Assembly (NCBI GenBank): GCA_013811945.1
Contig: JACCUI010000189.1
Coordinates: 1-59,568 of the forward strand
DNA length: 59,568 bases
From: Pyrinomonadaceae bacterium
GTDB taxonomy: Bacteria > Acidobacteriota > Blastocatellia > Pyrinomonadales > Pyrinomonadaceae
Direction of reading: 5' to 3'
In this document: one piece after another, positions 1 through 59,568 of the stretch
Position numbering within the stretch: the stretch's first letter is position 1
Layout of the letters: each line of letters starts with the position of its first letter
Program-made: the position numbers and the translations under genes
The notes under the pieces: model-generated
Told to the model about the DNA's origin: nothing
Database searches by the model: none
What the model saw: only the letters and a program-made list of their open reading frames with translations

Positions 1-365
1 ACTGTCTCGGGTTTGAACCGTGATTTGCGTGCTGCAGCGCCCATAAGATCCGCGGCTTCGTTGAGATCGAAGTCCACGAGTTTGCCGCAGTTGGTGCAGA
101 TCGCGTGATCGTGTCGATCGGTGATGCCGTCGTAACGGCTGGCGCTATTTCCAAAGCTGATTTCGCGCACTAACCCCGTTTCCCTGAAATACCGTAGGGA
201 GTTATAAACGGTGGCGTAGCTTATCGCCGGTAGAAGCGCGCGCGCCGCCTCGAAGATCTCGTTAGCGGTCGGATGATCTTCCCGGGAGCGAATAACCTGC
301 AGGACGGCTTCCCGCTGAGGCGTCAGTCTCGCCGTGCTCCCGTGTTGTTTAAAATGCCTTGCCAT
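1..365 (-). CDS. Fur-family metal/peroxide-responsive regulator (PerR/Fur type), 3' end outside window
   Basis: Translating the minus strand from 365 gives about 121 residues of a Fur-family repressor. Visible are the N-terminal winged helix (LTPQREAVLQVI, then HPTANEIFEAAR and the recognition region ISYATVYNSLRYFRETGLV) and the start of the dimerisation domain with a DRHDHAICTNCGKLVDF stretch, where His residues and the CTNC motif would bind metal. The C-terminus lies before base 1. Two tandem ATGs (368 and 365) follow a GGAGGA; 365 has the better spacing. YDGITDRHDH resembles PerR more than Fur, but the metal cannot be decided. A 7-1-7 dyad just upstream suggests autoregulation. Family very likely, subfamily uncertain. 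Confidence 0.9.
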   Translation of the reverse strand, partial: MARHFKQHGSTARLTPQREAVLQVIRSREDHPTANEIFEAARALLPAISYATVYNSLRYFRETGLVREISFGNSASRYDGITDRHDHAICTNCGKLVDFDLNEAADLMGAAARKSRFKPET

Positions 366-384
366 CATGCTCCTCCAGTTAGAT

Positions 385-399
385 TTAGATTAATTCTAA
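385..399. promoter_or_regulatory. Fur/PerR-like 7-1-7 operator
   Basis: TTAGATTAATTCTAA is a 7-1-7 inverted repeat (TTAGATT-A-ATTCTAA, one mismatch between arms), matching the architecture of Fur/PerR boxes such as TTATAATnATTATAA. It lies about 20 bases upstream of the regulator's start codon, overlapping or adjoining where its promoter should be, so autoregulation is the simple reading. Binding is inferred. Confidence 0.6.
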
Positions 400-597
400 T
401 TCGGGTGATTGTCAAATGGGCGCGCATTGGGAGCAATCCAGCTCCGAAAGGGCTGCAGAAGGGCGGCTGCAAGCGCGAGCGACCGCGAGTGAGCATGCCT
501 GAAGGTATGAAGTTAGTAATTGGAAGATTTCAGTCCCGACAGGGGTTCCAACCAGCTATGCGAACGTCGCTACGGCTGTGCCGTCGGATGTGAGGAA

Positions 598-715
598 GTG
601 GCTATGCCCCTTCCGTTAGAGTCGCTCTTTAAGGAGTGGGGCTGCGCCCAGGGCTGCGCCCCTGGGGGCATAGCCCCTAAATTAAAAAAGCCAGCTGACT
701 GCGTGGCATAGCCAC
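598..715. repeat. Nested GC-rich inverted repeat
   Basis: Outer arms 598-608 and 705-715 are perfectly complementary over 11 bp. Inside are three GGGGC-TGCG/ATAG-CCC units (about 637-677), each a small palindrome. The style resembles the larger nested element at 38320-38520, but the sequences are not the same, so common origin is only a suggestion. Confidence 0.6.
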
Positions 716-806
716 CGCCTTACATCAGGCGGCACGCCGTACCGATGATCAAAGGCCGTGCTCGCATCGACTACTGAGAAACTGATTGGTATCCAATCGG
801 GATTAA

Positions 807-1883
807 CTAGGCATCCAGCACCGGATGGGAAACCGCGTAGTCCACGATCGTGTCAGCGTAACTGGAAAAAGGCGGGCAGCGCAGCTCGTGCGACTCGAGG
901 AGCGCGCTGGCCTGCCTGGTGTCGTAGGTTTGTTTCAGAAAGAAGTAGGGAACACCGTGATGCGGTAGATCTGTGATCCGAGGGGAGGGCGGCAGCATTA
1001 AAGAAAACTGTACTATTGAGGCAGGAACGGTGATGCGAGAGCCACGGCCTTTCAGGCGGCGGGCAATAGTGTTGAAAAGCTCGTGGGTGGTGAGTGGATT
1101 AGGATCCGCCAGCTGGATCGTCTTACCGATTGCCCGCGGATCCCGAGCCAGTGCAGCTATGCCGTCAACTACAAAATCCACCGGCACAAGATTCAAGCTG
1201 ACTTCGCGGTTTCCAATGTTAAAGAGCTTCAATACACTCGGCCATTTTCTCAGGTAGTGGATTAAGTAATAGATGCCATCGTATTTCGCTGTTTCGCCAG
1301 TCTTTGAGTCACCGCAAACCACAGCAGGCCGATGAATGGTGATGGGCAGAGTTGATTTGAGCGCCTCCACTTCCACTTCCGCCAGATATTTCGACTCCTC
1401 GTAGTAATTGCGGAAACCGGCTGCGTGTTCTAGTTCGGTTTCCAGAATTCGCCCTTTTCGTTTTCCGGCAACATAGCAAGTGGAGACGTAGTGATAATGA
1501 CGCAGGTGCGGCAACGACTGCGCCAACTCATTGACGTTCCTGGTGCCTGCCACATTGACCCGTACGGCTACCTCGCGGGCCACCGCCAGGTCGTAGATCG
1601 CCGCGAGGTGAAAGATCACTATGGGTTGAGAACTTACTAATGCGAGGTTGTTCTGAGACATCCCAAGATTGGGTTGGGCGATGTCGCCCTCGAGAATGCG
1701 AAAGTTTGAGAGAGGATTTTCAGTCTGATGAGCAATTCTCTCAAGCTCAACTCGGGCCCGGTCTACAAAGGGGGACTGCACCAGAAGTAAAAAGGGCCCG
1801 CCGGCCCTGGCGAGACGTTCCAAGAGCCGCCCGGCAATAAAGCCTGGAAATCCTGTGATAAAAACTGTTTCGTAAATAGGCAT
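807..1883 (-). CDS. Extended SDR, acyl-CoA/thioester reductase-like (NAD-binding 4 family)
   Basis: A 358-residue NAD(P)-dependent extended short-chain dehydrogenase. The Rossmann motif TGFPGFIAG is near residue 10, and the catalytic YxxxK is in YYEESKYLAE. The motifs GDIAQPNLGMS, VIFHLAAIYDL and VNVAGTRNV are typical of the 'male sterility' NAD-binding 4 group that includes fatty-acyl-CoA and thioester reductases. I chose the ATG at 1883 because the glycine motif then sits at the N-terminus as usual and AGGGA precedes it by 7 bases; an upstream ATG at 1955 would add 24 residues without homology-like character. It is divergent from the broken nucleotidase. The substrate is unknown; a sugar epimerase role is a less likely alternative. 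Confidence 0.82.
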   Translation of the reverse strand: MPIYETVFITGFPGFIAGRLLERLARAGGPFLLLVQSPFVDRARVELERIAHQTENPLSNFRILEGDIAQPNLGMSQNNLALVSSQPIVIFHLAAIYDLAVAREVAVRVNVAGTRNVNELAQSLPHLRHYHYVSTCYVAGKRKGRILETELEHAAGFRNYYEESKYLAEVEVEALKSTLPITIHRPAVVCGDSKTGETAKYDGIYYLIHYLRKWPSVLKLFNIGNREVSLNLVPVDFVVDGIAALARDPRAIGKTIQLADPNPLTTHELFNTIARRLKGRGSRITVPASIVQFSLMLPPSPRITDLPHHGVPYFFLKQTYDTRQASALLESHELRCPPFSSYADTIVDYAVSHPVLDA

Positions 1884-1980
1884 GAAATTTCCCTGAGCTT
1901 CAAAACTTAGCCGGGAGCTATGAGGCGAGTATAATTCACGCTTCTGAACCAACATAACGAGCCTAGTCGGGAGACGATTA

Positions 1981-3562
1981 ATGCGAAATTATCAAGCGGT
2001 GAGGGGAAGGATGACCCGGGCATCTGTCCTGGTTATTGTCACTACTCTCTTCAGCGTTCTTACTGGCTCAGCTCAGCAAGCTGGTGAGCGCACAACCCGC
2101 ATCACCCTCCTTCAAGTGAACGATGTCTATCAGTTTGCGCCGGTCGACCGTGGGACTCGCGGAGGTCTGGCGCGCGTTATGACTTTGAAGAAACAGATTC
2201 AGAAGGAGTCACCTCACACACTCTTTCTTTTTGCGGGTGACACCATCTCGCCTTCGGTTGAGTCAATAATGTACAAGGGGGCTCAAATGATCGAATCCTG
2301 GAATACAGCGGGTCTCGACTACGCCACTCTAGGGAATCATGAATTGATTTTGGACCTTAAGTGCTCCGCGAACGCATGAAAGAGTCGCGCTTTCCCTGGA
2401 TTGCCGCCAACGTCATCGACAAGAAAACAGGCAAACCATTCGGCGGTGCTGAGTCATTCGTAATCCGCGAATTTGGTGGCGTTAAAATTGGGATCTTAGG
2501 ATTGGTACTGCCCGAGACGAGGACTACATCGCGGCCGGGTCCGGATGTTGACTTCCTCAACCTCTGCTAAACAGCAAAGAAAGTTGTTTCCGATATTCAC
2601 GCACGTGGCGCCAAAGTTGTGTTGGCTTTGACCCACCTGTCGATGAGGGAGGACACGGAGGTAGCACGTTGCTCGGATGTCGACGTAATCATCGGAGGCC
2701 ACGAACATACTCTGCTGCAGTCGGCCTCAGGCGGTACCCCAATCTTCAAGATGACGGCAGAAGCTCGTGAGTTAGGAAGAATAGACTTAAACATTTCAAA
2801 GACCAGCGGTGAATTGGAAAGCATCGATTGGGAAGTGATTCCGGTAACAGGGGAAACAAAGGAGGATCCAGAGTTCGCGGCGATTTACCGGAAGTATGAG
2901 CGACTCTTAAAGGAACTCTCCCAGACGGTGGGCCGCTCAAGGGTGGCGCTGGATGCGCGCAGCGCGGAGAATCGCACCCGCGAAACGAATGTGGGGAATA
3001 TGGTGGCTGAGGCATTTCGCAGGGCGACCGGCGCAGATGTCGCTCTGATGAATGGTGGCTCGATCCGTGCAGACAGATTATCAGTCCAGGCGCGCTGACG
3101 AAAAGAGACTTGCTTTCGATTCTCCCCTTCAAGAACAAGGTAGTAAAATTGCAGTTGATCGGTGCTACGCTGCGGGCCGCGCTCGAACATGGCGTAAGCC
3201 GGAGCGCGGAAGACGGGGAGCCCGGGCGATTCCCACAGGTGGCAGGGCTTCGTTTTACGTTCGACGCCAGCCGCCCGCCTGGATCTCGAGTTGACGAAGT
3301 TACCGTTAATGGACAACCTCTCGACGACAATAGGAATTACACGCTGGCAACCACAAACTTCCTGGCAATCGATGGCGGAGACGGTTACGCGATGCTCAAG
3401 GAAGCGCGGCTTTTGATCTTGCCGGAGCAGGCTCAGAGCGATTTTGACATCCTGCGGCGAGCGGTCGTGGCTGCGAGGTTAATCGCACCGAAGACTGACG
3501 GGCGCATCAAACGTCTGGATAATGCGGGCGGTCAAGAGTCGGACTGCGTTGAAACGAAGTGA
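1981..3562 (+). pseudogene. 5'-nucleotidase/metallophosphoesterase (UshA family), multiply broken
   Basis: Pieces in three frames add up to one secreted 5'-nucleotidase: signal peptide and ITLLQVNDVYQF (from 1981), FAGDTISPS, LGNHE, GGHEHTLLQ, NGGSIRAD and ALTKRDLLSILPF, ending in a TTNFLAIDGGDGY-type C-terminal domain. Lesions visible: a one-base loss near 2346 (after LGNHE), an in-frame TAA at 2358-2360 where Lys is expected, TAA at 2568-2570 where Glu is expected, and a one-base loss near 3073 (after SIRAD). Two nonsense plus two frameshift changes argue for genuine decay. An intact homologue lies at 38647-40299, so the function may be retained elsewhere. Its former role would be periplasmic release of phosphate from nucleotides. 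Confidence 0.88.
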
Positions 3563-3572
3563 CGGGGCAGCT

Positions 3573-4070
3573 ATGTACGAGGACGACGTTTCACCAGCAG
3601 CTAAGTACGAGGCCAGGCAGCTTTTTCAGGAAGCTTATCAGGCACAGTTGGCCCAAGACTACGAGTCGGCAATCGAGCTCTACCAGCGTTCGATCCAGAC
3701 CTACCCTACTGCAGAGGCGCACACCTTTCTGGGCTGGGTCTACAGTTTTCAGAATCGCTACGATGAGGCCATCGCGGCATGTCTCGAAGCAATCCGTGTC
3801 GACGAGACGCTCGGCAACCCTTACAACGACATCGGGAGTTACCTTCTCGCCAAGGGGGATTCCTACGGCTGTGTTCGCTGGTTCAAACGCGCTCTGTTTG
3901 CTCCGCGTTACGATTCTTATGCGTTTCCTCACTTCAACCTGGGTCGCGTTTACGAGACGCGCCGGAAATATCTGGACGCCGCTCGTCACTACACACTGGC
4001 GTTGGAACAGCAACCAGGGTTTACTGAAGCTGCCACGGCGCTGAGACGCATGCAGGCATTGCTGAACTGA
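3573..4070 (+). CDS. TPR-repeat protein
   Basis: A 165-residue helical protein with about three tetratricopeptide repeats: ALFQEAYQAQLAQDYESAIELYQ-like, AEAHTFLGWVYSFQNRYDEAIAA and AFPHFNLGRVYETRRKYLDAARHY. These usually serve as protein-protein interaction scaffolds. There is no signal peptide or membrane segment, so it is probably cytoplasmic. The ATG at 3573 follows GGGG; the longer frame from 3522 begins inside the dead nucleotidase and has no SD. The partner is unknown. Confidence 0.8.
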   Translation: MYEDDVSPAAKYEARQLFQEAYQAQLAQDYESAIELYQRSIQTYPTAEAHTFLGWVYSFQNRYDEAIAACLEAIRVDETLGNPYNDIGSYLLAKGDSYGCVRWFKRALFAPRYDSYAFPHFNLGRVYETRRKYLDAARHYTLALEQQPGFTEAATALRRMQALLN

Positions 4071-4089
4071 AAGGCTTTGAGGGAGAGTA

Positions 4090-4182
4090 ATGGCCGCTCT
4101 GGTTTGGAGAGCCAAGACTTTGTCGCCCGCACTAATCGTCACAATGCCGCTCGCAGCCTGTCGGGTCAAAGAAGGGTTTTAG
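4090..4182 (+). CDS. Possible 30-residue small ORF with lipobox-like end
   Basis: ATG at 4090 is preceded by a strong GAGGGAGAG. The 30-residue product has a hydrophobic stretch (LSPALIVTMPLAAC) ending in a lipobox-like LAAC and then RVKEGF before the stop. It could be the surviving start of a lost lipoprotein gene, or a small peptide. It is too short to identify. Confidence 0.25.
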   Translation: MAALVWRAKTLSPALIVTMPLAACRVKEGF

Positions 4183-4304
4183 GGGGCGCACTATTCAGTC
4201 CTAACACAGTGAAAAGCTGAATCAACTGCACCGCCAATTCCTCACCCGTTAGGAGTGAAATGTCTATAGACCTCACCAGACAACCTGATTACCAACTCCG
4301 TTTG

Positions 4305-4440
4305 GAGGAGCGAGCAATTTCACCGGCGGAGTACGGGTAGCGACCGGGGACGTAACCGGAGACGGGATAGCCGATATTGTCACGGCCCCTGGTCCGGCAG
4401 GTACCCAAATGTGCGCATCTTCGAGCTGCATCTGCGTCGC
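4305..4440 (+). pseudogene. Fragment of an FG-GAP/VCBS-repeat protein
   Basis: The stretch reads GGASNFTGGVRVATGDV then TGDGIADIVTAPGP, the consensus of an FG-GAP/VCBS beta-propeller unit with its calcium-binding DxxGDGxxD loop. After AGT the frame must shift for NVRIFEL (about 4408-4428) to complete the repeat. No start, stop or neighbouring units remain. It is the orphan remnant of a large surface protein; nothing else of it is visible within the window. Confidence 0.65.
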
Positions 4441-4465
4441 GGAGTGTAGCGGTGCCCCCTGCAGC

Positions 4466-4846
4466 CTATGGTTGGTTGATCTTTATCTTCTGGCGGTTGG
4501 CATCGACAGCCACGTAGACAACTTCAGCCTCAGTTACTCGTACGCGCTCGCTGCTTACTCCAACTCTCTCCGCTTCGACGATGACGCGGACTGTAATCGA
4601 GGTGTTTCCAATGCGCACCGTCTCGGCATAGAAACTCGCCAGATCCCCGACGAAGACTGGTTTGTGAAAGATGACCTCGCGCATAGCTACAGTGACGAAT
4701 CGTTCCATCCTGGTGCGGCGGTGCGCCTCTATCGCTCCCGCCATGTCGATATAACTCAGAATGATTCCGCCAAAGACTGTGCCTTGCGAATTGGTATCGC
4801 GCGGTAGAAGCGTGATGCGTATTGCCGGATCCGTATATGAACTCAT
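4466..4846 (-). CDS. Hotdog-fold acyl-CoA thioesterase (YciA/ACOT type)
   Basis: A 126-residue single hotdog domain. The N-terminal [17 protein letters not shown] motif, followed by [15 protein letters not shown], is the active-site signature of YciA/BFIT-type thioesterases, with the Asn-x-x-Gly region and Asp of the central helix. [25 protein letters not shown] matches the second conserved block. It would hydrolyse acyl-CoA to free acid and CoA in the cytoplasm. Length is normal for the family. No strong SD precedes the ATG. Chain-length preference cannot be read. Confidence 0.88.
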
Positions 4847-5161
4847 AGGGCTATCGTATGGCTGGGATGACTGAAACGTAAATAGTTAAATTGGGGCTGA
4901 CCAAGGGAACCGCTTAACACTAAGCCAGTAGCTCGGTCGCCAGAGCCTTCTTACAAGTACCGGGAGCGGTAAAGGCTGTGTGAAAATCCAGAAAGGACGA
5001 GGGTAATTTGACCCGCTTGTTAGCGGGCCTTGAATCATCCTTTTTGGAATTGGGTCAGTGCTTATGACCGCACACTCCAAAAAAGTCGAATGCCTGTATC
5101 AGTCGCTGCTACCGTCCGCACTCAACTACTGAATTGATGGATTACGCTAAGCGATTGTGAC
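4847..5161. other. Gap without recognisable gene
   Basis: The 315 bases between the thioesterase and the alpha/beta hydrolase show no gene-like frame. A small dyad CCCGC-N6-GCGGG near 5010 is followed about 12 bases on by a short T run and might be a weak terminator for plus-strand transcription, but no plus-strand gene precedes it. Confidence 0.4.
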
Positions 5162-5812
5162 TCAGCGCTCCGGTCTAGTGGGTTTGATCACCCACTCTTT
5201 TATCACGCGTTTCAATTCATCCAGATGGCCGTCGAAGAAATGGTCTGCGCCATTAATCACTGAAAACTGAACTTGAGTGTTCGCCACGAGCTTGGCCCCA
5301 ATCTCCTCGAGTTTCGCGACCTCACCAAACTCGTCTCTGTCGCCGTGCACGAATAGGATCGATTTACGACAGGCTTGCAGGAAACTGAAATCGTATTTGT
5401 CCACAGGCGTCCCGATGCTAATCAGATTAACAACGCGCTCGTCCGAGATGCCGACCTCCAGTCCAACTCGAGCGCCGAAGGAAAACCCACAAAGCGTCAC
5501 ATCGAAGTCAGGATAGTTTTCTTCAAGATAGTCCAAACCCGCCCTCACGTCTTCGCGTTCGCCGCGCCCATTATCGTGCTCGCCGGTGCTCTGGCCCACC
5601 CCCCGAAAATTTATTCGCAGGGTGATCAGTCCAGCCTCATTCAAAGCGCTGGCCGCGCGAAACACTACCTTATTGTGCATGGTGCCGCCGCCTAGCGGAT
5701 GCGGATGCAGTACGAGGGCAACCCCAATCGCGGGATCCTTTTGAGGCTCTTTCAGAATAGCTTCAATTCGACCGTGTGGTGCTGGGATAAATAGATTGCC
5801 CGCCGGGTACAT
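5162..5812 (-). CDS. Alpha/beta hydrolase (COG2945-like)
   Basis: A 216-residue alpha/beta hydrolase. HPHPLGGGTMHNKVV and the nucleophile elbow GFSFGA (Ser) are typical of the small COG2945-type 'predicted hydrolase' group; Asp in VHGDRDE and His in GADHFFDGH complete the triad. RINFRGVGQSTGEHDNG is the usual loop after strand 4. It is cytoplasmic, with no signal peptide. The substrate is unknown; members are annotated as esterases or dienelactone-hydrolase-like. It is divergent from the receiver protein at 5963. Minus-strand genes on either side are too far for a tight operon. Confidence 0.88.
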   Translation of the reverse strand: MYPAGNLFIPAPHGRIEAILKEPQKDPAIGVALVLHPHPLGGGTMHNKVVFRAASALNEAGLITLRINFRGVGQSTGEHDNGRGEREDVRAGLDYLEENYPDFDVTLCGFSFGARVGLEVGISDERVVNLISIGTPVDKYDFSFLQACRKSILFVHGDRDEFGEVAKLEEIGAKLVANTQVQFSVINGADHFFDGHLDELKRVIKEWVIKPTRPER

Positions 5813-5962
5813 GAACTAGACTCTAGGGGCTCGATGTCAAGATTCTGTTGCGGGCATGCCTGGGCCCGGGTAAAAACGTGGACACGAATCAGTGACTTCG
5901 GCTAAATTATGCGGGTTTCCTAAAAACTTATCTCGATAACAGATTGCCGGAGAGGTCTAATC

Positions 5963-6457
5963 ATGCAGGGTAACTACGTCTCCCTTGTTGCCAATCAGTC
6001 GATTCTCTTTAATTTCCCGAATCAGCATTTATTGGCTCAGGCCAACGGATTACCCCGAGACCCCGTTTTCGAGCACCAGTCCACGAATAATCTCGAACGT
6101 AGGCGTCATGCCCTGGTGGTGGATGACGTGGCGGATGTCAGGGAAATGCTCTCGGTGTTGCTCACTTACGGAGGTTACGAAGTGGTCACTGCTGATTCTG
6201 GCTTTGCTGCAATTGACGCCGCGCGTCAGCACAAGTTTGACGTTATCATTTCTGATATTTGTATGCCGGGAATGAACGGATACGATTTGGCCAGAGCTCT
6301 GCGCGCCCTTCCGGGATACGAAAAAGTTCCTATGGTTGCCGTAACCGGGTTCTCCATATCTGACGACTGCAGGCGTTCCCTGGAAGCCGGCTTTAATGCC
6401 CACCTGACTAAACCAATCGAGCCGCGGGCTTTTCTTGATCTTATTGAACATCTCTGA
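5963..6457 (+). CDS. Stand-alone response-regulator receiver protein
   Basis: 164 residues: about 48 residues of unassigned N-terminus, then one CheY-like receiver domain (about 49-164). Phosphorylation-site features are the acidic pair in ALVVDD, the acceptor Asp in IISDICMPGMNG, Thr in VAVTGF and Lys in LTKPIE. No output domain is fused, so it acts by protein contact or phosphotransfer. GAGAGG lies 7 bases before the ATG. No kinase is adjacent. Confidence 0.9.
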   Translation: MQGNYVSLVANQSILFNFPNQHLLAQANGLPRDPVFEHQSTNNLERRRHALVVDDVADVREMLSVLLTYGGYEVVTADSGFAAIDAARQHKFDVIISDICMPGMNGYDLARALRALPGYEKVPMVAVTGFSISDDCRRSLEAGFNAHLTKPIEPRAFLDLIEHL

Positions 6458-6484
6458 GTTTGGTGGCGCGTGTCGAGGCAATAG

Positions 6485-8194
6485 ATGAAGATCTCGCCAA
6501 AGCTTTCCAGCGCGCTGAAATCCGAGACAGCCACGAGCGGCGTCCAGTTGGCCGCGGCGGCGATCATTATCGCGCTGATATTCTGGAGACTCCAATTCTC
6601 CACGGATGCGATATGCTGTGGCGATTTCGATGGTTATTACCATGTTAAGTGGAGCCGGTTGCTGTGGGAAGGGTTACGCAACCGAAGCTTCCCCCCGATT
6701 TTCACCTGGTTGCCGCTGACGACGCTCAATCCCCGCGACTACGTCGATCATCATTTTCTCTTTCACATCTTCCAGATCTCGTTCACGTTTGGTAACGGGC
6801 GACTGGGCGCGAAGATCGCTTCAGTTATTTTCGCAAGTGTGGCCGTTCTTTCCTGTTACTGGCTGCTGGTACACCACCGAATTCGCTACGTTCTGGTTTG
6901 GCTGGTCGCACTGCTTGCTTGCTCTTCTCCGTTTTTATACCGGCTAAACATGGCCAAGGCTCCGCCCTTTGCAATCGTCTATCTCATTGGCGGATTTTAT
7001 CTGCTCTTCAAAAGAAGGTATTGGTTGCTTGCCCCGCTCGCTTTTATCTTCACCCTTACCTACGACATGTTTGTGCTGCTGATACTGGCCGTGCTCATCT
7101 GGGTAGCGGTCATCGGTTGGACGGAACGTCGCTTCGAGTGGCGACCAATCGTGTCGGTGCTGGCAGGCACAGCGGCGGGATTTATTATCAATCCTTACTT
7201 CCCGAAAAACCTGAACCTCTTCTATCAGCACTTGAAAATGAAATTGGTTCTATCGGACTTTTCCACGAAGGTTGGGCAGGAATGGTCTCCCTACAATTCC
7301 TGGGAATTCATTGGAAATTCGGTGGTGGCCTGTGTTGCTATGGTCGTAGGGTATATCGCCTTTGACCACTCGGATCGAAAGCGGGCCGAGCACCCGCTCT
7401 TCTTTTTAATCTTCTCCACCGCACTGATGATTATGACGGCTCGTTGGAAGCGCATAGCCGAGTATTGGCCACCTTTCGCGGTGATGTTTTCTGCTTTTGC
7501 CCTACAGCCCTGGCTGGTGGGTGTGCGTTCGGTGTTGACCGGGTTGCCGAAAGACGTTGTCGAGGAGTTGCAACCTTTTCTCGATCGGGACGTAACTGGG
7601 CCACAACCGATTGCCGAAGATCGCAGGGAGCTCGCGCGAACGATCGGCGCTGCCGTGATTGCCGTAGCTTTGGGGGTAGTCCTATTCTTCAATTTGCGGG
7701 TTACGATGGCAGATATTAGATCAAGCGAATCTCACGACTACTACCGGGCCGGGGCGACTTGGATGGGCGCGAACGTCACCCCGGCTCAGCTAGTATTCAA
7801 CACCGATTGGGACGACTTCCCCCGCCTCTTTTACTACGACCCCAGTCACAACTACGTATCGGGTCTCGATCCGACTTACCTTTTCGACAGAGATCCGGCG
7901 TTGTCAAAGCTCTATGATCGGATCACTCTGGGCGATGAGGAAGATCCGGGGCCGCTCATTCGCGATCGGTTTGGCGCCCGTTTCGTTTTCACAGACAATG
8001 CCCACGACAAGTTTTTCAACAATGCGATTGAGAGCGGATGGTTTGATATCGTTTATGAGGATACGGAGTGCACCATTCTGCGCATCCGTGAACAAAAGGG
8101 TGAGCCGCCTCCGGAACTGCCGGAGTCAGGCGTTATTAATGACGACCAGGAACCGTTGGCGGATGAGGAACTCCCGCAGAATGAGCAGCCTTGA
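6485..8194 (+). CDS. GT-C-like multispanning membrane protein
   Basis: 569 residues with about ten hydrophobic segments and a soluble C-terminal part. The first loop holds GDFDGYYHVKWSRLLWEGL, an acidic motif after TM1 reminiscent of STT3/PglB-type GT-C glycosyltransferases, and DYVDHHFLFHIFQ gives a second acidic/His motif. The C-terminal domain (about 400-540) contains FNTDWDDFPRLFYYDPSHNYVSGLDPTYLFD, resembling the periplasmic part of such enzymes. It likely uses a lipid-linked sugar at the outer face of the inner membrane; donor and acceptor are unknown. The ATG follows GAGG by 6 bases, 27 bases after the receiver gene, so the two may be cotranscribed. The GT-C assignment is inference from motifs and topology. 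Confidence 0.65.
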   Translation: MKISPKLSSALKSETATSGVQLAAAAIIIALIFWRLQFSTDAICCGDFDGYYHVKWSRLLWEGLRNRSFPPIFTWLPLTTLNPRDYVDHHFLFHIFQISFTFGNGRLGAKIASVIFASVAVLSCYWLLVHHRIRYVLVWLVALLACSSPFLYRLNMAKAPPFAIVYLIGGFYLLFKRRYWLLAPLAFIFTLTYDMFVLLILAVLIWVAVIGWTERRFEWRPIVSVLAGTAAGFIINPYFPKNLNLFYQHLKMKLVLSDFSTKVGQEWSPYNSWEFIGNSVVACVAMVVGYIAFDHSDRKRAEHPLFFLIFSTALMIMTARWKRIAEYWPPFAVMFSAFALQPWLVGVRSVLTGLPKDVVEELQPFLDRDVTGPQPIAEDRRELARTIGAAVIAVALGVVLFFNLRVTMADIRSSESHDYYRAGATWMGANVTPAQLVFNTDWDDFPRLFYYDPSHNYVSGLDPTYLFDRDPALSKLYDRITLGDEEDPGPLIRDRFGARFVFTDNAHDKFFNNAIESGWFDIVYEDTECTILRIREQKGEPPPELPESGVINDDQEPLADEELPQNEQP

Positions 8195-8237
8195 TTTCCC
8201 AGGGCGATTAGAAAGGTTGGGCTGGCCAGTACCGAAC

Positions 8238-8633
8238 ATGTCTAGTCAAATTTCAAAACCTCTGCTGCTCGCTTTAGTTGTACTGGGAGCACTGTTACCG
8301 GCGTGCACCCAGAGCGGCACGAACAACCCTGCGGGCGATTCCGCCACCACGCAGCCGTCGACCTCCCCAGCACCGCGTACGGCTTTCGATCGTGACCTCC
8401 AGTACATTCGCAACGGTCAGTTCGCCCATGTTTGGATTTTTTCGAGGCAGGACGGCAAGCCTCTCGACAAGGACGATGCAGCTTACCTGCGCGCCAATGC
8501 GCCACAGGTTGTTGACTGGGTAACCACCGACGAGGGTAAAAGAGTGATTGCCGGAACCAACTTCGATCTCGCGCAAGGTAACTTGCCACAACTCCGGCAG
8601 CGTTTTGTGGCTGAGGACTACACCGGGAAATGA
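8238..8633 (+). CDS. Small lipoprotein
   Basis: 131 residues. MSSQISKP then a hydrophobic segment ending in LGALLPAC gives a lipoprotein signal; after Cys comes a Ser/Thr/Pro/Asn-rich linker and a conserved-looking domain (FDRDLQYIRNGQFAHVWIFSRQDGKPLDKDDAAYLRAN...). The ATG at 8238 was chosen because it puts the lipobox in place; an in-frame ATG at about 8184 overlapping the end of the previous gene is possible. The function is not recognised. It ends six bases before the palindrome at 8639. Confidence 0.75.
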   Translation: MSSQISKPLLLALVVLGALLPACTQSGTNNPAGDSATTQPSTSPAPRTAFDRDLQYIRNGQFAHVWIFSRQDGKPLDKDDAAYLRANAPQVVDWVTTDEGKRVIAGTNFDLAQGNLPQLRQRFVAEDYTGK

Positions 8634-8638
8634 GGTCG

Positions 8639-8744
8639 GAAATCGTGATCGTAAATCGGAAATCGTCAGAAAAATCAGAGGCGTGAGTTGCTACTCAGCC
8701 ACCGTTTGTAGATAAATATTCACCACGATTTATGATTTACGATT
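8639..8744. repeat. Word-type imperfect palindrome A1 (AATCGTAAATC type)
   Basis: Left arm 8639-8667 is built of repeated AAATCGT words; right arm 8722-8744 carries the complement (ACGATTTATGATTTACGATT). It fills the gap between two convergent genes and touches the stop codon of the dehydrogenase. It has the same vocabulary as A4 at 17717. Confidence 0.8.
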
Positions 8745-9772
8745 CAGGGTACCAGGACCAGCTTTCCAAACTGAGCTCGGTCTTCCATTAACTCGTGAGC
8801 GCGTCTGGCTTTTGACAGCGGCAGAGTTTGATCCACAACTGCGCGAATCGCCCCGCTCTCGACGAACTTCATCGCCTCTACCAGCTCCGCCTTTGAACCC
8901 ATAAACGAACCGAGAATCGTCAGATGGCGGTAGAAGATCTGGCGAATATCAGTTTTGCCGTCGAAGCCGCTGGTCGCGCCGCAGGTCACTAACCGGCCGT
9001 TATTCTTGAGCGAAGTAATCGAGCCGGGCCAGGTGTGGGCGCCAGTGTGTTCAAAAACGACATCCACGCCCTTGCGGCCGGTCAATCGTTTAACCTCTTT
9101 GGGCCAATCTTCTGTGGTGTAGTTGAGCGTTTCATCGGCCCCGAGCTGTTTTGCCTTTGCCAGTTTGTCGTCAGACCCGGCAGTAGCAATCACGCGCGCA
9201 CCACGCAACTTGGCAATTTGAATGCCCATTGACCCCACGCCGCTTCCGGCCGCATGAACAAGTACATCCTCGCCCGGCTGCAAGTTAGCCCTCGTCACCA
9301 ACATGTGCCACGCGGTCAGGGTAACCAAAGGGAGCGCGGCCGCTTCTTCCCAGCTCAGATGCTTAGGCTTGGGAATTACATTGATCGCCGGCGCGACAAC
9401 CAATTCGGCGTAACCCCCGGCGCGACTCTGGCCGAGAACTGAATACTCGCGACAAAGATTATCTCGTCCGCTTAAGCACTCAAGGCAGTGGCCACAAGAA
9501 ACTCCCGGCTGCAACACTACTTCGTCGCCCGGTCGAACCCAGGTAGCTAACTCACCCACTTCGCGCACTACACCCGCTACGTCGTTGCCGAGGATGTGCG
9601 GTAAGGGGATCTCGATTCCAGGCAAACCGCCGCGCACCCAAACATCCAGGTGATTCAGCGCACAGGCGCGAACTTGCACCAGGACTTCATTTGCCTTGAT
9701 CGTCGGATCGGGTACATTAGCGTATTGAAGCACCTCCGGCCCACCGTGTTGATTGAAGATGACAGCTTTCAT
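8744..9772 (-). CDS. Zinc-type medium-chain alcohol dehydrogenase/quinone reductase family protein
   Basis: 342 residues, the full length of the MDR family. N-terminal GroES-like domain: CALNHLDVWVRGG, HILGNDVAGVV, and a four-Cys structural zinc lobe CGHCLECLSGRDNLC. Rossmann domain: AAGSGVGSMGIQIAK for NAD(P) binding, then ATAGSDDKLAKAKQLGAD and VFEHTGAHTWPGS. It would oxidise an alcohol or reduce an aldehyde/enone; the substrate is unknown. It is last in the minus-strand series with lipA. The stop codon abuts palindrome A1. Confidence 0.9.
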   Translation of the reverse strand: MKAVIFNQHGGPEVLQYANVPDPTIKANEVLVQVRACALNHLDVWVRGGLPGIEIPLPHILGNDVAGVVREVGELATWVRPGDEVVLQPGVSCGHCLECLSGRDNLCREYSVLGQSRAGGYAELVVAPAINVIPKPKHLSWEEAAALPLVTLTAWHMLVTRANLQPGEDVLVHAAGSGVGSMGIQIAKLRGARVIATAGSDDKLAKAKQLGADETLNYTTEDWPKEVKRLTGRKGVDVVFEHTGAHTWPGSITSLKNNGRLVTCGATSGFDGKTDIRQIFYRHLTILGSFMGSKAELVEAMKFVESGAIRAVVDQTLPLSKARRAHELMEDRAQFGKLVLVP

Positions 9773-9783
9773 GCTGAAAAGTT

Positions 9784-9886
9784 GCCGCGGATGTAACCGG
9801 AGAAACGCGGCTAATGAGAACGAAGAGAATCCAGGTACGTCTGGAGCCTTAATGGTTATCCGCGGGTATCCGTGTAAATCTGCGGC
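9784..9886. repeat. Word-type imperfect palindrome A2 (CCGCGGAT type), entering lipA
   Basis: Arms: 9784-9815 (GCCGCGGATGTAACCGG...CGCGGCTAAT) and 9856-9886 (TTATCCGCGGGTATCCGTGT...GCGGC). The right arm encodes the last ten or so codons and the stop of lipA. Shares vocabulary with A7 and A10. Confidence 0.8.
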
Positions 9887-10785
9887 CCATTAGCTTGTTC
9901 TCGTGCGTGATATGAGGAACGCGTGAGCGGACTTGATTGGACGTGATGGAATCCCATCTCCATGCCGACGTCGCGCCAGCGATCAAACTCTTGAGGAGTT
10001 ACATAACGCTCAACCGGCAGGCGCTTTTCGTACGGCTGTAGATACTGTCCAATCGTCATGATGTCACAGGAGACCGAGCGCAGATCCCTCATCAGCTCAA
10101 CTACCTCATCAAACTGTTCGCCTAGTCCAACCATGATGCCGCTCTTTGTGAGCATACCGCGCCCTTCACGATCGCGTCGTTCGCCTGCGCGCTGCAGCAG
10201 CGTGAGCGACTGTTGGTAGTCGGCGTCCGGTCGCACGCGTCTATAAAGACGCGCGATGGTTTCCGTGTTGTGATTGAGCACGTCGGGCTGGGCATCGAGT
10301 ACGGTGTTGAGCGCAGCTTCGTCGCCGTTGAAATCGGGAATCAATACCTCGACCTTGCAGTCGGGGTTAAGCATTCGCACCTGGCGAATTGTTTCCGCCC
10401 AATGGGCAGCACCACCGTCAGGCAGATCGTCTCGATTCACTGAAGTGATCACAGTGTGGGCGAGATTCAGGTGTCGTACCGCTTCCGCCACGTGATGGGG
10501 TTCCTCGCTATCGAGCGAGCCGGGCTGACCTTTACCCACGGCACAAAAGCCGCAATGGCGCGTGCAGATATCACCGCCGAGCATGAATGTCGCGGTTCGG
10601 TCCGACCAGCATTCAAAGATGTTCGGGCAACGCGCTTCCTGGCAGACAGTGTGGAGATTCAAACCTTCGATCAGCTTCAAGACATTGTTCTGGTTGGTTG
10701 GATCGCCCAAGCTAATGCGGAGCCAGTCAGGCTTAGGCTGGCGCGGTCTGGGAGTATTGCTAATAACGTTTAGTTCGCGGGCCAA
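9856..10785 (-). CDS. lipA: Lipoyl synthase
   Basis: 309 residues. Radical-SAM enzyme that inserts two sulfurs into protein-bound octanoyl groups. Auxiliary cluster motif CQEARCPNIFEC (Cx4Cx5C), radical-SAM motif CTRHCGFC (Cx3Cx2C), and the C-terminal RSSYHA with the serine ligand are all present. It starts with TTG at 10785 (then GCCCGCGAACTA), with GAGGT 8 bases upstream. The tail GPQIYTDTRG is encoded by the arm of repeat A2 and so is probably not ancestral. It works with lipB (11891) to lipoylate the E2 at 16261. Confidence 0.97.
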   Translation of the reverse strand: MARELNVISNTPRPRQPKPDWLRISLGDPTNQNNVLKLIEGLNLHTVCQEARCPNIFECWSDRTATFMLGGDICTRHCGFCAVGKGQPGSLDSEEPHHVAEAVRHLNLAHTVITSVNRDDLPDGGAAHWAETIRQVRMLNPDCKVEVLIPDFNGDEAALNTVLDAQPDVLNHNTETIARLYRRVRPDADYQQSLTLLQRAGERRDREGRGMLTKSGIMVGLGEQFDEVVELMRDLRSVSCDIMTIGQYLQPYEKRLPVERYVTPQEFDRWRDVGMEMGFHHVQSSPLTRSSYHAREQANGPQIYTDTRG

Positions 10786-10930
10786 GAGGAATTACCTCGA
10801 TTAATGCTTTTACAAGAACAATTCATTCTAGCATCGTGCTACCAATTAGGCATTGTCTGTCAGGTTCTTGCGCTCCGGCTGGTTTGGCTGCGTGAATAGT
10901 CACCACGTTTTGCAGGCTCTCAATCCTTGA

Positions 10931-11881
10931 TCACCCCAGAAGCCGGACCAGAGTATCCGGATCGATATTGCCGCCCGAGACAATCACACCCACGCGTTTA
11001 TCCTCTGAAGGCAATTTACCATGCAACACCGCTGCCGCTGCGGCCGCGCCTGATGGTTCAACGAGGGTCTTCATGCGGAAGAGCATGAACTTTATCGTTG
11101 CCACAATCTCCGCATCAGACACTGTCAAGACATTCTCGGCGTTTTGTTGGACGATGGGGAAGGTCAAAGCGCCGGGAGACTGGACACGCAGCCCATCAGC
11201 GATTGTGGGCGGGGGCGCAATTGAGACTCGCTCTCCTTTAATAAACGACTGCCGAGTGTCGTCACCCGTTTCCGGCTCAACCGCGAAGCACCGAATCTCA
11301 GGCTTGATCCCTTTCGCTGCCGTACTCACTCCAGCAAAAAGGCCGCCGCCGCTGCAGGGAGCCAGAATGCAATCCAGATCCGGCACGTCTTCCAACAGTT
11401 CGAGAGCGCTTGTACCCTGGCCGGCCATGACCAGGTAGTCGTCGTAGGGTGGAACCATCACCAGATTCTCCCGTTCGGCAATCGCATGCGCCACAGCTTC
11501 GCGGTCCTCACTGTGGCGATCGTAGAACACGATCTCGGCACCGTAAGCGCGAGTGGCCGCGACCTTTGACTTGGGAGCGTCGTCAGGCATGGCGACCACC
11601 GCGCGCACGCCCGCTTCGCCCGCGGCCAGCGCTACAGCTTGGGCGTGATTTCCCGATGAAAAGGCCACCACGCCACGCCGTTTTTCTTCCTCAGTTAAGG
11701 AAAGGATCTTGTTGGTGGCCCCGCGGATCTTGAACGCTCCCGCGCGTTGGAAATTCTCGCATTTGAAGAAGACCTGTCTGCGCGACACTTCATCGAACGA
11801 GCGCGACGTTATTACGGGTGTGCGGTGGATCCGGGGGCGGAGCCGTTCGCTAGCTTCTTTGATTAATCCAATTGATAGCAT
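10931..11881 (-). CDS. Threonine/serine dehydratase-type PLP enzyme
   Basis: 316 residues, fold-type II PLP enzyme. PLP lysine in FQRAGAFKIRGA, AFSSGNHAQAVA for the carboxylate site, CSGGGLFAGV for the phosphate cup and VIVSGGNID near the end. There is no C-terminal ACT domain, which points to the catabolic threonine dehydratase / serine racemase / 3-hydroxyaspartate lyase group rather than biosynthetic IlvA. It would convert Thr to 2-oxobutyrate plus ammonia. It starts 9 bases after the lipB stop, so it is probably cotranscribed; 2-oxobutyrate is a possible substrate for the nearby 2-oxoacid dehydrogenases (inference). Confidence 0.88.
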   Translation of the reverse strand: MLSIGLIKEASERLRPRIHRTPVITSRSFDEVSRRQVFFKCENFQRAGAFKIRGATNKILSLTEEEKRRGVVAFSSGNHAQAVALAAGEAGVRAVVAMPDDAPKSKVAATRAYGAEIVFYDRHSEDREAVAHAIAERENLVMVPPYDDYLVMAGQGTSALELLEDVPDLDCILAPCSGGGLFAGVSTAAKGIKPEIRCFAVEPETGDDTRQSFIKGERVSIAPPPTIADGLRVQSPGALTFPIVQQNAENVLTVSDAEIVATIKFMLFRMKTLVEPSGAAAAAAVLHGKLPSEDKRVGVIVSGGNIDPDTLVRLLG

Positions 11882-11890
11882 GCGTGCAGT

Positions 11891-12541
11891 TTACATCTCA
11901 AACACATCGACGAAGTTCTTTATAATGGAATCCTCAACGGCCTTCATCTCTACCTCATGGCCCAGTAGCTCCCGCATCGAAGTAACCGGCTCGCCTTCAC
12001 AGGCGATGATCAGGTCGAAGAAACTCAGGTCGGTATTCACATTGAGAGCGAAGCCGTGCGTCGTGACCCAACGGGCAATGTGTACCCCGATAGCCGCAAC
12101 CTTTCCGCGCTGAGTGTGCACGCCGGTCAATCCTTTGATCGGAAAAGCGTCGATGTCAAAGTCGGCCAGGGTGCGAATCAAGACTTCTTCGAGATCGCGC
12201 ACGTAACGATGTACATCTTCGCGCTCGGGGCTGAGGTTTATAATTGGGTAGCCCACAATCTGACCCAGCCCGTGATAGGTAATCTTCCCGCCCCGATTGG
12301 TCTCAAAGACTGTAACACCGCGGGCTGTCAAAGATTCCGGTGGCATCAGGATCCCGGCGTGGTTCCCGCGTCTCCCGATAGTGAGTGTGTGAGGATGTTC
12401 GAGCAGTAACAACGTGCCGGGTTGTTTGCCTGTCTGCACCGCGTGTTCTGTTTCTTTCTGCAGCGCTAAGGCATCTTCGTAATCCACGCGGCCCAAGCGC
12501 TGAACCAGTAAGTCTTTTACTTTCATAGCCTGCCGCGTCAT
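11891..12541 (-). CDS. lipB: Octanoyl-[acyl-carrier-protein]:protein octanoyltransferase
   Basis: 216 residues. Transfers octanoyl from ACP to lipoyl domains. Motifs: TNRGGKITYHGLGQIVGYPI, the catalytic Lys in QRGKVAAIGVHIARWVTTHG, GFALNVNTDLSFFDLIIACE with the catalytic Cys. Two nearby ATGs (12541, and 15 bases downstream); the first has AGGT at better spacing. It heads the minus-strand set lipB - dehydratase - lipA - dehydrogenase. Supplies the substrate for LipA. Confidence 0.96.
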   Translation of the reverse strand: MTRQAMKVKDLLVQRLGRVDYEDALALQKETEHAVQTGKQPGTLLLLEHPHTLTIGRRGNHAGILMPPESLTARGVTVFETNRGGKITYHGLGQIVGYPIINLSPEREDVHRYVRDLEEVLIRTLADFDIDAFPIKGLTGVHTQRGKVAAIGVHIARWVTTHGFALNVNTDLSFFDLIIACEGEPVTSMRELLGHEVEMKAVEDSIIKNFVDVFEM

Positions 12542-12568
12542 TCTAAACTACCTGCAATAAAGAAGTCT

Positions 12569-12697
12569 GCCACAAATGAACACGGATAAATACGGACATG
12601 AACTGGAACTAGATGAAGCTGTTATTGCTGCTGAGCCTTCTTTAGATGCTTTCTGTCAGTTCTTTCTGATCCGTGCTTATCCGTGTTCATCTGTGGC
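12569..12697. repeat. Word-type imperfect palindrome A3 (AACACGGATAA type)
   Basis: 28-bp arms 12569-12596 and 12670-12697 match at 25 of 28 positions when one is complemented. The arm reads GCCACAAATGAACACGGATA and on. It lies in the divergent gap between lipB and the secreted protein gene. A reading frame through it is accidental. Confidence 0.85.
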
Positions 12698-12908
12698 CTA
12701 CATTTCTTGTCACGCCCTCATAAAACATCCAGGATATGAATCAGCGCCCGGGATTCCGCTCCGCTCATCCCTGGCTTTAGATGCTGTCGCCTGCCCCTCA
12801 GGCTGGTTGAGCGCCCACTCGCCTGGACTTGACTGGCCGGCAACGCGGAGAATAGCTTTGCTCCGCCAACACAGATACCCGAGGCCCCTGGGCCAGGAGA
12901 AAACTATT

Positions 12909-13421
12909 TTGAAACGCATAACAGCTCTGTTGATTGCCACCATCATCATCACCCCCGCAACCGCTTTCTCTCAGACCAGAAAACGAAGTACCAGACCCCC
13001 TCGCGTAACCAGGACTACCAAACCTCCGGATGCTCAGCAGGCGGGCGCAGCTCGTGTAGGGGACCAGATCAAGAACCTGACTCGCTTTCTCTACCTGCTG
13101 GGTGGAGTTGCCAAGGGAATCGAAGCGGTTGACGATGCCGCGCGGCGCAACGAGGCCTCTCCCGCCATCTTGGAGCAAGCAACGAGAAACAAGGATACGG
13201 TAAGGAAGAGTATTCAAAGCGTCCGCGAGAGTTTGGACGCCTTAGAGATCCACTTCCGCATCACCCCAGAACTGCAACGCTATTACATCAAACTCGCGGG
13301 AGTGGCGTCAGGCGCCGCCACTGCCGAGGAGCAGGCAGCAGCCAATCAATTCGATCGCGCTGGACGAAGTTTGCTCGACGTCGTGAACAGGCTCACTGAT
13401 GTGCTACTGGAAATGCGCTAG
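12909..13421 (+). CDS. Secreted protein of unknown function
   Basis: 170 residues. A TTG start at 12909 with AGGAG 9 bases upstream gives a classic signal peptide (LKRITALLIATIIITPATAFS), then a basic RKRSTRPPRVTRTTKPP linker and an alpha-helical domain (residues 50-170, e.g. LTRFLYLLGGVAKGIEAVDDAARRN and ELQRYYIKLAGVASGAATAEEQ). The frame stays open back to 12576, but that part is repeat A3 and low-complexity sequence. Not recognised; probably periplasmic. Confidence 0.75.
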   Translation: MKRITALLIATIIITPATAFSQTRKRSTRPPRVTRTTKPPDAQQAGAARVGDQIKNLTRFLYLLGGVAKGIEAVDDAARRNEASPAILEQATRNKDTVRKSIQSVRESLDALEIHFRITPELQRYYIKLAGVASGAATAEEQAAANQFDRAGRSLLDVVNRLTDVLLEMR

Positions 13422-13670
13422 CTCACTGTTGAGCGCGTGGTATGATAACGCAGAAATGAATCAAGTCACTCAGCGTAACTCTTAGCACATCGAGCTTTTA
13501 CACAGTCTTTAGAACCTTGTCCAAAAGGCCTTATTTTCACGATTGGCAAGTTTCATCTCATTATCTGCTCGTGGTATCGAGCAAGAGGCTCCGTAACCGG
13601 TCCTAGCTCAACCCGAATTCGACTAGATTTTGGCGTCATAAGACTGGGAGCAGTCTTGAGGTAAGTCCCG

Positions 13671-13686
13671 GTCGCTACCGCTCGCG
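13671..13686. repeat. GTCGCTACCGCTCGCG repeat unit
   Basis: GTCGCTACCGCTCGCG at 13671-13686 recurs at 50985-51000, where it forms one arm of a hairpin. Here it overlaps the last codons and stop (RER then TAG) of the VWFA gene. Confidence 0.55.
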
Positions 13687-14823
13687 GTTCTGACGTGGAT
13701 AATAACCTTGCCTGGCACGGACACGGAACTCCGGGTGAGTGGGCACTGCGACTTTGATGCTGCGGAACTGTCCGGTGGGCGTTTGAGAGTTTGAGTAGTA
13801 CTGCAAGAGATACTGGCCGCGCAGTTCGGCCGCGACCTCACTGAACACTCGTTCAAGATCCATCTCAGAGTCCGGTATAAAGGCAGTACCGCCGGTCGAC
13901 TCGGCAATCGAGCGCATCGCGTTTTGTGAGCGCGTGCTAATTAGATTGAGGTGGACAGACTTGCCTCCGGGATTAACGGAGTAGAAGGCGGCGTCGGCCT
14001 GCTGCACGGCTTTCTGCACGTCGAGCACAGCGCGTTCGCGCCTCGCATCGAAACCTCTTTTTGCCGCCGCGGGAGTGCTATCCCCGCGTTGACCGGCACG
14101 CACTTCAGCTATGGTCATCTCTCTAACCGAATTGCTGAAGTTGTCGTCACCATCCGAGATGACCACAATCACGCGGCGATGCCGCTCGGCTGACTGTTCG
14201 ACCAGGTATTTTGCTGCGGCCGCGACAGTGTCGTAAAAAGCCGTAGGTACTGGAGACGTGGCCGCCGGAATTGTCTGCAACTTCGCCGCGGCAACTTCCG
14301 CGGGCGCGAAAGGCGAGACCAGCAGCGGTTCCGCACCAATCGTAAAAACTGCAGCCCTGTCCGAAGGCTTCATTATTTGTCTCAAGAAACTCGCGGCTGC
14401 TTTCTGTTGAAATGCGAAGAAGCCCTTCTGGCTCACACTGCTGGAAATATCAAACAAGAGAACGATGTCCAGAGGCACTTGATCGGGATTGCCGAGCTCG
14501 GTAATCTGCTGCTCCCGCCCTTGTTCTTCAAGACGGAAATTGGAAACCGGTAACCCGAGGACTGCCTCCCCTTTCGCATCCACAACCGAAACCGGAACCA
14601 TTATCAGGTTTGAAGTCGTGCGGATGACCTCAAAGTCTTCATCCTTTGGAGCCGGCGGAGGTTTAGGCGTGGGGGTCGGCTTTGGCTTCGGCGGTGGTGG
14701 CGGTGGCGGCAGATCCTGTAGCGTTTGACCGGAGGCGAAACTGGCACAGAAAAAGAGAGCCAGCACTGCCACAAGCAGTACCGGCCCCAAATGTTTTCCC
14801 GAACTTCTGTGATTCTTCATCAA
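13675..14823 (-). CDS. Secreted VWFA-domain protein (Acidobacteria-type)
   Basis: 382 residues. Signal peptide, then a Pro/Lys-rich linker (LPPPPPPPKPKPTPTPKPPP, residues about 38-60), an Ig-like segment (FEVIRTTSNLIMVPVSVVDAKGEAVLGL) and a von Willebrand A domain with the MIDAS DISSSVS and VVISDGDDN. This arrangement is the 'VWFA-related Acidobacterial domain' type. It is probably periplasmic or surface-bound, acting by metal-dependent adhesion; no partner is visible. Either of two tandem ATGs may be used. The last codons lie in a short repeat. Confidence 0.9.
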   Translation of the reverse strand: MMKNHRSSGKHLGPVLLVAVLALFFCASFASGQTLQDLPPPPPPPKPKPTPTPKPPPAPKDEDFEVIRTTSNLIMVPVSVVDAKGEAVLGLPVSNFRLEEQGREQQITELGNPDQVPLDIVLLFDISSSVSQKGFFAFQQKAAASFLRQIMKPSDRAAVFTIGAEPLLVSPFAPAEVAAAKLQTIPAATSPVPTAFYDTVAAAAKYLVEQSAERHRRVIVVISDGDDNFSNSVREMTIAEVRAGQRGDSTPAAAKRGFDARRERAVLDVQKAVQQADAAFYSVNPGGKSVHLNLISTRSQNAMRSIAESTGGTAFIPDSEMDLERVFSEVAAELRGQYLLQYYSNSQTPTGQFRSIKVAVPTHPEFRVRARQGYYPRQNRER

Positions 14824-14940
14824 GCCATTGTCTCATGCCGCCGTTGCTGGGCAACATTTCCTCAAACTACTCTGGCGGCATGAGCCATGGTTACTAAAAC
14901 CCGGACCGGAGATGAAGGTTGCATCTCATGTCCACTCTAA

Positions 14941-15957
14941 TTAATTGCCCGAACTGCGGGTCATTGCAGGCGCCGCCTGAAGCAGGCCCTTGTTCACCAA
15001 CAGCTTCACTTCCACACGTCGATTCTGCGCGCGTCCGTCGCGGGAATTATTTTCAGCTACCGGATTGGATTCTCCGTAACCAAAAGGAGTTACGATCCGG
15101 CGCAGCGGAATGCTGTGATTCTCGACCAGGTAGCGAATCACTGTGTCAGCGCGGCGTTGGCTCAAGATGCGATTGCGGGCAACGCTGCCGGTTGTATCCG
15201 CAAACCCTGAGACCTCAATTACGTAGCCTTTAGAGTTCAGGGCTTTGGTGGCCATCTCATCAAGCTGTGTCTTCGAATCCTTCGAAAGAAGGCTACTGCC
15301 GGACCTGAAATTGACTGCCATTGCGGTCTGCGGCTCGTAGTCATCAAGCGCCGAGATGCGATCGTTGGTAGCGGTTACGCCGGCCACAGCTGAATCAGCC
15401 GTTTCCTGTGCGGCCCGGGCGCCACCCTTGGCTGTATTGGCAACAGCCGCGAGTTCGTCGAGCTGGCCAGAGAGACGCTGGGCATTCTGCTCAACCTGGC
15501 TGAGCTTCGATTCGGTGGTGCTGGCACGATCCTCGAGCGGAGCCGCGCGAGATTCAACCGCGCGTGCGACCCTTAAATCTGATTCATTGAATCTGACTTT
15601 ATCGGCCACCAACTCGCCGGTCGCATTGCCGCGTCCCTCAATTTCCAGGTTCAAACCGCGAAGAATCTGCGTTTGGGCATAGTTCGCGCCGCTCCGTAAA
15701 AATCCACCTTTTGCTTTGACGCTGGTTCTGTCCTCCAGCCGCACGACGGTGTCTACGCCATTGTTGTCGCGAACTGTAAATGTGTCCGAGTCGCGTCTCG
15801 TGACCACGCCTTTGACCTTCATTTTCTCGCCACTGACCACCGTGCGGGAACCGACCGTGGCGGTAGTTTCTTGCGATAGCGCGAGAGGGGCCGAGAAAAT
15901 CAAGAGGCCCAGCACCAACCCAAGCGAGGAAAACATTCTTAACTTCGGGATTGTCAT
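14941..15957 (-). CDS. OmpA-family outer-membrane/peptidoglycan-binding protein
   Basis: 338 residues. Signal peptide (SLGLVLGLLIFSAPLALS), an OB/DUF5666-like beta region (GEKMKVKGVVTRRDSDTFTVRDNNG, about 40-110), a helical coiled-coil (about 130-215: TESKLSQVEQNAQRLSGQLDEL), and a C-terminal OmpA domain (about 225-325) with GFADTTGSVARNRILSQRRAD and the Asp/Arg pair NSRDGRAQNRRVEV for diaminopimelate binding. There is no beta-barrel domain, so it tethers something to peptidoglycan. I chose the ATG at 15957, which has GGAGA 8 bases upstream; the longer frame adds 14 residues before the signal. Confidence 0.92.
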   Translation of the reverse strand: MTIPKLRMFSSLGLVLGLLIFSAPLALSQETTATVGSRTVVSGEKMKVKGVVTRRDSDTFTVRDNNGVDTVVRLEDRTSVKAKGGFLRSGANYAQTQILRGLNLEIEGRGNATGELVADKVRFNESDLRVARAVESRAAPLEDRASTTESKLSQVEQNAQRLSGQLDELAAVANTAKGGARAAQETADSAVAGVTATNDRISALDDYEPQTAMAVNFRSGSSLLSKDSKTQLDEMATKALNSKGYVIEVSGFADTTGSVARNRILSQRRADTVIRYLVENHSIPLRRIVTPFGYGESNPVAENNSRDGRAQNRRVEVKLLVNKGLLQAAPAMTRSSGN

Positions 15958-16260
15958 AAAACAAGTCTCCTTTATTTCCAAAGTGGGTGAGCCCCACAAC
16001 TATTTACAAGGGGCGGAGTCGTCTAGTTTCGACGACGAAACTTTGCAGTCCGTTGTCTGCGTTCAAAGCTTGTCGACCATTTCTAATCTTAAGGTGTGGT
16101 TAAGTCAAGACGTTAGGCGAGACTCCTAAGATTCTTCATCTAATTGCCACCTGATCGCAATAACCGCCGCCTTTTACGCTCAGACCCATGGCGAGCCAAC
16201 ACTGTTGGCTGCGATAAAGATTTATCCACCGCGCATCCGGATCGTGCCGAGCTCCGGGGC
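15958..16260. other. Gap with small hairpin
   Basis: This gap between E2 and the OmpA gene has no gene-like frame. AGCCAAC-ACT-GTTGGCT at 16194-16210 is a perfect 7-bp hairpin 50 bases past the E2 stop but has no following T run on that strand, so it is not a convincing intrinsic terminator. Confidence 0.4.
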
Positions 16261-17703
16261 CTAGAGTGCGAACTCAGCAGATTCCAGCACTTCCTTGACG
16301 TACGCAAGAAAACGCTCCGCGTCGGCACCATCTATCACGCGGTGATCAAAGCTGAGCGCGAAATAGGCCATCCACCGAATGGCAATATGATCGTCTCCGT
16401 CAGGAGAAGTTATTATCTTGGCCCGCTTTTCGATCTTTCCCACTCCCAGAATTGCCAGTTGGGGCTGATTGATGATTGGAGTGCCAAACAGTCCACCAAA
16501 GACTCCTGGATTGGTGATCGTAAAAGTGCCGCCAGCCACTTCATCCGGTTTTAGTTGTTTCGTACGAGCGCGCTCGGCCAGATCGTTGGCTGCCCGAGCC
16601 AGGCCAGAGATCGAGAGATCGTCAGCCCGCTTAATCACGGGTACGATCAACCCCCAATCAAGGGCGACTGCCATCCCCAAATTGATATCGCGCTTGTAGA
16701 TGATTTGATCGGCGCTAACTTGGGCGTTGAAAACGGGAAATTTGCGCAGCGCCTTGTTCACTGCCTGGAAGATGAACGGCATGAAGGTGAGCTTGGTACC
16801 CGTACTGTCCAAAAACGAGTCCTTGTGCTGATCGCGCAGCCTGGCGACAGCTGTCATGTCGATTTCGTACACAGTCGTGACATGAGCGGATGTGCGCCGG
16901 GATTGCAACATGTGCTCGGCAATCTTTTTGCGCATCAGAGTCATTGGCTCGACCCGGTCTCCTTCGGCCGGTTTGGTGGCCGGGGAAGGCGCAAGCTCGG
17001 GCGTAGGTGCGGTGGGAGCTGGGGCGGCAGCCTTTGTCTGCGCAGCACCGGCAGGCGCTCCAGACTCAATGAAGCTCAGGATGTCGTTTTTGGTGACTCG
17101 ACCGCTTAACCCGGTGCCATCGAGATTTGCGATATCGACACCGTGTTCCTGAGCAATCTTTCGGACCAGGGGACTCGATTTGGTTTTGCGTAGCTCTTCC
17201 GCGGTTGCCGTGCTGCTGCCATTTCCTGCGGGCGGCGCAGGGGTCGGTTTAGCTTTGACGGTGGAGGTATCTGCCGCAGTTGCAGTTTGGGCAGGCGTCT
17301 GTTGTGCTTCCGATGTTACCGCCTCAGCCTTGACTGGGGCCGCGGCTGTCATCTGAGTTGGCGGAGGAGGCGCCGGCGCTGCTGGCATCAGAGGTGCGGG
17401 AGTCGCTTCACTCTTCGGTGGTTCCGTGACTGATGCAGGCGACGGTGCTTCCGTCGCTCCTGTGGCACTACCATCAAGCAGGGCGACCACAGTATTCACC
17501 TCGACCGTATCGCCTTCTTTGTATCTAACTTCGGTTAACGTCCCCGCAGCGGGCGAGGGAATTTCCGCGTCAACCTTGTCGGTCGAGATCTCAAACAGCG
17601 GCTCATCGCGCTCGACCCGCTCCCCAACCTTCTTCAACCACTTTGTGATCGTTCCTTCCGCGATGGACTCTCCCATCTGCGGCATTACTACTTCTGTACT
17701 CAT
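16261..17703 (-). CDS. 2-oxoacid dehydrogenase E2 (dihydrolipoamide acyltransferase)
   Basis: 480 residues. Domains in order: lipoyl domain (1-75) with the lipoylated Lys in ISTDKVDAE; a long Ala/Pro/Thr linker (80-165); peripheral subunit-binding domain (about 170-205: SSPLVRKIAQEHGVDIANLDGTGLSGRVTKNDI); a second linker; catalytic acyltransferase domain (250-480) with MTLMRKKIAEHM and the active-site His in SFDHRVIDGADAERFL. It transfers the acyl group from E1 to CoA. SD GGGGAG is 6 bases before the ATG. It is last in the E3-E1alpha-...-E1beta-...-E2 operon. Whether it is branched-chain, pyruvate or oxoglutarate specific is undecided; TPPs of the E1alpha/E1beta type favour branched-chain or pyruvate. 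Confidence 0.93.
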   Translation of the reverse strand: MSTEVVMPQMGESIAEGTITKWLKKVGERVERDEPLFEISTDKVDAEIPSPAAGTLTEVRYKEGDTVEVNTVVALLDGSATGATEAPSPASVTEPPKSEATPAPLMPAAPAPPPPTQMTAAAPVKAEAVTSEAQQTPAQTATAADTSTVKAKPTPAPPAGNGSSTATAEELRKTKSSPLVRKIAQEHGVDIANLDGTGLSGRVTKNDILSFIESGAPAGAAQTKAAAPAPTAPTPELAPSPATKPAEGDRVEPMTLMRKKIAEHMLQSRRTSAHVTTVYEIDMTAVARLRDQHKDSFLDSTGTKLTFMPFIFQAVNKALRKFPVFNAQVSADQIIYKRDINLGMAVALDWGLIVPVIKRADDLSISGLARAANDLAERARTKQLKPDEVAGGTFTITNPGVFGGLFGTPIINQPQLAILGVGKIEKRAKIITSPDGDDHIAIRWMAYFALSFDHRVIDGADAERFLAYVKEVLESAEFAL

Positions 17704-17716
17704 AATGGCTCCCCAA

Positions 17717-17791
17717 AATCGTAAATCGTGATCGTAATGGTGGTCGAGTTGACCGCGTCAGCATTCCAGACAATGATTTACGATTTACGCG
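17717..17791. repeat. Word-type imperfect palindrome A4 (ATCGTAAATC type)
   Basis: Arms 17717-17738 (AATCGTAAATCGTGATCGTA..) and 17772-17791 (AATGATTTACGATTTACGCG). It sits inside the operon, just upstream of the E2 ribosome-binding site, and shares vocabulary with A1. Confidence 0.8.
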
Positions 17792-17796
17792 CTCTT

Positions 17797-18069
17797 TCAT
17801 TCCGCTGTTGTAGGATCGATAACTGTCTTGATCTCAGAAACTCGATTAGCCGGAAACCCACCCTGCGTCGCGTGTTCTCTGATCATGTCTTCGTTCGGTG
17901 CAATGTAGACGCAGTAAATTTTGTCACCGGTCACGTAGCTTTGCAGCCATTGAATCTGCGGGCCCATCTTCTGCAGAACTCCGCACGATGTCTGGGAGAT
18001 GGTTTGCAATTCTGATCCTGACAAATTGCCGGCCCCCGGAATTTCTCGTTCAATTAAAAACTTCGGCAT
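17797..18069 (-). CDS. DUF4242-type (SCO4226-like) small protein
   Basis: 90 residues: PKFLIEREIPGAGNLSGSELQTI, then QWLQSYVTGDKIYCVYIAPNEDMIREHATQGGFPANRV. This is the DUF4242 ferredoxin-like fold; one Streptomyces member has been reported to bind nickel, but no function is established. The start at 18069 has GGAG 8 bases upstream; an ATG 6 bases earlier would be too close to the SD. It lies between the E1beta and E2 genes in the same operon, so it is coexpressed with the complex. Confidence 0.85.
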   Translation of the reverse strand: MPKFLIEREIPGAGNLSGSELQTISQTSCGVLQKMGPQIQWLQSYVTGDKIYCVYIAPNEDMIREHATQGGFPANRVSEIKTVIDPTTAE

Positions 18070-18097
18070 AGTCATTCTCCTTTCGTAAGAGTTGTCC

Positions 18098-19126
18098 TTA
18101 AAAAGCTGCCAGTTTTCGCGCCGCGTCTACCACGTCTTTCGTCTGCGGCAGGTAGTAGTCCTCGAGCGGCGGGGAGTAAGGCACTGGAGTATCGATCGAA
18201 GCGAGCCGCAACACCGGTGCATCCAGCCATTCGAAAGCCTCTTCGCCAATCATTGCCGCTATCTCGCCACCAATCCCGCCTGTGCGCGAAGCTTCGTGTA
18301 GCACCAGCGCCCGGCTGGTTTTCTTAACACTCGTCACGATTGCCGTTTTGTCGAGGGGCGCGAGGCTGCGCAGATCGATGATCTCAACGTCGAGACCTTC
18401 CTTTTCCAATTCTTCGGCAGCATCGAGCGCCGTCAGCACCATGGCCCCAAACGTTATGATCGTAAGATCCCGGCCGTCACGTACCGTGCGGGCTTTGCCA
18501 ATCTCAACGATGTAGTCGTCCGCAGGAATCTCTTCACGCAAACGTGGCAGCCGGTAGAGTTTCTTATGTTCGAAGAAGAGCACTGGATCAGGATCGCGGA
18601 TAGCGGCTTTGATCAGGCCCTTCGCGTCGTAGGCGGTGGAGGGTTCAACCATCTTAAGGCCGGCGGTGTTGAGAAAAAACGATTCCGGATTGAGAGAGTG
18701 GAACGGGCCGGTGCGCAAGCCCGAGCCGCAGGGACCACGAAAGACAGCCGGTATGCCAGCGCCCCAACGATAGCGGCACTTAGCAGCGTAGTTGGTCAGC
18801 AAATCAAACCCGGCTGAGATGAAATCGATGAACTGGAATTCGGCAACCGGCCGCATGCCCATGAGCGCCGCGCCACAGGCAGCCCCAACAATTGCGCCTT
18901 CTGAAATGGGTGTATCAATGACCCGCCCGTTACCAAACTCCTCAATCAGCCCATCGGTGACTTTGAAAGCTCCACCATAGGCGCCCACATCCTCCCCGAT
19001 AACGAAGACAGTCGGGTCGCGTTCCATTTCTTCCCATATGCCCTGACGGATGGCCTCCACCAGGGTCACCACTCCGCCCCGATCGGGTCGTGCTGACTTG
19101 TGCTCTTTTTTGACTGCAGTAGACAT
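18098..19126 (-). CDS. 2-oxoacid dehydrogenase E1 beta subunit
   Basis: 342 residues, the whole length of a transketolase-like beta subunit. VTLVEAIRQGIWEEMERDPTVFVIGEDVGAYGGAFKVT begins the pyrimidine-binding domain, with the Glu that activates TPP in GEDVG. ISEGAIVGAACGAALMGMRPVAEFQFIDF and the C-terminal transketolase domain (TIITFGAMVLTALDAAEELEKEGLDVEIIDLRSLAPLD) follow. Pairs with the E1alpha at 19983 and the E2. The ATG at 19126 is preferred to a TTG 9 bases upstream; neither has a strong SD. Confidence 0.95.
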   Translation of the reverse strand: MSTAVKKEHKSARPDRGGVVTLVEAIRQGIWEEMERDPTVFVIGEDVGAYGGAFKVTDGLIEEFGNGRVIDTPISEGAIVGAACGAALMGMRPVAEFQFIDFISAGFDLLTNYAAKCRYRWGAGIPAVFRGPCGSGLRTGPFHSLNPESFFLNTAGLKMVEPSTAYDAKGLIKAAIRDPDPVLFFEHKKLYRLPRLREEIPADDYIVEIGKARTVRDGRDLTIITFGAMVLTALDAAEELEKEGLDVEIIDLRSLAPLDKTAIVTSVKKTSRALVLHEASRTGGIGGEIAAMIGEEAFEWLDAPVLRLASIDTPVPYSPPLEDYYLPQTKDVVDAARKLAAF

Positions 19127-19153
19127 TGTGATCAAACTCGACTCGTTCGGAGG

Positions 19154-19405
19154 TCACTCAACCTCGATGCCTCGCTCCTTTGCGATGCCGCGCGCTTTCA
19201 TGACCACGTCATCGTCCACGGATTCGGCGCCACCCGTCCATCCCAGAATTTCTTCGATGGGCCGTCCCAGGGCGATGGCCAGTTTCTCATCGCTTCCATC
19301 AAATCCGTTATCGCGCAGTCGTTTGAGGATGGCGCGACCGTGCGTTTCGTTCGTTCCGCGATCATCGACCGACTGGTTTGTTAGTTCGTTCTTTGGTGTG
19401 CTCAT
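19154..19405 (-). CDS. Small unknown protein inside the dehydrogenase operon
   Basis: 83 residues, acidic and probably helical (GRAILKRLRDNGFDGSDEKLAIALGRPIEEILGWTGGAESVDDDVVMKARGIAKERGIEVE). AGGGGA lies 5 bases before the ATG, and the stop is 27 bases before E1beta, so it is very likely translated. LAIALGRPIEEILGW suggests a helix-turn-helix-like fold, but that is a guess. No family recognised. Confidence 0.65.
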   Translation of the reverse strand: MSTPKNELTNQSVDDRGTNETHGRAILKRLRDNGFDGSDEKLAIALGRPIEEILGWTGGAESVDDDVVMKARGIAKERGIEVE

Positions 19406-19488
19406 TTTTGTCCCCTGGTTTTAAGTCTAGCTTGTATTGGACCTTCTTCATCAAAATCTTTGGCCTAATTGATAGCTTCACGCGCTCA

Positions 19489-19908
19489 TTACTTCAAGTA
19501 CTTCGTGGCGATGTCTGGGCTTTTGGGATTCACGATTAGCCGCTGCTGTTTCGGATCGATCACGACGTCAAGATCCTCCAGAGGAATTGAACCAAGCAAC
19601 GGCTCTTCTGCTCCGGGCAGGACCACTGCTCTCACGGTAGTCGAGCGGTTTTCGAACTGTATTTCAACCGGTCCTACCACCTCACCCCTAATCTCGCTGT
19701 CGTCAGCCAATCGAAATACCTGTTCCTGTATCAGAGGTAAATCGAGTTGCTGTCTAATGTGATCCGTGATGACCAGCATGTAAGCCCCACTATCGACCAT
19801 TGCTCTTATCCGCATTCGCTTGATTTTGTTTTCTGACAAAGATCCACGACGATGCCGCATAAGATCCTCAGTACTCACTAGTTCGATTTCGGCATAAACG
19901 AGCCCCAT
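19489..19908 (-). CDS. Retropepsin-like (clan AA) aspartic protease homologue
   Basis: 139 residues. GLVYAEIELVSTEDL... then RAMVDSGAYMLVITDHIRQQLDLP, the single DSGA active-site motif of clan AA retropepsin-like proteins, and a later hydrophobic-GS pair (PLLGSIPLEDLDVVIDP) that completes the half-pepsin fold. It would act as a homodimer. A GGAGG 7 bases upstream fixes the ATG at 19908; an upstream ATG at 19980 is just after the E1alpha stop and adds an unstructured 24 residues. It lies between E1alpha and the 83-residue gene in the operon, an unusual position. Substrate unknown. Confidence 0.8.
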   Translation of the reverse strand: MGLVYAEIELVSTEDLMRHRRGSLSENKIKRMRIRAMVDSGAYMLVITDHIRQQLDLPLIQEQVFRLADDSEIRGEVVGPVEIQFENRSTTVRAVVLPGAEEPLLGSIPLEDLDVVIDPKQQRLIVNPKSPDIATKYLK

Positions 19909-19982
19909 TTTCGATCCTCCGGTGGGTGAGACAACCTTAGGAATTTCTTCAGAACTTCTCTTGTCGGTGGGTAAAAGCATAG

Positions 19983-21146
19983 TTAGCTCTTCAGAACCTG
20001 CGGCCGAAATGCCGGCTTCACAATGCTGTTGTCGAAAACTCTATACGCGGCATGCTCCGGATCGGGCATAGGTGAGGATTCAGCCCAGGCGCAGTCTTCT
20101 TCAATCTCGCGCTCGACATCCGTGGTGATTTCTTCCAGCTTTGATTTGTCTGCGACACCTGTTTCCGTCAAAAACCGTTCGTAGCGATCAAGGGGATCGT
20201 TGTGCTTCTCCCACCACTCAATTTCGCCCGACGGCACGTAGCGCTGATCATCGTGCTCGGCGTGACCCTTGCGGCGATATGTTTTAGCTTCAATCAAAAC
20301 GGCGCCACCGCCCCGGCGCGCGAATTCCGCCGCGCGCTTGGTCACTTCGTAGCAGGCAATAACATCGTTGCCGTCCACGATGTGTGCGGGAATGCCATAA
20401 CCCGCGGCCTTCTCCGCCAGATCTTTGACGGCGGTTTGCAGGCTGGTAGGTGTGGAGTACGCGTAGTGGTTGTACTCGGCGACGACAATCAGCGGCAGGC
20501 GTTGAACGGCGGCAAAGTTTAATCCTTCATGAAACGCGCCCGTGCTCATGCCGCCGTCACCGATGTAGGCGAGGGCCACGGTTGGTTTCTTTTGCATGCG
20601 CGCGGCCAGCAGCACCCCAGTCATTACGGGGATCATGTCGCCTAAGTGCGAGATAGGTCCGATAAACCCTTTCTCCATGTCTCCGAAATGGATATTGAGA
20701 TCATGGCCCCCCGACGGTCCCCAGGCCTTCGCCATGTACTGAGCGAATATCTCGCGAGGCCGAATGCCTTTTACCAGGACGGCGCCGAGATCCCGGATCA
20801 AAGGTGTAATGAAATCCCGCGGCTGTATTGCATAGGCGCTGCCCACGGCAGTCGCCTCCTGGCCCAGAGACCGAAAGACCCCGCCCACAACTTTGGTCTG
20901 GCGATAAAGATTGACGAGCCGCTCCTCAACCAAACGCGTGAGCTTCAAATAACGATACAGCTCAAGCAACTGCTCGGGTTTGAGCGTGGTGTCACCGGTG
21001 CAGCTCAATGGTTTGCCGTCCGGCGGTTTGCGTGGCGCGTACTTGGTAAAAATGCGCGGCTCGCTGCGCGGCGGGCGAGGCCGACGGCGCCGTCGATCCC
21101 GGCTACCTGGCCTGCGCTCACTAGTTTGTGGTTGCTCCTGGTCCAT
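19983..21146 (-). CDS. 2-oxoacid dehydrogenase E1 alpha subunit
   Basis: 387 residues. After an unusual basic N-terminus (RDRRRRRPRPPR at about residues 17-28) comes the TPP-binding domain: LKPEQLLELYRYLKLTRLVEERLVNLYRQ, GGVFRSLGQEATAVG, HLGDMIPVMTGVLLAAR and the TPP motif GDGGMSTGAFHEGLNFAAVQRLPLIVVAEYN. TYRRKGHAEHDDQRYVP is the phosphorylation-loop region. It decarboxylates a 2-oxoacid together with E1beta. The ATG at 21146 is preferred over the TTG just before it. The lack of YRYDGHS-type spacing prevents a firm choice of substrate. Confidence 0.94.
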   Translation of the reverse strand: MDQEQPQTSERRPGSRDRRRRRPRPPRSEPRIFTKYAPRKPPDGKPLSCTGDTTLKPEQLLELYRYLKLTRLVEERLVNLYRQTKVVGGVFRSLGQEATAVGSAYAIQPRDFITPLIRDLGAVLVKGIRPREIFAQYMAKAWGPSGGHDLNIHFGDMEKGFIGPISHLGDMIPVMTGVLLAARMQKKPTVALAYIGDGGMSTGAFHEGLNFAAVQRLPLIVVAEYNHYAYSTPTSLQTAVKDLAEKAAGYGIPAHIVDGNDVIACYEVTKRAAEFARRGGGAVLIEAKTYRRKGHAEHDDQRYVPSGEIEWWEKHNDPLDRYERFLTETGVADKSKLEEITTDVEREIEEDCAWAESSPMPDPEHAAYRVFDNSIVKPAFRPQVLKS

Positions 21147-21167
21147 CAATAATCGCTACACCTGTTT

Positions 21168-21186
21168 ACGTGGTTTCGAACCACGT
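21168..21186. promoter_or_regulatory. Candidate operator dyad upstream of E1alpha
   Basis: ACGTGGTT-TCG-AACCACGT is a perfect 8-bp inverted repeat with 3-base centre, about 22 bases upstream of the E1alpha start codon. It could be a repressor site or a short RNA hairpin covering the translation start. Function inferred only. Confidence 0.4.
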
Positions 21187-21200
21187 TAGACACGATCTAC

Positions 21201-21250
21201 AAAATTACACGAAGTGACACTAACAAGACGTCGTGCTATTCGTGCAATTT
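21201..21250. repeat. Word-type imperfect palindrome A13 (ACACGAAGTG type)
   Basis: Arms 21201-21218 (AAAATTACACGAAGTGAC) and 21233-21250 (GTGCTATTCGTGCAATTT) pair with a few mismatches. It sits between E3 and E1alpha and shares words with A9. Confidence 0.65.
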
Positions 21251-21316
21251 AGTGAATCGTTCGTCAAAGCTTGCAAAAACGAGAGTACTTCAAGCTAACA
21301 ACAATTCCGTTGATTA

Positions 21317-22723
21317 TTAGATATGCACCGTTAGCCCGTGCACACCTTCAGCCGCTTCCATCACCGCCTCCGAGACTGTGGGATGCGCATGCATTGTGCG
21401 ACCGAGTTCTTCCGCGGTAGATTCAAGCTGCATCGCTACGCAGGCTTCGGCAATCAACTCGGTAGCGTGTGGGCCAATAATGTGGATACCTAAAATTTCG
21501 TCATACTTTGCTTCGCTAACGATCTTAACGAATCCTTCTTCCTCGCCGAGGATGCGCGCCTTTCCGGAAGCGGAGAAGGGAAACTTGCCCAGCTTAACTT
21601 CATAACCCATCTCACGCGCTTTCGCCTCAGTGAGACCAACAGAAGCAACTTCGGGATCGCAGTACGTGCAGTTGGGCACAAGTCTCAGATTAATCGGCCT
21701 TACATCCTTATGGCCGGCGATGTGCTCGGCGGCAACTATGCCTTCTTTTGACGCAAGATGGGCCAGCAACGGTGTGGGCACCACGTCGCCAATCGCATAA
21801 ACACCCTTCTCTCCGGTCTGTTGAAACTCGTCGACCTGGATGAAGCCTTTCTCGACCTTGATCTTAGTTCCTTCGAGCCCCAGACCCTCTGTGTAGGGCA
21901 TTCGACCCACAGCGACGAGCAGCATTTCCGCTTCCAGCTTGATCGCTTCGCCCTTCGAGGTTTTTCCAGTTACTACTACACCCTTGTCGCTCCGCTCGAG
22001 TTTCTCCAGCTTTGTATCGACTTGAGACTTGAGGCCGCGTTTGCGGAATGATTTCTCCAGCTCCTTTGAGACTTCTTCATCTTCGAGCGGGACTAGCCGA
22101 GGCAGCAACTCAACGATCGTTGTCTCTGCGCCGAAACGCGAGTAGACCGAAGCGAACTCAACACCCACGGCGCCCGCCCCCATCACAATCAGCGACTTCG
22201 GGACTTCTTTGAGTTCCAGGATGTGATCGCTGTTAACCACGCGCTGTCCGTCGGTGTCGAATCCGGGAATCGGACGCACCACTGAACCGGTGGCGATGAT
22301 GATGTTTTTGGTGTTGACGGTATTATTCTTGCCTTCGCCCTGGGTAACTTCGATCTTGCCGGGCAGCGACAGCTTACCTGTGCCAATGAAAGCCGTGATC
22401 TTATTTTTCTTCATCAGGTATTCGATACCCTTTGAATTCTTCATCACGACTTTCTCTTTACGCTTTTGTACATTTGCGAAGGCGAGCTGAATCCCGGTCG
22501 CCTCAACCCCAAAGTCAGCCGCGTGTTGCATCTGTTCGTAAACGTGGGCTGACATCAAGAGTTGCTTAGTGGGAATGCATCCGCGCAGCGTGCAGGTGCC
22601 TCCCAGGCGTTTGTCCTTTTCGACGATGGCCACCTTCAGCCCTAACTGGGCAGCGCGAATTGCCGCCACGTAGCCACCCGGGCCGCTGCCAATTATCGTT
22701 ACGTCAAACTGTTCGTTATCCAA
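21317..22723 (-). CDS. lpdA: Dihydrolipoyl dehydrogenase (E3)
   Basis: 468 residues. FAD motif VTIIGSGPGGYVAAIRAA, redox-active disulfide GGTCTLRGCIPTK (the usual loop is LNVG), NAD motif VMGAGAVGVEFASVYSRFGA, and active-site HAHPTVSEAVMEAAEG at the dimer interface. It reoxidises lipoyl-E2 with NAD+. The start at TTG 22723 (TTG-GAT-AAC) has GAGGA at ideal spacing; a TTG at 22741 lacks an SD. It heads the operon E3-E1alpha-protease-like-small ORF-E1beta-DUF4242-E2. Confidence 0.96.
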   Translation of the reverse strand: MDNEQFDVTIIGSGPGGYVAAIRAAQLGLKVAIVEKDKRLGGTCTLRGCIPTKQLLMSAHVYEQMQHAADFGVEATGIQLAFANVQKRKEKVVMKNSKGIEYLMKKNKITAFIGTGKLSLPGKIEVTQGEGKNNTVNTKNIIIATGSVVRPIPGFDTDGQRVVNSDHILELKEVPKSLIVMGAGAVGVEFASVYSRFGAETTIVELLPRLVPLEDEEVSKELEKSFRKRGLKSQVDTKLEKLERSDKGVVVTGKTSKGEAIKLEAEMLLVAVGRMPYTEGLGLEGTKIKVEKGFIQVDEFQQTGEKGVYAIGDVVPTPLLAHLASKEGIVAAEHIAGHKDVRPINLRLVPNCTYCDPEVASVGLTEAKAREMGYEVKLGKFPFSASGKARILGEEEGFVKIVSEAKYDEILGIHIIGPHATELIAEACVAMQLESTAEELGRTMHAHPTVSEAVMEAAEGVHGLTVHI

Positions 22724-23049
22724 TTGTGGAGTCCTCTTCAAGACAGTTAATTATAAATGACTGATTAAGAACCAGACCGGTTTCACTCATCTCTTAACCC
22801 GTGATCACGGCGTTCTGTAGTGCTGTAATGAAAGACAGTCATTATAATCATTTGGCTGGCTCACGGCCAATTCCCGCGTCCTGGTTTGGTAGTGGGTCAT
22901 TTTTGAGTCCGGAAGTTCAGAGTTCTCTCTAGGTTGCGGCTTGACGCTACGGTCAAGATGAAGCTTGAACCCTAAACTGAACCAGCAGCGTCTGGTTGTA
23001 TAGGGGTCCAGAGCTATCGGCCTGGTCCCGCCACTCTGAGGACTACCTC
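22724..23049. other. Gap upstream of the E3 operon
   Basis: No gene-like frame. It should hold the promoter of the minus-strand dehydrogenase operon and the former promoter of the rhodanese remnant. A 6-6-6 dyad CTTGAC-N6-GTCAAG lies at 22940-22957; no confident -35/-10 pair was found. Confidence 0.35.
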
Positions 23050-23412
23050 ATGAAGCATTCCGAAGGATTTCCAAGACTAGTCAACCATGCCAAGAGCCGC
23101 ATCCGCGAGGACGGTACAACAAACGAGAGAACGGATTGAGGCCGTCCCGAGTGTTAAGCTCTTTGAGGTACGAGAGGACAACGAGTGTGAGCGAGCCACG
23201 CCGCCGGCGCCGACCACCTCGGCAAGGGCATTATCGACGCGACATTGAGAAGAAGGTCCCGGATAAATCTACAGAACTGATCCTTGACTGCGGTGGTGGC
23301 TATCGTTCTGCGCTTGTCGCCGACGTGTTGCAAGCGATGGGCTACTTTAATGTCTTTTCAATGGACCGGGCTGGAAAGCCTGGAAGGAATCCGGCGCGCC
23401 GACCACTTTGAA
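23050..23412 (+). pseudogene. Rhodanese-domain protein, frameshifted remnant
   Basis: From ATG 23050 one reads MKHSEGFPRLVNHAKSRIRE, the usual N-terminus of a small rhodanese, then a frameshift and a stop (about 23137). Another frame carries QQTRERIEA..LFEVREDNE, a third GHYRRDIEKKVPDKSTELILDCGGGYRSALVADVLQAMGY with the active-site Cys in DCGGGYRS, and the last residues (SMDxxW-like) shift again. At least three frame changes show decay. Function before loss would have been sulfur transfer. Confidence 0.8.
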
Positions 23413-23471
23413 ATGAGAAAGGCTCAAACTTTTGGACGACAGATTGCAGATCGATCTCAGACCTACGGGGT

Positions 23472-25646
23472 TTACTTAGCGAGGCTTGCCACCGAAGCAA
23501 CCAGTTCACTGGGCGCCACCGGCTTGGGCACATGCATCTCGTAACCCGCCGCGCGCGCGCGCGCTGCCTCTTCCGGCCTGGCGTATCCCGTTAGGGCCAG
23601 CGCCGGGATTAATCCACCATGTTCTGCCTCCCGTGCTCGCACTTTTCTAATTAGATCGTAGCCGTCCTCGCCGGGCATACCGATGTCGGACACCAGCACG
23701 TCAGGGTTCCATTGATCTAGTATTTCCAGCGCTTCGCGGGCTGTGAGACTACTCTGGACCTCGGCACCGCTCTGCTGGAGCACCATCGCAACCAAATCGC
23801 GCACGTCCGGGTCGTCGTCAACCACAAGCACCCGCAGCCCTTCTAGGAGTGAGGATGACGTCGTATCACCCGCTGAGCTTCTGCCGCCGTTAAAGCGCGC
23901 CGCATGGCTTTCGTCTCTACCCACGGTAATCAACGGAAACGTCACCGTGAAGGTTGCTCCTTGCCCAACTCCCTGACTAGCGGCGCGGACGGTCCCGCCG
24001 TGCGCCTCGACCAAGTGACGCACGATTGCCAAGCCTAAACCGAGCCCGCCATGCTGGCGCGTCGTCGCGCCGTCAGCCTGACGGAATCGATCGAAGATAT
24101 ATGGCAGAAATTCTGGGCTGATTCCCTCGCCGGAGTCCCTCACGATGATGGCAATGCTGGTGTCGTCGCATTTCATTCGCACATCAACGTGCCCGTCTCT
24201 GGACGTGTACTTGACGGCATTGGTGAGCAGATTCCAAATGATTTGCTGCAGACGCCCGGCATCTCCCGACACCAGTCCCGGGGCGCGATCGAGCATCAGC
24301 CGAAGCTCAACTCCCTTGGCATTCGCTGCCGGGCGCACAGTATCCGTCGCCGCCTCGATTACCGGGACTAACTCAACCGCTCCTTGCTCAAAACGCAGTT
24401 GGCCAGTGATGATGCGCGAGACATCCAGTAGATCGGAGATGAGCTGGTTTTGCGCCCGGGCGTTACGCGCAATGGTTTCTACGGCGCGAGCAGAGGTCTT
24501 TTCATCCAGCTTATGGCGAACCAGCATGTCCGCCCATCCCAGTATGGCATTTAGCGGCGTGCGCAACTCGTGTGAGATGGTGGCGAGGAACTCGTCTTTG
24601 AGGAGGTTTGCTCTTTCTGCCTGCTGCCGCGCCTCATGTTCACTCTTGAGTAAGCGTTCCCTCTCCACTTCGGCCCGTTTCATGTCATCGATGTCCGTGT
24701 TCGAGCCGATCCACATCATCACTTTTCCTTCAGCATCGCGCATCGCTCGGGCGCGGCTGAGATGCCAGCGATACTCACCGTCAGCGCGACGGAAGCGGTG
24801 CTCGAACTGAAACCCTTCGCCTGTGTCAATCGAATGCTGCCAGACGCGAACATTCTCCTTCACGTCACCAGGATGAATGAACTGCGTCCAGCCCCAGTCT
24901 TTAATCTGAAAGAAAGAAAGGCCCGTGAACTCCGTCCACTGCTGGTTAAAGTAATCCACCTCGCCGTTGGGCCGGGCGGTGAAGATTTTTTGCGGCATTG
25001 ACTCTGCCATGAAACGGAAACGTTCTCCGGCTTCGCGCAAGGCTTCCTCCGCCTGCTTGCGTTCGGTGATGTCCATGAAGGTAGTAATAGCGCCGGTGAT
25101 TTCTCCCCGCGCGTTTTTCAGCGCGCCAAAATTGACCAGCACGGGCAGGCGCGAACCGTCGGGCCGCTCGATAAACACTTCCACGTTGAGCGCGGGGATG
25201 CCGGTGCGTAGCACTTCAACCATCGGACTCTGAGTGTGCGGCAACAGCGTGCCGTCTGGAAGCCACAACTTCGCCGAGCCGCAGTGTTGCTCAACCCCGC
25301 ACGCCGGCTCTCTGCCCCAAAGTTCAGCGGCGCGCGTATTGTAATGTTGAATTACCGCGTTCCGGTCGCAGACAAAGACGGCCATGGGCGCTGCAGCGAA
25401 CAAAGTCCGATAGCGTTCCTCGCTTTCGCGCAACGCTTCCTGGGCCTGCTTGCGCTCGGTGATTTTGAGGCGCTTTGCTACGGCAGCGAACTTGGGATCG
25501 CGTTGGGGAGTAGATTTCCTGAAAGTAGATTTTTCGGGAGCCGCTTTCGCCCGGGCTTCTTTAATGGGCAAATCCTTCTCTGCTTGTCGGGGGTGTTTGA
25601 TCCATGCCGCGGGAGATTTGGGAGTCGCGGATTTCTTCCGAGCCAT
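23472..25646 (-). CDS. Hybrid histidine kinase: PAS-PAS-HisKA-HATPase-receiver
   Basis: 724 residues. Basic N-terminus (1-50), PAS (about 60-175, ALRESEERYRTLFAAAPMAVFVCD), second PAS with PAC (about 185-320, RADGEYRWHLSRARAMRDAEG), HisKA with phospho-His in ATISHELRTPLNAILGW, ATPase domain with N-box LLTNAVKYT, G1 DSGEGIS and GGLGLGLAIV, and a C-terminal receiver with acceptor Asp in VLVSDIGMPGEDG. There is no transmembrane segment, so it is a cytosolic sensor. GGGAGG about 6 bases before the ATG at 25646 fixes the start, removing 40 upstream residues. No cognate regulator adjoins. Confidence 0.95.
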   Translation of the reverse strand: MARKKSATPKSPAAWIKHPRQAEKDLPIKEARAKAAPEKSTFRKSTPQRDPKFAAVAKRLKITERKQAQEALRESEERYRTLFAAAPMAVFVCDRNAVIQHYNTRAAELWGREPACGVEQHCGSAKLWLPDGTLLPHTQSPMVEVLRTGIPALNVEVFIERPDGSRLPVLVNFGALKNARGEITGAITTFMDITERKQAEEALREAGERFRFMAESMPQKIFTARPNGEVDYFNQQWTEFTGLSFFQIKDWGWTQFIHPGDVKENVRVWQHSIDTGEGFQFEHRFRRADGEYRWHLSRARAMRDAEGKVMMWIGSNTDIDDMKRAEVERERLLKSEHEARQQAERANLLKDEFLATISHELRTPLNAILGWADMLVRHKLDEKTSARAVETIARNARAQNQLISDLLDVSRIITGQLRFEQGAVELVPVIEAATDTVRPAANAKGVELRLMLDRAPGLVSGDAGRLQQIIWNLLTNAVKYTSRDGHVDVRMKCDDTSIAIIVRDSGEGISPEFLPYIFDRFRQADGATTRQHGGLGLGLAIVRHLVEAHGGTVRAASQGVGQGATFTVTFPLITVGRDESHAARFNGGRSSAGDTTSSSLLEGLRVLVVDDDPDVRDLVAMVLQQSGAEVQSSLTAREALEILDQWNPDVLVSDIGMPGEDGYDLIRKVRAREAEHGGLIPALALTGYARPEEAARARAAGYEMHVPKPVAPSELVASVASLAK

Positions 25647-25935
25647 GTATTGCCTCCCGGTGTTTAACCTGCCCATCGGTTCGCTACGTTTTGGTTTGTC
25701 AAGTTCTATATCACAGGAGATGGTTGGATCCAACCATGACTGGAGCGTTGAGTTGACTTGTTTCATGTTCTGGGGCAGGTGACTGATCGGCTCCTCTGTC
25801 CGCTATACGAACGCCGTGACCAGTCGCCTTACGCTGGACAAAATCTGGCGCTCTCAGCTACTCATTCACAACGAAGAGGCCGATTCAGTCTTTTCTCAAG
25901 TAGGACTCCTCCCTTTCAGCCGTCTTTTAGAGCAA
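25647..25935. other. Divergent gap between the two kinase loci
   Basis: The first 100 bases carry the leader of the minus-strand kinase. Beyond about 25800 a plus-strand frame (SVFSQVGLLPFSRLLEQ) may be a decayed vestige of the missing N-terminal part of the broken kinase, but the resemblance is too weak to assign. Confidence 0.3.
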
Positions 25936-26860
25936 TCAAAAAAGGTTATAATTACAAAGAAATCGTCAATGATGTCGTTGCCGAGATTGACAAGTTACTT
26001 AGGCGTTTGATTAGCGAAGACATCGACCTGGTAACAATTCGCAATCCCGGTTTGGGGAGCATAAAGGCGGACCCCAACCAGCTCTCGGAGGTCATAGTTA
26101 ACTTGGCGGTCAACTCTCGCGATGCCATGCCCAACGGAGGCAAGCTAACCATTGAGACCGACAACGTCTATCTCGACGAAGCTTACGCCCGCAATCACAT
26201 ACCGTCAGCCCAGGACAGTATGTGATGGTGGCGCTCTCTGACACAGGCGAGGGCATGGATGCGGAGACACAGAAGCAGATCTTCGAGCCTTTCTTTACCA
26301 CTAAGGAGGTCGGCAAGGGAACAGGTCTGGGTTTATCGATGGCCTACGGAGTGGTCAAGCAGAGCGGCGGCTTCATTTGGGTTTACAGTGAGGTTGGAAA
26401 GGGCACCACCTTCAAGATCTATCTGCCGATGGTTGAGGGCCAAGTCGAGCACAGCGCTGACATCGCTCCCGAATTGCCTAAAGGGATGCAAACAGTCCTG
26501 CTGGTTGAGGACGAGGAGGCGGTTCGGGAGCTGGTAAGAGATATTCTTGAGCTGCAAGGTTATACGGTGTTGGGCGAGCATGAAGGTAGCGAAGCGCTCC
26601 AACTCTGCGAGCAGTACGACGGACCTATCCACCTGATAATCACGGATGTTGTGATGCCCGGCATGACCGGGCGCGAACTAGTTGAGCATGTATCTTCGAT
26701 GCGTCCGGAAACCTCTGTGCTTTACATGTCAGGCTACACCGATGATGCCATAGTTCGCCACGGTGTGCTGGAACCAGGAACAAACTTTCTTCAAAAGCCC
26801 TTCACACCGGACGCCCTAGCGCGCAAGGTGCATGCGGTCTTGTCGGCTCTTCCTCCTTGA
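25936..26860 (+). pseudogene. Truncated and frameshifted sensor kinase (ATPase + receiver)
   Basis: Frame one (to 26225) reads [49 protein letters not shown]: the part just before and including the ATPase N-box. A one-base shift near 26208 leads into [44 protein letters not shown], then a full receiver domain (VLLVEDEEAVRELV, Asp in IITDVVMPGMTG, FLQKPF). The sensor and HisKA (phospho-His) segments are absent. Translation of the receiver alone from about 26222 is conceivable, but the intact kinase function is lost. Confidence 0.8.
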
Positions 26861-26922
26861 TGAAATCCTTGCCAACTCAACCGACAAATATTTTCCACCG
26901 CCCACGCGCGGGCGACGGAACA

Positions 26923-27111
26923 TCAAACAATTGCTCGTTCGTTAATTTCATCAACGATCGCTCGCTTTGATGCCACGAACATCTCTTTCACTGAGATCGC
27001 TGGCGTTTCGGGGGAGCCGGTTGAACGGCTAACGCGTGACCTGCGAGATCGCTTAACGGCCTCCAAATCCCGGGGTTTCCTGGGCTTAGTGTTATCATTA
27101 CGTTGGTTCAG
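26923..27111 (-). CDS. Possible small basic protein, start uncertain
   Basis: The frame ends [20 protein letters not shown] then [10 protein letters not shown] and a helix-like [24 protein letters not shown]. The basic linker and amphipathic end look protein-like, but no ATG fits; 27111 is a CTG and the longer frame runs into fumC antisense. It may also be a chance frame. Confidence 0.25.
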
Positions 27112-27129
27112 GTGCGGAGGCCGAGAGGA

Positions 27130-28539
27130 ATGTCTCAAGAAGTGACTGAAAAAAAGGTAAACACCCGGGTAGAGAGCGATTCCATGGGCGAGATTGAAGT
27201 GGCGGCTGATAAGTATTGGGGCGCGCAGACCCAGCGTAGCTTGCTTCACTTCAATATCGGCGACGACCGCATGCCCCGTGGGATGATTCGAGCACTGGGC
27301 ATCCTCAAAAAAGCTGCCGCCCTCGTAAATGAAAAACTGAGCAAGCTGGCTCCGGAGAAATCAAAGCTAATCGCTCAGGCTGCAGACGAAGTAATCGAGG
27401 GAAAGCTGGATGAGCATTTTCCATTGCGTGTCTGGCAAACGGGCAGTGGCACACAGACAAATATGAACGCCAACGAAGTGATCTCTAATCGCGCGATTGA
27501 GTTGGCGGGCGGCGTGCTGGGCAGCAAAAAACCAATTCATCCCAACGACGACGTGAACATGTCGCAGTCGTCGAATGATACCTTCCCAACGGCAATGTAT
27601 ATCGCGGCCGCCGAACAGCTGCATCAACTCATTCCCCAAGTACAGAGAGTACACAATGCGATCGACGCCAAGGCAGAGGAGTTCAAAGACGTCGTAAAAA
27701 TTGGCCGCACGCATCTCCAGGACGCAACTCCCTTGACTGTGGGTCAGGAGATGTCTGGCTGGTCCAATCTGATCGCGCGGGATATCGAACGTTTGCGGTT
27801 CGCGCTGCCCGGCGTCCTGGATCTGGCAATTGGTGGCACGGCTGTGGGCACCGGCATCAATTCGCCTCCTGAATTCGGCGAGCGGGCGGCACAAAAGATT
27901 GCCGAGTTGACCGGTCTGCCGTTTAAGTCGCACCCGAATAAATTCGCCGCGCTTTCGGCCCACGACGAAATCGTTTTCGCCAGTGGCGCTTTGAAGACAC
28001 TTGCCGGTTCGCTGATGAAGATTGCCAACGACATTCGCTGGTTGGCATCTGGTCCGCGTTGCGGTCTGGGTGAACTGACGCTGCCGGAAAACGAACCGGG
28101 GTCATCAATCATGCCCGGCAAAGTTAATCCGACCCAAAGCGAGGCTATGACCATGGTCTCTGTGCAGGTCTTTGGCAACGATGCGGCAATAACCTTTGCC
28201 GGCTCGCAGGGCAATTTTGAGTTGAACGTTTTCAAGCCGGTGATGATTCACAACCTGTTGCATTCGATCCGGCTGATTCACGATGCCTGTCATGGGTTTG
28301 TTGAGTACTGCATTGCGGGGATCGAGCTAAACCGCGAACAGATTGACGAGTACGTCACGGGTTCGCTGATGCTGGTAACGGCGTTGAATCCTCATATTGG
28401 CTATGATAAAGCCGCGAAGATCGCTAAGCACGCACAGGCGAAGGGGGCTAGCTTGCGCGACTCGGCCGTCGAACTCGGCTTTTTGACGGCGGAAGAGTTT
28501 GATGAGTACGTCAAGCCCGAGGAGATGACCCACCCCTGA
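27130..28539 (+). CDS. fumC: Class II fumarate hydratase
   Basis: 469 residues, normal for the class. Interconverts fumarate and malate in the TCA cycle. The signature [13 protein letters not shown], the substrate-binding [13 protein letters not shown] and [13 protein letters not shown], and the catalytic His in [12 protein letters not shown] are visible. GAGAGGA precedes the ATG at 27130; the longer frame adds 9 residues with no support. It is followed by palindrome A5 and a ferredoxin. Confidence 0.97.
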
Positions 28540-28540
28540 A

Positions 28541-28648
28541 GGATTTTAGATTTTGGATTTGTGATTTTAGATTGCCGATCCGGGAATCTACACAGCCACG
28601 GGCCGAAGTAGGCACCAATCACAAATCAAAACTCAAAAATCTAAAACC
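28541..28648. repeat. Word-type imperfect palindrome A5 (ATTTTAGATTTTGGATTT type)
   Basis: Arms 28541-28573 and 28617-28648, AT-rich and made of repeated ATTTTAGATT / GGATTTGTG words. It starts two bases after the fumC stop and ends five bases before the ferredoxin ATG. Confidence 0.8.
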
Positions 28649-28653
28649 TACAT

Positions 28654-28890
28654 ATGCCCGATCGAAACGATAAGGTTAAAGAGAACGTCGCTGGTGCTTA
28701 CTATGTCGACTCCTCCTGCATAGATTGCGATGTCTGCCGCGACACCGCGCCAGACAATTTCATGCGCTCTGACCAAAACAGTTATTCCTTTGTCTACAAG
28801 CAACCGGAAAACGAGGAGGAGCGAGCAGCTTGTGACGAAGCGCTTTCCTGTTGCCCCGTGGAAGCAATCGGAACTGACGGGAATTCCTAA
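28654..28890 (+). CDS. Single-cluster 4Fe-4S ferredoxin
   Basis: 78 residues. CIDCDVCRDTAPDNF gives three Cys in CxxCxxC spacing and SCCPVEAIG supplies the distal CP ligand, the pattern of a [4Fe-4S] ferredoxin of the Thermotoga/Bacillus Fer type. Cytoplasmic one-electron carrier; KorAB at 56.9-59.6 kb is a plausible partner. There is no SD: the palindrome A5 arm ends just before the ATG, so translation may be leaderless or affected by the hairpin. Confidence 0.88.
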   Translation: MPDRNDKVKENVAGAYYVDSSCIDCDVCRDTAPDNFMRSDQNSYSFVYKQPENEEERAACDEALSCCPVEAIGTDGNS

Positions 28891-28893
28891 TCC

Positions 28894-29121
28894 TTAATCC
28901 GCAGATTACGCAGATTAGGGCTTAGAAAAGAGAAAACGGGGATACTCCAATACTTTAAGCCTTGTACTTTGCTCTTCGGCCTCGGGTCTTGCCTTTGGTC
29001 TTTGGAGTTAAAACCCGAACTGACCGATCAAGGACTCGAACCCAAACAAAAATCAAGTACTAAGCTCAAAGTTCAAAGTACTGTCTTAACGGTCTGTGTA
29101 ATCTGCGTAATCTGCGGATAA
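28894..29121. repeat. Word-type imperfect palindrome A6 (ATCCGCAGATTACGCAGATT type)
   Basis: Outer arms 28894-28917 (TTAATCCGCAGATTACGCAG..) and 29095-29121 (..GTAATCTGCGTAATCTGCGG..). Nested inside are TACTTTAAGCCTTGTACTTTG / CAAAGTTCAAAGTAC arms. Largest member, filling the gap from ferredoxin to the SIMPL gene. Confidence 0.85.
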
Positions 29122-29219
29122 ACAGAGCAAGAAATGGCGCCACCAAACGTTCCTTGTCTGGCGCCAGTAATTTCTCTCTCCCGGCGCACAATGAACAATG
29201 AATTTTGGAGGGAATCGTA

Positions 29220-30215
29220 ATGATGAGCAGACTATTTACAATTTTTGGAGCGCTCGTGCTGGTCACATTGTTTACGACTGGACAGGGCTTGGCAGAGGGG
29301 GGCGCGACCCAGAACACGGTTCGCGGTCGGCTGCAAAAAACTGTCGAACCGGGTGGCTGGCTGATCGTTGTAGACGGGCAGAAATACTTGCTTTTAAACG
29401 CGCAGCGATTTCAGAAAGAGAGCTGGTTTAAAGAGGCCGCTGAGGTTGAGGCGACTGGCGACACAAAGTCGGATGTGATGACCACCTACATGGAAGGAAC
29501 ACCGTTTGAGGTGCGGTCACTGCGCCCTTTAGCGCAAGGCCCGGCCGGCGGAACTCAAGCCGTAGGCGGAGGCGACACAAGGCGGCTCACGCGCGTGACC
29601 GTGTCGGGCGACTCGATCGTCCAGGCGCAGCCAGATACCGCGATTGTTACGGTCTCGGTGGTGACGCAGAGCAAACGGGCCATTGATGCGCAGCAGGAAA
29701 ACGCTGCTAAAAGCGAGGCAGTAGTCCGAGCGCTCAAGGCCGCGGCTGGTGCCGGCGCAGAGGTTAAAACCAGTGGCTATAGTTTGCAACCGCAAAGAGT
29801 CTACCGCGAGAACCAACCTCCCACGATCACCGGCTACGAAGCACGCAACTCCGTGACGGTAACCTTGAGTGACCTGACTAAGGTGGGCTCGGTAATTGAT
29901 GCCACAGCGCAGGCGGGGGCAAACGACATCGCCGGAATTTCACTTACGCTCCGACGAGATCGGCCCGCGCGCGACGAGGCTTTGGCTCAGGCGACTCAGG
30001 AAGCAATGGGTAAGGCACGGGTGATCGCGCAGGCACTCGGCGGGCGCGTGGTGCGAATCGTTGAAGTGCATGAAGAGGGAACGATAAGGCCGCCCGTTCC
30101 TGTTTATGACAGAATGGAAACTAGCCGGATGGCCGCGGCTCAAACGCCGATTGAAGTAGGTTCTCTGGAGATCACGTCGCGGGTGCAGTTGATTGCCGAG
30201 GTCGATGGTGGGTGA
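29220..30215 (+). CDS. Exported SIMPL-domain (DUF541) protein
   Basis: 331 residues. Signal peptide (LFTIFGALVLVTLFTTGQGLA), a 90-residue N-terminal region with a beta fold (GRLQKTVEPGGWLIVVDGQKYLLLNAQRF), then the SIMPL domain (about 125-330): VTVSGDSIVQAQPDTAIVTVSV, YSLQPQRVYRENQPPTITGYEARNSV. Members are periplasmic or outer-membrane proteins whose role is poorly known. GGAGGG lies 8 bases before the ATG at 29220. Confidence 0.88.
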   Translation: MMSRLFTIFGALVLVTLFTTGQGLAEGGATQNTVRGRLQKTVEPGGWLIVVDGQKYLLLNAQRFQKESWFKEAAEVEATGDTKSDVMTTYMEGTPFEVRSLRPLAQGPAGGTQAVGGGDTRRLTRVTVSGDSIVQAQPDTAIVTVSVVTQSKRAIDAQQENAAKSEAVVRALKAAAGAGAEVKTSGYSLQPQRVYRENQPPTITGYEARNSVTVTLSDLTKVGSVIDATAQAGANDIAGISLTLRRDRPARDEALAQATQEAMGKARVIAQALGGRVVRIVEVHEEGTIRPPVPVYDRMETSRMAAAQTPIEVGSLEITSRVQLIAEVDGG

Positions 30216-30570
30216 TGGAGAAGGGGAGACTGGGAAAACCTTCAACATCGGCGGCTCGACCGCCTCCCGTGCGGAGAGGCTGAGCCTTTCCGAGAAGTTA
30301 AAAGGACTTTGAGACTCTGGCTCCCTATTGAAGCATAGCCTCGAAGTAATAATTACGGCACATCCGGACCATAGGCATTTCGCAAGGGGGGCGGTCGAGG
30401 CACGGTCTTGGAGCGCGCAACATTCGCCGCTCAACGATCAATGATAAAGAAAAATGAGGATGGAAAATTATGGAGAAAATAACCTGACTCTCTTCTCCCG
30501 CGCCTTCAGCGCTCGTTGATTACCCCCCCTTGCCCTTTTCACCTGTACAGTTTTCACTTAAGCTGTGGCC
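30216..30570. other. Gap with GC-rich repeat pieces
   Basis: Contains the CCTCCCGTGCGGAGAGGC copy (30263-30293, see repeat entries) and a B-type copy TCTTCTCCCGCGCCTTCAGC.. at about 30490-30519. No gene-like frame. It should carry the Hsp20-Lon promoter; no CIRCE element or clear sigma-32 promoter seen. Confidence 0.5.
30263..30293 (-). repeat. 31-bp repeat, copy 1
   Basis: The complement of this segment matches 49680-49710 at 27 of 31 positions (TCGGAAAGGCxxAGCCxxTCCGCACGGGAGG). The core GGAAAGGC-TCA-GCCTxTCC can fold back on itself. Confidence 0.7.
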
Positions 30571-30927
30571 ATGCCAAACGCAAATCGCGTGTTTCATCTG
30601 ACGGCCATTCGTAATCAGGTGAGGCCATCCGGACGACTTTGGAGTCCTGCAGCTGACGTTTATCACGCAGGAGACGGTTGGGTGGTGAAGGTAGATCTGG
30701 CGGGCGTCTCTATCGATGATCTGGAGATAGTCCTTTCCGACTCACATCTGATGATTCGAGGCTGCCGCCGCGATACTTTCTATCGAGAAGGTTACACTTA
30801 CCAACAGATGGAGATCACTTACAGCCGCTTTGAAAAACAGATTGAATTCCCCTGTTCGATTGATGCAGCTACTCTCACGCACGACTATCGCGACGGTTTC
30901 TTACTAATTAATATGCGTTGTAAGTAA
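30571..30927 (+). CDS. Small heat-shock protein (Hsp20/alpha-crystallin)
   Basis: 118 residues. Alpha-crystallin domain (about 25-115): WSPAADVYHAGDGWVVKVDLAGVSIDDLEIVLSDSHLMIRG, followed by YTYQQMEITYSRFEKQIEFPCSID and the C-terminal L-D-G-FLLINM strand. ATP-independent holdase. It ends 30 bases before lon, so a two-gene protein-quality operon is likely. The SD is weak; a GTG six bases upstream is an alternative start. Confidence 0.9.
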   Translation: MPNANRVFHLTAIRNQVRPSGRLWSPAADVYHAGDGWVVKVDLAGVSIDDLEIVLSDSHLMIRGCRRDTFYREGYTYQQMEITYSRFEKQIEFPCSIDAATLTHDYRDGFLLINMRCK

Positions 30928-30957
30928 GAGGTCTAAAACCAAGGTCGATTAAGAAGA

Positions 30958-33471
30958 ATGTCCGAAAGTTCGGAAAAGCCAGATACCAATCCGCCAACTC
31001 CGCCAGCCAGCGCGCAGGTCGGGCCCAAAGTACCTTCCGAGCAAGCCGCGTCTAATGGAAAGCCCGGCCAGCCATTCGAAATAGCAGTCCTGGCACTGCA
31101 GAACACGACTCTCTTTCCCGAAACGGTAGTTCCGCTCGCCGTGGGCCGACAGCGTTCGGTTGCAGCGGTCGAAGCCGCCCTCGCGACTCCGGAGAAGTTG
31201 ATTGCCTGTATCACCGTTCGGCCGGAAAGCACCGCCGGAGCAGACGCGACATCCAGCGAACTCTACAGCGTGGGCACTCTGGTTATGATCAAGCGAATGG
31301 AACGTCTTGACGACACGATGCACATCATCGCGCAGGGGACTGAGCGGATCAAGGTAATAGAATGGAAACAGCAAGAGCCTTACTTGCGTGCGCTCGTTCA
31401 GATCCTGCCGGAACCGCGGATCGTCGATTCTGAAGGAGTTGAAGCTACCAAGCGCAATGTTCAGGCAATGATTCAACAGGCTCTGGCGTTGCTGCCCGGC
31501 GTCCCTCCCGAAGTAAGAGTGGCTATCCTGGGCTCGGTTGAACCTGTGCGCCTGGCTTATTTCCTGGGCTCCATTCTCAACCTCGGCGTAGAGCAAGAGC
31601 AAAAGATGCTCGAAGCTGAAACTGCCGACGATCTGCTCCACCTCGCGCACGTCTATCTTGCGCGCGAGCTGGAGATCATTCAGTTGCGTTCGAAGATCAC
31701 TTCCGAAGCTCAATCGGAGATGGACAAGGCCCAGAGGGATTACATCCTGCGTCAGCAGATGAAGGCGATTCAAAAAGAGCTGGGTGAAGACGAAAGTGGC
31801 GAGCGAGCGGAAGCTGAAATGCTGCGCGAACGGCTGACGGCCGCCGAATTGCCGGAGGAAGTTAGGAAGGAATCTGAGCGCGAGTTAAAGCGGCTGGAAA
31901 GACTGCCTGCGGCGGCGCCGGACTACCATGTCATCCGCACCTACCTCGACTACATTCTGGAATTGCCCTGGCGGAAGTCGTCTGAAGACAAGCTCGATCT
32001 GAATGAAGCACGCAAGATTCTCGACGAAGACCACTATGGACTGGAAGATGTGAAGGAACGCATCCTCGAGTTTCTGGCCGTGATCAAGTTGCGACCTGAC
32101 ACCAAGAGTCCCATTCTCTGTTTCGTGGGACCGCCCGGAGTAGGTAAAACGTCTTTGGGGCGCTCGATCGCGCGCTCTCTGGGCCGGCAATTTGAGCGAC
32201 TGTCGCTAGGCGGTATGCGCGACGAGGCGGAACTACGCGGACATCGTCGCACCTACATCGGCTCGATGCCGGGACGGATAATTCAATCGATCCGGCGCGC
32301 AGGGGTGAACAATCCCGTCGTGATGCTGGACGAGATTGATAAGCTAGGCAACGACTTTCGCGGCGATCCGGCCTCCGCGTTGCTGGAGATTCTCGATCCG
32401 CAACAGAACAACACGTTCCGCGATCACTATCTCGATTTGCCATTCGATTTGTCAAAAGTCTTCTTTATCGCGACCGCCAATCAGATGGGTCCTATTCCCC
32501 CGCCGCTGAGAGATCGTATGGAAGTTATTAATCTGGCCGGCTATAGCGATCCCGAGAAGCTACAGATTGCCCGCCGCTATCTGATTCCCCGCCAGATTCG
32601 AGAGAATGGACTCAATGAGAGTCAGTTGAGGATTGAGGATGAGGCTATTGAGTTGATCGCCGCTCGCTACACGCGCGAGGCCGGCGTGCGGCAGTTGGAA
32701 CGGAACATCGGCAGCATCGCGCGCAAAGTCGCCTTGAAGATTGCCCAGGGGCAGGTCGAATCAGTTACCATCACCGCCGACATCAAAGACTATCTGGGCG
32801 CGCCGAAATTCTATCCCGAGCAGGCTCGCAAAGAATTGCCCGCCGGCGTAGCGACGGGGATGGCCTGGACCGAGATGGGTGGTGAGGTGCTCTTCATTGA
32901 AGCGACGCTGCTGCCCGGAGGCAAAGGCTTAACGATTACCGGGCAGCTTGGTGAAGTGATGCAGGAGTCGGCGCGGGCAGCGCGATCGTATTTGTGGTCA
33001 CATGCCGCGGAGTTTGGCATCAGTGCCGAGATGTTCAGGGACTATGGCGTTCACCTGCATGTTCCCGCGGGCGCTATTCCGAAGGATGGACCGAGTGCGG
33101 GCGTGTCGATAACGGCCGCGTTGGCATCGCTCTACACCGGCCGCCGGGTGCGTCCCGACACGGCGATGACCGGTGAAATCACTTTGTCAGGTTTGGTATT
33201 TCCGGTGGGAGGGATCAAAGAGAAGGTGCTGGCCGCTCACCGTGCGGGCATTCGCCGCATCATTCTTCCTTTGCGCAACGAAGGTGATGTCGAGGAGATA
33301 CCCGAAGATGTGCGTAAGGAATTGCAGATCGCATTTATCTCACGAATCAATGAAGTAGTCGACGTGGCGCTGGAGATGCTGGTGTCTAATCCACCGCCGC
33401 CGATCGCAATTGGACGGGACCATACTGCTGTCCAGCCTGACTCCGAAGTTGCGGCGGTGCGACAGGTTTAG
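30958..33471 (+). CDS. lon: ATP-dependent protease Lon
   Basis: 837 residues. LON substrate-binding N-domain (about 35-230), coiled-coil with SEMDKAQRDYILRQQMKAI, AAA+ domain with Walker A GPPGVGKTS and Walker B VVMLDEIDK, and a C-terminal protease domain with the catalytic Ser in PKDGPSAGVSI and Lys about 43 residues later (GGIKEKVL). Degrades misfolded proteins in the cytoplasm. Cotranscribed with Hsp20. The first 30 residues are a Pro/Ser-rich extension. Confidence 0.97.
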   Translation: MSESSEKPDTNPPTPPASAQVGPKVPSEQAASNGKPGQPFEIAVLALQNTTLFPETVVPLAVGRQRSVAAVEAALATPEKLIACITVRPESTAGADATSSELYSVGTLVMIKRMERLDDTMHIIAQGTERIKVIEWKQQEPYLRALVQILPEPRIVDSEGVEATKRNVQAMIQQALALLPGVPPEVRVAILGSVEPVRLAYFLGSILNLGVEQEQKMLEAETADDLLHLAHVYLARELEIIQLRSKITSEAQSEMDKAQRDYILRQQMKAIQKELGEDESGERAEAEMLRERLTAAELPEEVRKESERELKRLERLPAAAPDYHVIRTYLDYILELPWRKSSEDKLDLNEARKILDEDHYGLEDVKERILEFLAVIKLRPDTKSPILCFVGPPGVGKTSLGRSIARSLGRQFERLSLGGMRDEAELRGHRRTYIGSMPGRIIQSIRRAGVNNPVVMLDEIDKLGNDFRGDPASALLEILDPQQNNTFRDHYLDLPFDLSKVFFIATANQMGPIPPPLRDRMEVINLAGYSDPEKLQIARRYLIPRQIRENGLNESQLRIEDEAIELIAARYTREAGVRQLERNIGSIARKVALKIAQGQVESVTITADIKDYLGAPKFYPEQARKELPAGVATGMAWTEMGGEVLFIEATLLPGGKGLTITGQLGEVMQESARAARSYLWSHAAEFGISAEMFRDYGVHLHVPAGAIPKDGPSAGVSITAALASLYTGRRVRPDTAMTGEITLSGLVFPVGGIKEKVLAAHRAGIRRIILPLRNEGDVEEIPEDVRKELQIAFISRINEVVDVALEMLVSNPPPPIAIGRDHTAVQPDSEVAAVRQV

Positions 33472-34134
33472 GAATCAAGGCCCCATGCTTCAAATACCGC
33501 TGCAAACACTGTGGGTGTGGAAACCAGATTGCTAGCGGATAGCAAGTACGATAGTTGAGCCTCTATCTCTAGGGTTCCGCTTGCCCGTCATGTCTCGCCG
33601 GGACCACCGTTCGTTTCTTCTTTCCAAACCTCTTTCAGTCGGCTGATCGCCGCCGCCGCAGTCCGGGAGCGTCCTGGCCCAACAACGCGGTTAGCGTGGT
33701 GACGAAGTCACCGGTTGAGAGGTCCTTCAAATATTACCACAGAGTGGGATTGGGTTCTTGAAAGGACGCGCTAACTCTAGAACACCCAAAAACGCGCTAA
33801 CTTTTCCTGCTATCGTGGTGAGCTTTTCTCTCCGAGTAGCAGGCCGAGCAGATTTCGGGAGGGTTGGAGCTCCGGATGGGAGAAAGCGGCCGAGCTTACA
33901 GTGCTGCAAGACATCTGTCACGTTCCGCAGGACGTCACTCTCTCGCCTCTGCCGCCCGCTTGGCGGGCTACGAATTTGTTTAGCGGTTAACCTGGGAGGG
34001 GGCTTGCGGCCCCTGGTTTTATGCTTCCGCCACGCTTCGCGGGCTATAAAATTTCGTAATCTGTGCATCATTGCAAAGATCGTTCTGCCGCACCATCCTG
34101 CGCATGCGGCTTGCTGGGCGCAACGCGGAGATGC
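33472..34134. other. Large gap with GC-rich inverted repeats
   Basis: No gene-like frame over 660 bases. It holds short palindromes such as CCCGCTTGGCGGG (33956-33968), GGGAGGGGGCTTGCGGCCCC (about 33996-34015) and GCCACGCTTCGCGGG (about 34027-34041), in the style of the B-type elements. It also should contain the promoter of the flippase-like gene. Confidence 0.5.
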
Positions 34135-35265
34135 ATGATACGAACGGAGATGTCCAAGTACCGTAACAGCAACAGCAGAACCAGAAAACTCGCTCCGGTC
34201 GGAATAATTTTCGCGATATTGGGTCTGCTGCTCTTCGCTTACACAGTTAGAAAAGCCGGCGTGGCGCAGATCATCAGCGGAATTCAGCGACTGGGCGCAG
34301 GTTTCCTGCTCATCCTCATGCTTTCCGCAATTCGCCACGTAGTTCGTTCGATCGCCTGGACTAAATGCTTTGAACGGCCATACGACCTCCGCTTTCGAGA
34401 CGCCTTAGAGGCGCGGCTAATGGGCGACGCCCTGGGCAATGTTATTCCACTAGCCAGCATGGCAGTAAGCGAGCCATCGAAAGCCGCATTTGTAAGACAC
34501 CGTGTGCCACTGATGGCGGGCCTCTCGGCGCTAGCCATTGAAAATATCTTTTACAGTCTTTCGGTCGTAATCTTTATTTTCTCCGGTATGACAGCTTTGC
34601 TGCTGAGTTTTCCGCTGCCAAAACCTTTGCGTTATGCGGCAATTGGCTCCCTGGTAATAATTCTCATAATCGCTCCCCTCGGGTATCTGGTTATTCTCCG
34701 GCAGTGGAAGTTTCTAAGCGGCGCCTTCACCTGGTTGGGTAATCGCACCGGGGGACGCGGCTGGATCGAAGTGGCTAATACGCGAGCTCAAACTTTGGAA
34801 GAACGCATCTACGGCTTCTACGAAAGAAATAGCGCGCGCTTTCTTCCCATACTTGGACTCGAAGTATGTTTTCACCTGGCGGGCGTGGCAGAGATCTACA
34901 CTACACTCTTTTTTATCAGCGAAACCGTCGCGCCCACGCTACTAACCGCTTTCATTATGGAATCGGTCAATCGTGTAATCAATGTGGCGTTCAAGTTCGT
35001 ACCGTTCCGCACAGGTGTGGATGAGTATGGGTCCGGAGCCCTCGCGAAGGTTTTGGGTTTCACCCGAGCGACCGGGGTAACGCTGGCGATCGTTCGCAAG
35101 GCCCGAGATATTTTCTGGACGACAATTGGCGTATTGTTAATTATTCGGCGAGGCCTATCGCTGCGCGCAGCGGCCATTCAAAGCCAAGACATTGCCGGCG
35201 ACGTTGGGGATGAGATTGGGATAGAGAGGTCCGAAGCGCCCACCTTGCCGGCAGGCGGATCCTGA
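34135..35265 (+). CDS. Flippase-like membrane protein (LPG synthase TM-region family)
   Basis: 376 residues, with about 7-8 transmembrane segments (LAPVGIIFAILGLLLFAY, FLLILMLSAIRHVVRSIAW, LPLMAGLSALAIENIFYSLSVVIFIFSG and so on). The ALEARLMGDALGNVIPLASMAVSEPSKAAFV stretch and VVRSIAWTKCFE fit the UPF0104 / lysylphosphatidylglycerol-synthase transmembrane family, but no transferase domain is attached. May move lipid-linked substrates across the membrane. GGAG lies 5 bases before the ATG at 34135; the frame opens further upstream inside repeat sequence. Confidence 0.75.
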   Translation: MIRTEMSKYRNSNSRTRKLAPVGIIFAILGLLLFAYTVRKAGVAQIISGIQRLGAGFLLILMLSAIRHVVRSIAWTKCFERPYDLRFRDALEARLMGDALGNVIPLASMAVSEPSKAAFVRHRVPLMAGLSALAIENIFYSLSVVIFIFSGMTALLLSFPLPKPLRYAAIGSLVIILIIAPLGYLVILRQWKFLSGAFTWLGNRTGGRGWIEVANTRAQTLEERIYGFYERNSARFLPILGLEVCFHLAGVAEIYTTLFFISETVAPTLLTAFIMESVNRVINVAFKFVPFRTGVDEYGSGALAKVLGFTRATGVTLAIVRKARDIFWTTIGVLLIIRRGLSLRAAAIQSQDIAGDVGDEIGIERSEAPTLPAGGS

Positions 35266-35315
35266 GCGCAACAAGCTCTTCAAGTGGCGCTGATTCGCTC
35301 TCGCGTTCTGCTTGA

Positions 35316-36413
35316 TTAGTCGTGGGCCAGCGCGCTTACCGCGTCGAGGTTCGAAGCGCGAACTGCCGGATAGAGCGCTCCCAGCCCGCCTCCCAGGATC
35401 CCAATCGCCGCCGCAGTTAAGGCCCAGGGCCAACTAAACTCGAAGAGCAGACCATAGAACTGGTGAATGAGGTAACCGGCCACAAACGAGAACAAAAAGC
35501 CCGCGGCCAACCCGATCGCGCTAATCAGTAGCGCTTCCTTCTCAATCAGTCCAACGATGTAACCGCGCGACGCACCCAGGGCTTTCAGTATCCCAATTTC
35601 GCGCGTCCTTTCGGTAATTGTCGTATACATCGCCAGCATCACTACCAGCGCGCTGACTACCGCAGCCAGCCCGACCAGTACGCGCAAGAAGACCGGGAGA
35701 TACGGGATATTCTGCTCGATGCTCGTGAAAACGTCTTCCGTAAACTGGATCTTGTTACCCGGGTATTGTTCCTCGATGCGTTTGGCAACCTCGGCTTTGT
35801 CACTCGAACTGCGAACTTTCACCATAATGTAAGTAGCCTTGTCCCGTGCCTCGAATGCCTCCTGCATAGCTGCCAGCGACATCTTTACGCGAGCAGTCGA
35901 CTCGGGCGAGTAGATGCCTGCTACTCGATATGGCTGGTCACCAATCAGCTTCAAATCACTGCCCACGTCAAGCTTGTTGTTGCGCGCTTTCGTCTCGTCA
36001 ATAACGACCTCATTATTCCCCTGCGGCGCGCGTCCGGCGACCAGGTGAATGCCGTTCATCCGGGAAAACGGTTCCCAATCCACGCCCTCTATCCGCTCCA
36101 AACCAAACCCGCGATTGCTCTGAAGAACATTAACAATCACAGGCAGTGCATCCTCGACGCCCTCGATCCTCTTCAGTAATTCGGCATACTTCGTGCTGAG
36201 GTTTGCTGTCGATGAGGTCAACTGCATCGATCCGGGTCGCGTAAAGATTATCTCAGCGCGCAAGTTTGACCCGCGACGCTGCAGATCGTTAGACATGCCG
36301 CGCGCTAATCCGGTAAAGAGCATAACGAGGCTTACACCGAGAGCAATGCCAGCCACACTGACCAATGTGCGCACAGGGCGCTGACGAATGTTTGAACGAA
36401 TCAGATTGTCCAT
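35316..36413 (-). CDS. MacB/FtsX-type ABC transporter permease
   Basis: 365 residues: N-terminal TM (RTLVSVAGIALGVSLVMLFTGLARG), a large periplasmic MacB-PCD domain (about 45-245), and three C-terminal TM segments (LRVLVGLAAVVSALVVMLAMYTTI, KEALLISAIGLAAGFLFSFVAGYL, WALTAAAIGILGGGLGALYPAVRAS). The EREIGILKALGAS-type motif (RTREIGILKALGAS) is the coupling region. No ATP-binding subunit or membrane-fusion protein is adjacent, so its partner must be elsewhere. Divergent from the GT-C gene over a shared dyad. Confidence 0.9.
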   Translation of the reverse strand: MDNLIRSNIRQRPVRTLVSVAGIALGVSLVMLFTGLARGMSNDLQRRGSNLRAEIIFTRPGSMQLTSSTANLSTKYAELLKRIEGVEDALPVIVNVLQSNRGFGLERIEGVDWEPFSRMNGIHLVAGRAPQGNNEVVIDETKARNNKLDVGSDLKLIGDQPYRVAGIYSPESTARVKMSLAAMQEAFEARDKATYIMVKVRSSSDKAEVAKRIEEQYPGNKIQFTEDVFTSIEQNIPYLPVFLRVLVGLAAVVSALVVMLAMYTTITERTREIGILKALGASRGYIVGLIEKEALLISAIGLAAGFLFSFVAGYLIHQFYGLLFEFSWPWALTAAAIGILGGGLGALYPAVRASNLDAVSALAHD

Positions 36414-36440
36414 ATTTCCTTGATGTTAGAAACAGCCAAC

Positions 36441-36458
36441 TGTCAGACACTTCTGACA
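36441..36458. promoter_or_regulatory. Perfect 7-4-7 operator-like dyad
   Basis: TGTCAGA-CACT-TCTGACA is a perfect inverted repeat with 7-bp arms, about 28 bases upstream of the permease start and 148 bases upstream of the divergent GT-C gene. Size and placement fit a repressor operator controlling one or both. No cognate regulator is encoded nearby. Confidence 0.45.
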
Positions 36459-36605
36459 TTTATTTCTGTGGTGCATACATTAAGGCATTGTATGAAAGCC
36501 AACAACCGGCGCAGACGCTTCTGCTTCTTTGCTGGACGATTGCCGCAAGCATCTACTATGGTTTCAGTTATAATTGGCCCATTCAATCACAAAGGGATTT
36601 AGATC

Positions 36606-38288
36606 TTGGCAAGCGATATCAAGTTTAGTTCCTCGGCGGAGGCAGTCGAGATTGACCGCCGGAAGAATCCGTGGCCCGCAGTTGAACTTGATCGTCGTAG
36701 CGGCCTGCTAGCCAGTCTGGACTGGACAGTAGTCGGCACTCTGGCGATCTGTGACGTGCTCGGGCTCGGTTTGCGAATAAGCAACCTCGGCGCGATCGGC
36801 TTCGCGGAAGACGAAATGAACAAGCTCGATGCCGTACGCGCCTACGAGCGGGGCGACATCAGCGCGAACGCTGAACATCCGATGATGATGAAGGCGCTCA
36901 TGTTCGCTTCCGTGAAAGCAGCAGGCTCCTGGCGCAACGTGACGGGCCGCGCAGTCAGCGATGAATTTGCATTACGTCTCCCGAATGCCCTTGTGGGAGC
37001 GCTTACCGCCATTCCGCTTTTCTTAGTAGCAGCCGCCTACTTCGATCGGTGGACAGGACTATTTGCGGCCGGGTTTTGGGCCTTTGGAATCACTGCGATC
37101 ACTCTCAATCGCGTCGGCAAAGAAGACACGTTGTTGGTGTTCTTCATGCTATTCGCTTTCTATTTCTATGTGCGGGCGAAACAGATCTCTCCCAGGCACG
37201 AGGCGGCAAAGCGACGCAATTATATTCTCAGCGCGATTGCGTTTGGCTTAATGCTCGCCTCGAAATATTTTCCTCACTACTTCGGGCTCAACGCTCTGTT
37301 TCATCATAACTTTCACGTCCGCAAACGCCAATCAGGTGAACCGAGTGGGAAAACGCCGACCATCTTTTACGTTCTTATACCGGTCGCCTTTCTGCTCGCG
37401 AATCCCGCAGTGTTGCTGCCGCAGGTCTGGGACTATCTAAATGCTTACACGGGCGAGCGCTTGCTGGTCCATACCGGTTATTTCTTCGGCGACCAACTCT
37501 ACAAGAACAACATGTCGAGCACGCCCTTCTGGGGCACGCCCCTGTACTTCTATCTTCTTTTTATGGCCATCAAGATCCCTTTGTTGGTTCTGGCGATCTT
37601 CCTGGTGGGCTTTTTTGTTTCGCTGAAACGTTGGCGGCACCCAGGACATGCATTTGTTGTTTTCATGTTTCTCTTCTGGATAGTGCCCTACTCGTTGATC
37701 GGTGGAAAGTGGTTGCGCTATACGCTCTCACTCATGCCATTTATCTACATGATCGCCGCGGTGGGTGTCATTGCCGTAATCGAGGTTTGGTCGAAGTTCT
37801 GGAAGCCCTCGAAAGAGCTGGCCGCCATTGTTTCCGCGGCCGCCGTTATCGTCTTCATCCTGCTCCCGGGCTGGACGGCCTATGCGCATGGTCCGCACTA
37901 CGCGCTTTATACTAATGCTCTGGGTGCCGGGCAAGCTGGGTATTATTTTCCGCACGATGAGTTTTACGATGATGGTTTGCGCGAGGCGATAAAGTTTGTG
38001 AGCGACGTTGCCCCTCAGCACTCGCTCATCGCCCACGAAACTCCAGCAGTGACCCGATACTACCTGGAAAGGTTCTCCCGACCCGATCTGAACTCGCAAG
38101 TAAGTTCCAGCGCTGATTTCGATCCGGCAATGCTCACTGCTCCAACCTACATCATCGTCCAACGGGGTCGGATATATTTTGAGAATCGGGAGAAGATCGA
38201 CTTCATCCGGGCGAATTTCAAAAAGGTTTACGAAATTAAGGTCAAAGAGGCGACGGCAGCGGAAGTATTTGTTAACGAACCGAAGTAG
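36606..38288 (+). CDS. GT-C (PMT/ArnT-like) glycosyltransferase
   Basis: 560 residues with about 10-11 transmembrane segments. LGLGLRISNLGAIGFAEDEMNKLDAVRAYERGD supplies the acidic motif after TM1 (AEDE) used for donor binding in PMT/ArnT-like enzymes, and AEHPMMMKALMFASVKA fits the next conserved block. Probably transfers a sugar from a polyprenyl-phosphate donor at the outer face of the inner membrane. A TTG start at 36606 with AGGGA 8 bases upstream is the only good choice; the next ATG is in the first conserved motif. Acceptor unknown. Confidence 0.85.
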   Translation: MASDIKFSSSAEAVEIDRRKNPWPAVELDRRSGLLASLDWTVVGTLAICDVLGLGLRISNLGAIGFAEDEMNKLDAVRAYERGDISANAEHPMMMKALMFASVKAAGSWRNVTGRAVSDEFALRLPNALVGALTAIPLFLVAAAYFDRWTGLFAAGFWAFGITAITLNRVGKEDTLLVFFMLFAFYFYVRAKQISPRHEAAKRRNYILSAIAFGLMLASKYFPHYFGLNALFHHNFHVRKRQSGEPSGKTPTIFYVLIPVAFLLANPAVLLPQVWDYLNAYTGERLLVHTGYFFGDQLYKNNMSSTPFWGTPLYFYLLFMAIKIPLLVLAIFLVGFFVSLKRWRHPGHAFVVFMFLFWIVPYSLIGGKWLRYTLSLMPFIYMIAAVGVIAVIEVWSKFWKPSKELAAIVSAAAVIVFILLPGWTAYAHGPHYALYTNALGAGQAGYYFPHDEFYDDGLREAIKFVSDVAPQHSLIAHETPAVTRYYLERFSRPDLNSQVSSSADFDPAMLTAPTYIIVQRGRIYFENREKIDFIRANFKKVYEIKVKEATAAEVFVNEPK

Positions 38289-38319
38289 CGCTGAGTGCCA
38301 CTCTCGCGTGGTCACTCAA

Positions 38320-38520
38320 CAGCGCCGGGGGCGCGGCAGAAGGTAACCAGGCGCAAACGCCGTAGCGGTGCAGCGCCTGGAACGACCTCCGAAAATGGTC
38401 CCAGCCTGAAAGGGTGCTGCCGCCCTTTTCAGGGCTGGTTTGATGTATTGGTCATGATCCAGGGGCGGCGCGCTAGGCGCGCTCGCCCCTGGCTACCCTC
38501 TGCCGCGCCTCCGGCGCTCG
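38320..38520. repeat. B-type nested inverted repeat, complete copy
   Basis: Outer arms 38320-38351 and 38488-38520 pair over about 32 bp with a few mismatches (GCGCCGGxGGCGCGGCAGA.. / ..TCTGCCGCGCCxCCGGCGC). Nested inside are CCTGAAAGGG-N7-CCCTTTTCAGG (about 38405-38434) and CCAGGGGCG-...-CGCCCCTGG (about 38459-38492). Decayed right-arm copies at 30490-30519 and 41595-41640. Confidence 0.8.
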
Positions 38521-38646
38521 TTGAATATTTCGCCGCGTCTTACCGCAGTCAAACGCTAATTGAGACGCCGGAATCTCTTGACCCTGATGAGCTGAGTCGC
38601 TCTCCATACTGGCATCCGACCTTTGACATCAGCTAATCTGCCGATC

Positions 38647-40299
38647 ATGAAACTTAACCGAAGTCTGCTTCTTTTGCCCTGCTTATCCGCACTTTTGCTG
38701 GCTCTCGCATTCCTCTCGCCGACTCCTCTAAGCGGAGCCGCAAACCGAATTCAAATCACAGTTTTAGGGACCACGGATCTTCACGGCAACATCTACCCGG
38801 TTGACTACTACACAAACAAACCCGACAACCGTGGTCTTGCAAAAGTCGGAGCTCTAATAAAACGATTCCGCAAAGAGAATCCCAACACACTGCTGGTGGA
38901 TTCCGGCGATACGATTCAGGGGACGCCGCTCGAGTACTATCACAATAAAAAAAACAACACTCCTCCCGACCCCATGATGCTGTCAATGAACGCCCTCGGA
39001 TACGACGCCCTGGCAGTAGGCAATCATGAATACAACTTCGGGTTGAAGGTGCTCGAGAAAGCCCGCAAAGAGGCTAAGTTTCCCTGGCTCTCGAGTAACA
39101 CGTACAAAAAAGGAACCGACAAGACCCATTACCAGCCGTACCTCGTCAAAGAAGTTTCAGGTGTCCGGGTCGGCATTCTCGGTCTAACGACGCCCGGCGT
39201 TCCGGTCTGGGAGAACATACAAAACTATGCTGGTCTGGAATTTCGTGAACCAGTTAGCGAAGCCAGGAAATGGGTATCGGTCTTACGCGAGAAAGAGCGC
39301 GTGGACGTGGTCGTGATCGCAATCCACATGGGTCTGGAGGAAGACTTGCGCACCGGGGAAATCAATCCCGGGCAAGTGCCCAATGAAAACCGGGCCGTGG
39401 CGATCGCGAAACAGGTGCCCGGCGTTGACGTTATTTTCATGGGCCACACACACCGCGACGTGCCTGCGCTTTCCGTCAACGGCGTGCTGTTGACCCAGGC
39501 CAACCATTGGGGCCGCCATCTGGCACGCGCGGATTTGTATCTGCAAAAGGAAGGTGACCGCTGGCAGGTTTACGCCAAGTCGGCTCGCACGATCCCAGTT
39601 GATGACAAGGTCGAGGCGGATCCGGAGATTCTGAAATTGACCGAACCTTACCACAGCGAGACCGAAGGATGGCTGTCGCGGGTCATCGGCGAATCCGCAG
39701 CGGAGCTCACAGCTCGAGAGGCGCGCTGGCGTGATACCGCCATTCTCGATCTGATCCAGCGGGTGCAGTTGGAAGCAGGAAAAGCGGACGCTTCAATGGT
39801 AGCGAGTTTCAATGCTGACGCCCGCATCAATAAAGGGCCGATTACGGTGCGGGACATCGCCGGACTTTACGTCTACGAGAATACGCTTGTTGTTCTGGAG
39901 GTTACCGGACAGCAACTGAAAGAAGCGCTTGAACACTCAGCGAAGTACTTCCGTTCCTATGAACCAGGAAAGACCGCTGCTGACTTAGTCGACCAAAGAA
40001 TCCCAACTTACAACTTTGATATAGCCGAGGGCGTCACTTACATTCTCGACATCACCAAGCCATTGGGCCAACGAATTCAAGACCTTAGCTTTCGCGGCAA
40101 GCCTCTGGATCCCAATCAGAAACTGAAGCTGGCTACCAATAACTATCGAGTCAACGGCGGCGGCGGTTACACGATGTACAAGAACGCTCCCGTGGTTTAT
40201 CGATCGAGTGAAGAGATACGTGAGTTGATCATTGACTGGGTTGAACGTCACAAGACGATTCCCACCGAGCCCACCAACAACTGGAGAATCGCACCTTAA
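38647..40299 (+). CDS. Secreted bifunctional metallophosphatase/5'-nucleotidase
   Basis: 550 residues. Signal peptide, N-terminal metallophosphoesterase domain (about 32-300) with TTDLHGNIYP, DSGDTIQGTPL, GNHEYNFG and GHTHRDVPAL metal ligands, and C-terminal nucleotidase domain (about 340-525) with SFNADARINKGPITVRDIAGLYVYENTLVVLEVTG and a GGGGYTMYKNAP substrate loop. Periplasmic hydrolysis of nucleotides or cyclic nucleotides. The ATG at 38647 is chosen over 38623, which would put 8 non-signal residues first. It is the intact relative of the pseudogene at 1981-3562. Confidence 0.93.
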   Translation: MKLNRSLLLLPCLSALLLALAFLSPTPLSGAANRIQITVLGTTDLHGNIYPVDYYTNKPDNRGLAKVGALIKRFRKENPNTLLVDSGDTIQGTPLEYYHNKKNNTPPDPMMLSMNALGYDALAVGNHEYNFGLKVLEKARKEAKFPWLSSNTYKKGTDKTHYQPYLVKEVSGVRVGILGLTTPGVPVWENIQNYAGLEFREPVSEARKWVSVLREKERVDVVVIAIHMGLEEDLRTGEINPGQVPNENRAVAIAKQVPGVDVIFMGHTHRDVPALSVNGVLLTQANHWGRHLARADLYLQKEGDRWQVYAKSARTIPVDDKVEADPEILKLTEPYHSETEGWLSRVIGESAAELTAREARWRDTAILDLIQRVQLEAGKADASMVASFNADARINKGPITVRDIAGLYVYENTLVVLEVTGQQLKEALEHSAKYFRSYEPGKTAADLVDQRIPTYNFDIAEGVTYILDITKPLGQRIQDLSFRGKPLDPNQKLKLATNNYRVNGGGGYTMYKNAPVVYRSSEEIRELIIDWVERHKTIPTEPTNNWRIAP

Positions 40300-40305
40300 A
40301 AAAGA

Positions 40306-40420
40306 ATTGGCCGCGGATTACGCGGATGATGCGGATCAGAACTCAATACAAAATCAGATCGGTTAATTAGTTATCCGCTCTTTTTCAGATCCGCGTTATC
40401 CGCGTAAATCCGCGGCCAAT
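40306..40420. repeat. Word-type imperfect palindrome A7 (CCGCGGATTACGCGGAT type)
   Basis: Arms 40306-40337 and 40388-40420 pair almost throughout (ATTGGCCGCGGATTACGCGG.. against its complement). Starts six bases after the nucleotidase stop. Confidence 0.9.
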
Positions 40421-40446
40421 GCTTTCTTCTTCGTGAAGAAAACCAA

Positions 40447-40478
40447 AACGGCAACCGGAGGGGTTCTCGGTTGCCGTT
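40447..40478 (-). terminator. Intrinsic terminator of the secreted-protein gene
   Basis: AACGGCAACCG (40447-40457) and CGGTTGCCGTT (40468-40478) form a perfect 11-bp stem with 10-base loop. On the minus strand it is followed by TTTGGTTTTC, so it terminates transcription coming from 41032. A second stem, GTCAGGgGAGGGCGAG..CTCGCCTCCTGAC, lies just before it (about 40491-40542). Confidence 0.7.
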
Positions 40479-40558
40479 CTGGCTACTACAGTCAGGGGAG
40501 GGCGAGTTCTGGTAGTGGAGTTCTCGCCTCCTGACCCTCGGGGGAGTTCAATCGGACT

Positions 40559-41032
40559 TCAGCGAATCATGGCTACGATCTCGACCGCTTCATAGCTGCT
40601 CCGGGCAAGCTCGCTTTTCGAAGAAATCGCTGCGAGTTGACCTTCGATGGCCCGCTCTTCACTAGACTTAGCCAACTGCCGACCGGTTCGTTCGCCGGTC
40701 GTCCAGACCTCGGAGAGGAAGTAGCGTTGACCGTAGCGATGAAATACCAGTTTCGCCTGCTTGGGGACGATGCGTGCCTCGATCGACTGGGCCAATCGGA
40801 TCGCTCTGTCATTCGAGTCCTGGCTGCTGATCAGCAGTGCGTCACTATTTGTTGTGAACGCTCGCACCGAGTACTCACCGGCCTTTAGCGACTTGCCACC
40901 AACGGCGAAATCGAACGGTATATCGGCAACCACTGAGCTGGATTGAGCGTGGGCAGAAACTAACGCCGCCATCAACGCTACCCCGGCTATGAGCATTAAC
41001 ATCGTGAGACCTTTTAGAATTTGCTTTTGCAT
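40559..41032 (-). CDS. Secreted protein, Acidobacteria-type, putative sigma-54 target
   Basis: 157 residues. Signal peptide (ILKGLTMLMLIAGVALMAALVSAHA), then VVADIPFDFAVGGKSLKAGEYSVRAF, a motif I associate with small exported proteins in Acidobacteria. The remainder is beta-rich with a helical C-terminus. Function unknown. AGGAGG lies 4 bases before the ATG at 41032. A sigma-54-like promoter (41169-41184) reads into it; a strong terminator follows it, so it is a single-gene unit. Confidence 0.85.
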   Translation of the reverse strand: MQKQILKGLTMLMLIAGVALMAALVSAHAQSSSVVADIPFDFAVGGKSLKAGEYSVRAFTTNSDALLISSQDSNDRAIRLAQSIEARIVPKQAKLVFHRYGQRYFLSEVWTTGERTGRQLAKSSEERAIEGQLAAISSKSELARSSYEAVEIVAMIR

Positions 41033-41168
41033 ACTTCCTCCTCGTGCCTTTCCTGGCGATGGTCGAAAGCGGCTCGACCTCAATCTATGTAGTAAGTGGG
41101 CGATCGTTTGATCAACTTCTTACCGGTGGCGGCTCAACCTCTTTTATCTCGGGAGCCGTGCTCTCTAT

Positions 41169-41184
41169 AGCTACTCACGTGCCA
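41169..41184 (-). promoter_or_regulatory. Sigma-54 (-24/-12) promoter-like site
   Basis: Minus-strand TGGCACGTGAGTAGCT matches TGGCACG-N4-TTGCW with one mismatch (A for the second T of the -12 element) and correct spacing of GG and GC. Predicted start near 41157, about 125 bases before the secreted-protein gene. Its proximity to a sigma-54 activator gene raises the odds. Confidence 0.55.
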
Positions 41185-41305
41185 CGCAAATTGGCGATTT
41201 GTGATTCAGAAGAGCGGGTGCAGTAAACCGCTGCCCCAGCGATAGTTAAGCGCGGTCGATCGAAAGTTCTTATTTTCAGTTAGGACTCTCTCAACACACA
41301 GGAAC

Positions 41306-41342
41306 CTATCTCATCGGATAGCGCACGTATCTGTTCGGATAG
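41306..41342. promoter_or_regulatory. Two tandem 16-bp dyads, candidate enhancer (UAS)
   Basis: CTATCTCATCGGATAG at 41306-41321 and GTATCTGTTCGGATAG at 41327-41342 are dyads with 5-bp arms and a 6-base centre (GATAG at both right ends), exactly 21 bp apart, that is two helical turns. They lie about 120-170 bases upstream of the sigma-54-like promoter, the usual place for activator binding. Confidence 0.5.
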
Positions 41343-41594
41343 AGTTGGGCTGGAAAGGGCGGGGTAAAACACGCCCTGCTCAAATTCGCAGGTCAGGAAG
41401 GGTGGTTTACCCCCGGCCGACTCCATCGCCGGGCAAGCGCGGTAAAGGCGGGGTCCCCGGCAGGGCAGCCCCGCTGGGGTGCCAGTCGACCTTCCTTATA
41501 GACCTGCGAGGCATTCCAACTTGAGAGTTTGCATCAAGCATGCGGATCATTTCCCGCATGCTGGTGCAGGCGATGCCCGCCTACGGCGTTTGGG

Positions 41595-41640
41595 CCTGGT
41601 TACCTCTTGCCGCGCCTAGGGGGTTATTCAGCGCTTGTTG
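41595..41640 (+). repeat. B-type element, decayed right-arm copy
   Basis: CCTGGTTACCTCTTGCCGCG, then CCTAGGGGGTTATTCAGCGC, aligns with 38488-38524 with scattered differences and a short insertion. The matching left arm is not evident here. Confidence 0.55.
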
Positions 41641-41699
41641 TTGCCCGCGACATATTTAGGCGCGTACACTTGCTACATGCCCCCGGAACATCTCTGAAC

Positions 41700-43574
41700 A
41701 TGAACCCACGACTCGCAGCTATCGCCGGAAGACTCAAAGGAGCCGTTTTCCCTATCACCGAAGCTCCGGTCGTTATTGGTCGGGAAACCGCGGCTAACCT
41801 CTGCATCGCAGACCCGTCCGTGTCACGACGTCATTCTCAGATCGAGAAAGCGGGTGGGCAGTTTGTGATAGCCGACCTTGAGAGTCTCAACGGCACGTTT
41901 ATCAATGACGTTCCCGTGAAGCGACGCCCACTTGCGCACGGAGATCGCGTTCGCATCGGCGACTCGCAGTTTCTCTTTCTGCTTCATGACGGTGAAGCGT
42001 CCCCGGCATCCAAATCGAGTGAGGTCCAGTTTGACGACCGTCAACTCAGCGGTTCAACCATCCAGGTCAAATTCAATGATGCGGTTTACTTAATGGCCCG
42101 GGACTTGAGCGCGCTGATGAAGGTCAGCACCACTGTCAACGCCATACGTGGCCTCGGAGAGTTGCAGAAGACTTTGCTCGAACTCCTCTTCGAAGTCGTA
42201 CCTGCCGAGCGCGGCGCCATTCTGCTAAGTCATGGCAACGGGTTGGAGGACGCTGCCGTGTTTGGTTTGGATCGGGCTCGCGGGCCTGATGAGGCAATCA
42301 AAGTTAGCCGCACGATCGCTCAAAAAGTGCTGCGGGAGAAGACCTCGCTTTTAATCAGCGATGCTCTGATGAATCAGGGCTTTGGCTCTGACAGTCTCAA
42401 CCCATCTCGTCCCAGCTCGCTCATGTGCGTGCCGCTTATCATGCTCGAGCGCCCGCTGGGCGTTATCTACCTCGACACGAATGCGGCGGACGTTCATTTC
42501 GACCAGGATCACCTGCAACTGGTCTCGGCTATCGCGGCCATCACAGCAGTTGCAATTGAAAACGCGCGCCACATCGAATGGCTTCAAAGTGAAAACGAAC
42601 GACTGCTGGCCGACGTCAATATCGAGCACAACATGGTTGGTGAAAGCCCGTCCATGAAACAGGTTTACCAGTTCATCTCGAAGGTTGCGCCTACGGATTC
42701 GACGGTGCTGATCTCAGGTGAAAGCGGAACTGGAAAAGAACTGGCGGCACGAGCTATTCATCTGAACAGCCAGCGCGCGGGGCTGCCGTTCATGGCTGTT
42801 AACTGTGCGGCGCTGGCGGAAACTCTGCTCGAGAGCGAACTCTTTGGCCACGAGAAAGGTGCGTTCACCGGCGCCACGGCCATGAAAAAGGGTCGCTTGG
42901 AAGTTGCGGACGGTGGCACGGTGTTTCTCGACGAGATTGGCGAACTCTCACCGGTGCTTCAGGTAAAGCTCCTGCGCGTGCTGCAGGAACGTGAATTCGA
43001 ACGTGTTGGCGGTACCCGGACGATCAAGGTGAACATCCGACTGGTAGCGGCCACAAACAAAGATCTGGAACAAGCCATCGCCGCCGGGACTTTTCGCCAG
43101 GATCTCTTCTACCGTCTCAATGTGGTGGAACTGGCAATGCCGCCCCTAAGACAGCGGCCGGAGGATATCTCGCTATTGGCAAACTATTTCGCTTCGAAGC
43201 ACGGCGAAAAATGTAACCGCAAAATTTTGGGGGTATCTCCTGAAGCGCAAGCTCGTCTGCTCAGTTACGAATGGCCCGGCAATGTTCGCGAGTTGGAAAA
43301 CGCAATTGAGCGCGCGGTGGTATTGGGTGCAACTGACCATATCCTCCCGGAAGACCTGCCCGAAGCCACTTTGGAAAGCGGGGCTGCGGCAACCACCGCC
43401 TCGGCGCCCAGATATCATGAGGCTGTTACCCAGACAAAGAAACAGATCATTCTGAGTGCCATGGACCAGGCCAAAGGTAGCTACACCGAAGCCGCCAGAC
43501 TTCTGGGTGTTCATCCCAACTATCTGCATCGATTGATCCGGAACTTGAACTTGCGCGAGCAGGTGAAGCAGTAG
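41700..43574 (+). CDS. Sigma-54-dependent activator: FHA-GAF-AAA+-Fis HTH
   Basis: 624 residues. FHA domain (1-100: [36 protein letters not shown]), GAF domain (about 130-305), AAA+ domain (about 315-545) with Walker A GESGTGKE, sigma-54-contacting GAFTGA, Walker [10 protein letters not shown], and a C-terminal Fis-type HTH ([21 protein letters not shown]). FHA implies control by phosphothreonine signalling rather than a receiver domain. The ATG at 41700 precedes the FHA; the 57-residue upstream extension is repeat-derived. Divergent from its likely target at 40559. Confidence 0.94.
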
Positions 43575-43575
43575 A

Positions 43576-43633
43576 ATCCGCAGATTTAGAGTCAGGCTTG
43601 AGCCTAACTTCTAAATCTGTGTAATCTGCGGAT
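43576..43633. repeat. Word-type imperfect palindrome A8 (ATCCGCAGATT type)
   Basis: Arms 43576-43592 (ATCCGCAGATTTAGAGT) and 43607-43633 (..TAAATCTGTGTAATCTGCGGAT). A third word, CTGCGGAATCTGCGGATCAGG, follows. Shares vocabulary with A6 and A12. Confidence 0.75.
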
Positions 43634-43788
43634 AAGGACTGCGGAATCTGCGGATCAGGCTTCTCGCCTTTTGCCTTTAACTTTTCCGTTGATTATGATG
43701 CTACGTGTTCAAGTACAAAATAATTATCCCGGAACGATTCCGAGTGAGGTGCGAGCCGACCATCGGGGCTCTAGCGCCAGAGGTGAAG

Positions 43789-44970
43789 ATGAGTCAAAGT
43801 CGACCAGCAGTTGAGCAGATATCCGGGGTTCCTCTGACCACGCTCTCGGAAGACGAACAGATGTTTCGCGCCAGTGTGCGCGAGTTTGCCGAAGGCGAGC
43901 TGCGTCCGCGCGTCGCAGAGATGGATGAGCACGCGAAATTCGATCCCAATCTGATCCGGCAATGTTTCGATCTCGGGTTGATGGGCATTGAAACGCCGGA
44001 AGAGTTTGGTGGTGCCGGAGCTTCTTTCTTCACCGCCATCCTGGCAGTCGAAGAGCTTTCGAGAGTTGATGCCTCCGTGGGAGTTTTTGTTGACGTCCAG
44101 AACACGCTGGTCAATAACGCTTTAATTCGCTGGGGCAATGCCGATCAAAAGAAGAAGTATCTACCGCTGCTGGCGCGTGAACGCGTGGGAGCCTATGCGT
44201 TGAGCGAGGCCGGCTCAGGTTCAGATGCTTTTGCGATGCAAACTCGCGCCGTGGACAAAGGTGACCACTACCTGATCAATGGACAGAAGCTCTGGATCAC
44301 AAACGGGAGCGAGGCCGACATCTTTGTTCTGTTCGCCAACGTCAATCCGGAAGCCGGATATCGAGGGATCACGGCATTCATCGTCGAGAAGGGCTTCGAT
44401 GGTTTTTCAGTGGGCAAAAAAGAAAACAAGTTGGGAATTCGCGCCTCGTCAACTAACGAACTGATTCTGGAAGATTGCCGGGTGCCCAATGAGAACGTAA
44501 TTGGTGAACTGGGGAAAGGCTACAAAGTTTCCATTGAAACTTTAAACGAAGGCCGCATAGGAATCGGCGCCCAAATGATAGGTATTGCGCGCGGCGCGCT
44601 GGAGGCAGCCCTCGCTTACACGAGCGAGAGGCAGCAATTTGGAAAGCCGATTAATCAATTTCAAGGCGTTCAGTTTCAACTGGCCGAAATGGCCACCGAA
44701 CTGGAGGCCGCGCGTTTGATGGTCTATAACGCGGCGCGGATGAAGGATGCGGGAATAAATTTCGTTAAGGAAGCTGCGATGGCCAAGCTCTATTCCTCGC
44801 GCGCGGCGGAGAAAATTAGTTCACTGGCCATCGAGTTGTATGGCGGATACGGCTTTGTGAAGGATTATCCGGTGGAGAAGTTCTGGCGGGACTCCAAGAT
44901 TGGCGCGATTTACGAAGGTACTTCCAACATGCAGTTGCAGACGATCGCAAAGCTGTTAATTGGGAAGTAA
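43789..44970 (+). CDS. Acyl-CoA dehydrogenase (short/branched-chain type)
   Basis: 393 residues, normal length. LTTLSEDEQMFRASVREFAE begins the N-terminal helical domain; YALSEAGSGSDAFAMQTRA binds FAD/substrate; WITNGSEADIFVLFA, and the catalytic Glu in AIYEGTSNMQLQTIAK. Introduces a trans-2,3 double bond into acyl-CoA with FAD. It is next to the fused E1 gene, so a role in branched-chain amino-acid oxidation is a fair inference. The ATG at 43789 follows GAGGTGAAG; the longer frame adds 28 residues. Confidence 0.92.
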   Translation: MSQSRPAVEQISGVPLTTLSEDEQMFRASVREFAEGELRPRVAEMDEHAKFDPNLIRQCFDLGLMGIETPEEFGGAGASFFTAILAVEELSRVDASVGVFVDVQNTLVNNALIRWGNADQKKKYLPLLARERVGAYALSEAGSGSDAFAMQTRAVDKGDHYLINGQKLWITNGSEADIFVLFANVNPEAGYRGITAFIVEKGFDGFSVGKKENKLGIRASSTNELILEDCRVPNENVIGELGKGYKVSIETLNEGRIGIGAQMIGIARGALEAALAYTSERQQFGKPINQFQGVQFQLAEMATELEAARLMVYNAARMKDAGINFVKEAAMAKLYSSRAAEKISSLAIELYGGYGFVKDYPVEKFWRDSKIGAIYEGTSNMQLQTIAKLLIGK

Positions 44971-45017
44971 GGAGCCATAAACGGGGATTTGGTCTTTCTG
45001 ACTACTGGCCACTTATT

Positions 45018-45341
45018 ATGTCGTCCTCGAGAATCGAAATCTTCAAACAGATCCTGGAAATTGATCCCAGCAATGCCAATGTGCTTTTCGGTCTGGCAAA
45101 AGAATACGAGAAGGCCGGCCTCAACGAGGACCTGATTGAGGCGCTGACCCGCTATCTTGCCAGCACCGATGATGAAGGCAACGCCTACGGAATGCTGGCA
45201 TCAGCATACGATAAGTCCGGAGATCGACTAAAGGCTCGGGAAATTTACCAGCGAGGTATCGAAGCAGCCCTCGCCCACGGTCATCCTTCGATGGCCGAGG
45301 AATATCGACAAACATTAGCAAGTGATTATGAGTCGGAGTGA
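45018..45341 (+). CDS. Small TPR protein
   Basis: 107 residues with about two to three tetratricopeptide units (FKQILEIDPSNANVLFGLAKEYEKAGLNEDLIEALTRYL, AYGMLASAYDKSGDRLKAREIYQRGIEAAL). Sits between acyl-CoA dehydrogenase and the fused E1 (gaps of 47 and 23 bases), so it is probably in one operon. Its role may be assembly or scaffolding; unknown. Confidence 0.8.
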   Translation: MSSSRIEIFKQILEIDPSNANVLFGLAKEYEKAGLNEDLIEALTRYLASTDDEGNAYGMLASAYDKSGDRLKAREIYQRGIEAALAHGHPSMAEEYRQTLASDYESE

Positions 45342-45364
45342 ATAGTAGCCACACGAAGTGAAGT

Positions 45365-47734
45365 ATGAACACCGATACGAAAGTTTTGAAGCTCGTGAAA
45401 AAGACGGAATCAGCATCCGAGGCTGAGGCCGCGTCAGCTGAGGCTAAAGCTGCGACCGCCGATTTTAAGGGGGCGGCGCCCGCCGCGCCGTCGCCCGCGC
45501 CGAAGACCGCACCGTACGATGAAACGAAATCTTCAGTAGTGACGAAGATCGTCCCCCAATCCGCCCCATCCAGCTCACCGCAGGCCAGGACTGTCACCAA
45601 GCCAGCACCTCGTCTAGCTCCGGCAGCAAGCGATCAACGCGAATACCACGGACTGGGCCGTGAGCAAATGCTCTCGATCTATCGCACGATGTATCTGTCA
45701 CGCAAGATTGACGACAAAGAGATTCAGCTCAAGGGTCAGAATAAGATCTTTTTCCAGATTAGCGGTGCGGGCCACGAAGCCGTCCTGGTCGCCGCGGGAA
45801 TGGTCCTTAAACCCGGCTACGACTGGTTTTATCCCTATTATCGTGATCGCGCGCTTTGTTTGCAGCTCGGCATGACGCCTTTGGAACAACTGCTTTCTGC
45901 GGTCGGCGCCGAGAAAGATCCGAACTCACACGGTCGCCAGATGCCATCACACTGGGGCCATAGGAAGCTCAACATCGTTTCGCAGTCATCACCGACGGGC
46001 ACCCAACTACTGCAAGCGGTGGGCTGCGCGGAAGCCGGCTACCGGGTCAAGCTGATCGAGGAGCTGAAGAACCGGGTCCCAAACTTTCACGCGGATGAAG
46101 TGGCATACGTGTCCCTCGGAGAGGGCACGAGCAGCGAAGGCGAGTGCTGGGAAGCATTGAACAGCGCGTGTAATCTGAAACTGCCCGTGCTTTTTCTGCT
46201 GGAAGACAACGGTTACGCGATCAGCGTTCCAGTTGAAGTGCAAACGCCGGGTGGTGATGTTTCCAAGCTCCTGGAAAACTTTCCCAATCTCCTTATTGAG
46301 AGATGCGACGGGACTGACGTGCTTGAGTCGTATGCTGCTATGCAACATGCGGTGCAGCATTGCCGGGAAGGAAAAGGACCAGCCCTCGTCCACGCAAAAG
46401 TGATCCGTCCCTATTCTCACTCACTTTCAGATGACGAACGGTTATATCGCTCCGATGAAGAGCGCACGGCCGATTCTGAGCGGGATCCGGTCAAACGTTT
46501 TGGCGCCTTCATGATAGAAGAAGGCATTACCAACCAGGATGATTTGCAGCGAATCAAGGATGGGGTAGACCGGGAAGTGAACTACGCCGCGGACCAGGCG
46601 TTGGCGAGTCCGCAACCCGCTCCCGAGACGGCAAAGCTTTACGTTTATTCACCCGATGTCGATCCATGCGCAAAGGAGTTTGATACAGAAGAAGGCGCCG
46701 AGCTTTCCGGAAAAGCCGGGACGGTGGTTGATCTTATCAACCGCTGTCTGCATACCGAGATGGCCCGAGATCCGCGCATCGTCGTGTTTGGCGAAGACGT
46801 TGCCGACTGTTCGCGCGACACGTATCTCGAAAAGGTCAAAGGCAAAGGCGGGGTCTTCAAGGTAACCGCTAACCTGCAGAGAAAGTTTGGCGGCGCGCGA
46901 GTGTTCAATTCTCCTCTGGCTGAAGCCAACATCGTTGGACGTGCAATTGGCATGGCCACGCGCGGGTTGAAACCGGTCGTGGAAATTCAATTCTTTGATT
47001 ACATCTGGCCGGCCATGCACCAGATTCGCAATGAACTGGCGCTGATGCGTTGGCGTTCGGGCAATGAATGGAAAGCGCCCGTGGTGATTCGGGTGCCTAT
47101 CGGTGGGTATCTGAAAGGCGGGGCCGTTTATCACTCGCAGTCCGGGGTCTCTACTTTTACGCAGATTCCAGGATTGCGCGTGGTGTATCCTTCAAATGCC
47201 CTAGACGCCAATGGTCTGTTGCGCACCGCAATTCGCTCGGACGACCCCGTCCTGTTTCTCGAGCACAAGCATCTTTACCGGCAGGCGTACAACAAGTCGC
47301 AGTACCCGCCCGACGATTTCATGATCCCTTTCGGCAAAGCGAAGACCGTGCGCGAAGGAACGGACGTGTCGATCATCACCTATGGCGCGCTCGTGCAACG
47401 CTCGGTGGTGGCGGCAAAACAGGCCGAGCAACAGGGAATCAGCGTGGAAGTCATTGATCTCCGTTCACTCTCTCCTTACGACTGGAATGCGGTCGTCGCT
47501 TCCGTGAAGAAGACCAACAAGGTAATTGTCGCTCACGAAGACTCGCTATCGTTCGGCTATGGCGCAGAGATCGCCGCGCGGATTGCCGGCGAGCTCTTCG
47601 AATATCTCGATGCCCCCCTACGGCGCGTCGCCGCTCTCGATACCTTCGTCGCTTACGCACCTCAGCTCGAAGACGTAATTCTTCCGCAAGCCACTGACGT
47701 GGCGAAGGCAATTCAAGAACTCCACAGCTACTAG
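45365..47734 (+). CDS. Fused 2-oxoacid dehydrogenase E1 alpha-beta
   Basis: 789 residues. A low-complexity Ala/Pro/Ser N-terminus (1-85) precedes an E1alpha domain (about 90-420: [43 protein letters not shown] motif [31 protein letters not shown]), joined to E1beta (about 450-789: [46 protein letters not shown]-like, [15 protein letters not shown]). Decarboxylates branched-chain or other 2-oxoacids. No E2/E3 gene is next to it, so it presumably shares those at 16.2-22.7 kb. Both active-site halves look intact. Confidence 0.95.
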
Positions 47735-47780
47735 GCCATACTCAACGAGTAACCTATGAAAAACTGAAACGTGAGGGACT

Positions 47781-48737
47781 ATGAAAAAGCTTTTAAACCG
47801 ATTACTTCTCTTGATCGTCGCTACGGTTGCCGCGCTCTCGCTTGCGGCGTGCTCGGGTAATCAAGACAACGCAAACACGACTGCCACATCCACGGTCACG
47901 CCACCGCCAACTCAGGCCTTAAAAGTCGCATCGGCTCCCCAGGTTGTCCTCGACCAGAAGAAAGCGCGCGGGGAGGAGGAGGCAGCCAAGCCGGAACTGC
48001 AGGTAATTTCACCAGCCGAAGGCGCGGTAATAAACGGGCCGGTGGTATCGGTGAAACTTCGTTTGGCCGGAGACCTCAAAGGTTACAAGCCACATAAGGA
48101 TCCTGCCACTCAAAAAGGCAACCACGTCCATGTGATTCTGGACAATGAGCCTTACGAAGCCTATTACGAATTGGACCAGCCCTTCGAGCTGCGCAATGTC
48201 GTCGCCGGTAAACACACTCTGCGCGTCTTTCCCTCCCGTCCCTGGCATGAGAGCTATAAAAGCGATGGCGCTTTTCGGATGGTGACATTCACGGTCAAAG
48301 CCGGCGGAGACGCCTCTAAACCAACCACTACCATCAGCGGCCAAACGATGGCGAACAACAATTCTGCGGGTAGTGCTCAAGCGACACGCGAAGGCAAGGA
48401 CATGAAGGCAAGCTCGGCAGGTGACGTCGATCCCACCAAACCTTTGCTCACCTTCAGCCGCCCCAAAGGCGAGTACCAGGGGGCCGACGCTGATCCGATC
48501 ATGATCGACTTCTGGCTTTCGAATGCCAGGCTCAAAGGCGACGGCGGTGAATACCGAGTACGCTACATCATCGACGATGACGAGCCGCGTTACATTGATA
48601 AGTGGGAACCTGTCTGGTTGTCAGGTTGGCTTGCAGGTAAACACACCGTGAGACTCGAGCTGCTCGGCCCGGATGAGAACCCGGTCAAGAACGGAGATTT
48701 CAATATCACCACTCGTGAAATCACCGTAACGAAGTGA
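47781..48737 (+). CDS. Lipoprotein with two Ig-like domains
   Basis: 318 residues. Lipobox LSLAAC near residue 23, a Thr/Pro-rich linker, then two beta-sandwich-like domains: about 70-175 (LQVISPAEGAVINGPVVSVKLRLAG, HVHVILDNEPYEAYYELDQPFEL, AGKHTLRVFPSRPWHESYK) and about 215-318 (LLTFSRPKGEYQGADADPIMIDFWLSNARL, AGKHTVRLELLGPDENPVKNG). The two domains share AGKHTxRxxx and look like a duplication. Function unknown; outer-membrane anchored. Confidence 0.8.
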   Translation: MKKLLNRLLLLIVATVAALSLAACSGNQDNANTTATSTVTPPPTQALKVASAPQVVLDQKKARGEEEAAKPELQVISPAEGAVINGPVVSVKLRLAGDLKGYKPHKDPATQKGNHVHVILDNEPYEAYYELDQPFELRNVVAGKHTLRVFPSRPWHESYKSDGAFRMVTFTVKAGGDASKPTTTISGQTMANNNSAGSAQATREGKDMKASSAGDVDPTKPLLTFSRPKGEYQGADADPIMIDFWLSNARLKGDGGEYRVRYIIDDDEPRYIDKWEPVWLSGWLAGKHTVRLELLGPDENPVKNGDFNITTREITVTK

Positions 48738-48985
48738 GGAAACTGCAACATGCAACGGAGACACGAAGATCGGGTAACGGCTGATCTTAGTTTTCCTTCG
48801 TGCTTCGTCTGTAAGACAAAAAGACGATCCACGAACCAACACTAATCTTGTTAGTGTTACTTCGTGCGGTTTCGTGGATCGTGTTTGACCCACGTTCGGA
48901 TGTTTGAGGGTTCATTTTCCACGAACGCCACTACCAGCATTGTTCCGTTCTCTCTTCTCGCACCTTTGTGTCTTGGTGGTGAAAT
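48727..48985. repeat. Word-type palindrome cluster A9 (CACGAAG / CGTGGATCG type)
   Basis: ACGATCCACGAA (48824-48835) with TTCGTGGATCGT (48871-48882), nested AACACTAA/TTAGTGTT, and flanking CACGAAGATC / GATCTTAG..CTTCGTG words. Occupies most of the gap between the lipoprotein and the uracil-DNA glycosylase and shares CACGAA words with A13. Confidence 0.75.
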
Positions 48986-48989
48986 CAAG

Positions 48990-49679
48990 GTGAATTCGCA
49001 TCAGAAAACTGAGAACAAATTATTTACACAATTGGTGTCTGACGCCGGAAGCTGCAAGCTTTGTCCGGCAATGTGCGATCGAGCCGCGGTGTTTAGCGCA
49101 CTCAATGGCTCCCTGGCAGCGCGCGTGATGTTTATCGGTGAAGCGCCGGGGCGCAAAGGCGCGGATCGCACTCATGTGCCTTTTTCAGGCGATCAGTCAG
49201 GAAAGAACTTCGATCGGTTCATAGCCTCCATCGGCTTAGGGCGCGAGGAAATATTCATCACCAGTGCTGCTCTCTGTAATCCTCGTACCGACTCGGGTGC
49301 AAATCGCAAACCGGCGAAAAGCGAGGTAGCAAACTGCTCCCAGTTTTTGCGCCGAGCAATTGAGATTATTGATCCTCGAGTCGTGGTAACGCTCGGTTCA
49401 GTTGCACTCGAGGCGCTAAAGAAAATTAAATGGCATGAACTGAACCTTAAAGAAGCATCCGGGAAAGTCCATGATTGGGACGATCGGCTGCTGGTGCCGA
49501 TTTATCATCCAAGTCCCCAGGTGCTGGCCTCGCATCGGCGCGAAGCGGCGCAGTTGCAAGACTACCAGATTGTGGCTCAAGCTATCGAGCAGCATAGGTC
49601 GTCGATAGCGCTTAGCCGCCACCCCTGCGATAAGGCTGTGCCTCGAGTCGGAGGCCTACCCTCTATCGGAACGGCCTAG
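48990..49679 (+). CDS. Uracil-DNA glycosylase, family 5-like (UDGb)
   Basis: 229 residues. CKLCPAMCDRAA (two to three Cys) plus LCNP and NCSQFLRR supply the four Cys of the [4Fe-4S] cluster; GEAPGRKGADRTHVPFSGDQSGKNF is the UDGb-style motif 1 and YHPSPQV motif 3. Removes uracil (and perhaps other deaminated bases) from DNA. I chose GTG 48990; a 43-residue upstream extension is encoded by palindrome A9. SD is weak. Confidence 0.85.
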   Translation: MNSHQKTENKLFTQLVSDAGSCKLCPAMCDRAAVFSALNGSLAARVMFIGEAPGRKGADRTHVPFSGDQSGKNFDRFIASIGLGREEIFITSAALCNPRTDSGANRKPAKSEVANCSQFLRRAIEIIDPRVVVTLGSVALEALKKIKWHELNLKEASGKVHDWDDRLLVPIYHPSPQVLASHRREAAQLQDYQIVAQAIEQHRSSIALSRHPCDKAVPRVGGLPSIGTA

Positions 49680-49710
49680 TCGGAAAGGCAGAGCCCTTCC
49701 GCACGGGAGG
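49680..49710 (+). repeat. 31-bp repeat, copy 2
   Basis: TCGGAAAGGCAGAGCCCTTC, then CGCACGGGAGG; 27 of 31 identical to the complement of 30263-30293. Confidence 0.7.
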
Positions 49711-49746
49711 GGGCCAAGCCGCAAAGATCTTCCTGGAACGGCGCAA

Positions 49747-50889
49747 ATGACCGAGGCAGTAGAACAGATCACACTTCGCAAATCACCCCTCGACGAGATG
49801 CACAGACATCTCGGCGCTTTGATGTCAGAGCGTGATGGGTGGTCTGTGCCCGCGTCATACGGTGACCCGCTGTTTGAGTATTCCGCAGTTCGTGAAGCCG
49901 GCGCCGGGTTAATCGATCTCTCGTCACGCGGTCGTTTTCAGGTAAGCGGTTTGGAGGCCGCGCAGTTTCTCAATGGCCTAATTACAAACGACATGAAGAC
50001 GCTGGGGGAGAACCGCTGGATGCCGGCAGCTTTCCCTAATGTACAGGGTCGTTTAATCGGCAGCGCCCGTGTTATTCACAAGCCGGATGACGTAACAGGC
50101 AAGAAACCAGTTCCGGTTTTCCTGATTGATACGGAACCGCGGACCCGGGAGACTGTTCTCAAGACGATTGAACGTTTTACATTGGCTGGTGACTTTCACG
50201 TTATCGACCTCACTGACCAAACTGCACTTCTTTCACTTCAGGGAAAGCGCGCTGGCGACTTAATTGGATCGGTCATGGGCGAGTCAGCCCACGCAATACC
50301 AGCTTACGGCGCGTCCCAGATCTTTTGGCAACAGCAAAACTTAACGGTCTTGCGTGCGACCCACACGGCAGAAGACGGCTTTGACATTATCGTCAGCCCA
50401 GATCAAGCAACTTCTCTATGGGAAGCTTTCGTGCACGCAGGAGCACGGTCCGCCGGCCACGAGGCATTGGACAGGCTTAGGATCGAAGCAGGCGTGCCCC
50501 GCTATGGGTTCGACATGGACGAAACAAACGTGGTGACAGAGACTGGTTTGGACTCAGCTGTTAGTTACACGAAGGGGTGCTACATTGGCCAGGAGATCAT
50601 CGCACGAATCAAATATCGTGGTCACGTCGCCAAGAAACTCGTTGGGTTATTCTTCTCTCGGGCGATGAAGATCGACAAGGATGCGAGAATTAAATCGGCT
50701 GACGACAAGGAAATTGGACGAATAACCTCCAATACCTTGTCGCCGCATCTCGGCTGCACTATTGCATTGGGTTACGTTAAGTATGACTACCTGACGCCCG
50801 ACACCGAGGTGAGGGTCACTTCATCGCATGGGGATCTTCATGCACGAATTGCCGAACTCCCATTCTTACGGGGAAGCGCCCCTCAATAG
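49747..50889 (+). CDS. Folate-binding YgfZ/GcvT-like protein
   Basis: 380 residues. T-protein fold: FEYSAVREAGAGLIDLSSRGRFQVSGLEAAQFLNGLITNDMKTL, then LDRLRIEAGVPRYGFDMDETNVVTETGLD and the hallmark YTKGCYIGQEIIARIKYRGHVAKKLVGL (KGCYxGQE). In E. coli YgfZ this Cys motif supports Fe-S enzymes via folate. Complete length; the first 30 residues are extra. Nearby uracil-DNA glycosylase and LipA carry Fe-S clusters, a loose functional link. Confidence 0.88.
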   Translation: MTEAVEQITLRKSPLDEMHRHLGALMSERDGWSVPASYGDPLFEYSAVREAGAGLIDLSSRGRFQVSGLEAAQFLNGLITNDMKTLGENRWMPAAFPNVQGRLIGSARVIHKPDDVTGKKPVPVFLIDTEPRTRETVLKTIERFTLAGDFHVIDLTDQTALLSLQGKRAGDLIGSVMGESAHAIPAYGASQIFWQQQNLTVLRATHTAEDGFDIIVSPDQATSLWEAFVHAGARSAGHEALDRLRIEAGVPRYGFDMDETNVVTETGLDSAVSYTKGCYIGQEIIARIKYRGHVAKKLVGLFFSRAMKIDKDARIKSADDKEIGRITSNTLSPHLGCTIALGYVKYDYLTPDTEVRVTSSHGDLHARIAELPFLRGSAPQ

Positions 50890-50920
50890 GGGAGGGCTTA
50901 TTGCTCCGATACAGAACCAC

Positions 50921-50997
50921 GAGCGGTAGCGACCGGATCAAAGCACTCAATGACCAGTAAGCTCTTAAGGCGAGTTTATGATTCGTCGCTACCGCTC
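50921..50997. repeat. Inverted repeat of the GAGCGGTAGCGAC unit
   Basis: GAGCGGTAGCGAC at 50921-50933 and its exact complement at 50985-50997. The same word occurs at 13671-13686, and a shorter relative at about 4336-4346. Confidence 0.8.
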
Positions 50998-51109
50998 GCG
51001 AATTCCGTAGTCAGCGACGGCGTTGCCGGCGCTTGAAAGTCGGGCGTAGCCACGGACCGCACATGGAGGAGCAAAGCCGCGATACACCCAACTCGGGGAG
51101 TTCTATTGA

Positions 51110-51397
51110 ATGGCCGGTGAAGCAGATCAGTTGGCGCCTAAGGACGCGAAGCAGTCCGACCTCGATTACGAACAGGCGCGTCTGGCGTATTCAATCATCC
51201 AGTCACTGCTCGATCACACCCGCGTGGTCAGCGATCTGATTGCAATCATGGCCCAGGCATTGGACGAAGACACGCAACGCGCATTGACCCAGACACCGGT
51301 CTGGACAGCATACCTCGACAGCCGTCGCGACCTGGATCGCACGCTCGCTGACGTTGAGAAATTCGCCGAGGTAATGAAGGAGCTGAGCGAAGGTTAA
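51110..51397 (+). CDS. Small helical protein of unknown function
   Basis: 95 residues, all-helical by composition (DLDYEQARLAYSIIQSLLDHTRVVSDLIAIMAQALDEDTQ, WTAYLDSRRDLDRTLADVEKFAEVMKELSEG). GGGAG lies 9 bases before the ATG. There is no signal peptide or known motif. Possibly a coiled-coil dimer. Confidence 0.65.
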   Translation: MAGEADQLAPKDAKQSDLDYEQARLAYSIIQSLLDHTRVVSDLIAIMAQALDEDTQRALTQTPVWTAYLDSRRDLDRTLADVEKFAEVMKELSEG

Positions 51398-51470
51398 AGA
51401 CCCTACTAACGATAACCCGATTAGTCGAGGTGCTCGTTTCACTGTAAAATATCAAATCGCATATCTGTTT

Positions 51471-52061
51471 CTAAGCCCGACAGGCGATCAAATTGATAGC
51501 ACCCAGCAGACTCTTCTCGACTCCCATCACCTCGAGACCGGCTGCTCGCGCGTCATCGGCGGTCCGCCGGTTGAAGTGATCTTCAAAGAGAGGCACGGAA
51601 GCCAGATTCACCAGATCAAAAATCGGACCCAGCAATCCCTCAGGCCGCACATGTTCAAGGAGCAGAATCGTTCCGCCTGATCTAACCACACGGCGCAACT
51701 CCGCAAAAGTCTTCGCGGGGGAACTGACTGAGCAAAACACGAGTGTGGCAAACGCTGCGTCAAATACTGCACTCTTAAAAGGGAGCTCTTCGGCCCGACT
51801 CTGAACCAGCCTCACGGTCGCCGGGCGCTTCCGATCTTTGGCTATCTTGAGCATCTCGCGACTTGGCTCGCTGGCCACGCCTCTGGTCTCGGCCGGATAG
51901 AAAACAAAGTTCCGGCCCGTCCCGGCTCCGAGTTCTAGAACACGGGCATTGCGTGGGAGCAAATTAAAGGTCTGCGTGCGCAAACGAGTTAGAAACCAGC
52001 GCTCGAGCGGACGCATTACCGCGTCATACTGCGGCGCAAACTGATCGTAAATCTTGGGCAT
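51471..52061 (-). CDS. Class I SAM-dependent methyltransferase
   Basis: 196 residues. YDQFAPQYDAVM, the SAM motif I LELGAGTGRNFVFY, acidic SEPSREM, and VFDAAFATLVFCSVSSP motif. Related to UbiE/phospholipid methyltransferases (LLLEHVRPEG, FEDHFNRRTADDARAAGLEV). Cytoplasmic. The substrate is not evident; a phospholipid or quinone head group is possible. Confidence 0.85.
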   Translation of the reverse strand: MPKIYDQFAPQYDAVMRPLERWFLTRLRTQTFNLLPRNARVLELGAGTGRNFVFYPAETRGVASEPSREMLKIAKDRKRPATVRLVQSRAEELPFKSAVFDAAFATLVFCSVSSPAKTFAELRRVVRSGGTILLLEHVRPEGLLGPIFDLVNLASVPLFEDHFNRRTADDARAAGLEVMGVEKSLLGAINLIACRA

Positions 52062-52074
52062 CGGGAGAAATCAT

Positions 52075-52200
52075 TTAGCCCGGATTCACGCGGATGACGC
52101 GGATCAGAGCGAAAACCAAGACCAGCAAAACAACTCACTCAGGGCATTTGGTTAGTCCTTTTTTTCCGATCAGCGTTCATCCGCGCAGATCCGCGGCTAA
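52075..52200. repeat. Word-type imperfect palindrome A10 (CGCGGAT type)
   Basis: Arms 52075-52106 (TTAGCCCGGATTCACGCGGA..) and 52168-52200 (..TCATCCGCGCAGATCCGCGG..). Shares vocabulary with A2 and A7. Between the methyltransferase and YjbQ-like gene. Confidence 0.85.
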
Positions 52201-52215
52201 AATCCGACTCGAATG

Positions 52216-52608
52216 TCATCTCAGCATCATGATCACCTGCCGCTCGCGTCCACCGTCAAATTCACAGAGAAAGATTCCCTGCCAGCGACCGAGCAACAGC
52301 TTCCCATCCTTGAACGGCACTGTGACTGAAGAACCAACAAGGCTGGCTTTGATATGCGCGTCTGAATTTTCCTCACCGTGACGAAAACCCATTCCGTGTT
52401 GGGGAATGAGAGTTCTAAGTGCATGCAGCATGTCTCGCGGCACATCCGGGTCAGCGTTTTCGTTCACAGTGAGGCCGGCAGTTGTGTGTTGCACATAAAG
52501 CGTGACTACCCCTTCGCTTTCGCCCGATTCTTTCAGTCGCTCCCGCACCTGGTCCGTGAACTCAACCAGGTCTTCACGCGCATGCGAGCGTACCTTGATG
52601 GTGTGCAT
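52216..52608 (-). CDS. YjbQ/UPF0047 family protein
   Basis: 130 residues, almost all conserved: VTLYVQHTTAGLTVNENADPDVPRDML, HGEENSDAHIKASLVGSSVTVP, GKLLLGRWQGIFLCEFDGGRERQV. Some members have thiamine-phosphate synthase activity when overexpressed; the physiological role is not settled. Cytoplasmic trimer by homology. Confidence 0.94.
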   Translation of the reverse strand: MHTIKVRSHAREDLVEFTDQVRERLKESGESEGVVTLYVQHTTAGLTVNENADPDVPRDMLHALRTLIPQHGMGFRHGEENSDAHIKASLVGSSVTVPFKDGKLLLGRWQGIFLCEFDGGRERQVIMMLR

Positions 52609-53037
52609 GCCGCCTATTGTAAAGCTTTTGCGTAGAATGAAAACTGCTGCGGGAACGGAAGCCAGGTCAGTTTGAGCTTGAGCTCAGATTAAAGTGAGTT
52701 TTCGAATCCTGAAGGGATCTAAGTTAATTGCCGAGGGTTAGAACCTTTCTTCGATCCTCCGCGGGAGTCGCGCAACGCTCGCACAGCTATTAACTAGATC
52801 CCTCCAGGATGACTGGGCCGAAACCCAAAACTAAACTACCGGGGTTGGCTGGTTGAGGCACTTGGAACGAAACTTTAATGCAACACACAACCGTCTTTTT
52901 CCAACTTTTCGTCTATTTGTTAGCGGCTAAGTTGCTGCACACTCGCACGGGTATGAGCGACAGAAACTTACGATGAAGAAGTAGGTGCAGCATTCCATAG
53001 CTAACCCTACCTTTGATCTCACACCCAAGTGAGCGGA
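52609..53037. other. Gap without recognised gene
   Basis: No gene-like frame over 430 bases. A roughly 16-bp inverted repeat (GAAGGGATCTAAGTTAAT at about 52711-52728, ATTAACTAGATCCCTCC at 52789-52805) is the only structure noted. Confidence 0.5.
52711..52805. repeat. Long-spacer inverted repeat
   Basis: Arms AGGGATCTA(A)GTTAAT and ATTAACTAGATCCCT match apart from one extra A; spacer about 61 bp. Unrelated in sequence to the A-type elements. Confidence 0.5.
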
Positions 53038-53142
53038 CTACTTCTTATCAAGCACGAAGTTGTAGGTCATCGCCCCAGAAACCTTCGCCGGTTTGCCGTT
53101 CACCGTCGTCGGCTTGAAACGGGCTTTGAAGGCGGCGTCCCT
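53038..53142 (-). pseudogene. C-terminal remnant of a TonB-family protein
   Basis: The minus strand reads DAAFKARFKPTTVNGKPAKV then SGAMTYNFVLDKK and stop at 53038. This is the last strand pair of a TonB C-terminal domain (the usual pattern is ARQARFTPTxxxGKPVKVSGVITYNF). Nothing of the rest of the gene remains: directly upstream is the end of bioY. A deletion probably joined them. Confidence 0.65.
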
Positions 53143-53151
53143 GGAAAATGA

Positions 53152-53748
53152 TTACTTGTCCTGTGACGCGCGGCTCTTCAACAGCGCCCAGCCCGTGGGA
53201 AGCACCGCAGCAGCGAGCAGGATCTTGATCACGTCGCCGGGAATAAACTCCAGCACGGTGAGTTGAAAAGCAGCTGAAAGTGGTGTGCTCGTGACATGGG
53301 CAAACCAGGCCCAACCGGAAAGCATAATCACAGCCGAGCCAATCGCCATCGACGCAGCGGCGGTCAAAAAGCGCTTGTCCCAGCCGTGCTCGGCAAAGGC
53401 GCCGGTAATGAAAGCAGCGGCGGGAAAAGCAATCAGGTATCCACCGGTGGGTCCGAGCAGGTGGGGGATACCGCTCGTGCCGCCATAGAAAAACGGCAGA
53501 CCACTCGCACCTTCAATAAGGTAGACAATCATTGCCATTGCGCCCAGGCGAGAGCCCAGCAGCGCGCCCGTCAAAAGCACGGCGAACGTTTGACCAGTAA
53601 TCGGCACCGGGCCGATCGGAATCACAATCTGCGCGGACAGCGCCATCAGCAAACTGAAAGCAAAGACGAGGGAAACCGCTCGAGTCCAATCAACGGGCGC
53701 GAGGGTCGCAGCTATCAAGGTATCGGGTTTGGCGTATGAAATGTGCAT
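53152..53748 (-). CDS. bioY: Biotin transporter BioY (S component)
   Basis: 198 residues, six predicted TM segments. AQIVIPIGPVPITGQTFAVLLTGALLGSRLGAMAMIVYLIEGASGLPFF and GPTGGYLIAFPAAAFITG are the diagnostic BioY motifs. Takes up biotin, alone or with an ECF module (no energy-coupling genes nearby). Its last codons lie near the TonB remnant. The upstream gap holds palindrome A11. Confidence 0.94.
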   Translation of the reverse strand: MHISYAKPDTLIAATLAPVDWTRAVSLVFAFSLLMALSAQIVIPIGPVPITGQTFAVLLTGALLGSRLGAMAMIVYLIEGASGLPFFYGGTSGIPHLLGPTGGYLIAFPAAAFITGAFAEHGWDKRFLTAAASMAIGSAVIMLSGWAWFAHVTSTPLSAAFQLTVLEFIPGDVIKILLAAAVLPTGWALLKSRASQDK

Positions 53749-53749
53749 A

Positions 53750-53900
53750 GTTTCGACTTCCGAGTTTCGAGCTTCGGGTTCCGAGTTTCTGAGTTCTGAG
53801 TTTCGGGTTTCGAGTTTGGTTCCAGTCCAACCTCGACGTCAGAGTTCTGGAACGCCAGTAATCATAAACTCGGAACTCGAAACTCGAAACCTGAAACTTA
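53750..53900. repeat. Word-type palindrome A11 (GAGTTTCG type)
   Basis: Left arm about 53750-53818 consists of seven or so GAGTTTCG/GAGTTCTG words; right arm 53864-53900 of the complementary CGAAACTC words. Lies between hppA and bioY, ending three bases before the hppA stop. Confidence 0.85.
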
Positions 53901-53903
53901 TTA

Positions 53904-56429
53904 TTAATCCGCAGCCATCCCCTCCGCGCGGGCCTGGGCTGCTTCCGCTTTTATCGTCCCGATGCGCATTGCATAGAACGAGCGCCAGACGAATACGGTT
54001 GAGATTAAGAAGAAAACCAGTGCTAGAACGTGGCTGACCATTGGACCATTCTCACCGAATTGTCCCCGCGGATTTGCAATTGACACAGCCAGCTCAACTG
54101 CCAGCAGTCCAAATAGCGTGGTGAACTTGATGACCGGGTTCATAGCTACTGACGAAGTATCCTTGAAGGGATCGCCCACGGTATCGCCTACGACGGTCGC
54201 GTCGTGAAGGGCGGTGCCCTTCATTTTCAGATCAACTTCCACGACCTTCTTGGCATTGTCCCAAGCTCCACCTGCGTTGGCCATGAAGATCGCCTGATAC
54301 AGTCCGAAGATTGCAATTGAAAACAGGTATCCGATAAAGAAGAATGGTTCTACAAACGCAAAAGCCAGCGTCGAGAAGAAGACTGTGAGGAAGATATTGA
54401 ACATGCCCTTCTGCGCATACTGCGTGCAGATCTCCACCACCTTCTTGCTATCTTCCACAGACGCTCTTTCCACGCCTTCCAGCCGGATGTTTGCCTTGAT
54501 GAACTCCACCGCGCGATAGGCGCCGGTCGTAACTGCCTGTGTGGAAGCGCCAGTGAACCAGTAAATGACTGCGCCGCCCGTAATCAGGCCCAGGACAAAC
54601 GGGGCGTGCAGCAGGGAAAGGTTTTGCGTATCAGTGGTCAATCCATTTGTCAGGGTCATCATGATCCCAAAGATCATGGTGGTGGCCCCAACCACGGCCG
54701 TGCCAATCAACACCGGTTTGGCGGTGGCTTTAAAAGTGTTGCCGGCGCCGTCGTTCTCTTCCAGCAGGTGTTTTGCGTGGGCAAAATTGACGTCCATGTT
54801 GAAGTCTCGCTTGATCTCGACTTCGACGTTGGGCACCTGTTCGATCAGCGACAGTTCATACACAGACTGGGCGTTATCAGTTACGGGACCATACGAGTCG
54901 ACAGCAATGGTCACCGGGCCCATGCCGAGAAAGCCAAAGGCAACCAGGCCGAAAGCGAAAACCGGAGCCGCGACCATTAAAGGATCAAGCCCCATCGTAC
55001 TAAAGTAGTAAGCGATCGACATCAGGGCCACAATGCTAATTCCCAGCCAGTAGGCGGAAAAATTCCCCGCCACCAGACCGGAGAGAATATTGAGCGAGGC
55101 GCCGCCTTCCCGCGAAGACGTAACCACCTCAGCGACGTGGCTTGAGTCGGTCGAAGTAAAGATCTTAACCAACTCCGGAATAATCGCGCCGGCCAGCGTG
55201 CCGCAGGAGATGATCATCGAAAGCTTCCACCAGAGGCTCGGATCTCCGCCCAGCGTGGGGATCGTGAGATAGGAAATAATGAATGTGACTATTACTGAGA
55301 CAATGGAAGTGATCCAGACTAAAGAGGTCAGGGGACTTTCAAAGTTCATCTTCGCAGCATTGCCGAAACGAGCCTTGGCAATCGCGTCGTTAATGAAATA
55401 AGAACCCGCGCTCGCCAGGATCATCATGATGCGCATCACGAAGATCCAGACCAGCAACTGCACTTGCACCGTGGGATCGCGCACACCCAGCAATATAAAT
55501 GTGATCAGGGCCACGCCAGTCACGCCATAAGTCTCAAAGCCGTCGGCGCTCGGGCCCACGGAATCGCCTGCATTATCTCCTGTGCAGTCGGCAATCACGC
55601 CCGGGTTGCGCGCATCATCTTCCTTAATCTTGAAGACGATCTTCATCAAGTCAGCACCGATATCGGCGATTTTGGTGAAGATGCCGCCGGCGATGCGCAG
55701 GGCCGCAGCACCCAGAGACTCGCCTATCGCGAAACCAATAAAGCAGGGACCCGCATAGTCTCCGGGAATAAACAGCAGGATGCAAAGCATGATCAGCAAT
55801 TCGACGCTGATCAGCATCATGCCGATACTCATGCCGGCGCGCAGTGGAATCGCATAGAGCGGGAAGGGTTTGCCTTCCAGGCTCGCGAATGCAGTGCGCG
55901 AGTTGGCGAATGTATTGACGCGAATTCCAAACCAGGCAACGCCGTAACTGCCGGCGATGCCCACTAGACTAAACGCCAGAATGATCGCGACGCGGAACGG
56001 TTCCATTCCGGACAAGACGCCGAAATAAAGCACGATGACGATGCCAATGAAGATTTCCAGGATCAGGATGAACTTGCCTTGTGTGATTAGGTAGGTTTTG
56101 CAGGTCTCGTAAATAAGCTCCGAAATCTCGCGCATGGCGCGATGCACAGGAAGCTTTTTCAAGTTCATGTACATGGCCAGACCAAACAGCAGGCCCAACA
56201 TACAAACCACGATTCCTCCCAGCAGCAGGTTGTGACCGTTCATGCCGCCGAAGAAAGTGACACTTGATAGGTCAGGCAGTATGAGATTGGCTTCGCCGCC
56301 ACTATGCGATTGCGCAAAAGCAGGCGACGCCCCTAGGCTCGCAAAGGCAAGAGTCACCGCCAGGGTCAACACGAAGCGGCCGGCACGTGAAAAGACTGAC
56401 TGCCGAGGAGTAGTTAAGTTGATATTCAT
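53904..56429 (-). CDS. hppA: Membrane-bound ion-pumping pyrophosphatase, probably K+-independent
   Basis: 841 residues, long for bacterial family members. Signal-like N-terminus, about 16 transmembrane segments. The catalytic blocks ADIGADLMKIVFKIKEDDARNPGVIADCTGDNAGDSVGPSADGF and the later TVVGDTVGDPFKDTSS-type motif bind PPi-Mg. The Lys in GNTFKAT sits where K+-independent enzymes have Lys (K+-dependent have Ala), so proton pumping without K+ is predicted. Conserves energy from pyrophosphate at the inner membrane. The stop lies in the flank of palindrome A11. Confidence 0.95.
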   Translation of the reverse strand: MNINLTTPRQSVFSRAGRFVLTLAVTLAFASLGASPAFAQSHSGGEANLILPDLSSVTFFGGMNGHNLLLGGIVVCMLGLLFGLAMYMNLKKLPVHRAMREISELIYETCKTYLITQGKFILILEIFIGIVIVLYFGVLSGMEPFRVAIILAFSLVGIAGSYGVAWFGIRVNTFANSRTAFASLEGKPFPLYAIPLRAGMSIGMMLISVELLIMLCILLFIPGDYAGPCFIGFAIGESLGAAALRIAGGIFTKIADIGADLMKIVFKIKEDDARNPGVIADCTGDNAGDSVGPSADGFETYGVTGVALITFILLGVRDPTVQVQLLVWIFVMRIMMILASAGSYFINDAIAKARFGNAAKMNFESPLTSLVWITSIVSVIVTFIISYLTIPTLGGDPSLWWKLSMIISCGTLAGAIIPELVKIFTSTDSSHVAEVVTSSREGGASLNILSGLVAGNFSAYWLGISIVALMSIAYYFSTMGLDPLMVAAPVFAFGLVAFGFLGMGPVTIAVDSYGPVTDNAQSVYELSLIEQVPNVEVEIKRDFNMDVNFAHAKHLLEENDGAGNTFKATAKPVLIGTAVVGATTMIFGIMMTLTNGLTTDTQNLSLLHAPFVLGLITGGAVIYWFTGASTQAVTTGAYRAVEFIKANIRLEGVERASVEDSKKVVEICTQYAQKGMFNIFLTVFFSTLAFAFVEPFFFIGYLFSIAIFGLYQAIFMANAGGAWDNAKKVVEVDLKMKGTALHDATVVGDTVGDPFKDTSSVAMNPVIKFTTLFGLLAVELAVSIANPRGQFGENGPMVSHVLALVFFLISTVFVWRSFYAMRIGTIKAEAAQARAEGMAAD

Positions 56430-56725
56430 GATGTTCTAAAGCTGCGCAAACCTCCAGTAACCTGATGATTGATACCGCAATAGTTCCGTTTTCCGGAACT
56501 GTTCCTTTCTGATCTTATAGCGGCGAGTCTATAATTTCGAACAGCTCCGGGCACAGTCTTCGGTGCAGTCTGCGACGCCTGCCACCCGCGGCGCCTCACC
56601 TGTGCCGAGCAAACCCTTCCTGTTGAAACTGGGTATTATCCCGATAAGCGGGCAAACTGTCCAGAAGCGTAATGAGGCCGACGAACCATTCCAATTGGGA
56701 TCTTTCGCCGCAATGGTAGGAAAAC
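56430..56725. other. Upstream region of hppA
   Basis: No gene. Contains a perfect 7-bp dyad AGTTCCG-TTTTC-CGGAACT at 56482-56500, about 53 bases upstream of the hppA start. The rest is unremarkable; a frame at 56563-56748 does not look like protein. Confidence 0.5.
56482..56500. promoter_or_regulatory. Dyad upstream of hppA
   Basis: AGTTCCG-TTTTC-CGGAACT, perfect 7-bp arms, 53 bases before the start codon. A candidate operator or leader hairpin; no regulator known. Confidence 0.35.
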
Positions 56726-56892
56726 TATCCGCAGATTACACAGATTAGGTAGATTCCAAATACGCTTTGGTCTTGGGCTTTTGCACTAGAAATTAACGAT
56801 GAGGTTGACATAACCAAAGCAAAAGACAAAGACTCACCCCCAACAACTATTTGGAATATTTGGAATCCTTAAGCTGTGTAATCTGCGGATTA
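56726..56892. repeat. Word-type palindrome A12 (ATCCGCAGATTACACAGATT type)
   Basis: Outer arms 56726-56761 and 56857-56892 pair through TATCCGCAGATTACACAG.. and ..TGTGTAATCTGCGGAT. Inner arms CTTTGGTCTTGGGCTTTTG / CAAAGCAAAAGACAAAGAC. It ends one base before the korB stop. Confidence 0.85.
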
Positions 56893-56893
56893 C

Positions 56894-58021
56894 CTATTCA
56901 ACTACCCACGTGTCGCCGCTGTTAATGAGCTTATCTAAACTGCCCGGCCCGTTCTTTGAAATTGCCGCATCAATCTGGTCCACCATCATTTCTTCATAGG
57001 TGGCGCGCTGGATAGCGCGAAAGATCCCCACCGGCTGCGGGAAATCGGGCTGCTCCATACGAGCTAGCATGAATGCCACCGAGGGATCCCCAAGGTAGAT
57101 ATCGTGCACCAGTAGATCGGATTCGGAGATGCCATTCTCGCCCAGCGTTACCACTTCCGGATGCGCACCATTCATCCGAATCCCCTGGTTACGATCTTTG
57201 CCAAAGATCATCGGTTTGCCGTGTTCGAGATACAGCACCCGATCCGATCTCACGCTCCTCTCAGCAAATTGATCGAAGGCGTGGTCGTTAAAGATATTGC
57301 AGTTTTGGTAGACCTCAATGAAAGAAATTCCTTTGTGTTTCGCTGCGGCTTCAACTATCAACCCGAGATGTTTGACATCGATATCAATCGAACGAGCCAC
57401 AAAGGTCGACTCGCTGGCTATGGCGAGTGAAAGAGGGTTGATCGGGTAATCGATGGTCCCCACCGGGGTTGACTTGGTCTTCTTGCCGAATTCTGAAGTG
57501 GGACTGTACTGACCTTTGGTCAATCCATAAATACGGTTATTGAACAGGATGTAATTGATATCGAGATTGCGCCGAATGGCGTGCATGAAGTGATTGCCGC
57601 CAATCGACAAGGCGTCGCCATCACCCGTGATCACCCAGACGCTGAGCTCTGGGTTGCCGCACTTGATCCCTGTGGCCACCGCGGGCGCGCGTCCATGAAT
57701 GCTGTGAAAGCCATAGGTATTCATGTAATAGGGAAAACGCGACGAGCAGCCGATGCCGGAAACAAAAACGATCTTCTCGCGCGGGATACCCAGCTCGGGC
57801 ATCACCTTCTGTACGTTATTGAGAATCGCGTAGTCGCCGCAACCCGGACACCAACGCACTTCCTGATCGGAAATAAAGTCCGCCTTCTTGAGTTGTCCTG
57901 GAGGCGGAGCTATTTTCCCCGAAACCGCTGAGCCAACTTCGCTGTCGGCCGAAACCGCTTGCTCAACAATTGGTTTGTTTCCGTTTCCGTTGCCACTATG
58001 GCCGCTTCCACTTGTACTCAT
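56894..58021 (-). CDS. korB: 2-oxoglutarate:ferredoxin oxidoreductase beta subunit
   Basis: 375 residues. TPP/Fe-S subunit: VRWCPGCGDYAILNNVQKVM with Cys ligands, FVSGIGCSSRFPYYMNTYG, and the TPP motif GDGDALSIGGNHFMHAIRRN...NNRIYGLTKGQYSPTS. Makes succinyl-CoA and reduced ferredoxin with KorA. The ATG at 58021 has AAGGAG 6 bases upstream; the frame continues to 58297 only because the upstream small gene has a frameshift. A short Gly/Asn-rich leader precedes the domain. Confidence 0.94.
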   Translation of the reverse strand: MSTSGSGHSGNGNGNKPIVEQAVSADSEVGSAVSGKIAPPPGQLKKADFISDQEVRWCPGCGDYAILNNVQKVMPELGIPREKIVFVSGIGCSSRFPYYMNTYGFHSIHGRAPAVATGIKCGNPELSVWVITGDGDALSIGGNHFMHAIRRNLDINYILFNNRIYGLTKGQYSPTSEFGKKTKSTPVGTIDYPINPLSLAIASESTFVARSIDIDVKHLGLIVEAAAKHKGISFIEVYQNCNIFNDHAFDQFAERSVRSDRVLYLEHGKPMIFGKDRNQGIRMNGAHPEVVTLGENGISESDLLVHDIYLGDPSVAFMLARMEQPDFPQPVGIFRAIQRATYEEMMVDQIDAAISKNGPGSLDKLINSGDTWVVE

Positions 58022-58297
58022 GAATGCTCCTTGGATTCTAATTCGGCGATTGCTGCTTTCCAGTCCTTTAGTTTTCCAAGCTGAAACGGCTTTATCGATG
58101 CCCAAATTCTCAAGCAGCATCGCTAAAACAGTGAGTCTCTCGCCCTGGTCCACAAAGATTCCGCCGACATACTCTATCTTCTCAGGTGCCTGATAAATTC
58201 GCTTGTTGAACTCCTCACCTTTCCACTCGCGACCTTCCCGCTCAATCTTCCATTCAGCGGGATCAAAATCTTCGACGTTCAAGATGCTCGCTGCCAT
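58018..58297 (-). pseudogene. Small unknown kor-operon protein with one-base frameshift
   Basis: ATG 58297 encodes SILNVEDFDPAEWKIEREGREWKGEEFNKRIYQAPEKIEYVGGIFVDQGERLTVLAMLLENLGIDKAV; near 58088 the frame has to move one base to continue as GKLKDWKAAIAELESKEHS and end at TGA overlapping the korB ATG (TCATGA). The length of 280 bases is one more than a multiple of three, agreeing with a one-base insertion. Either a recent break or an assembly error. The overlap implies it was translationally coupled to korB. No known family. Confidence 0.7.
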
Positions 58298-58360
58298 AGC
58301 CTTCGTTAGCTCCGCGTCATTTGCAGGCCCGACCCGCGCGCTCCCAGATTCACGGTTGGC

Positions 58361-58988
58361 TTAGTCTTTCGGGTTCTGTTTGATTGTGTCGTACAACTCG
58401 AAAAATTTTCCTCTCACATAGGGGTCAAGCTGCTCTGCAAACTCGGGTTGTAGCTGGCGAATCTTGATCAATTCCTGCACATCTGCCAGGTCCTTTAGCC
58501 TGTGCGGCGCACTCATCCCCGAGGCTAGTTTCAAATCGATTAGCTTCTCAAATGTCACAACCTGGATGCCATCAATTTTCGGTTGATGCCGCGGACGGTT
58601 CAGGAATACTCACCGGCTTCGGCTCACCATCACCCGGGTATTCCCCCGTAGTCATTACTTCAATAGTGACCCCATCTCTTGTCGAACGCAGCCTCTTCTT
58701 TGCTCCAGGAAATGCTGGATCATAACCCAGACCGATCAACTCTCGATGAAAGGCTTCCTATCCTTCTGGTGTAAGCACGAGGTCGATATCTTCTGTGAAT
58801 CGCGGATAGCCGTGCGCCAGTAGAGCGACCGCTCCTATAACCATGTAATCAATTCCGTGTTTCTTCAGATCGATGGTGAGTTGCACCAGCGTGTTGTTGA
58901 GGGTTCCTTGTCCCTTAAAATAGCGCTGCCCTTCGGCGTAGAGATGTTGCACCGATCGAGAGTTAATATTTGAACTCGAAGTTGTCAT
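58361..58988 (-). pseudogene. Nucleotidyltransferase (AbiEii/DUF-type) pseudogene
   Basis: From ATG 58988: MTTSSSNINSRSVQHL..., then IDYMVIGAVALLAHGYPRFTEDIDLVLTPEG with the nucleotidyltransferase DxD (DIDL), a TAG at 58758-58760, continued same-frame EAFHRELIGLGYDPAFPG, and a frameshift near 58590 before VVTFEKLIDLKLASGMSAPHRLKDLADVQELIKI. At least two lesions. It resembles antitoxin/toxin-type nucleotidyltransferases. It separates korA from the small gene and korB. Confidence 0.85.
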
Positions 58989-59074
58989 CGCGATCGTTTA
59001 TACATACTCCTCAAATATCCACCAGGTACCCACCCGCTGCCGCAGGTGGTACTGACCAAGCAACGCGATCCCAT

Positions 59075-59568
59075 TTACAAATACTCTTCAACCTTGCGAA
59101 CAATCTCGCGAATCTGGAAAGGACGTCCTTTCACCTTTGAGAATGCAACCGCGTCCACCAGATACTTCGCGCGTACCATGGTCGCAAGCTGTCCCAGGTT
59201 CATCTCCGGCACAATCACTGTCTCAAATCCCGCGAGCACCTCGCCCAGGTTCCTGGGGAAGGGATTAAGATAACGAAGATGCGCTGATGAAACGCTCTTG
59301 CCTTCGCTCTGCAACTTCTCCACTGCCGTGCTTATAGAACCATAGGTGGAGCCCCAGCCGAGAACGAGTACCTTGCCCTTTGGTTCACCGAAGACTTCCA
59401 CGAGCGGAACGTCGTTGGCTGCCCGATCGATCTTCTCCTGTCGCAGCTTGACCATCAAGTGATGGTTTTCGGGATCGTAGTTGACGTTGCCGGTAATGTG
59501 TTGCTTCTCAATGCCGCCGATGCGATGTTCGAGACCCGGCGTTCCGGGAATGGCGTAAGGCCGAGCTA
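59075..59568 (-). CDS. korA: 2-oxoglutarate:ferredoxin oxidoreductase alpha subunit, N-terminus outside window
   Basis: The visible 164 residues are the C-terminal part: RPYAIPGTPGLEHRIGGIEK, NVNYDPENHHLMVKLRQEKID, VLVLGWGSTYGSISTAVEKLQ, HLRYLNPFPRNLGEVLAGFETVIVPEMNLGQLATMVRAKY. The N-terminal domains and start are beyond base 59568. Forms the complex with KorB and reduces ferredoxin. It is separated from korB by the broken nucleotidyltransferase and the frameshifted small gene. Confidence 0.93.
   Translation of the reverse strand, partial: ARPYAIPGTPGLEHRIGGIEKQHITGNVNYDPENHHLMVKLRQEKIDRAANDVPLVEVFGEPKGKVLVLGWGSTYGSISTAVEKLQSEGKSVSSAHLRYLNPFPRNLGEVLAGFETVIVPEMNLGQLATMVRAKYLVDAVAFSKVKGRPFQIREIVRKVEEYL

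Follow-up and report, generated by a model that had tools for sequence, protein, structure and literature searches.

A conserved sigma-54 switch predicted between an FHA-GAF activator gene and a divergent secreted-protein gene in Acidobacteriota

In the window, by which we mean the whole 59,568-nt stretch of Pyrinomonadaceae (Acidobacteriota) DNA that was analysed, two neighbouring genes are transcribed divergently, one encoding a sigma-54 activator (bacterial enhancer-binding protein) with FHA, GAF, AAA+ and HTH domains and the other a small protein that is predicted to be exported. The DNA between them contains a sigma-54 type -24/-12 element, which reads into the secreted gene, and two enhancer dyads (Table 1). 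Both gene calls of the original prediction are right, as relatives have the two genes at full length and from identical starts, and the minus-strand promoter element with its single mismatch and the two dyads were found where that prediction had placed them.

Table 1. Positions of the circuit components and adjoining features in the window
Feature	Position	Strand	Remarks
Intrinsic terminator of the secreted gene	40449-40476	-	CGGCAACC-loop-GGTTGCCG; C-rich loop
Secreted gene	40559-41032	-	157 aa; signal peptide MQKQILKGLTMLMLIAGVALMAALVSAHAQ; predicted exported
5' leader of the secreted-gene transcript	41033-41158	-	conserved in five close species
Sigma-54 -24/-12 element	41184-41169	-	TGGCACGTGAGTAGCT; reads into the secreted gene; one mismatch to TGGCACGNNNNTTGCW
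Enhancer dyad 1 (promoter-proximal)	41306-41321		CTATCTCATCGGATAG; perfect dyad
Enhancer dyad 2 (distal)	41327-41342		GTATCTGTTCGGATAG; one mismatch
Dispersed-repeat stretch between enhancer and activator gene	41376-41625		outside the circuit; widens the gap
Sigma-54 activator gene	41700-43574	+	624 aa; FHA-GAF-AAA+-HTH
FHA domain	41769-41960	+	PF00498, E 1e-18; typical phosphothreonine-pocket residues GR, SRRH, NG
GAF domain	42159-42557	+	domain match
AAA+ sigma-54 interaction domain	42633-43133	+	PF00158, E 2.3e-73; GESGTGKE (Walker A), GAFTGA loop
HTH_8 (Fis-type) DNA-binding domain	43440-43532	+	PF02954; holds the Tyr608 codon (43521-43523)

The match of the activator to HTH_8 is marginal, scoring 21.9 bits compared to a whole-protein cut-off of 22; the helix is conserved in relatives, and orthologous activators retain the full domain architecture. 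Among the NCBIfam equivalog matches listed for the protein, all of which fall under their curated cut-offs, NifA ranks best (430.3 bits, cut-off 528.85) and NorR third (379.9 bits, cut-off 476), indicating that the activator is neither NifA nor NorR. The assembly to which the window belongs contains 30 Pkinase matches, and no kinase gene adjoining the circuit is evident among its neighbours in the window; Ser/Thr-kinase input through the FHA domain would be plausible. We did not find rpoN in this assembly, which is 67% complete; the gene is present in 13 of the 16 genomes of the genus, including all six of high quality.

For the exported protein, a search of Pfam and NCBIfam returned no family. 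AlphaFold models most of the mature part with confidence, as mainly beta strands plus a helix close to the C-terminus, and fold searches of the PDB gave no convincing match with either Foldseek (best E 0.51) or VIA-align (best match an SH3 domain, Z 4.1, rmsd 3.3 over 48 residues). Ten residues are invariant in an alignment of 18 sequences. The terminator of the secreted gene occurs once in the genome and is found at the same place in seven genomes of the genus (six besides that of the window).

The -24/-12 element stands alone in the window in having no more than one mismatch to the consensus. Its -12 C lies at 41170, from which a transcription start (+1) at about 41158 can be inferred, 126 nt ahead of the ATG of the secreted gene (41032). 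With up to two mismatches allowed, the window contains 3 sites compared to 10.8 expected from shuffles, so that the promoter score on its own is weak evidence, in agreement with the original prediction, which had considered the hit unremarkable by score. The two dyads start exactly 21 bp apart, bearing out the spacing that had been claimed, and their centres precede the inferred +1 by approximately 155 and 176 bp. They are more distinctive than the promoter, the window having 2 such dyads compared to an average of 0.16 in its shuffles. Taken alone in the window, dyads and promoter prove little, and it is their conservation in relatives that makes this a convincing candidate site.

Two hairpins are possible in the 5' leader (GTAAG...CTTAC and GGTCGAG...TCGACC). 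The GC-rich stretch between enhancer and activator gene was considered as a structured RNA and rejected, since it is made of dispersed repeats; these short repeats occur at about 24 places in the genome, with one further match in the window at 38330-38379. An Rfam search of the window and 18 related loci gave no match.

To assess conservation we compared 119 genomes of the family, in which the secreted gene and the activator gene are repeatedly divergent neighbours, and read the DNA between both genes in 31-32 loci. Whether the dyads recur upstream of orthologues had been put forward as a way to refute the proposed circuit, and they do: a CTATC-N6-GATAG dyad is present in 28 of 31 orthologous intergenic regions and a good -24/-12 element (at least 10 of 12 matching positions) in 23 of 31, compared to means of 0.08 (maximum 2) and 0.32 (maximum 3), respectively, in composition-preserving shuffles of the same regions. 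No recognisable dyad was seen in three of these regions and no strong promoter in eight, and two genus members (L044 and L076) have kept a related activator without dyads. A spacing of 21 bp is found in 23 of the 33 dyad pairs of relatives. Among five close species, 41 of the 48 positions in dyads and promoter are invariant, compared to 121 of 297 in the remaining sequence ahead of the gene; the 5' leader is well conserved too, and the stretch that separates the dyads from the promoter far less. Paralogues of the secreted gene that lie away from the activator mostly have neither dyad nor promoter, dyads being found in 2 of 12. The comparison of genomes shows selection to have maintained the arrangement, which is no chance pattern.

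Most relatives encode the full secreted protein as output of the switch, with several exceptions. In three genomes (G089, G100 and G026; loci L089, L096 and L083), only an ORF of 42-44 aa is left, consisting of the signal peptide and a short tail, with dyads and promoter in place and, in G089 and G100, the terminator as well. Between G089 and G100 this short ORF has a dN of 0.13 and a dS of 0.63 (dN/dS about 0.2), and its first 30 codons 0.04 and 0.42, suggesting that it is maintained as a protein. In G090 the secreted gene is broken and the module intact, and in G097 (two copies) and G118 (L039, L075 and L049) switches of the window type have dyads, promoter and terminator, with no secreted ORF between promoter and terminator. 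Paralogous activators of a second type, which carry Asn in the recognition helix (see below), lie in genus g29 (L059, L060, L181, L182 and L183) divergent to a sigma-54 promoter of an apparently non-coding transcript of approximately 150-190 nt, with the conserved blocks TCCCCACGCCGACAAGGT ... ATACCAGCAGAAGTTCCTGC ... terminator. Such cases could mean that the chief product of the switch is an RNA or a very short peptide, the exported protein being one version of a transcript in which the 3' end or the part encoding the signal peptide would be what matters. The dyads, promoter and terminator that outlast the long ORF, the purifying selection on the short ORF of G089 and G100, the terminator with its C-rich loop, of which each genome has a single copy, at the secreted gene, and the short g29 transcripts all point in this direction. 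We nevertheless regard it as unlikely, as most orthologues retain the full protein with its invariant residues, 3' UTR hairpins other than the terminator have little covariation support and Rfam offers no match. A conserved hairpin in the 3' UTR upstream of the terminator, recurrent by eye, is not claimed given its poor covariation support. An RNA or microprotein role may nonetheless be followed as a live lead, next to the exported protein as the output that we favour.

Since the dyads sit between both genes and many regulators control their own expression, they might also be an operator for the activator gene itself, the -24/-12 element being incidental. The distances in the orthologous regions argue otherwise: from the dyads to the activator start they vary from 32 to 357 bp, whereas from the dyads to the -24/-12 element they cluster around 130 bp in most cases and around 96 bp in a second group, which assigns the dyads to the secreted gene's sigma-54 promoter. 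Furthermore, dyads and promoter precede secreted genes that have no activator found alongside (L005, L022, L121, L132 and L163). Autoregulation as the sole function of the dyads is therefore very improbable, and it may exist alongside their main role at the secreted gene's promoter. We do not claim strict helical phasing between dyads and promoter, for which the distances give a weak signal (R 0.10-0.34 for periods of 10-11).

On a genome-wide scale, the dyad pattern occurs in the assembly of the window (3.98 Mb) at these two sites only. A composite pattern of dyad and -24/-12 element separated by 112-140 bp gave 28 matches in 23 of the 119 genomes, compared to a single match for the reversed control, and in the genome of the window only the present locus matches; gaps of 81-111 bp added 12 matches, with none for the reversed control. 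Most composite matches precede the same secreted family, and some precede other genes, such as one for an exported protein in each of G092 and G112. The original prediction had called the circuit dedicated. This holds for the assembly of the window, where the dyad is found only here, and not for G022, G091, G092 and G095, which have two or three composite sites each, so that the circuit looks dedicated here and like a small regulon elsewhere.

Beyond the family, a scan of 84,980 species yielded 43 loci with the paired dyad, 39 in Acidobacteriota (Pyrinomonadaceae, Blastocatellia, Bryobacterales, Terriglobia, gp1 and gp11), three labelled Nitrospirae and one in Treponema; an activator homologue is present at 22 of these loci and a member of the secreted family at 18. 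In Bryobacterales the dyad pair adjoins the activator; going downstream from the promoter, the first long gene to follow is transporter-permease-like. Among Bryobacterales and Terriglobia loci L122, L147, L148, L149 and L152, several have an ABC-type permease-like gene approximately 275-430 bp past the promoter that adjoins the activator. On MAG contigs labelled Nitrospirae (L129, L140 and L146), the paired dyad is accompanied by AGGCACTGAAATTGCT at approximately 120 bp, ahead of an exported protein.

A further link between activator and dyads comes from the recognition helix, which reads HPNYLHRL in activators of the window type and HPNNLHRL in the variant, paralogous type. Upstream of a -24/-12 element, the latter activators have dyads of the form CTATCA-N4-TGATAG, likewise about 21 bp apart, and the corresponding composite pattern matches 15 times in 13 genomes and not at all in the reversed control. 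The dyad class could be assigned for 51 activators, several of them from inspection of the upstream DNA: all 37 with Tyr608 have the window-type dyad, and all 14 with Asn have the variant. A tree for residue 608, built from the AAA+ domain with the HTH left out, requires four changes on the best topology, and its well-supported branches force only one; the match of Tyr or Asn to the dyad is exact, yet independent switches between both may be few. That some other regulator binds the dyads (CTATCYNNNNRGATAG), with the FHA-GAF activator acting elsewhere, is extremely unlikely, for although the genomes of the family are rich in AAA+ activators (12-80 first-look candidates each), the dyad type tracks the activator's own recognition-helix residue in 51 of 51 classified cases and the dyads follow the position of the activator gene.

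The observed anatomy of the locus, its conservation, the link between dyad and activator type and the uniqueness of the site in its assembly lead us to a self-contained sigma-54 circuit, very probably composed of the activator, the paired dyads, the -24/-12 promoter and the divergent secreted gene. The sigma-54 promoter features (GG at -24, GC at -12 and the right spacing) are present and conserved across orthologues. Going by what is known of this protein family, the activator would bind the paired dyads, where two HTH dimers would probably share one face of the helix given the distance of 21 bp, with Tyr608 of the recognition helix reading the base beside the CTATC half-site. Looping of the DNA would then carry the AAA+ ring to RNA polymerase-sigma-54 at the -24/-12 element approximately 130 bp off, where ATP hydrolysis would open the divergent gene's promoter. 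The product, a small, beta-rich exported protein, would come from a transcript that carries this gene alone and stops at the gene's terminator. Activity of the circuit is probably gated by a phosphothreonine signal through the FHA domain, by a ligand through the GAF domain, or by both. The conserved dyads and promoter, together with the link between dyad and activator, bear out the predicted sigma-54 circuit in its main parts.

Several known systems resemble parts of this circuit. FHA-containing sigma-54 enhancer-binding proteins of Myxococcus xanthus reportedly combine FHA, sigma-54 AAA+ and HTH domains, and an input from eukaryote-like Ser/Thr kinases is said to have been suggested for them. 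Like these proteins, the window activator couples an FHA domain to a sigma-54 AAA+ domain and an HTH; as far as their description goes, it is set apart from them by a GAF domain between FHA and AAA+, by having a conserved divergent target whose paired enhancer is defined, and by its Acidobacteriota host. With NifA and NorR, one-component GAF enhancer-binding proteins, it shares the order of GAF, AAA+ and Fis-type HTH. Activators of the NifA/NorR type use dyad enhancers upstream of -24/-12 promoters; the window activator differs by its additional N-terminal FHA domain and by a different dyad, and no nif or nor genes are among its neighbours in the window. The M. xanthus proteins were the subject of Jelsbak, Givskov and Kaiser 2005 (PNAS 102:3010), cited in PMC12288465. 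For Desulfovibrio vulgaris, sigma-54 activator regulons were derived by comparative genomics, with activator-specific motifs beside -24/-12 promoters that often adjoin the activator gene (PMC4641369); the kind of evidence is the same as ours, the motif and target family differ, and the main text of that study makes no mention of FHA. The ORF-less outputs in some relatives have a formal parallel in the quorum regulatory RNA of Vibrio fischeri, a sigma-54-driven small RNA (PMC10162802); unlike that RNA, the output in the window itself is a protein-coding mRNA.

Our literature search for studies on sigma-54 activators in Acidobacteriota found none, and the literature on FHA activators and Acidobacteria sigma-54 yielded precedents only outside the phylum. 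Little seems to have been published on sigma-54 control in Acidobacteriota. These bacteria are among the commonest in soil. The class of system is known, and the present circuit joins it as a new member together with its target and its well-supported DNA code. A wider reading, which we put forward tentatively and hold to be rather doubtful, is that of a phylum-wide family of FHA-sigma-54 switches whose code would be set by a single residue, Tyr or Asn at position 608, and whose output may be a small exported protein, a microprotein reduced to the signal peptide or a non-coding RNA, with function residing partly in the transcript.

Taken together, the locus provides a defined DNA code, an activator and a target, all of which can be tested in E. 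coli, and it ties an unnamed, often multicopy family of exported proteins to a signalling input. For Fis-type HTH domains, the pairing of Tyr or Asn with the dyad base offers a clean prediction of specificity, and the loss of the long ORF in several relatives that have kept the switch and the terminator raises the question of which purpose the switch serves. Experiments would be most worthwhile on the specificity residue and on the variable output.
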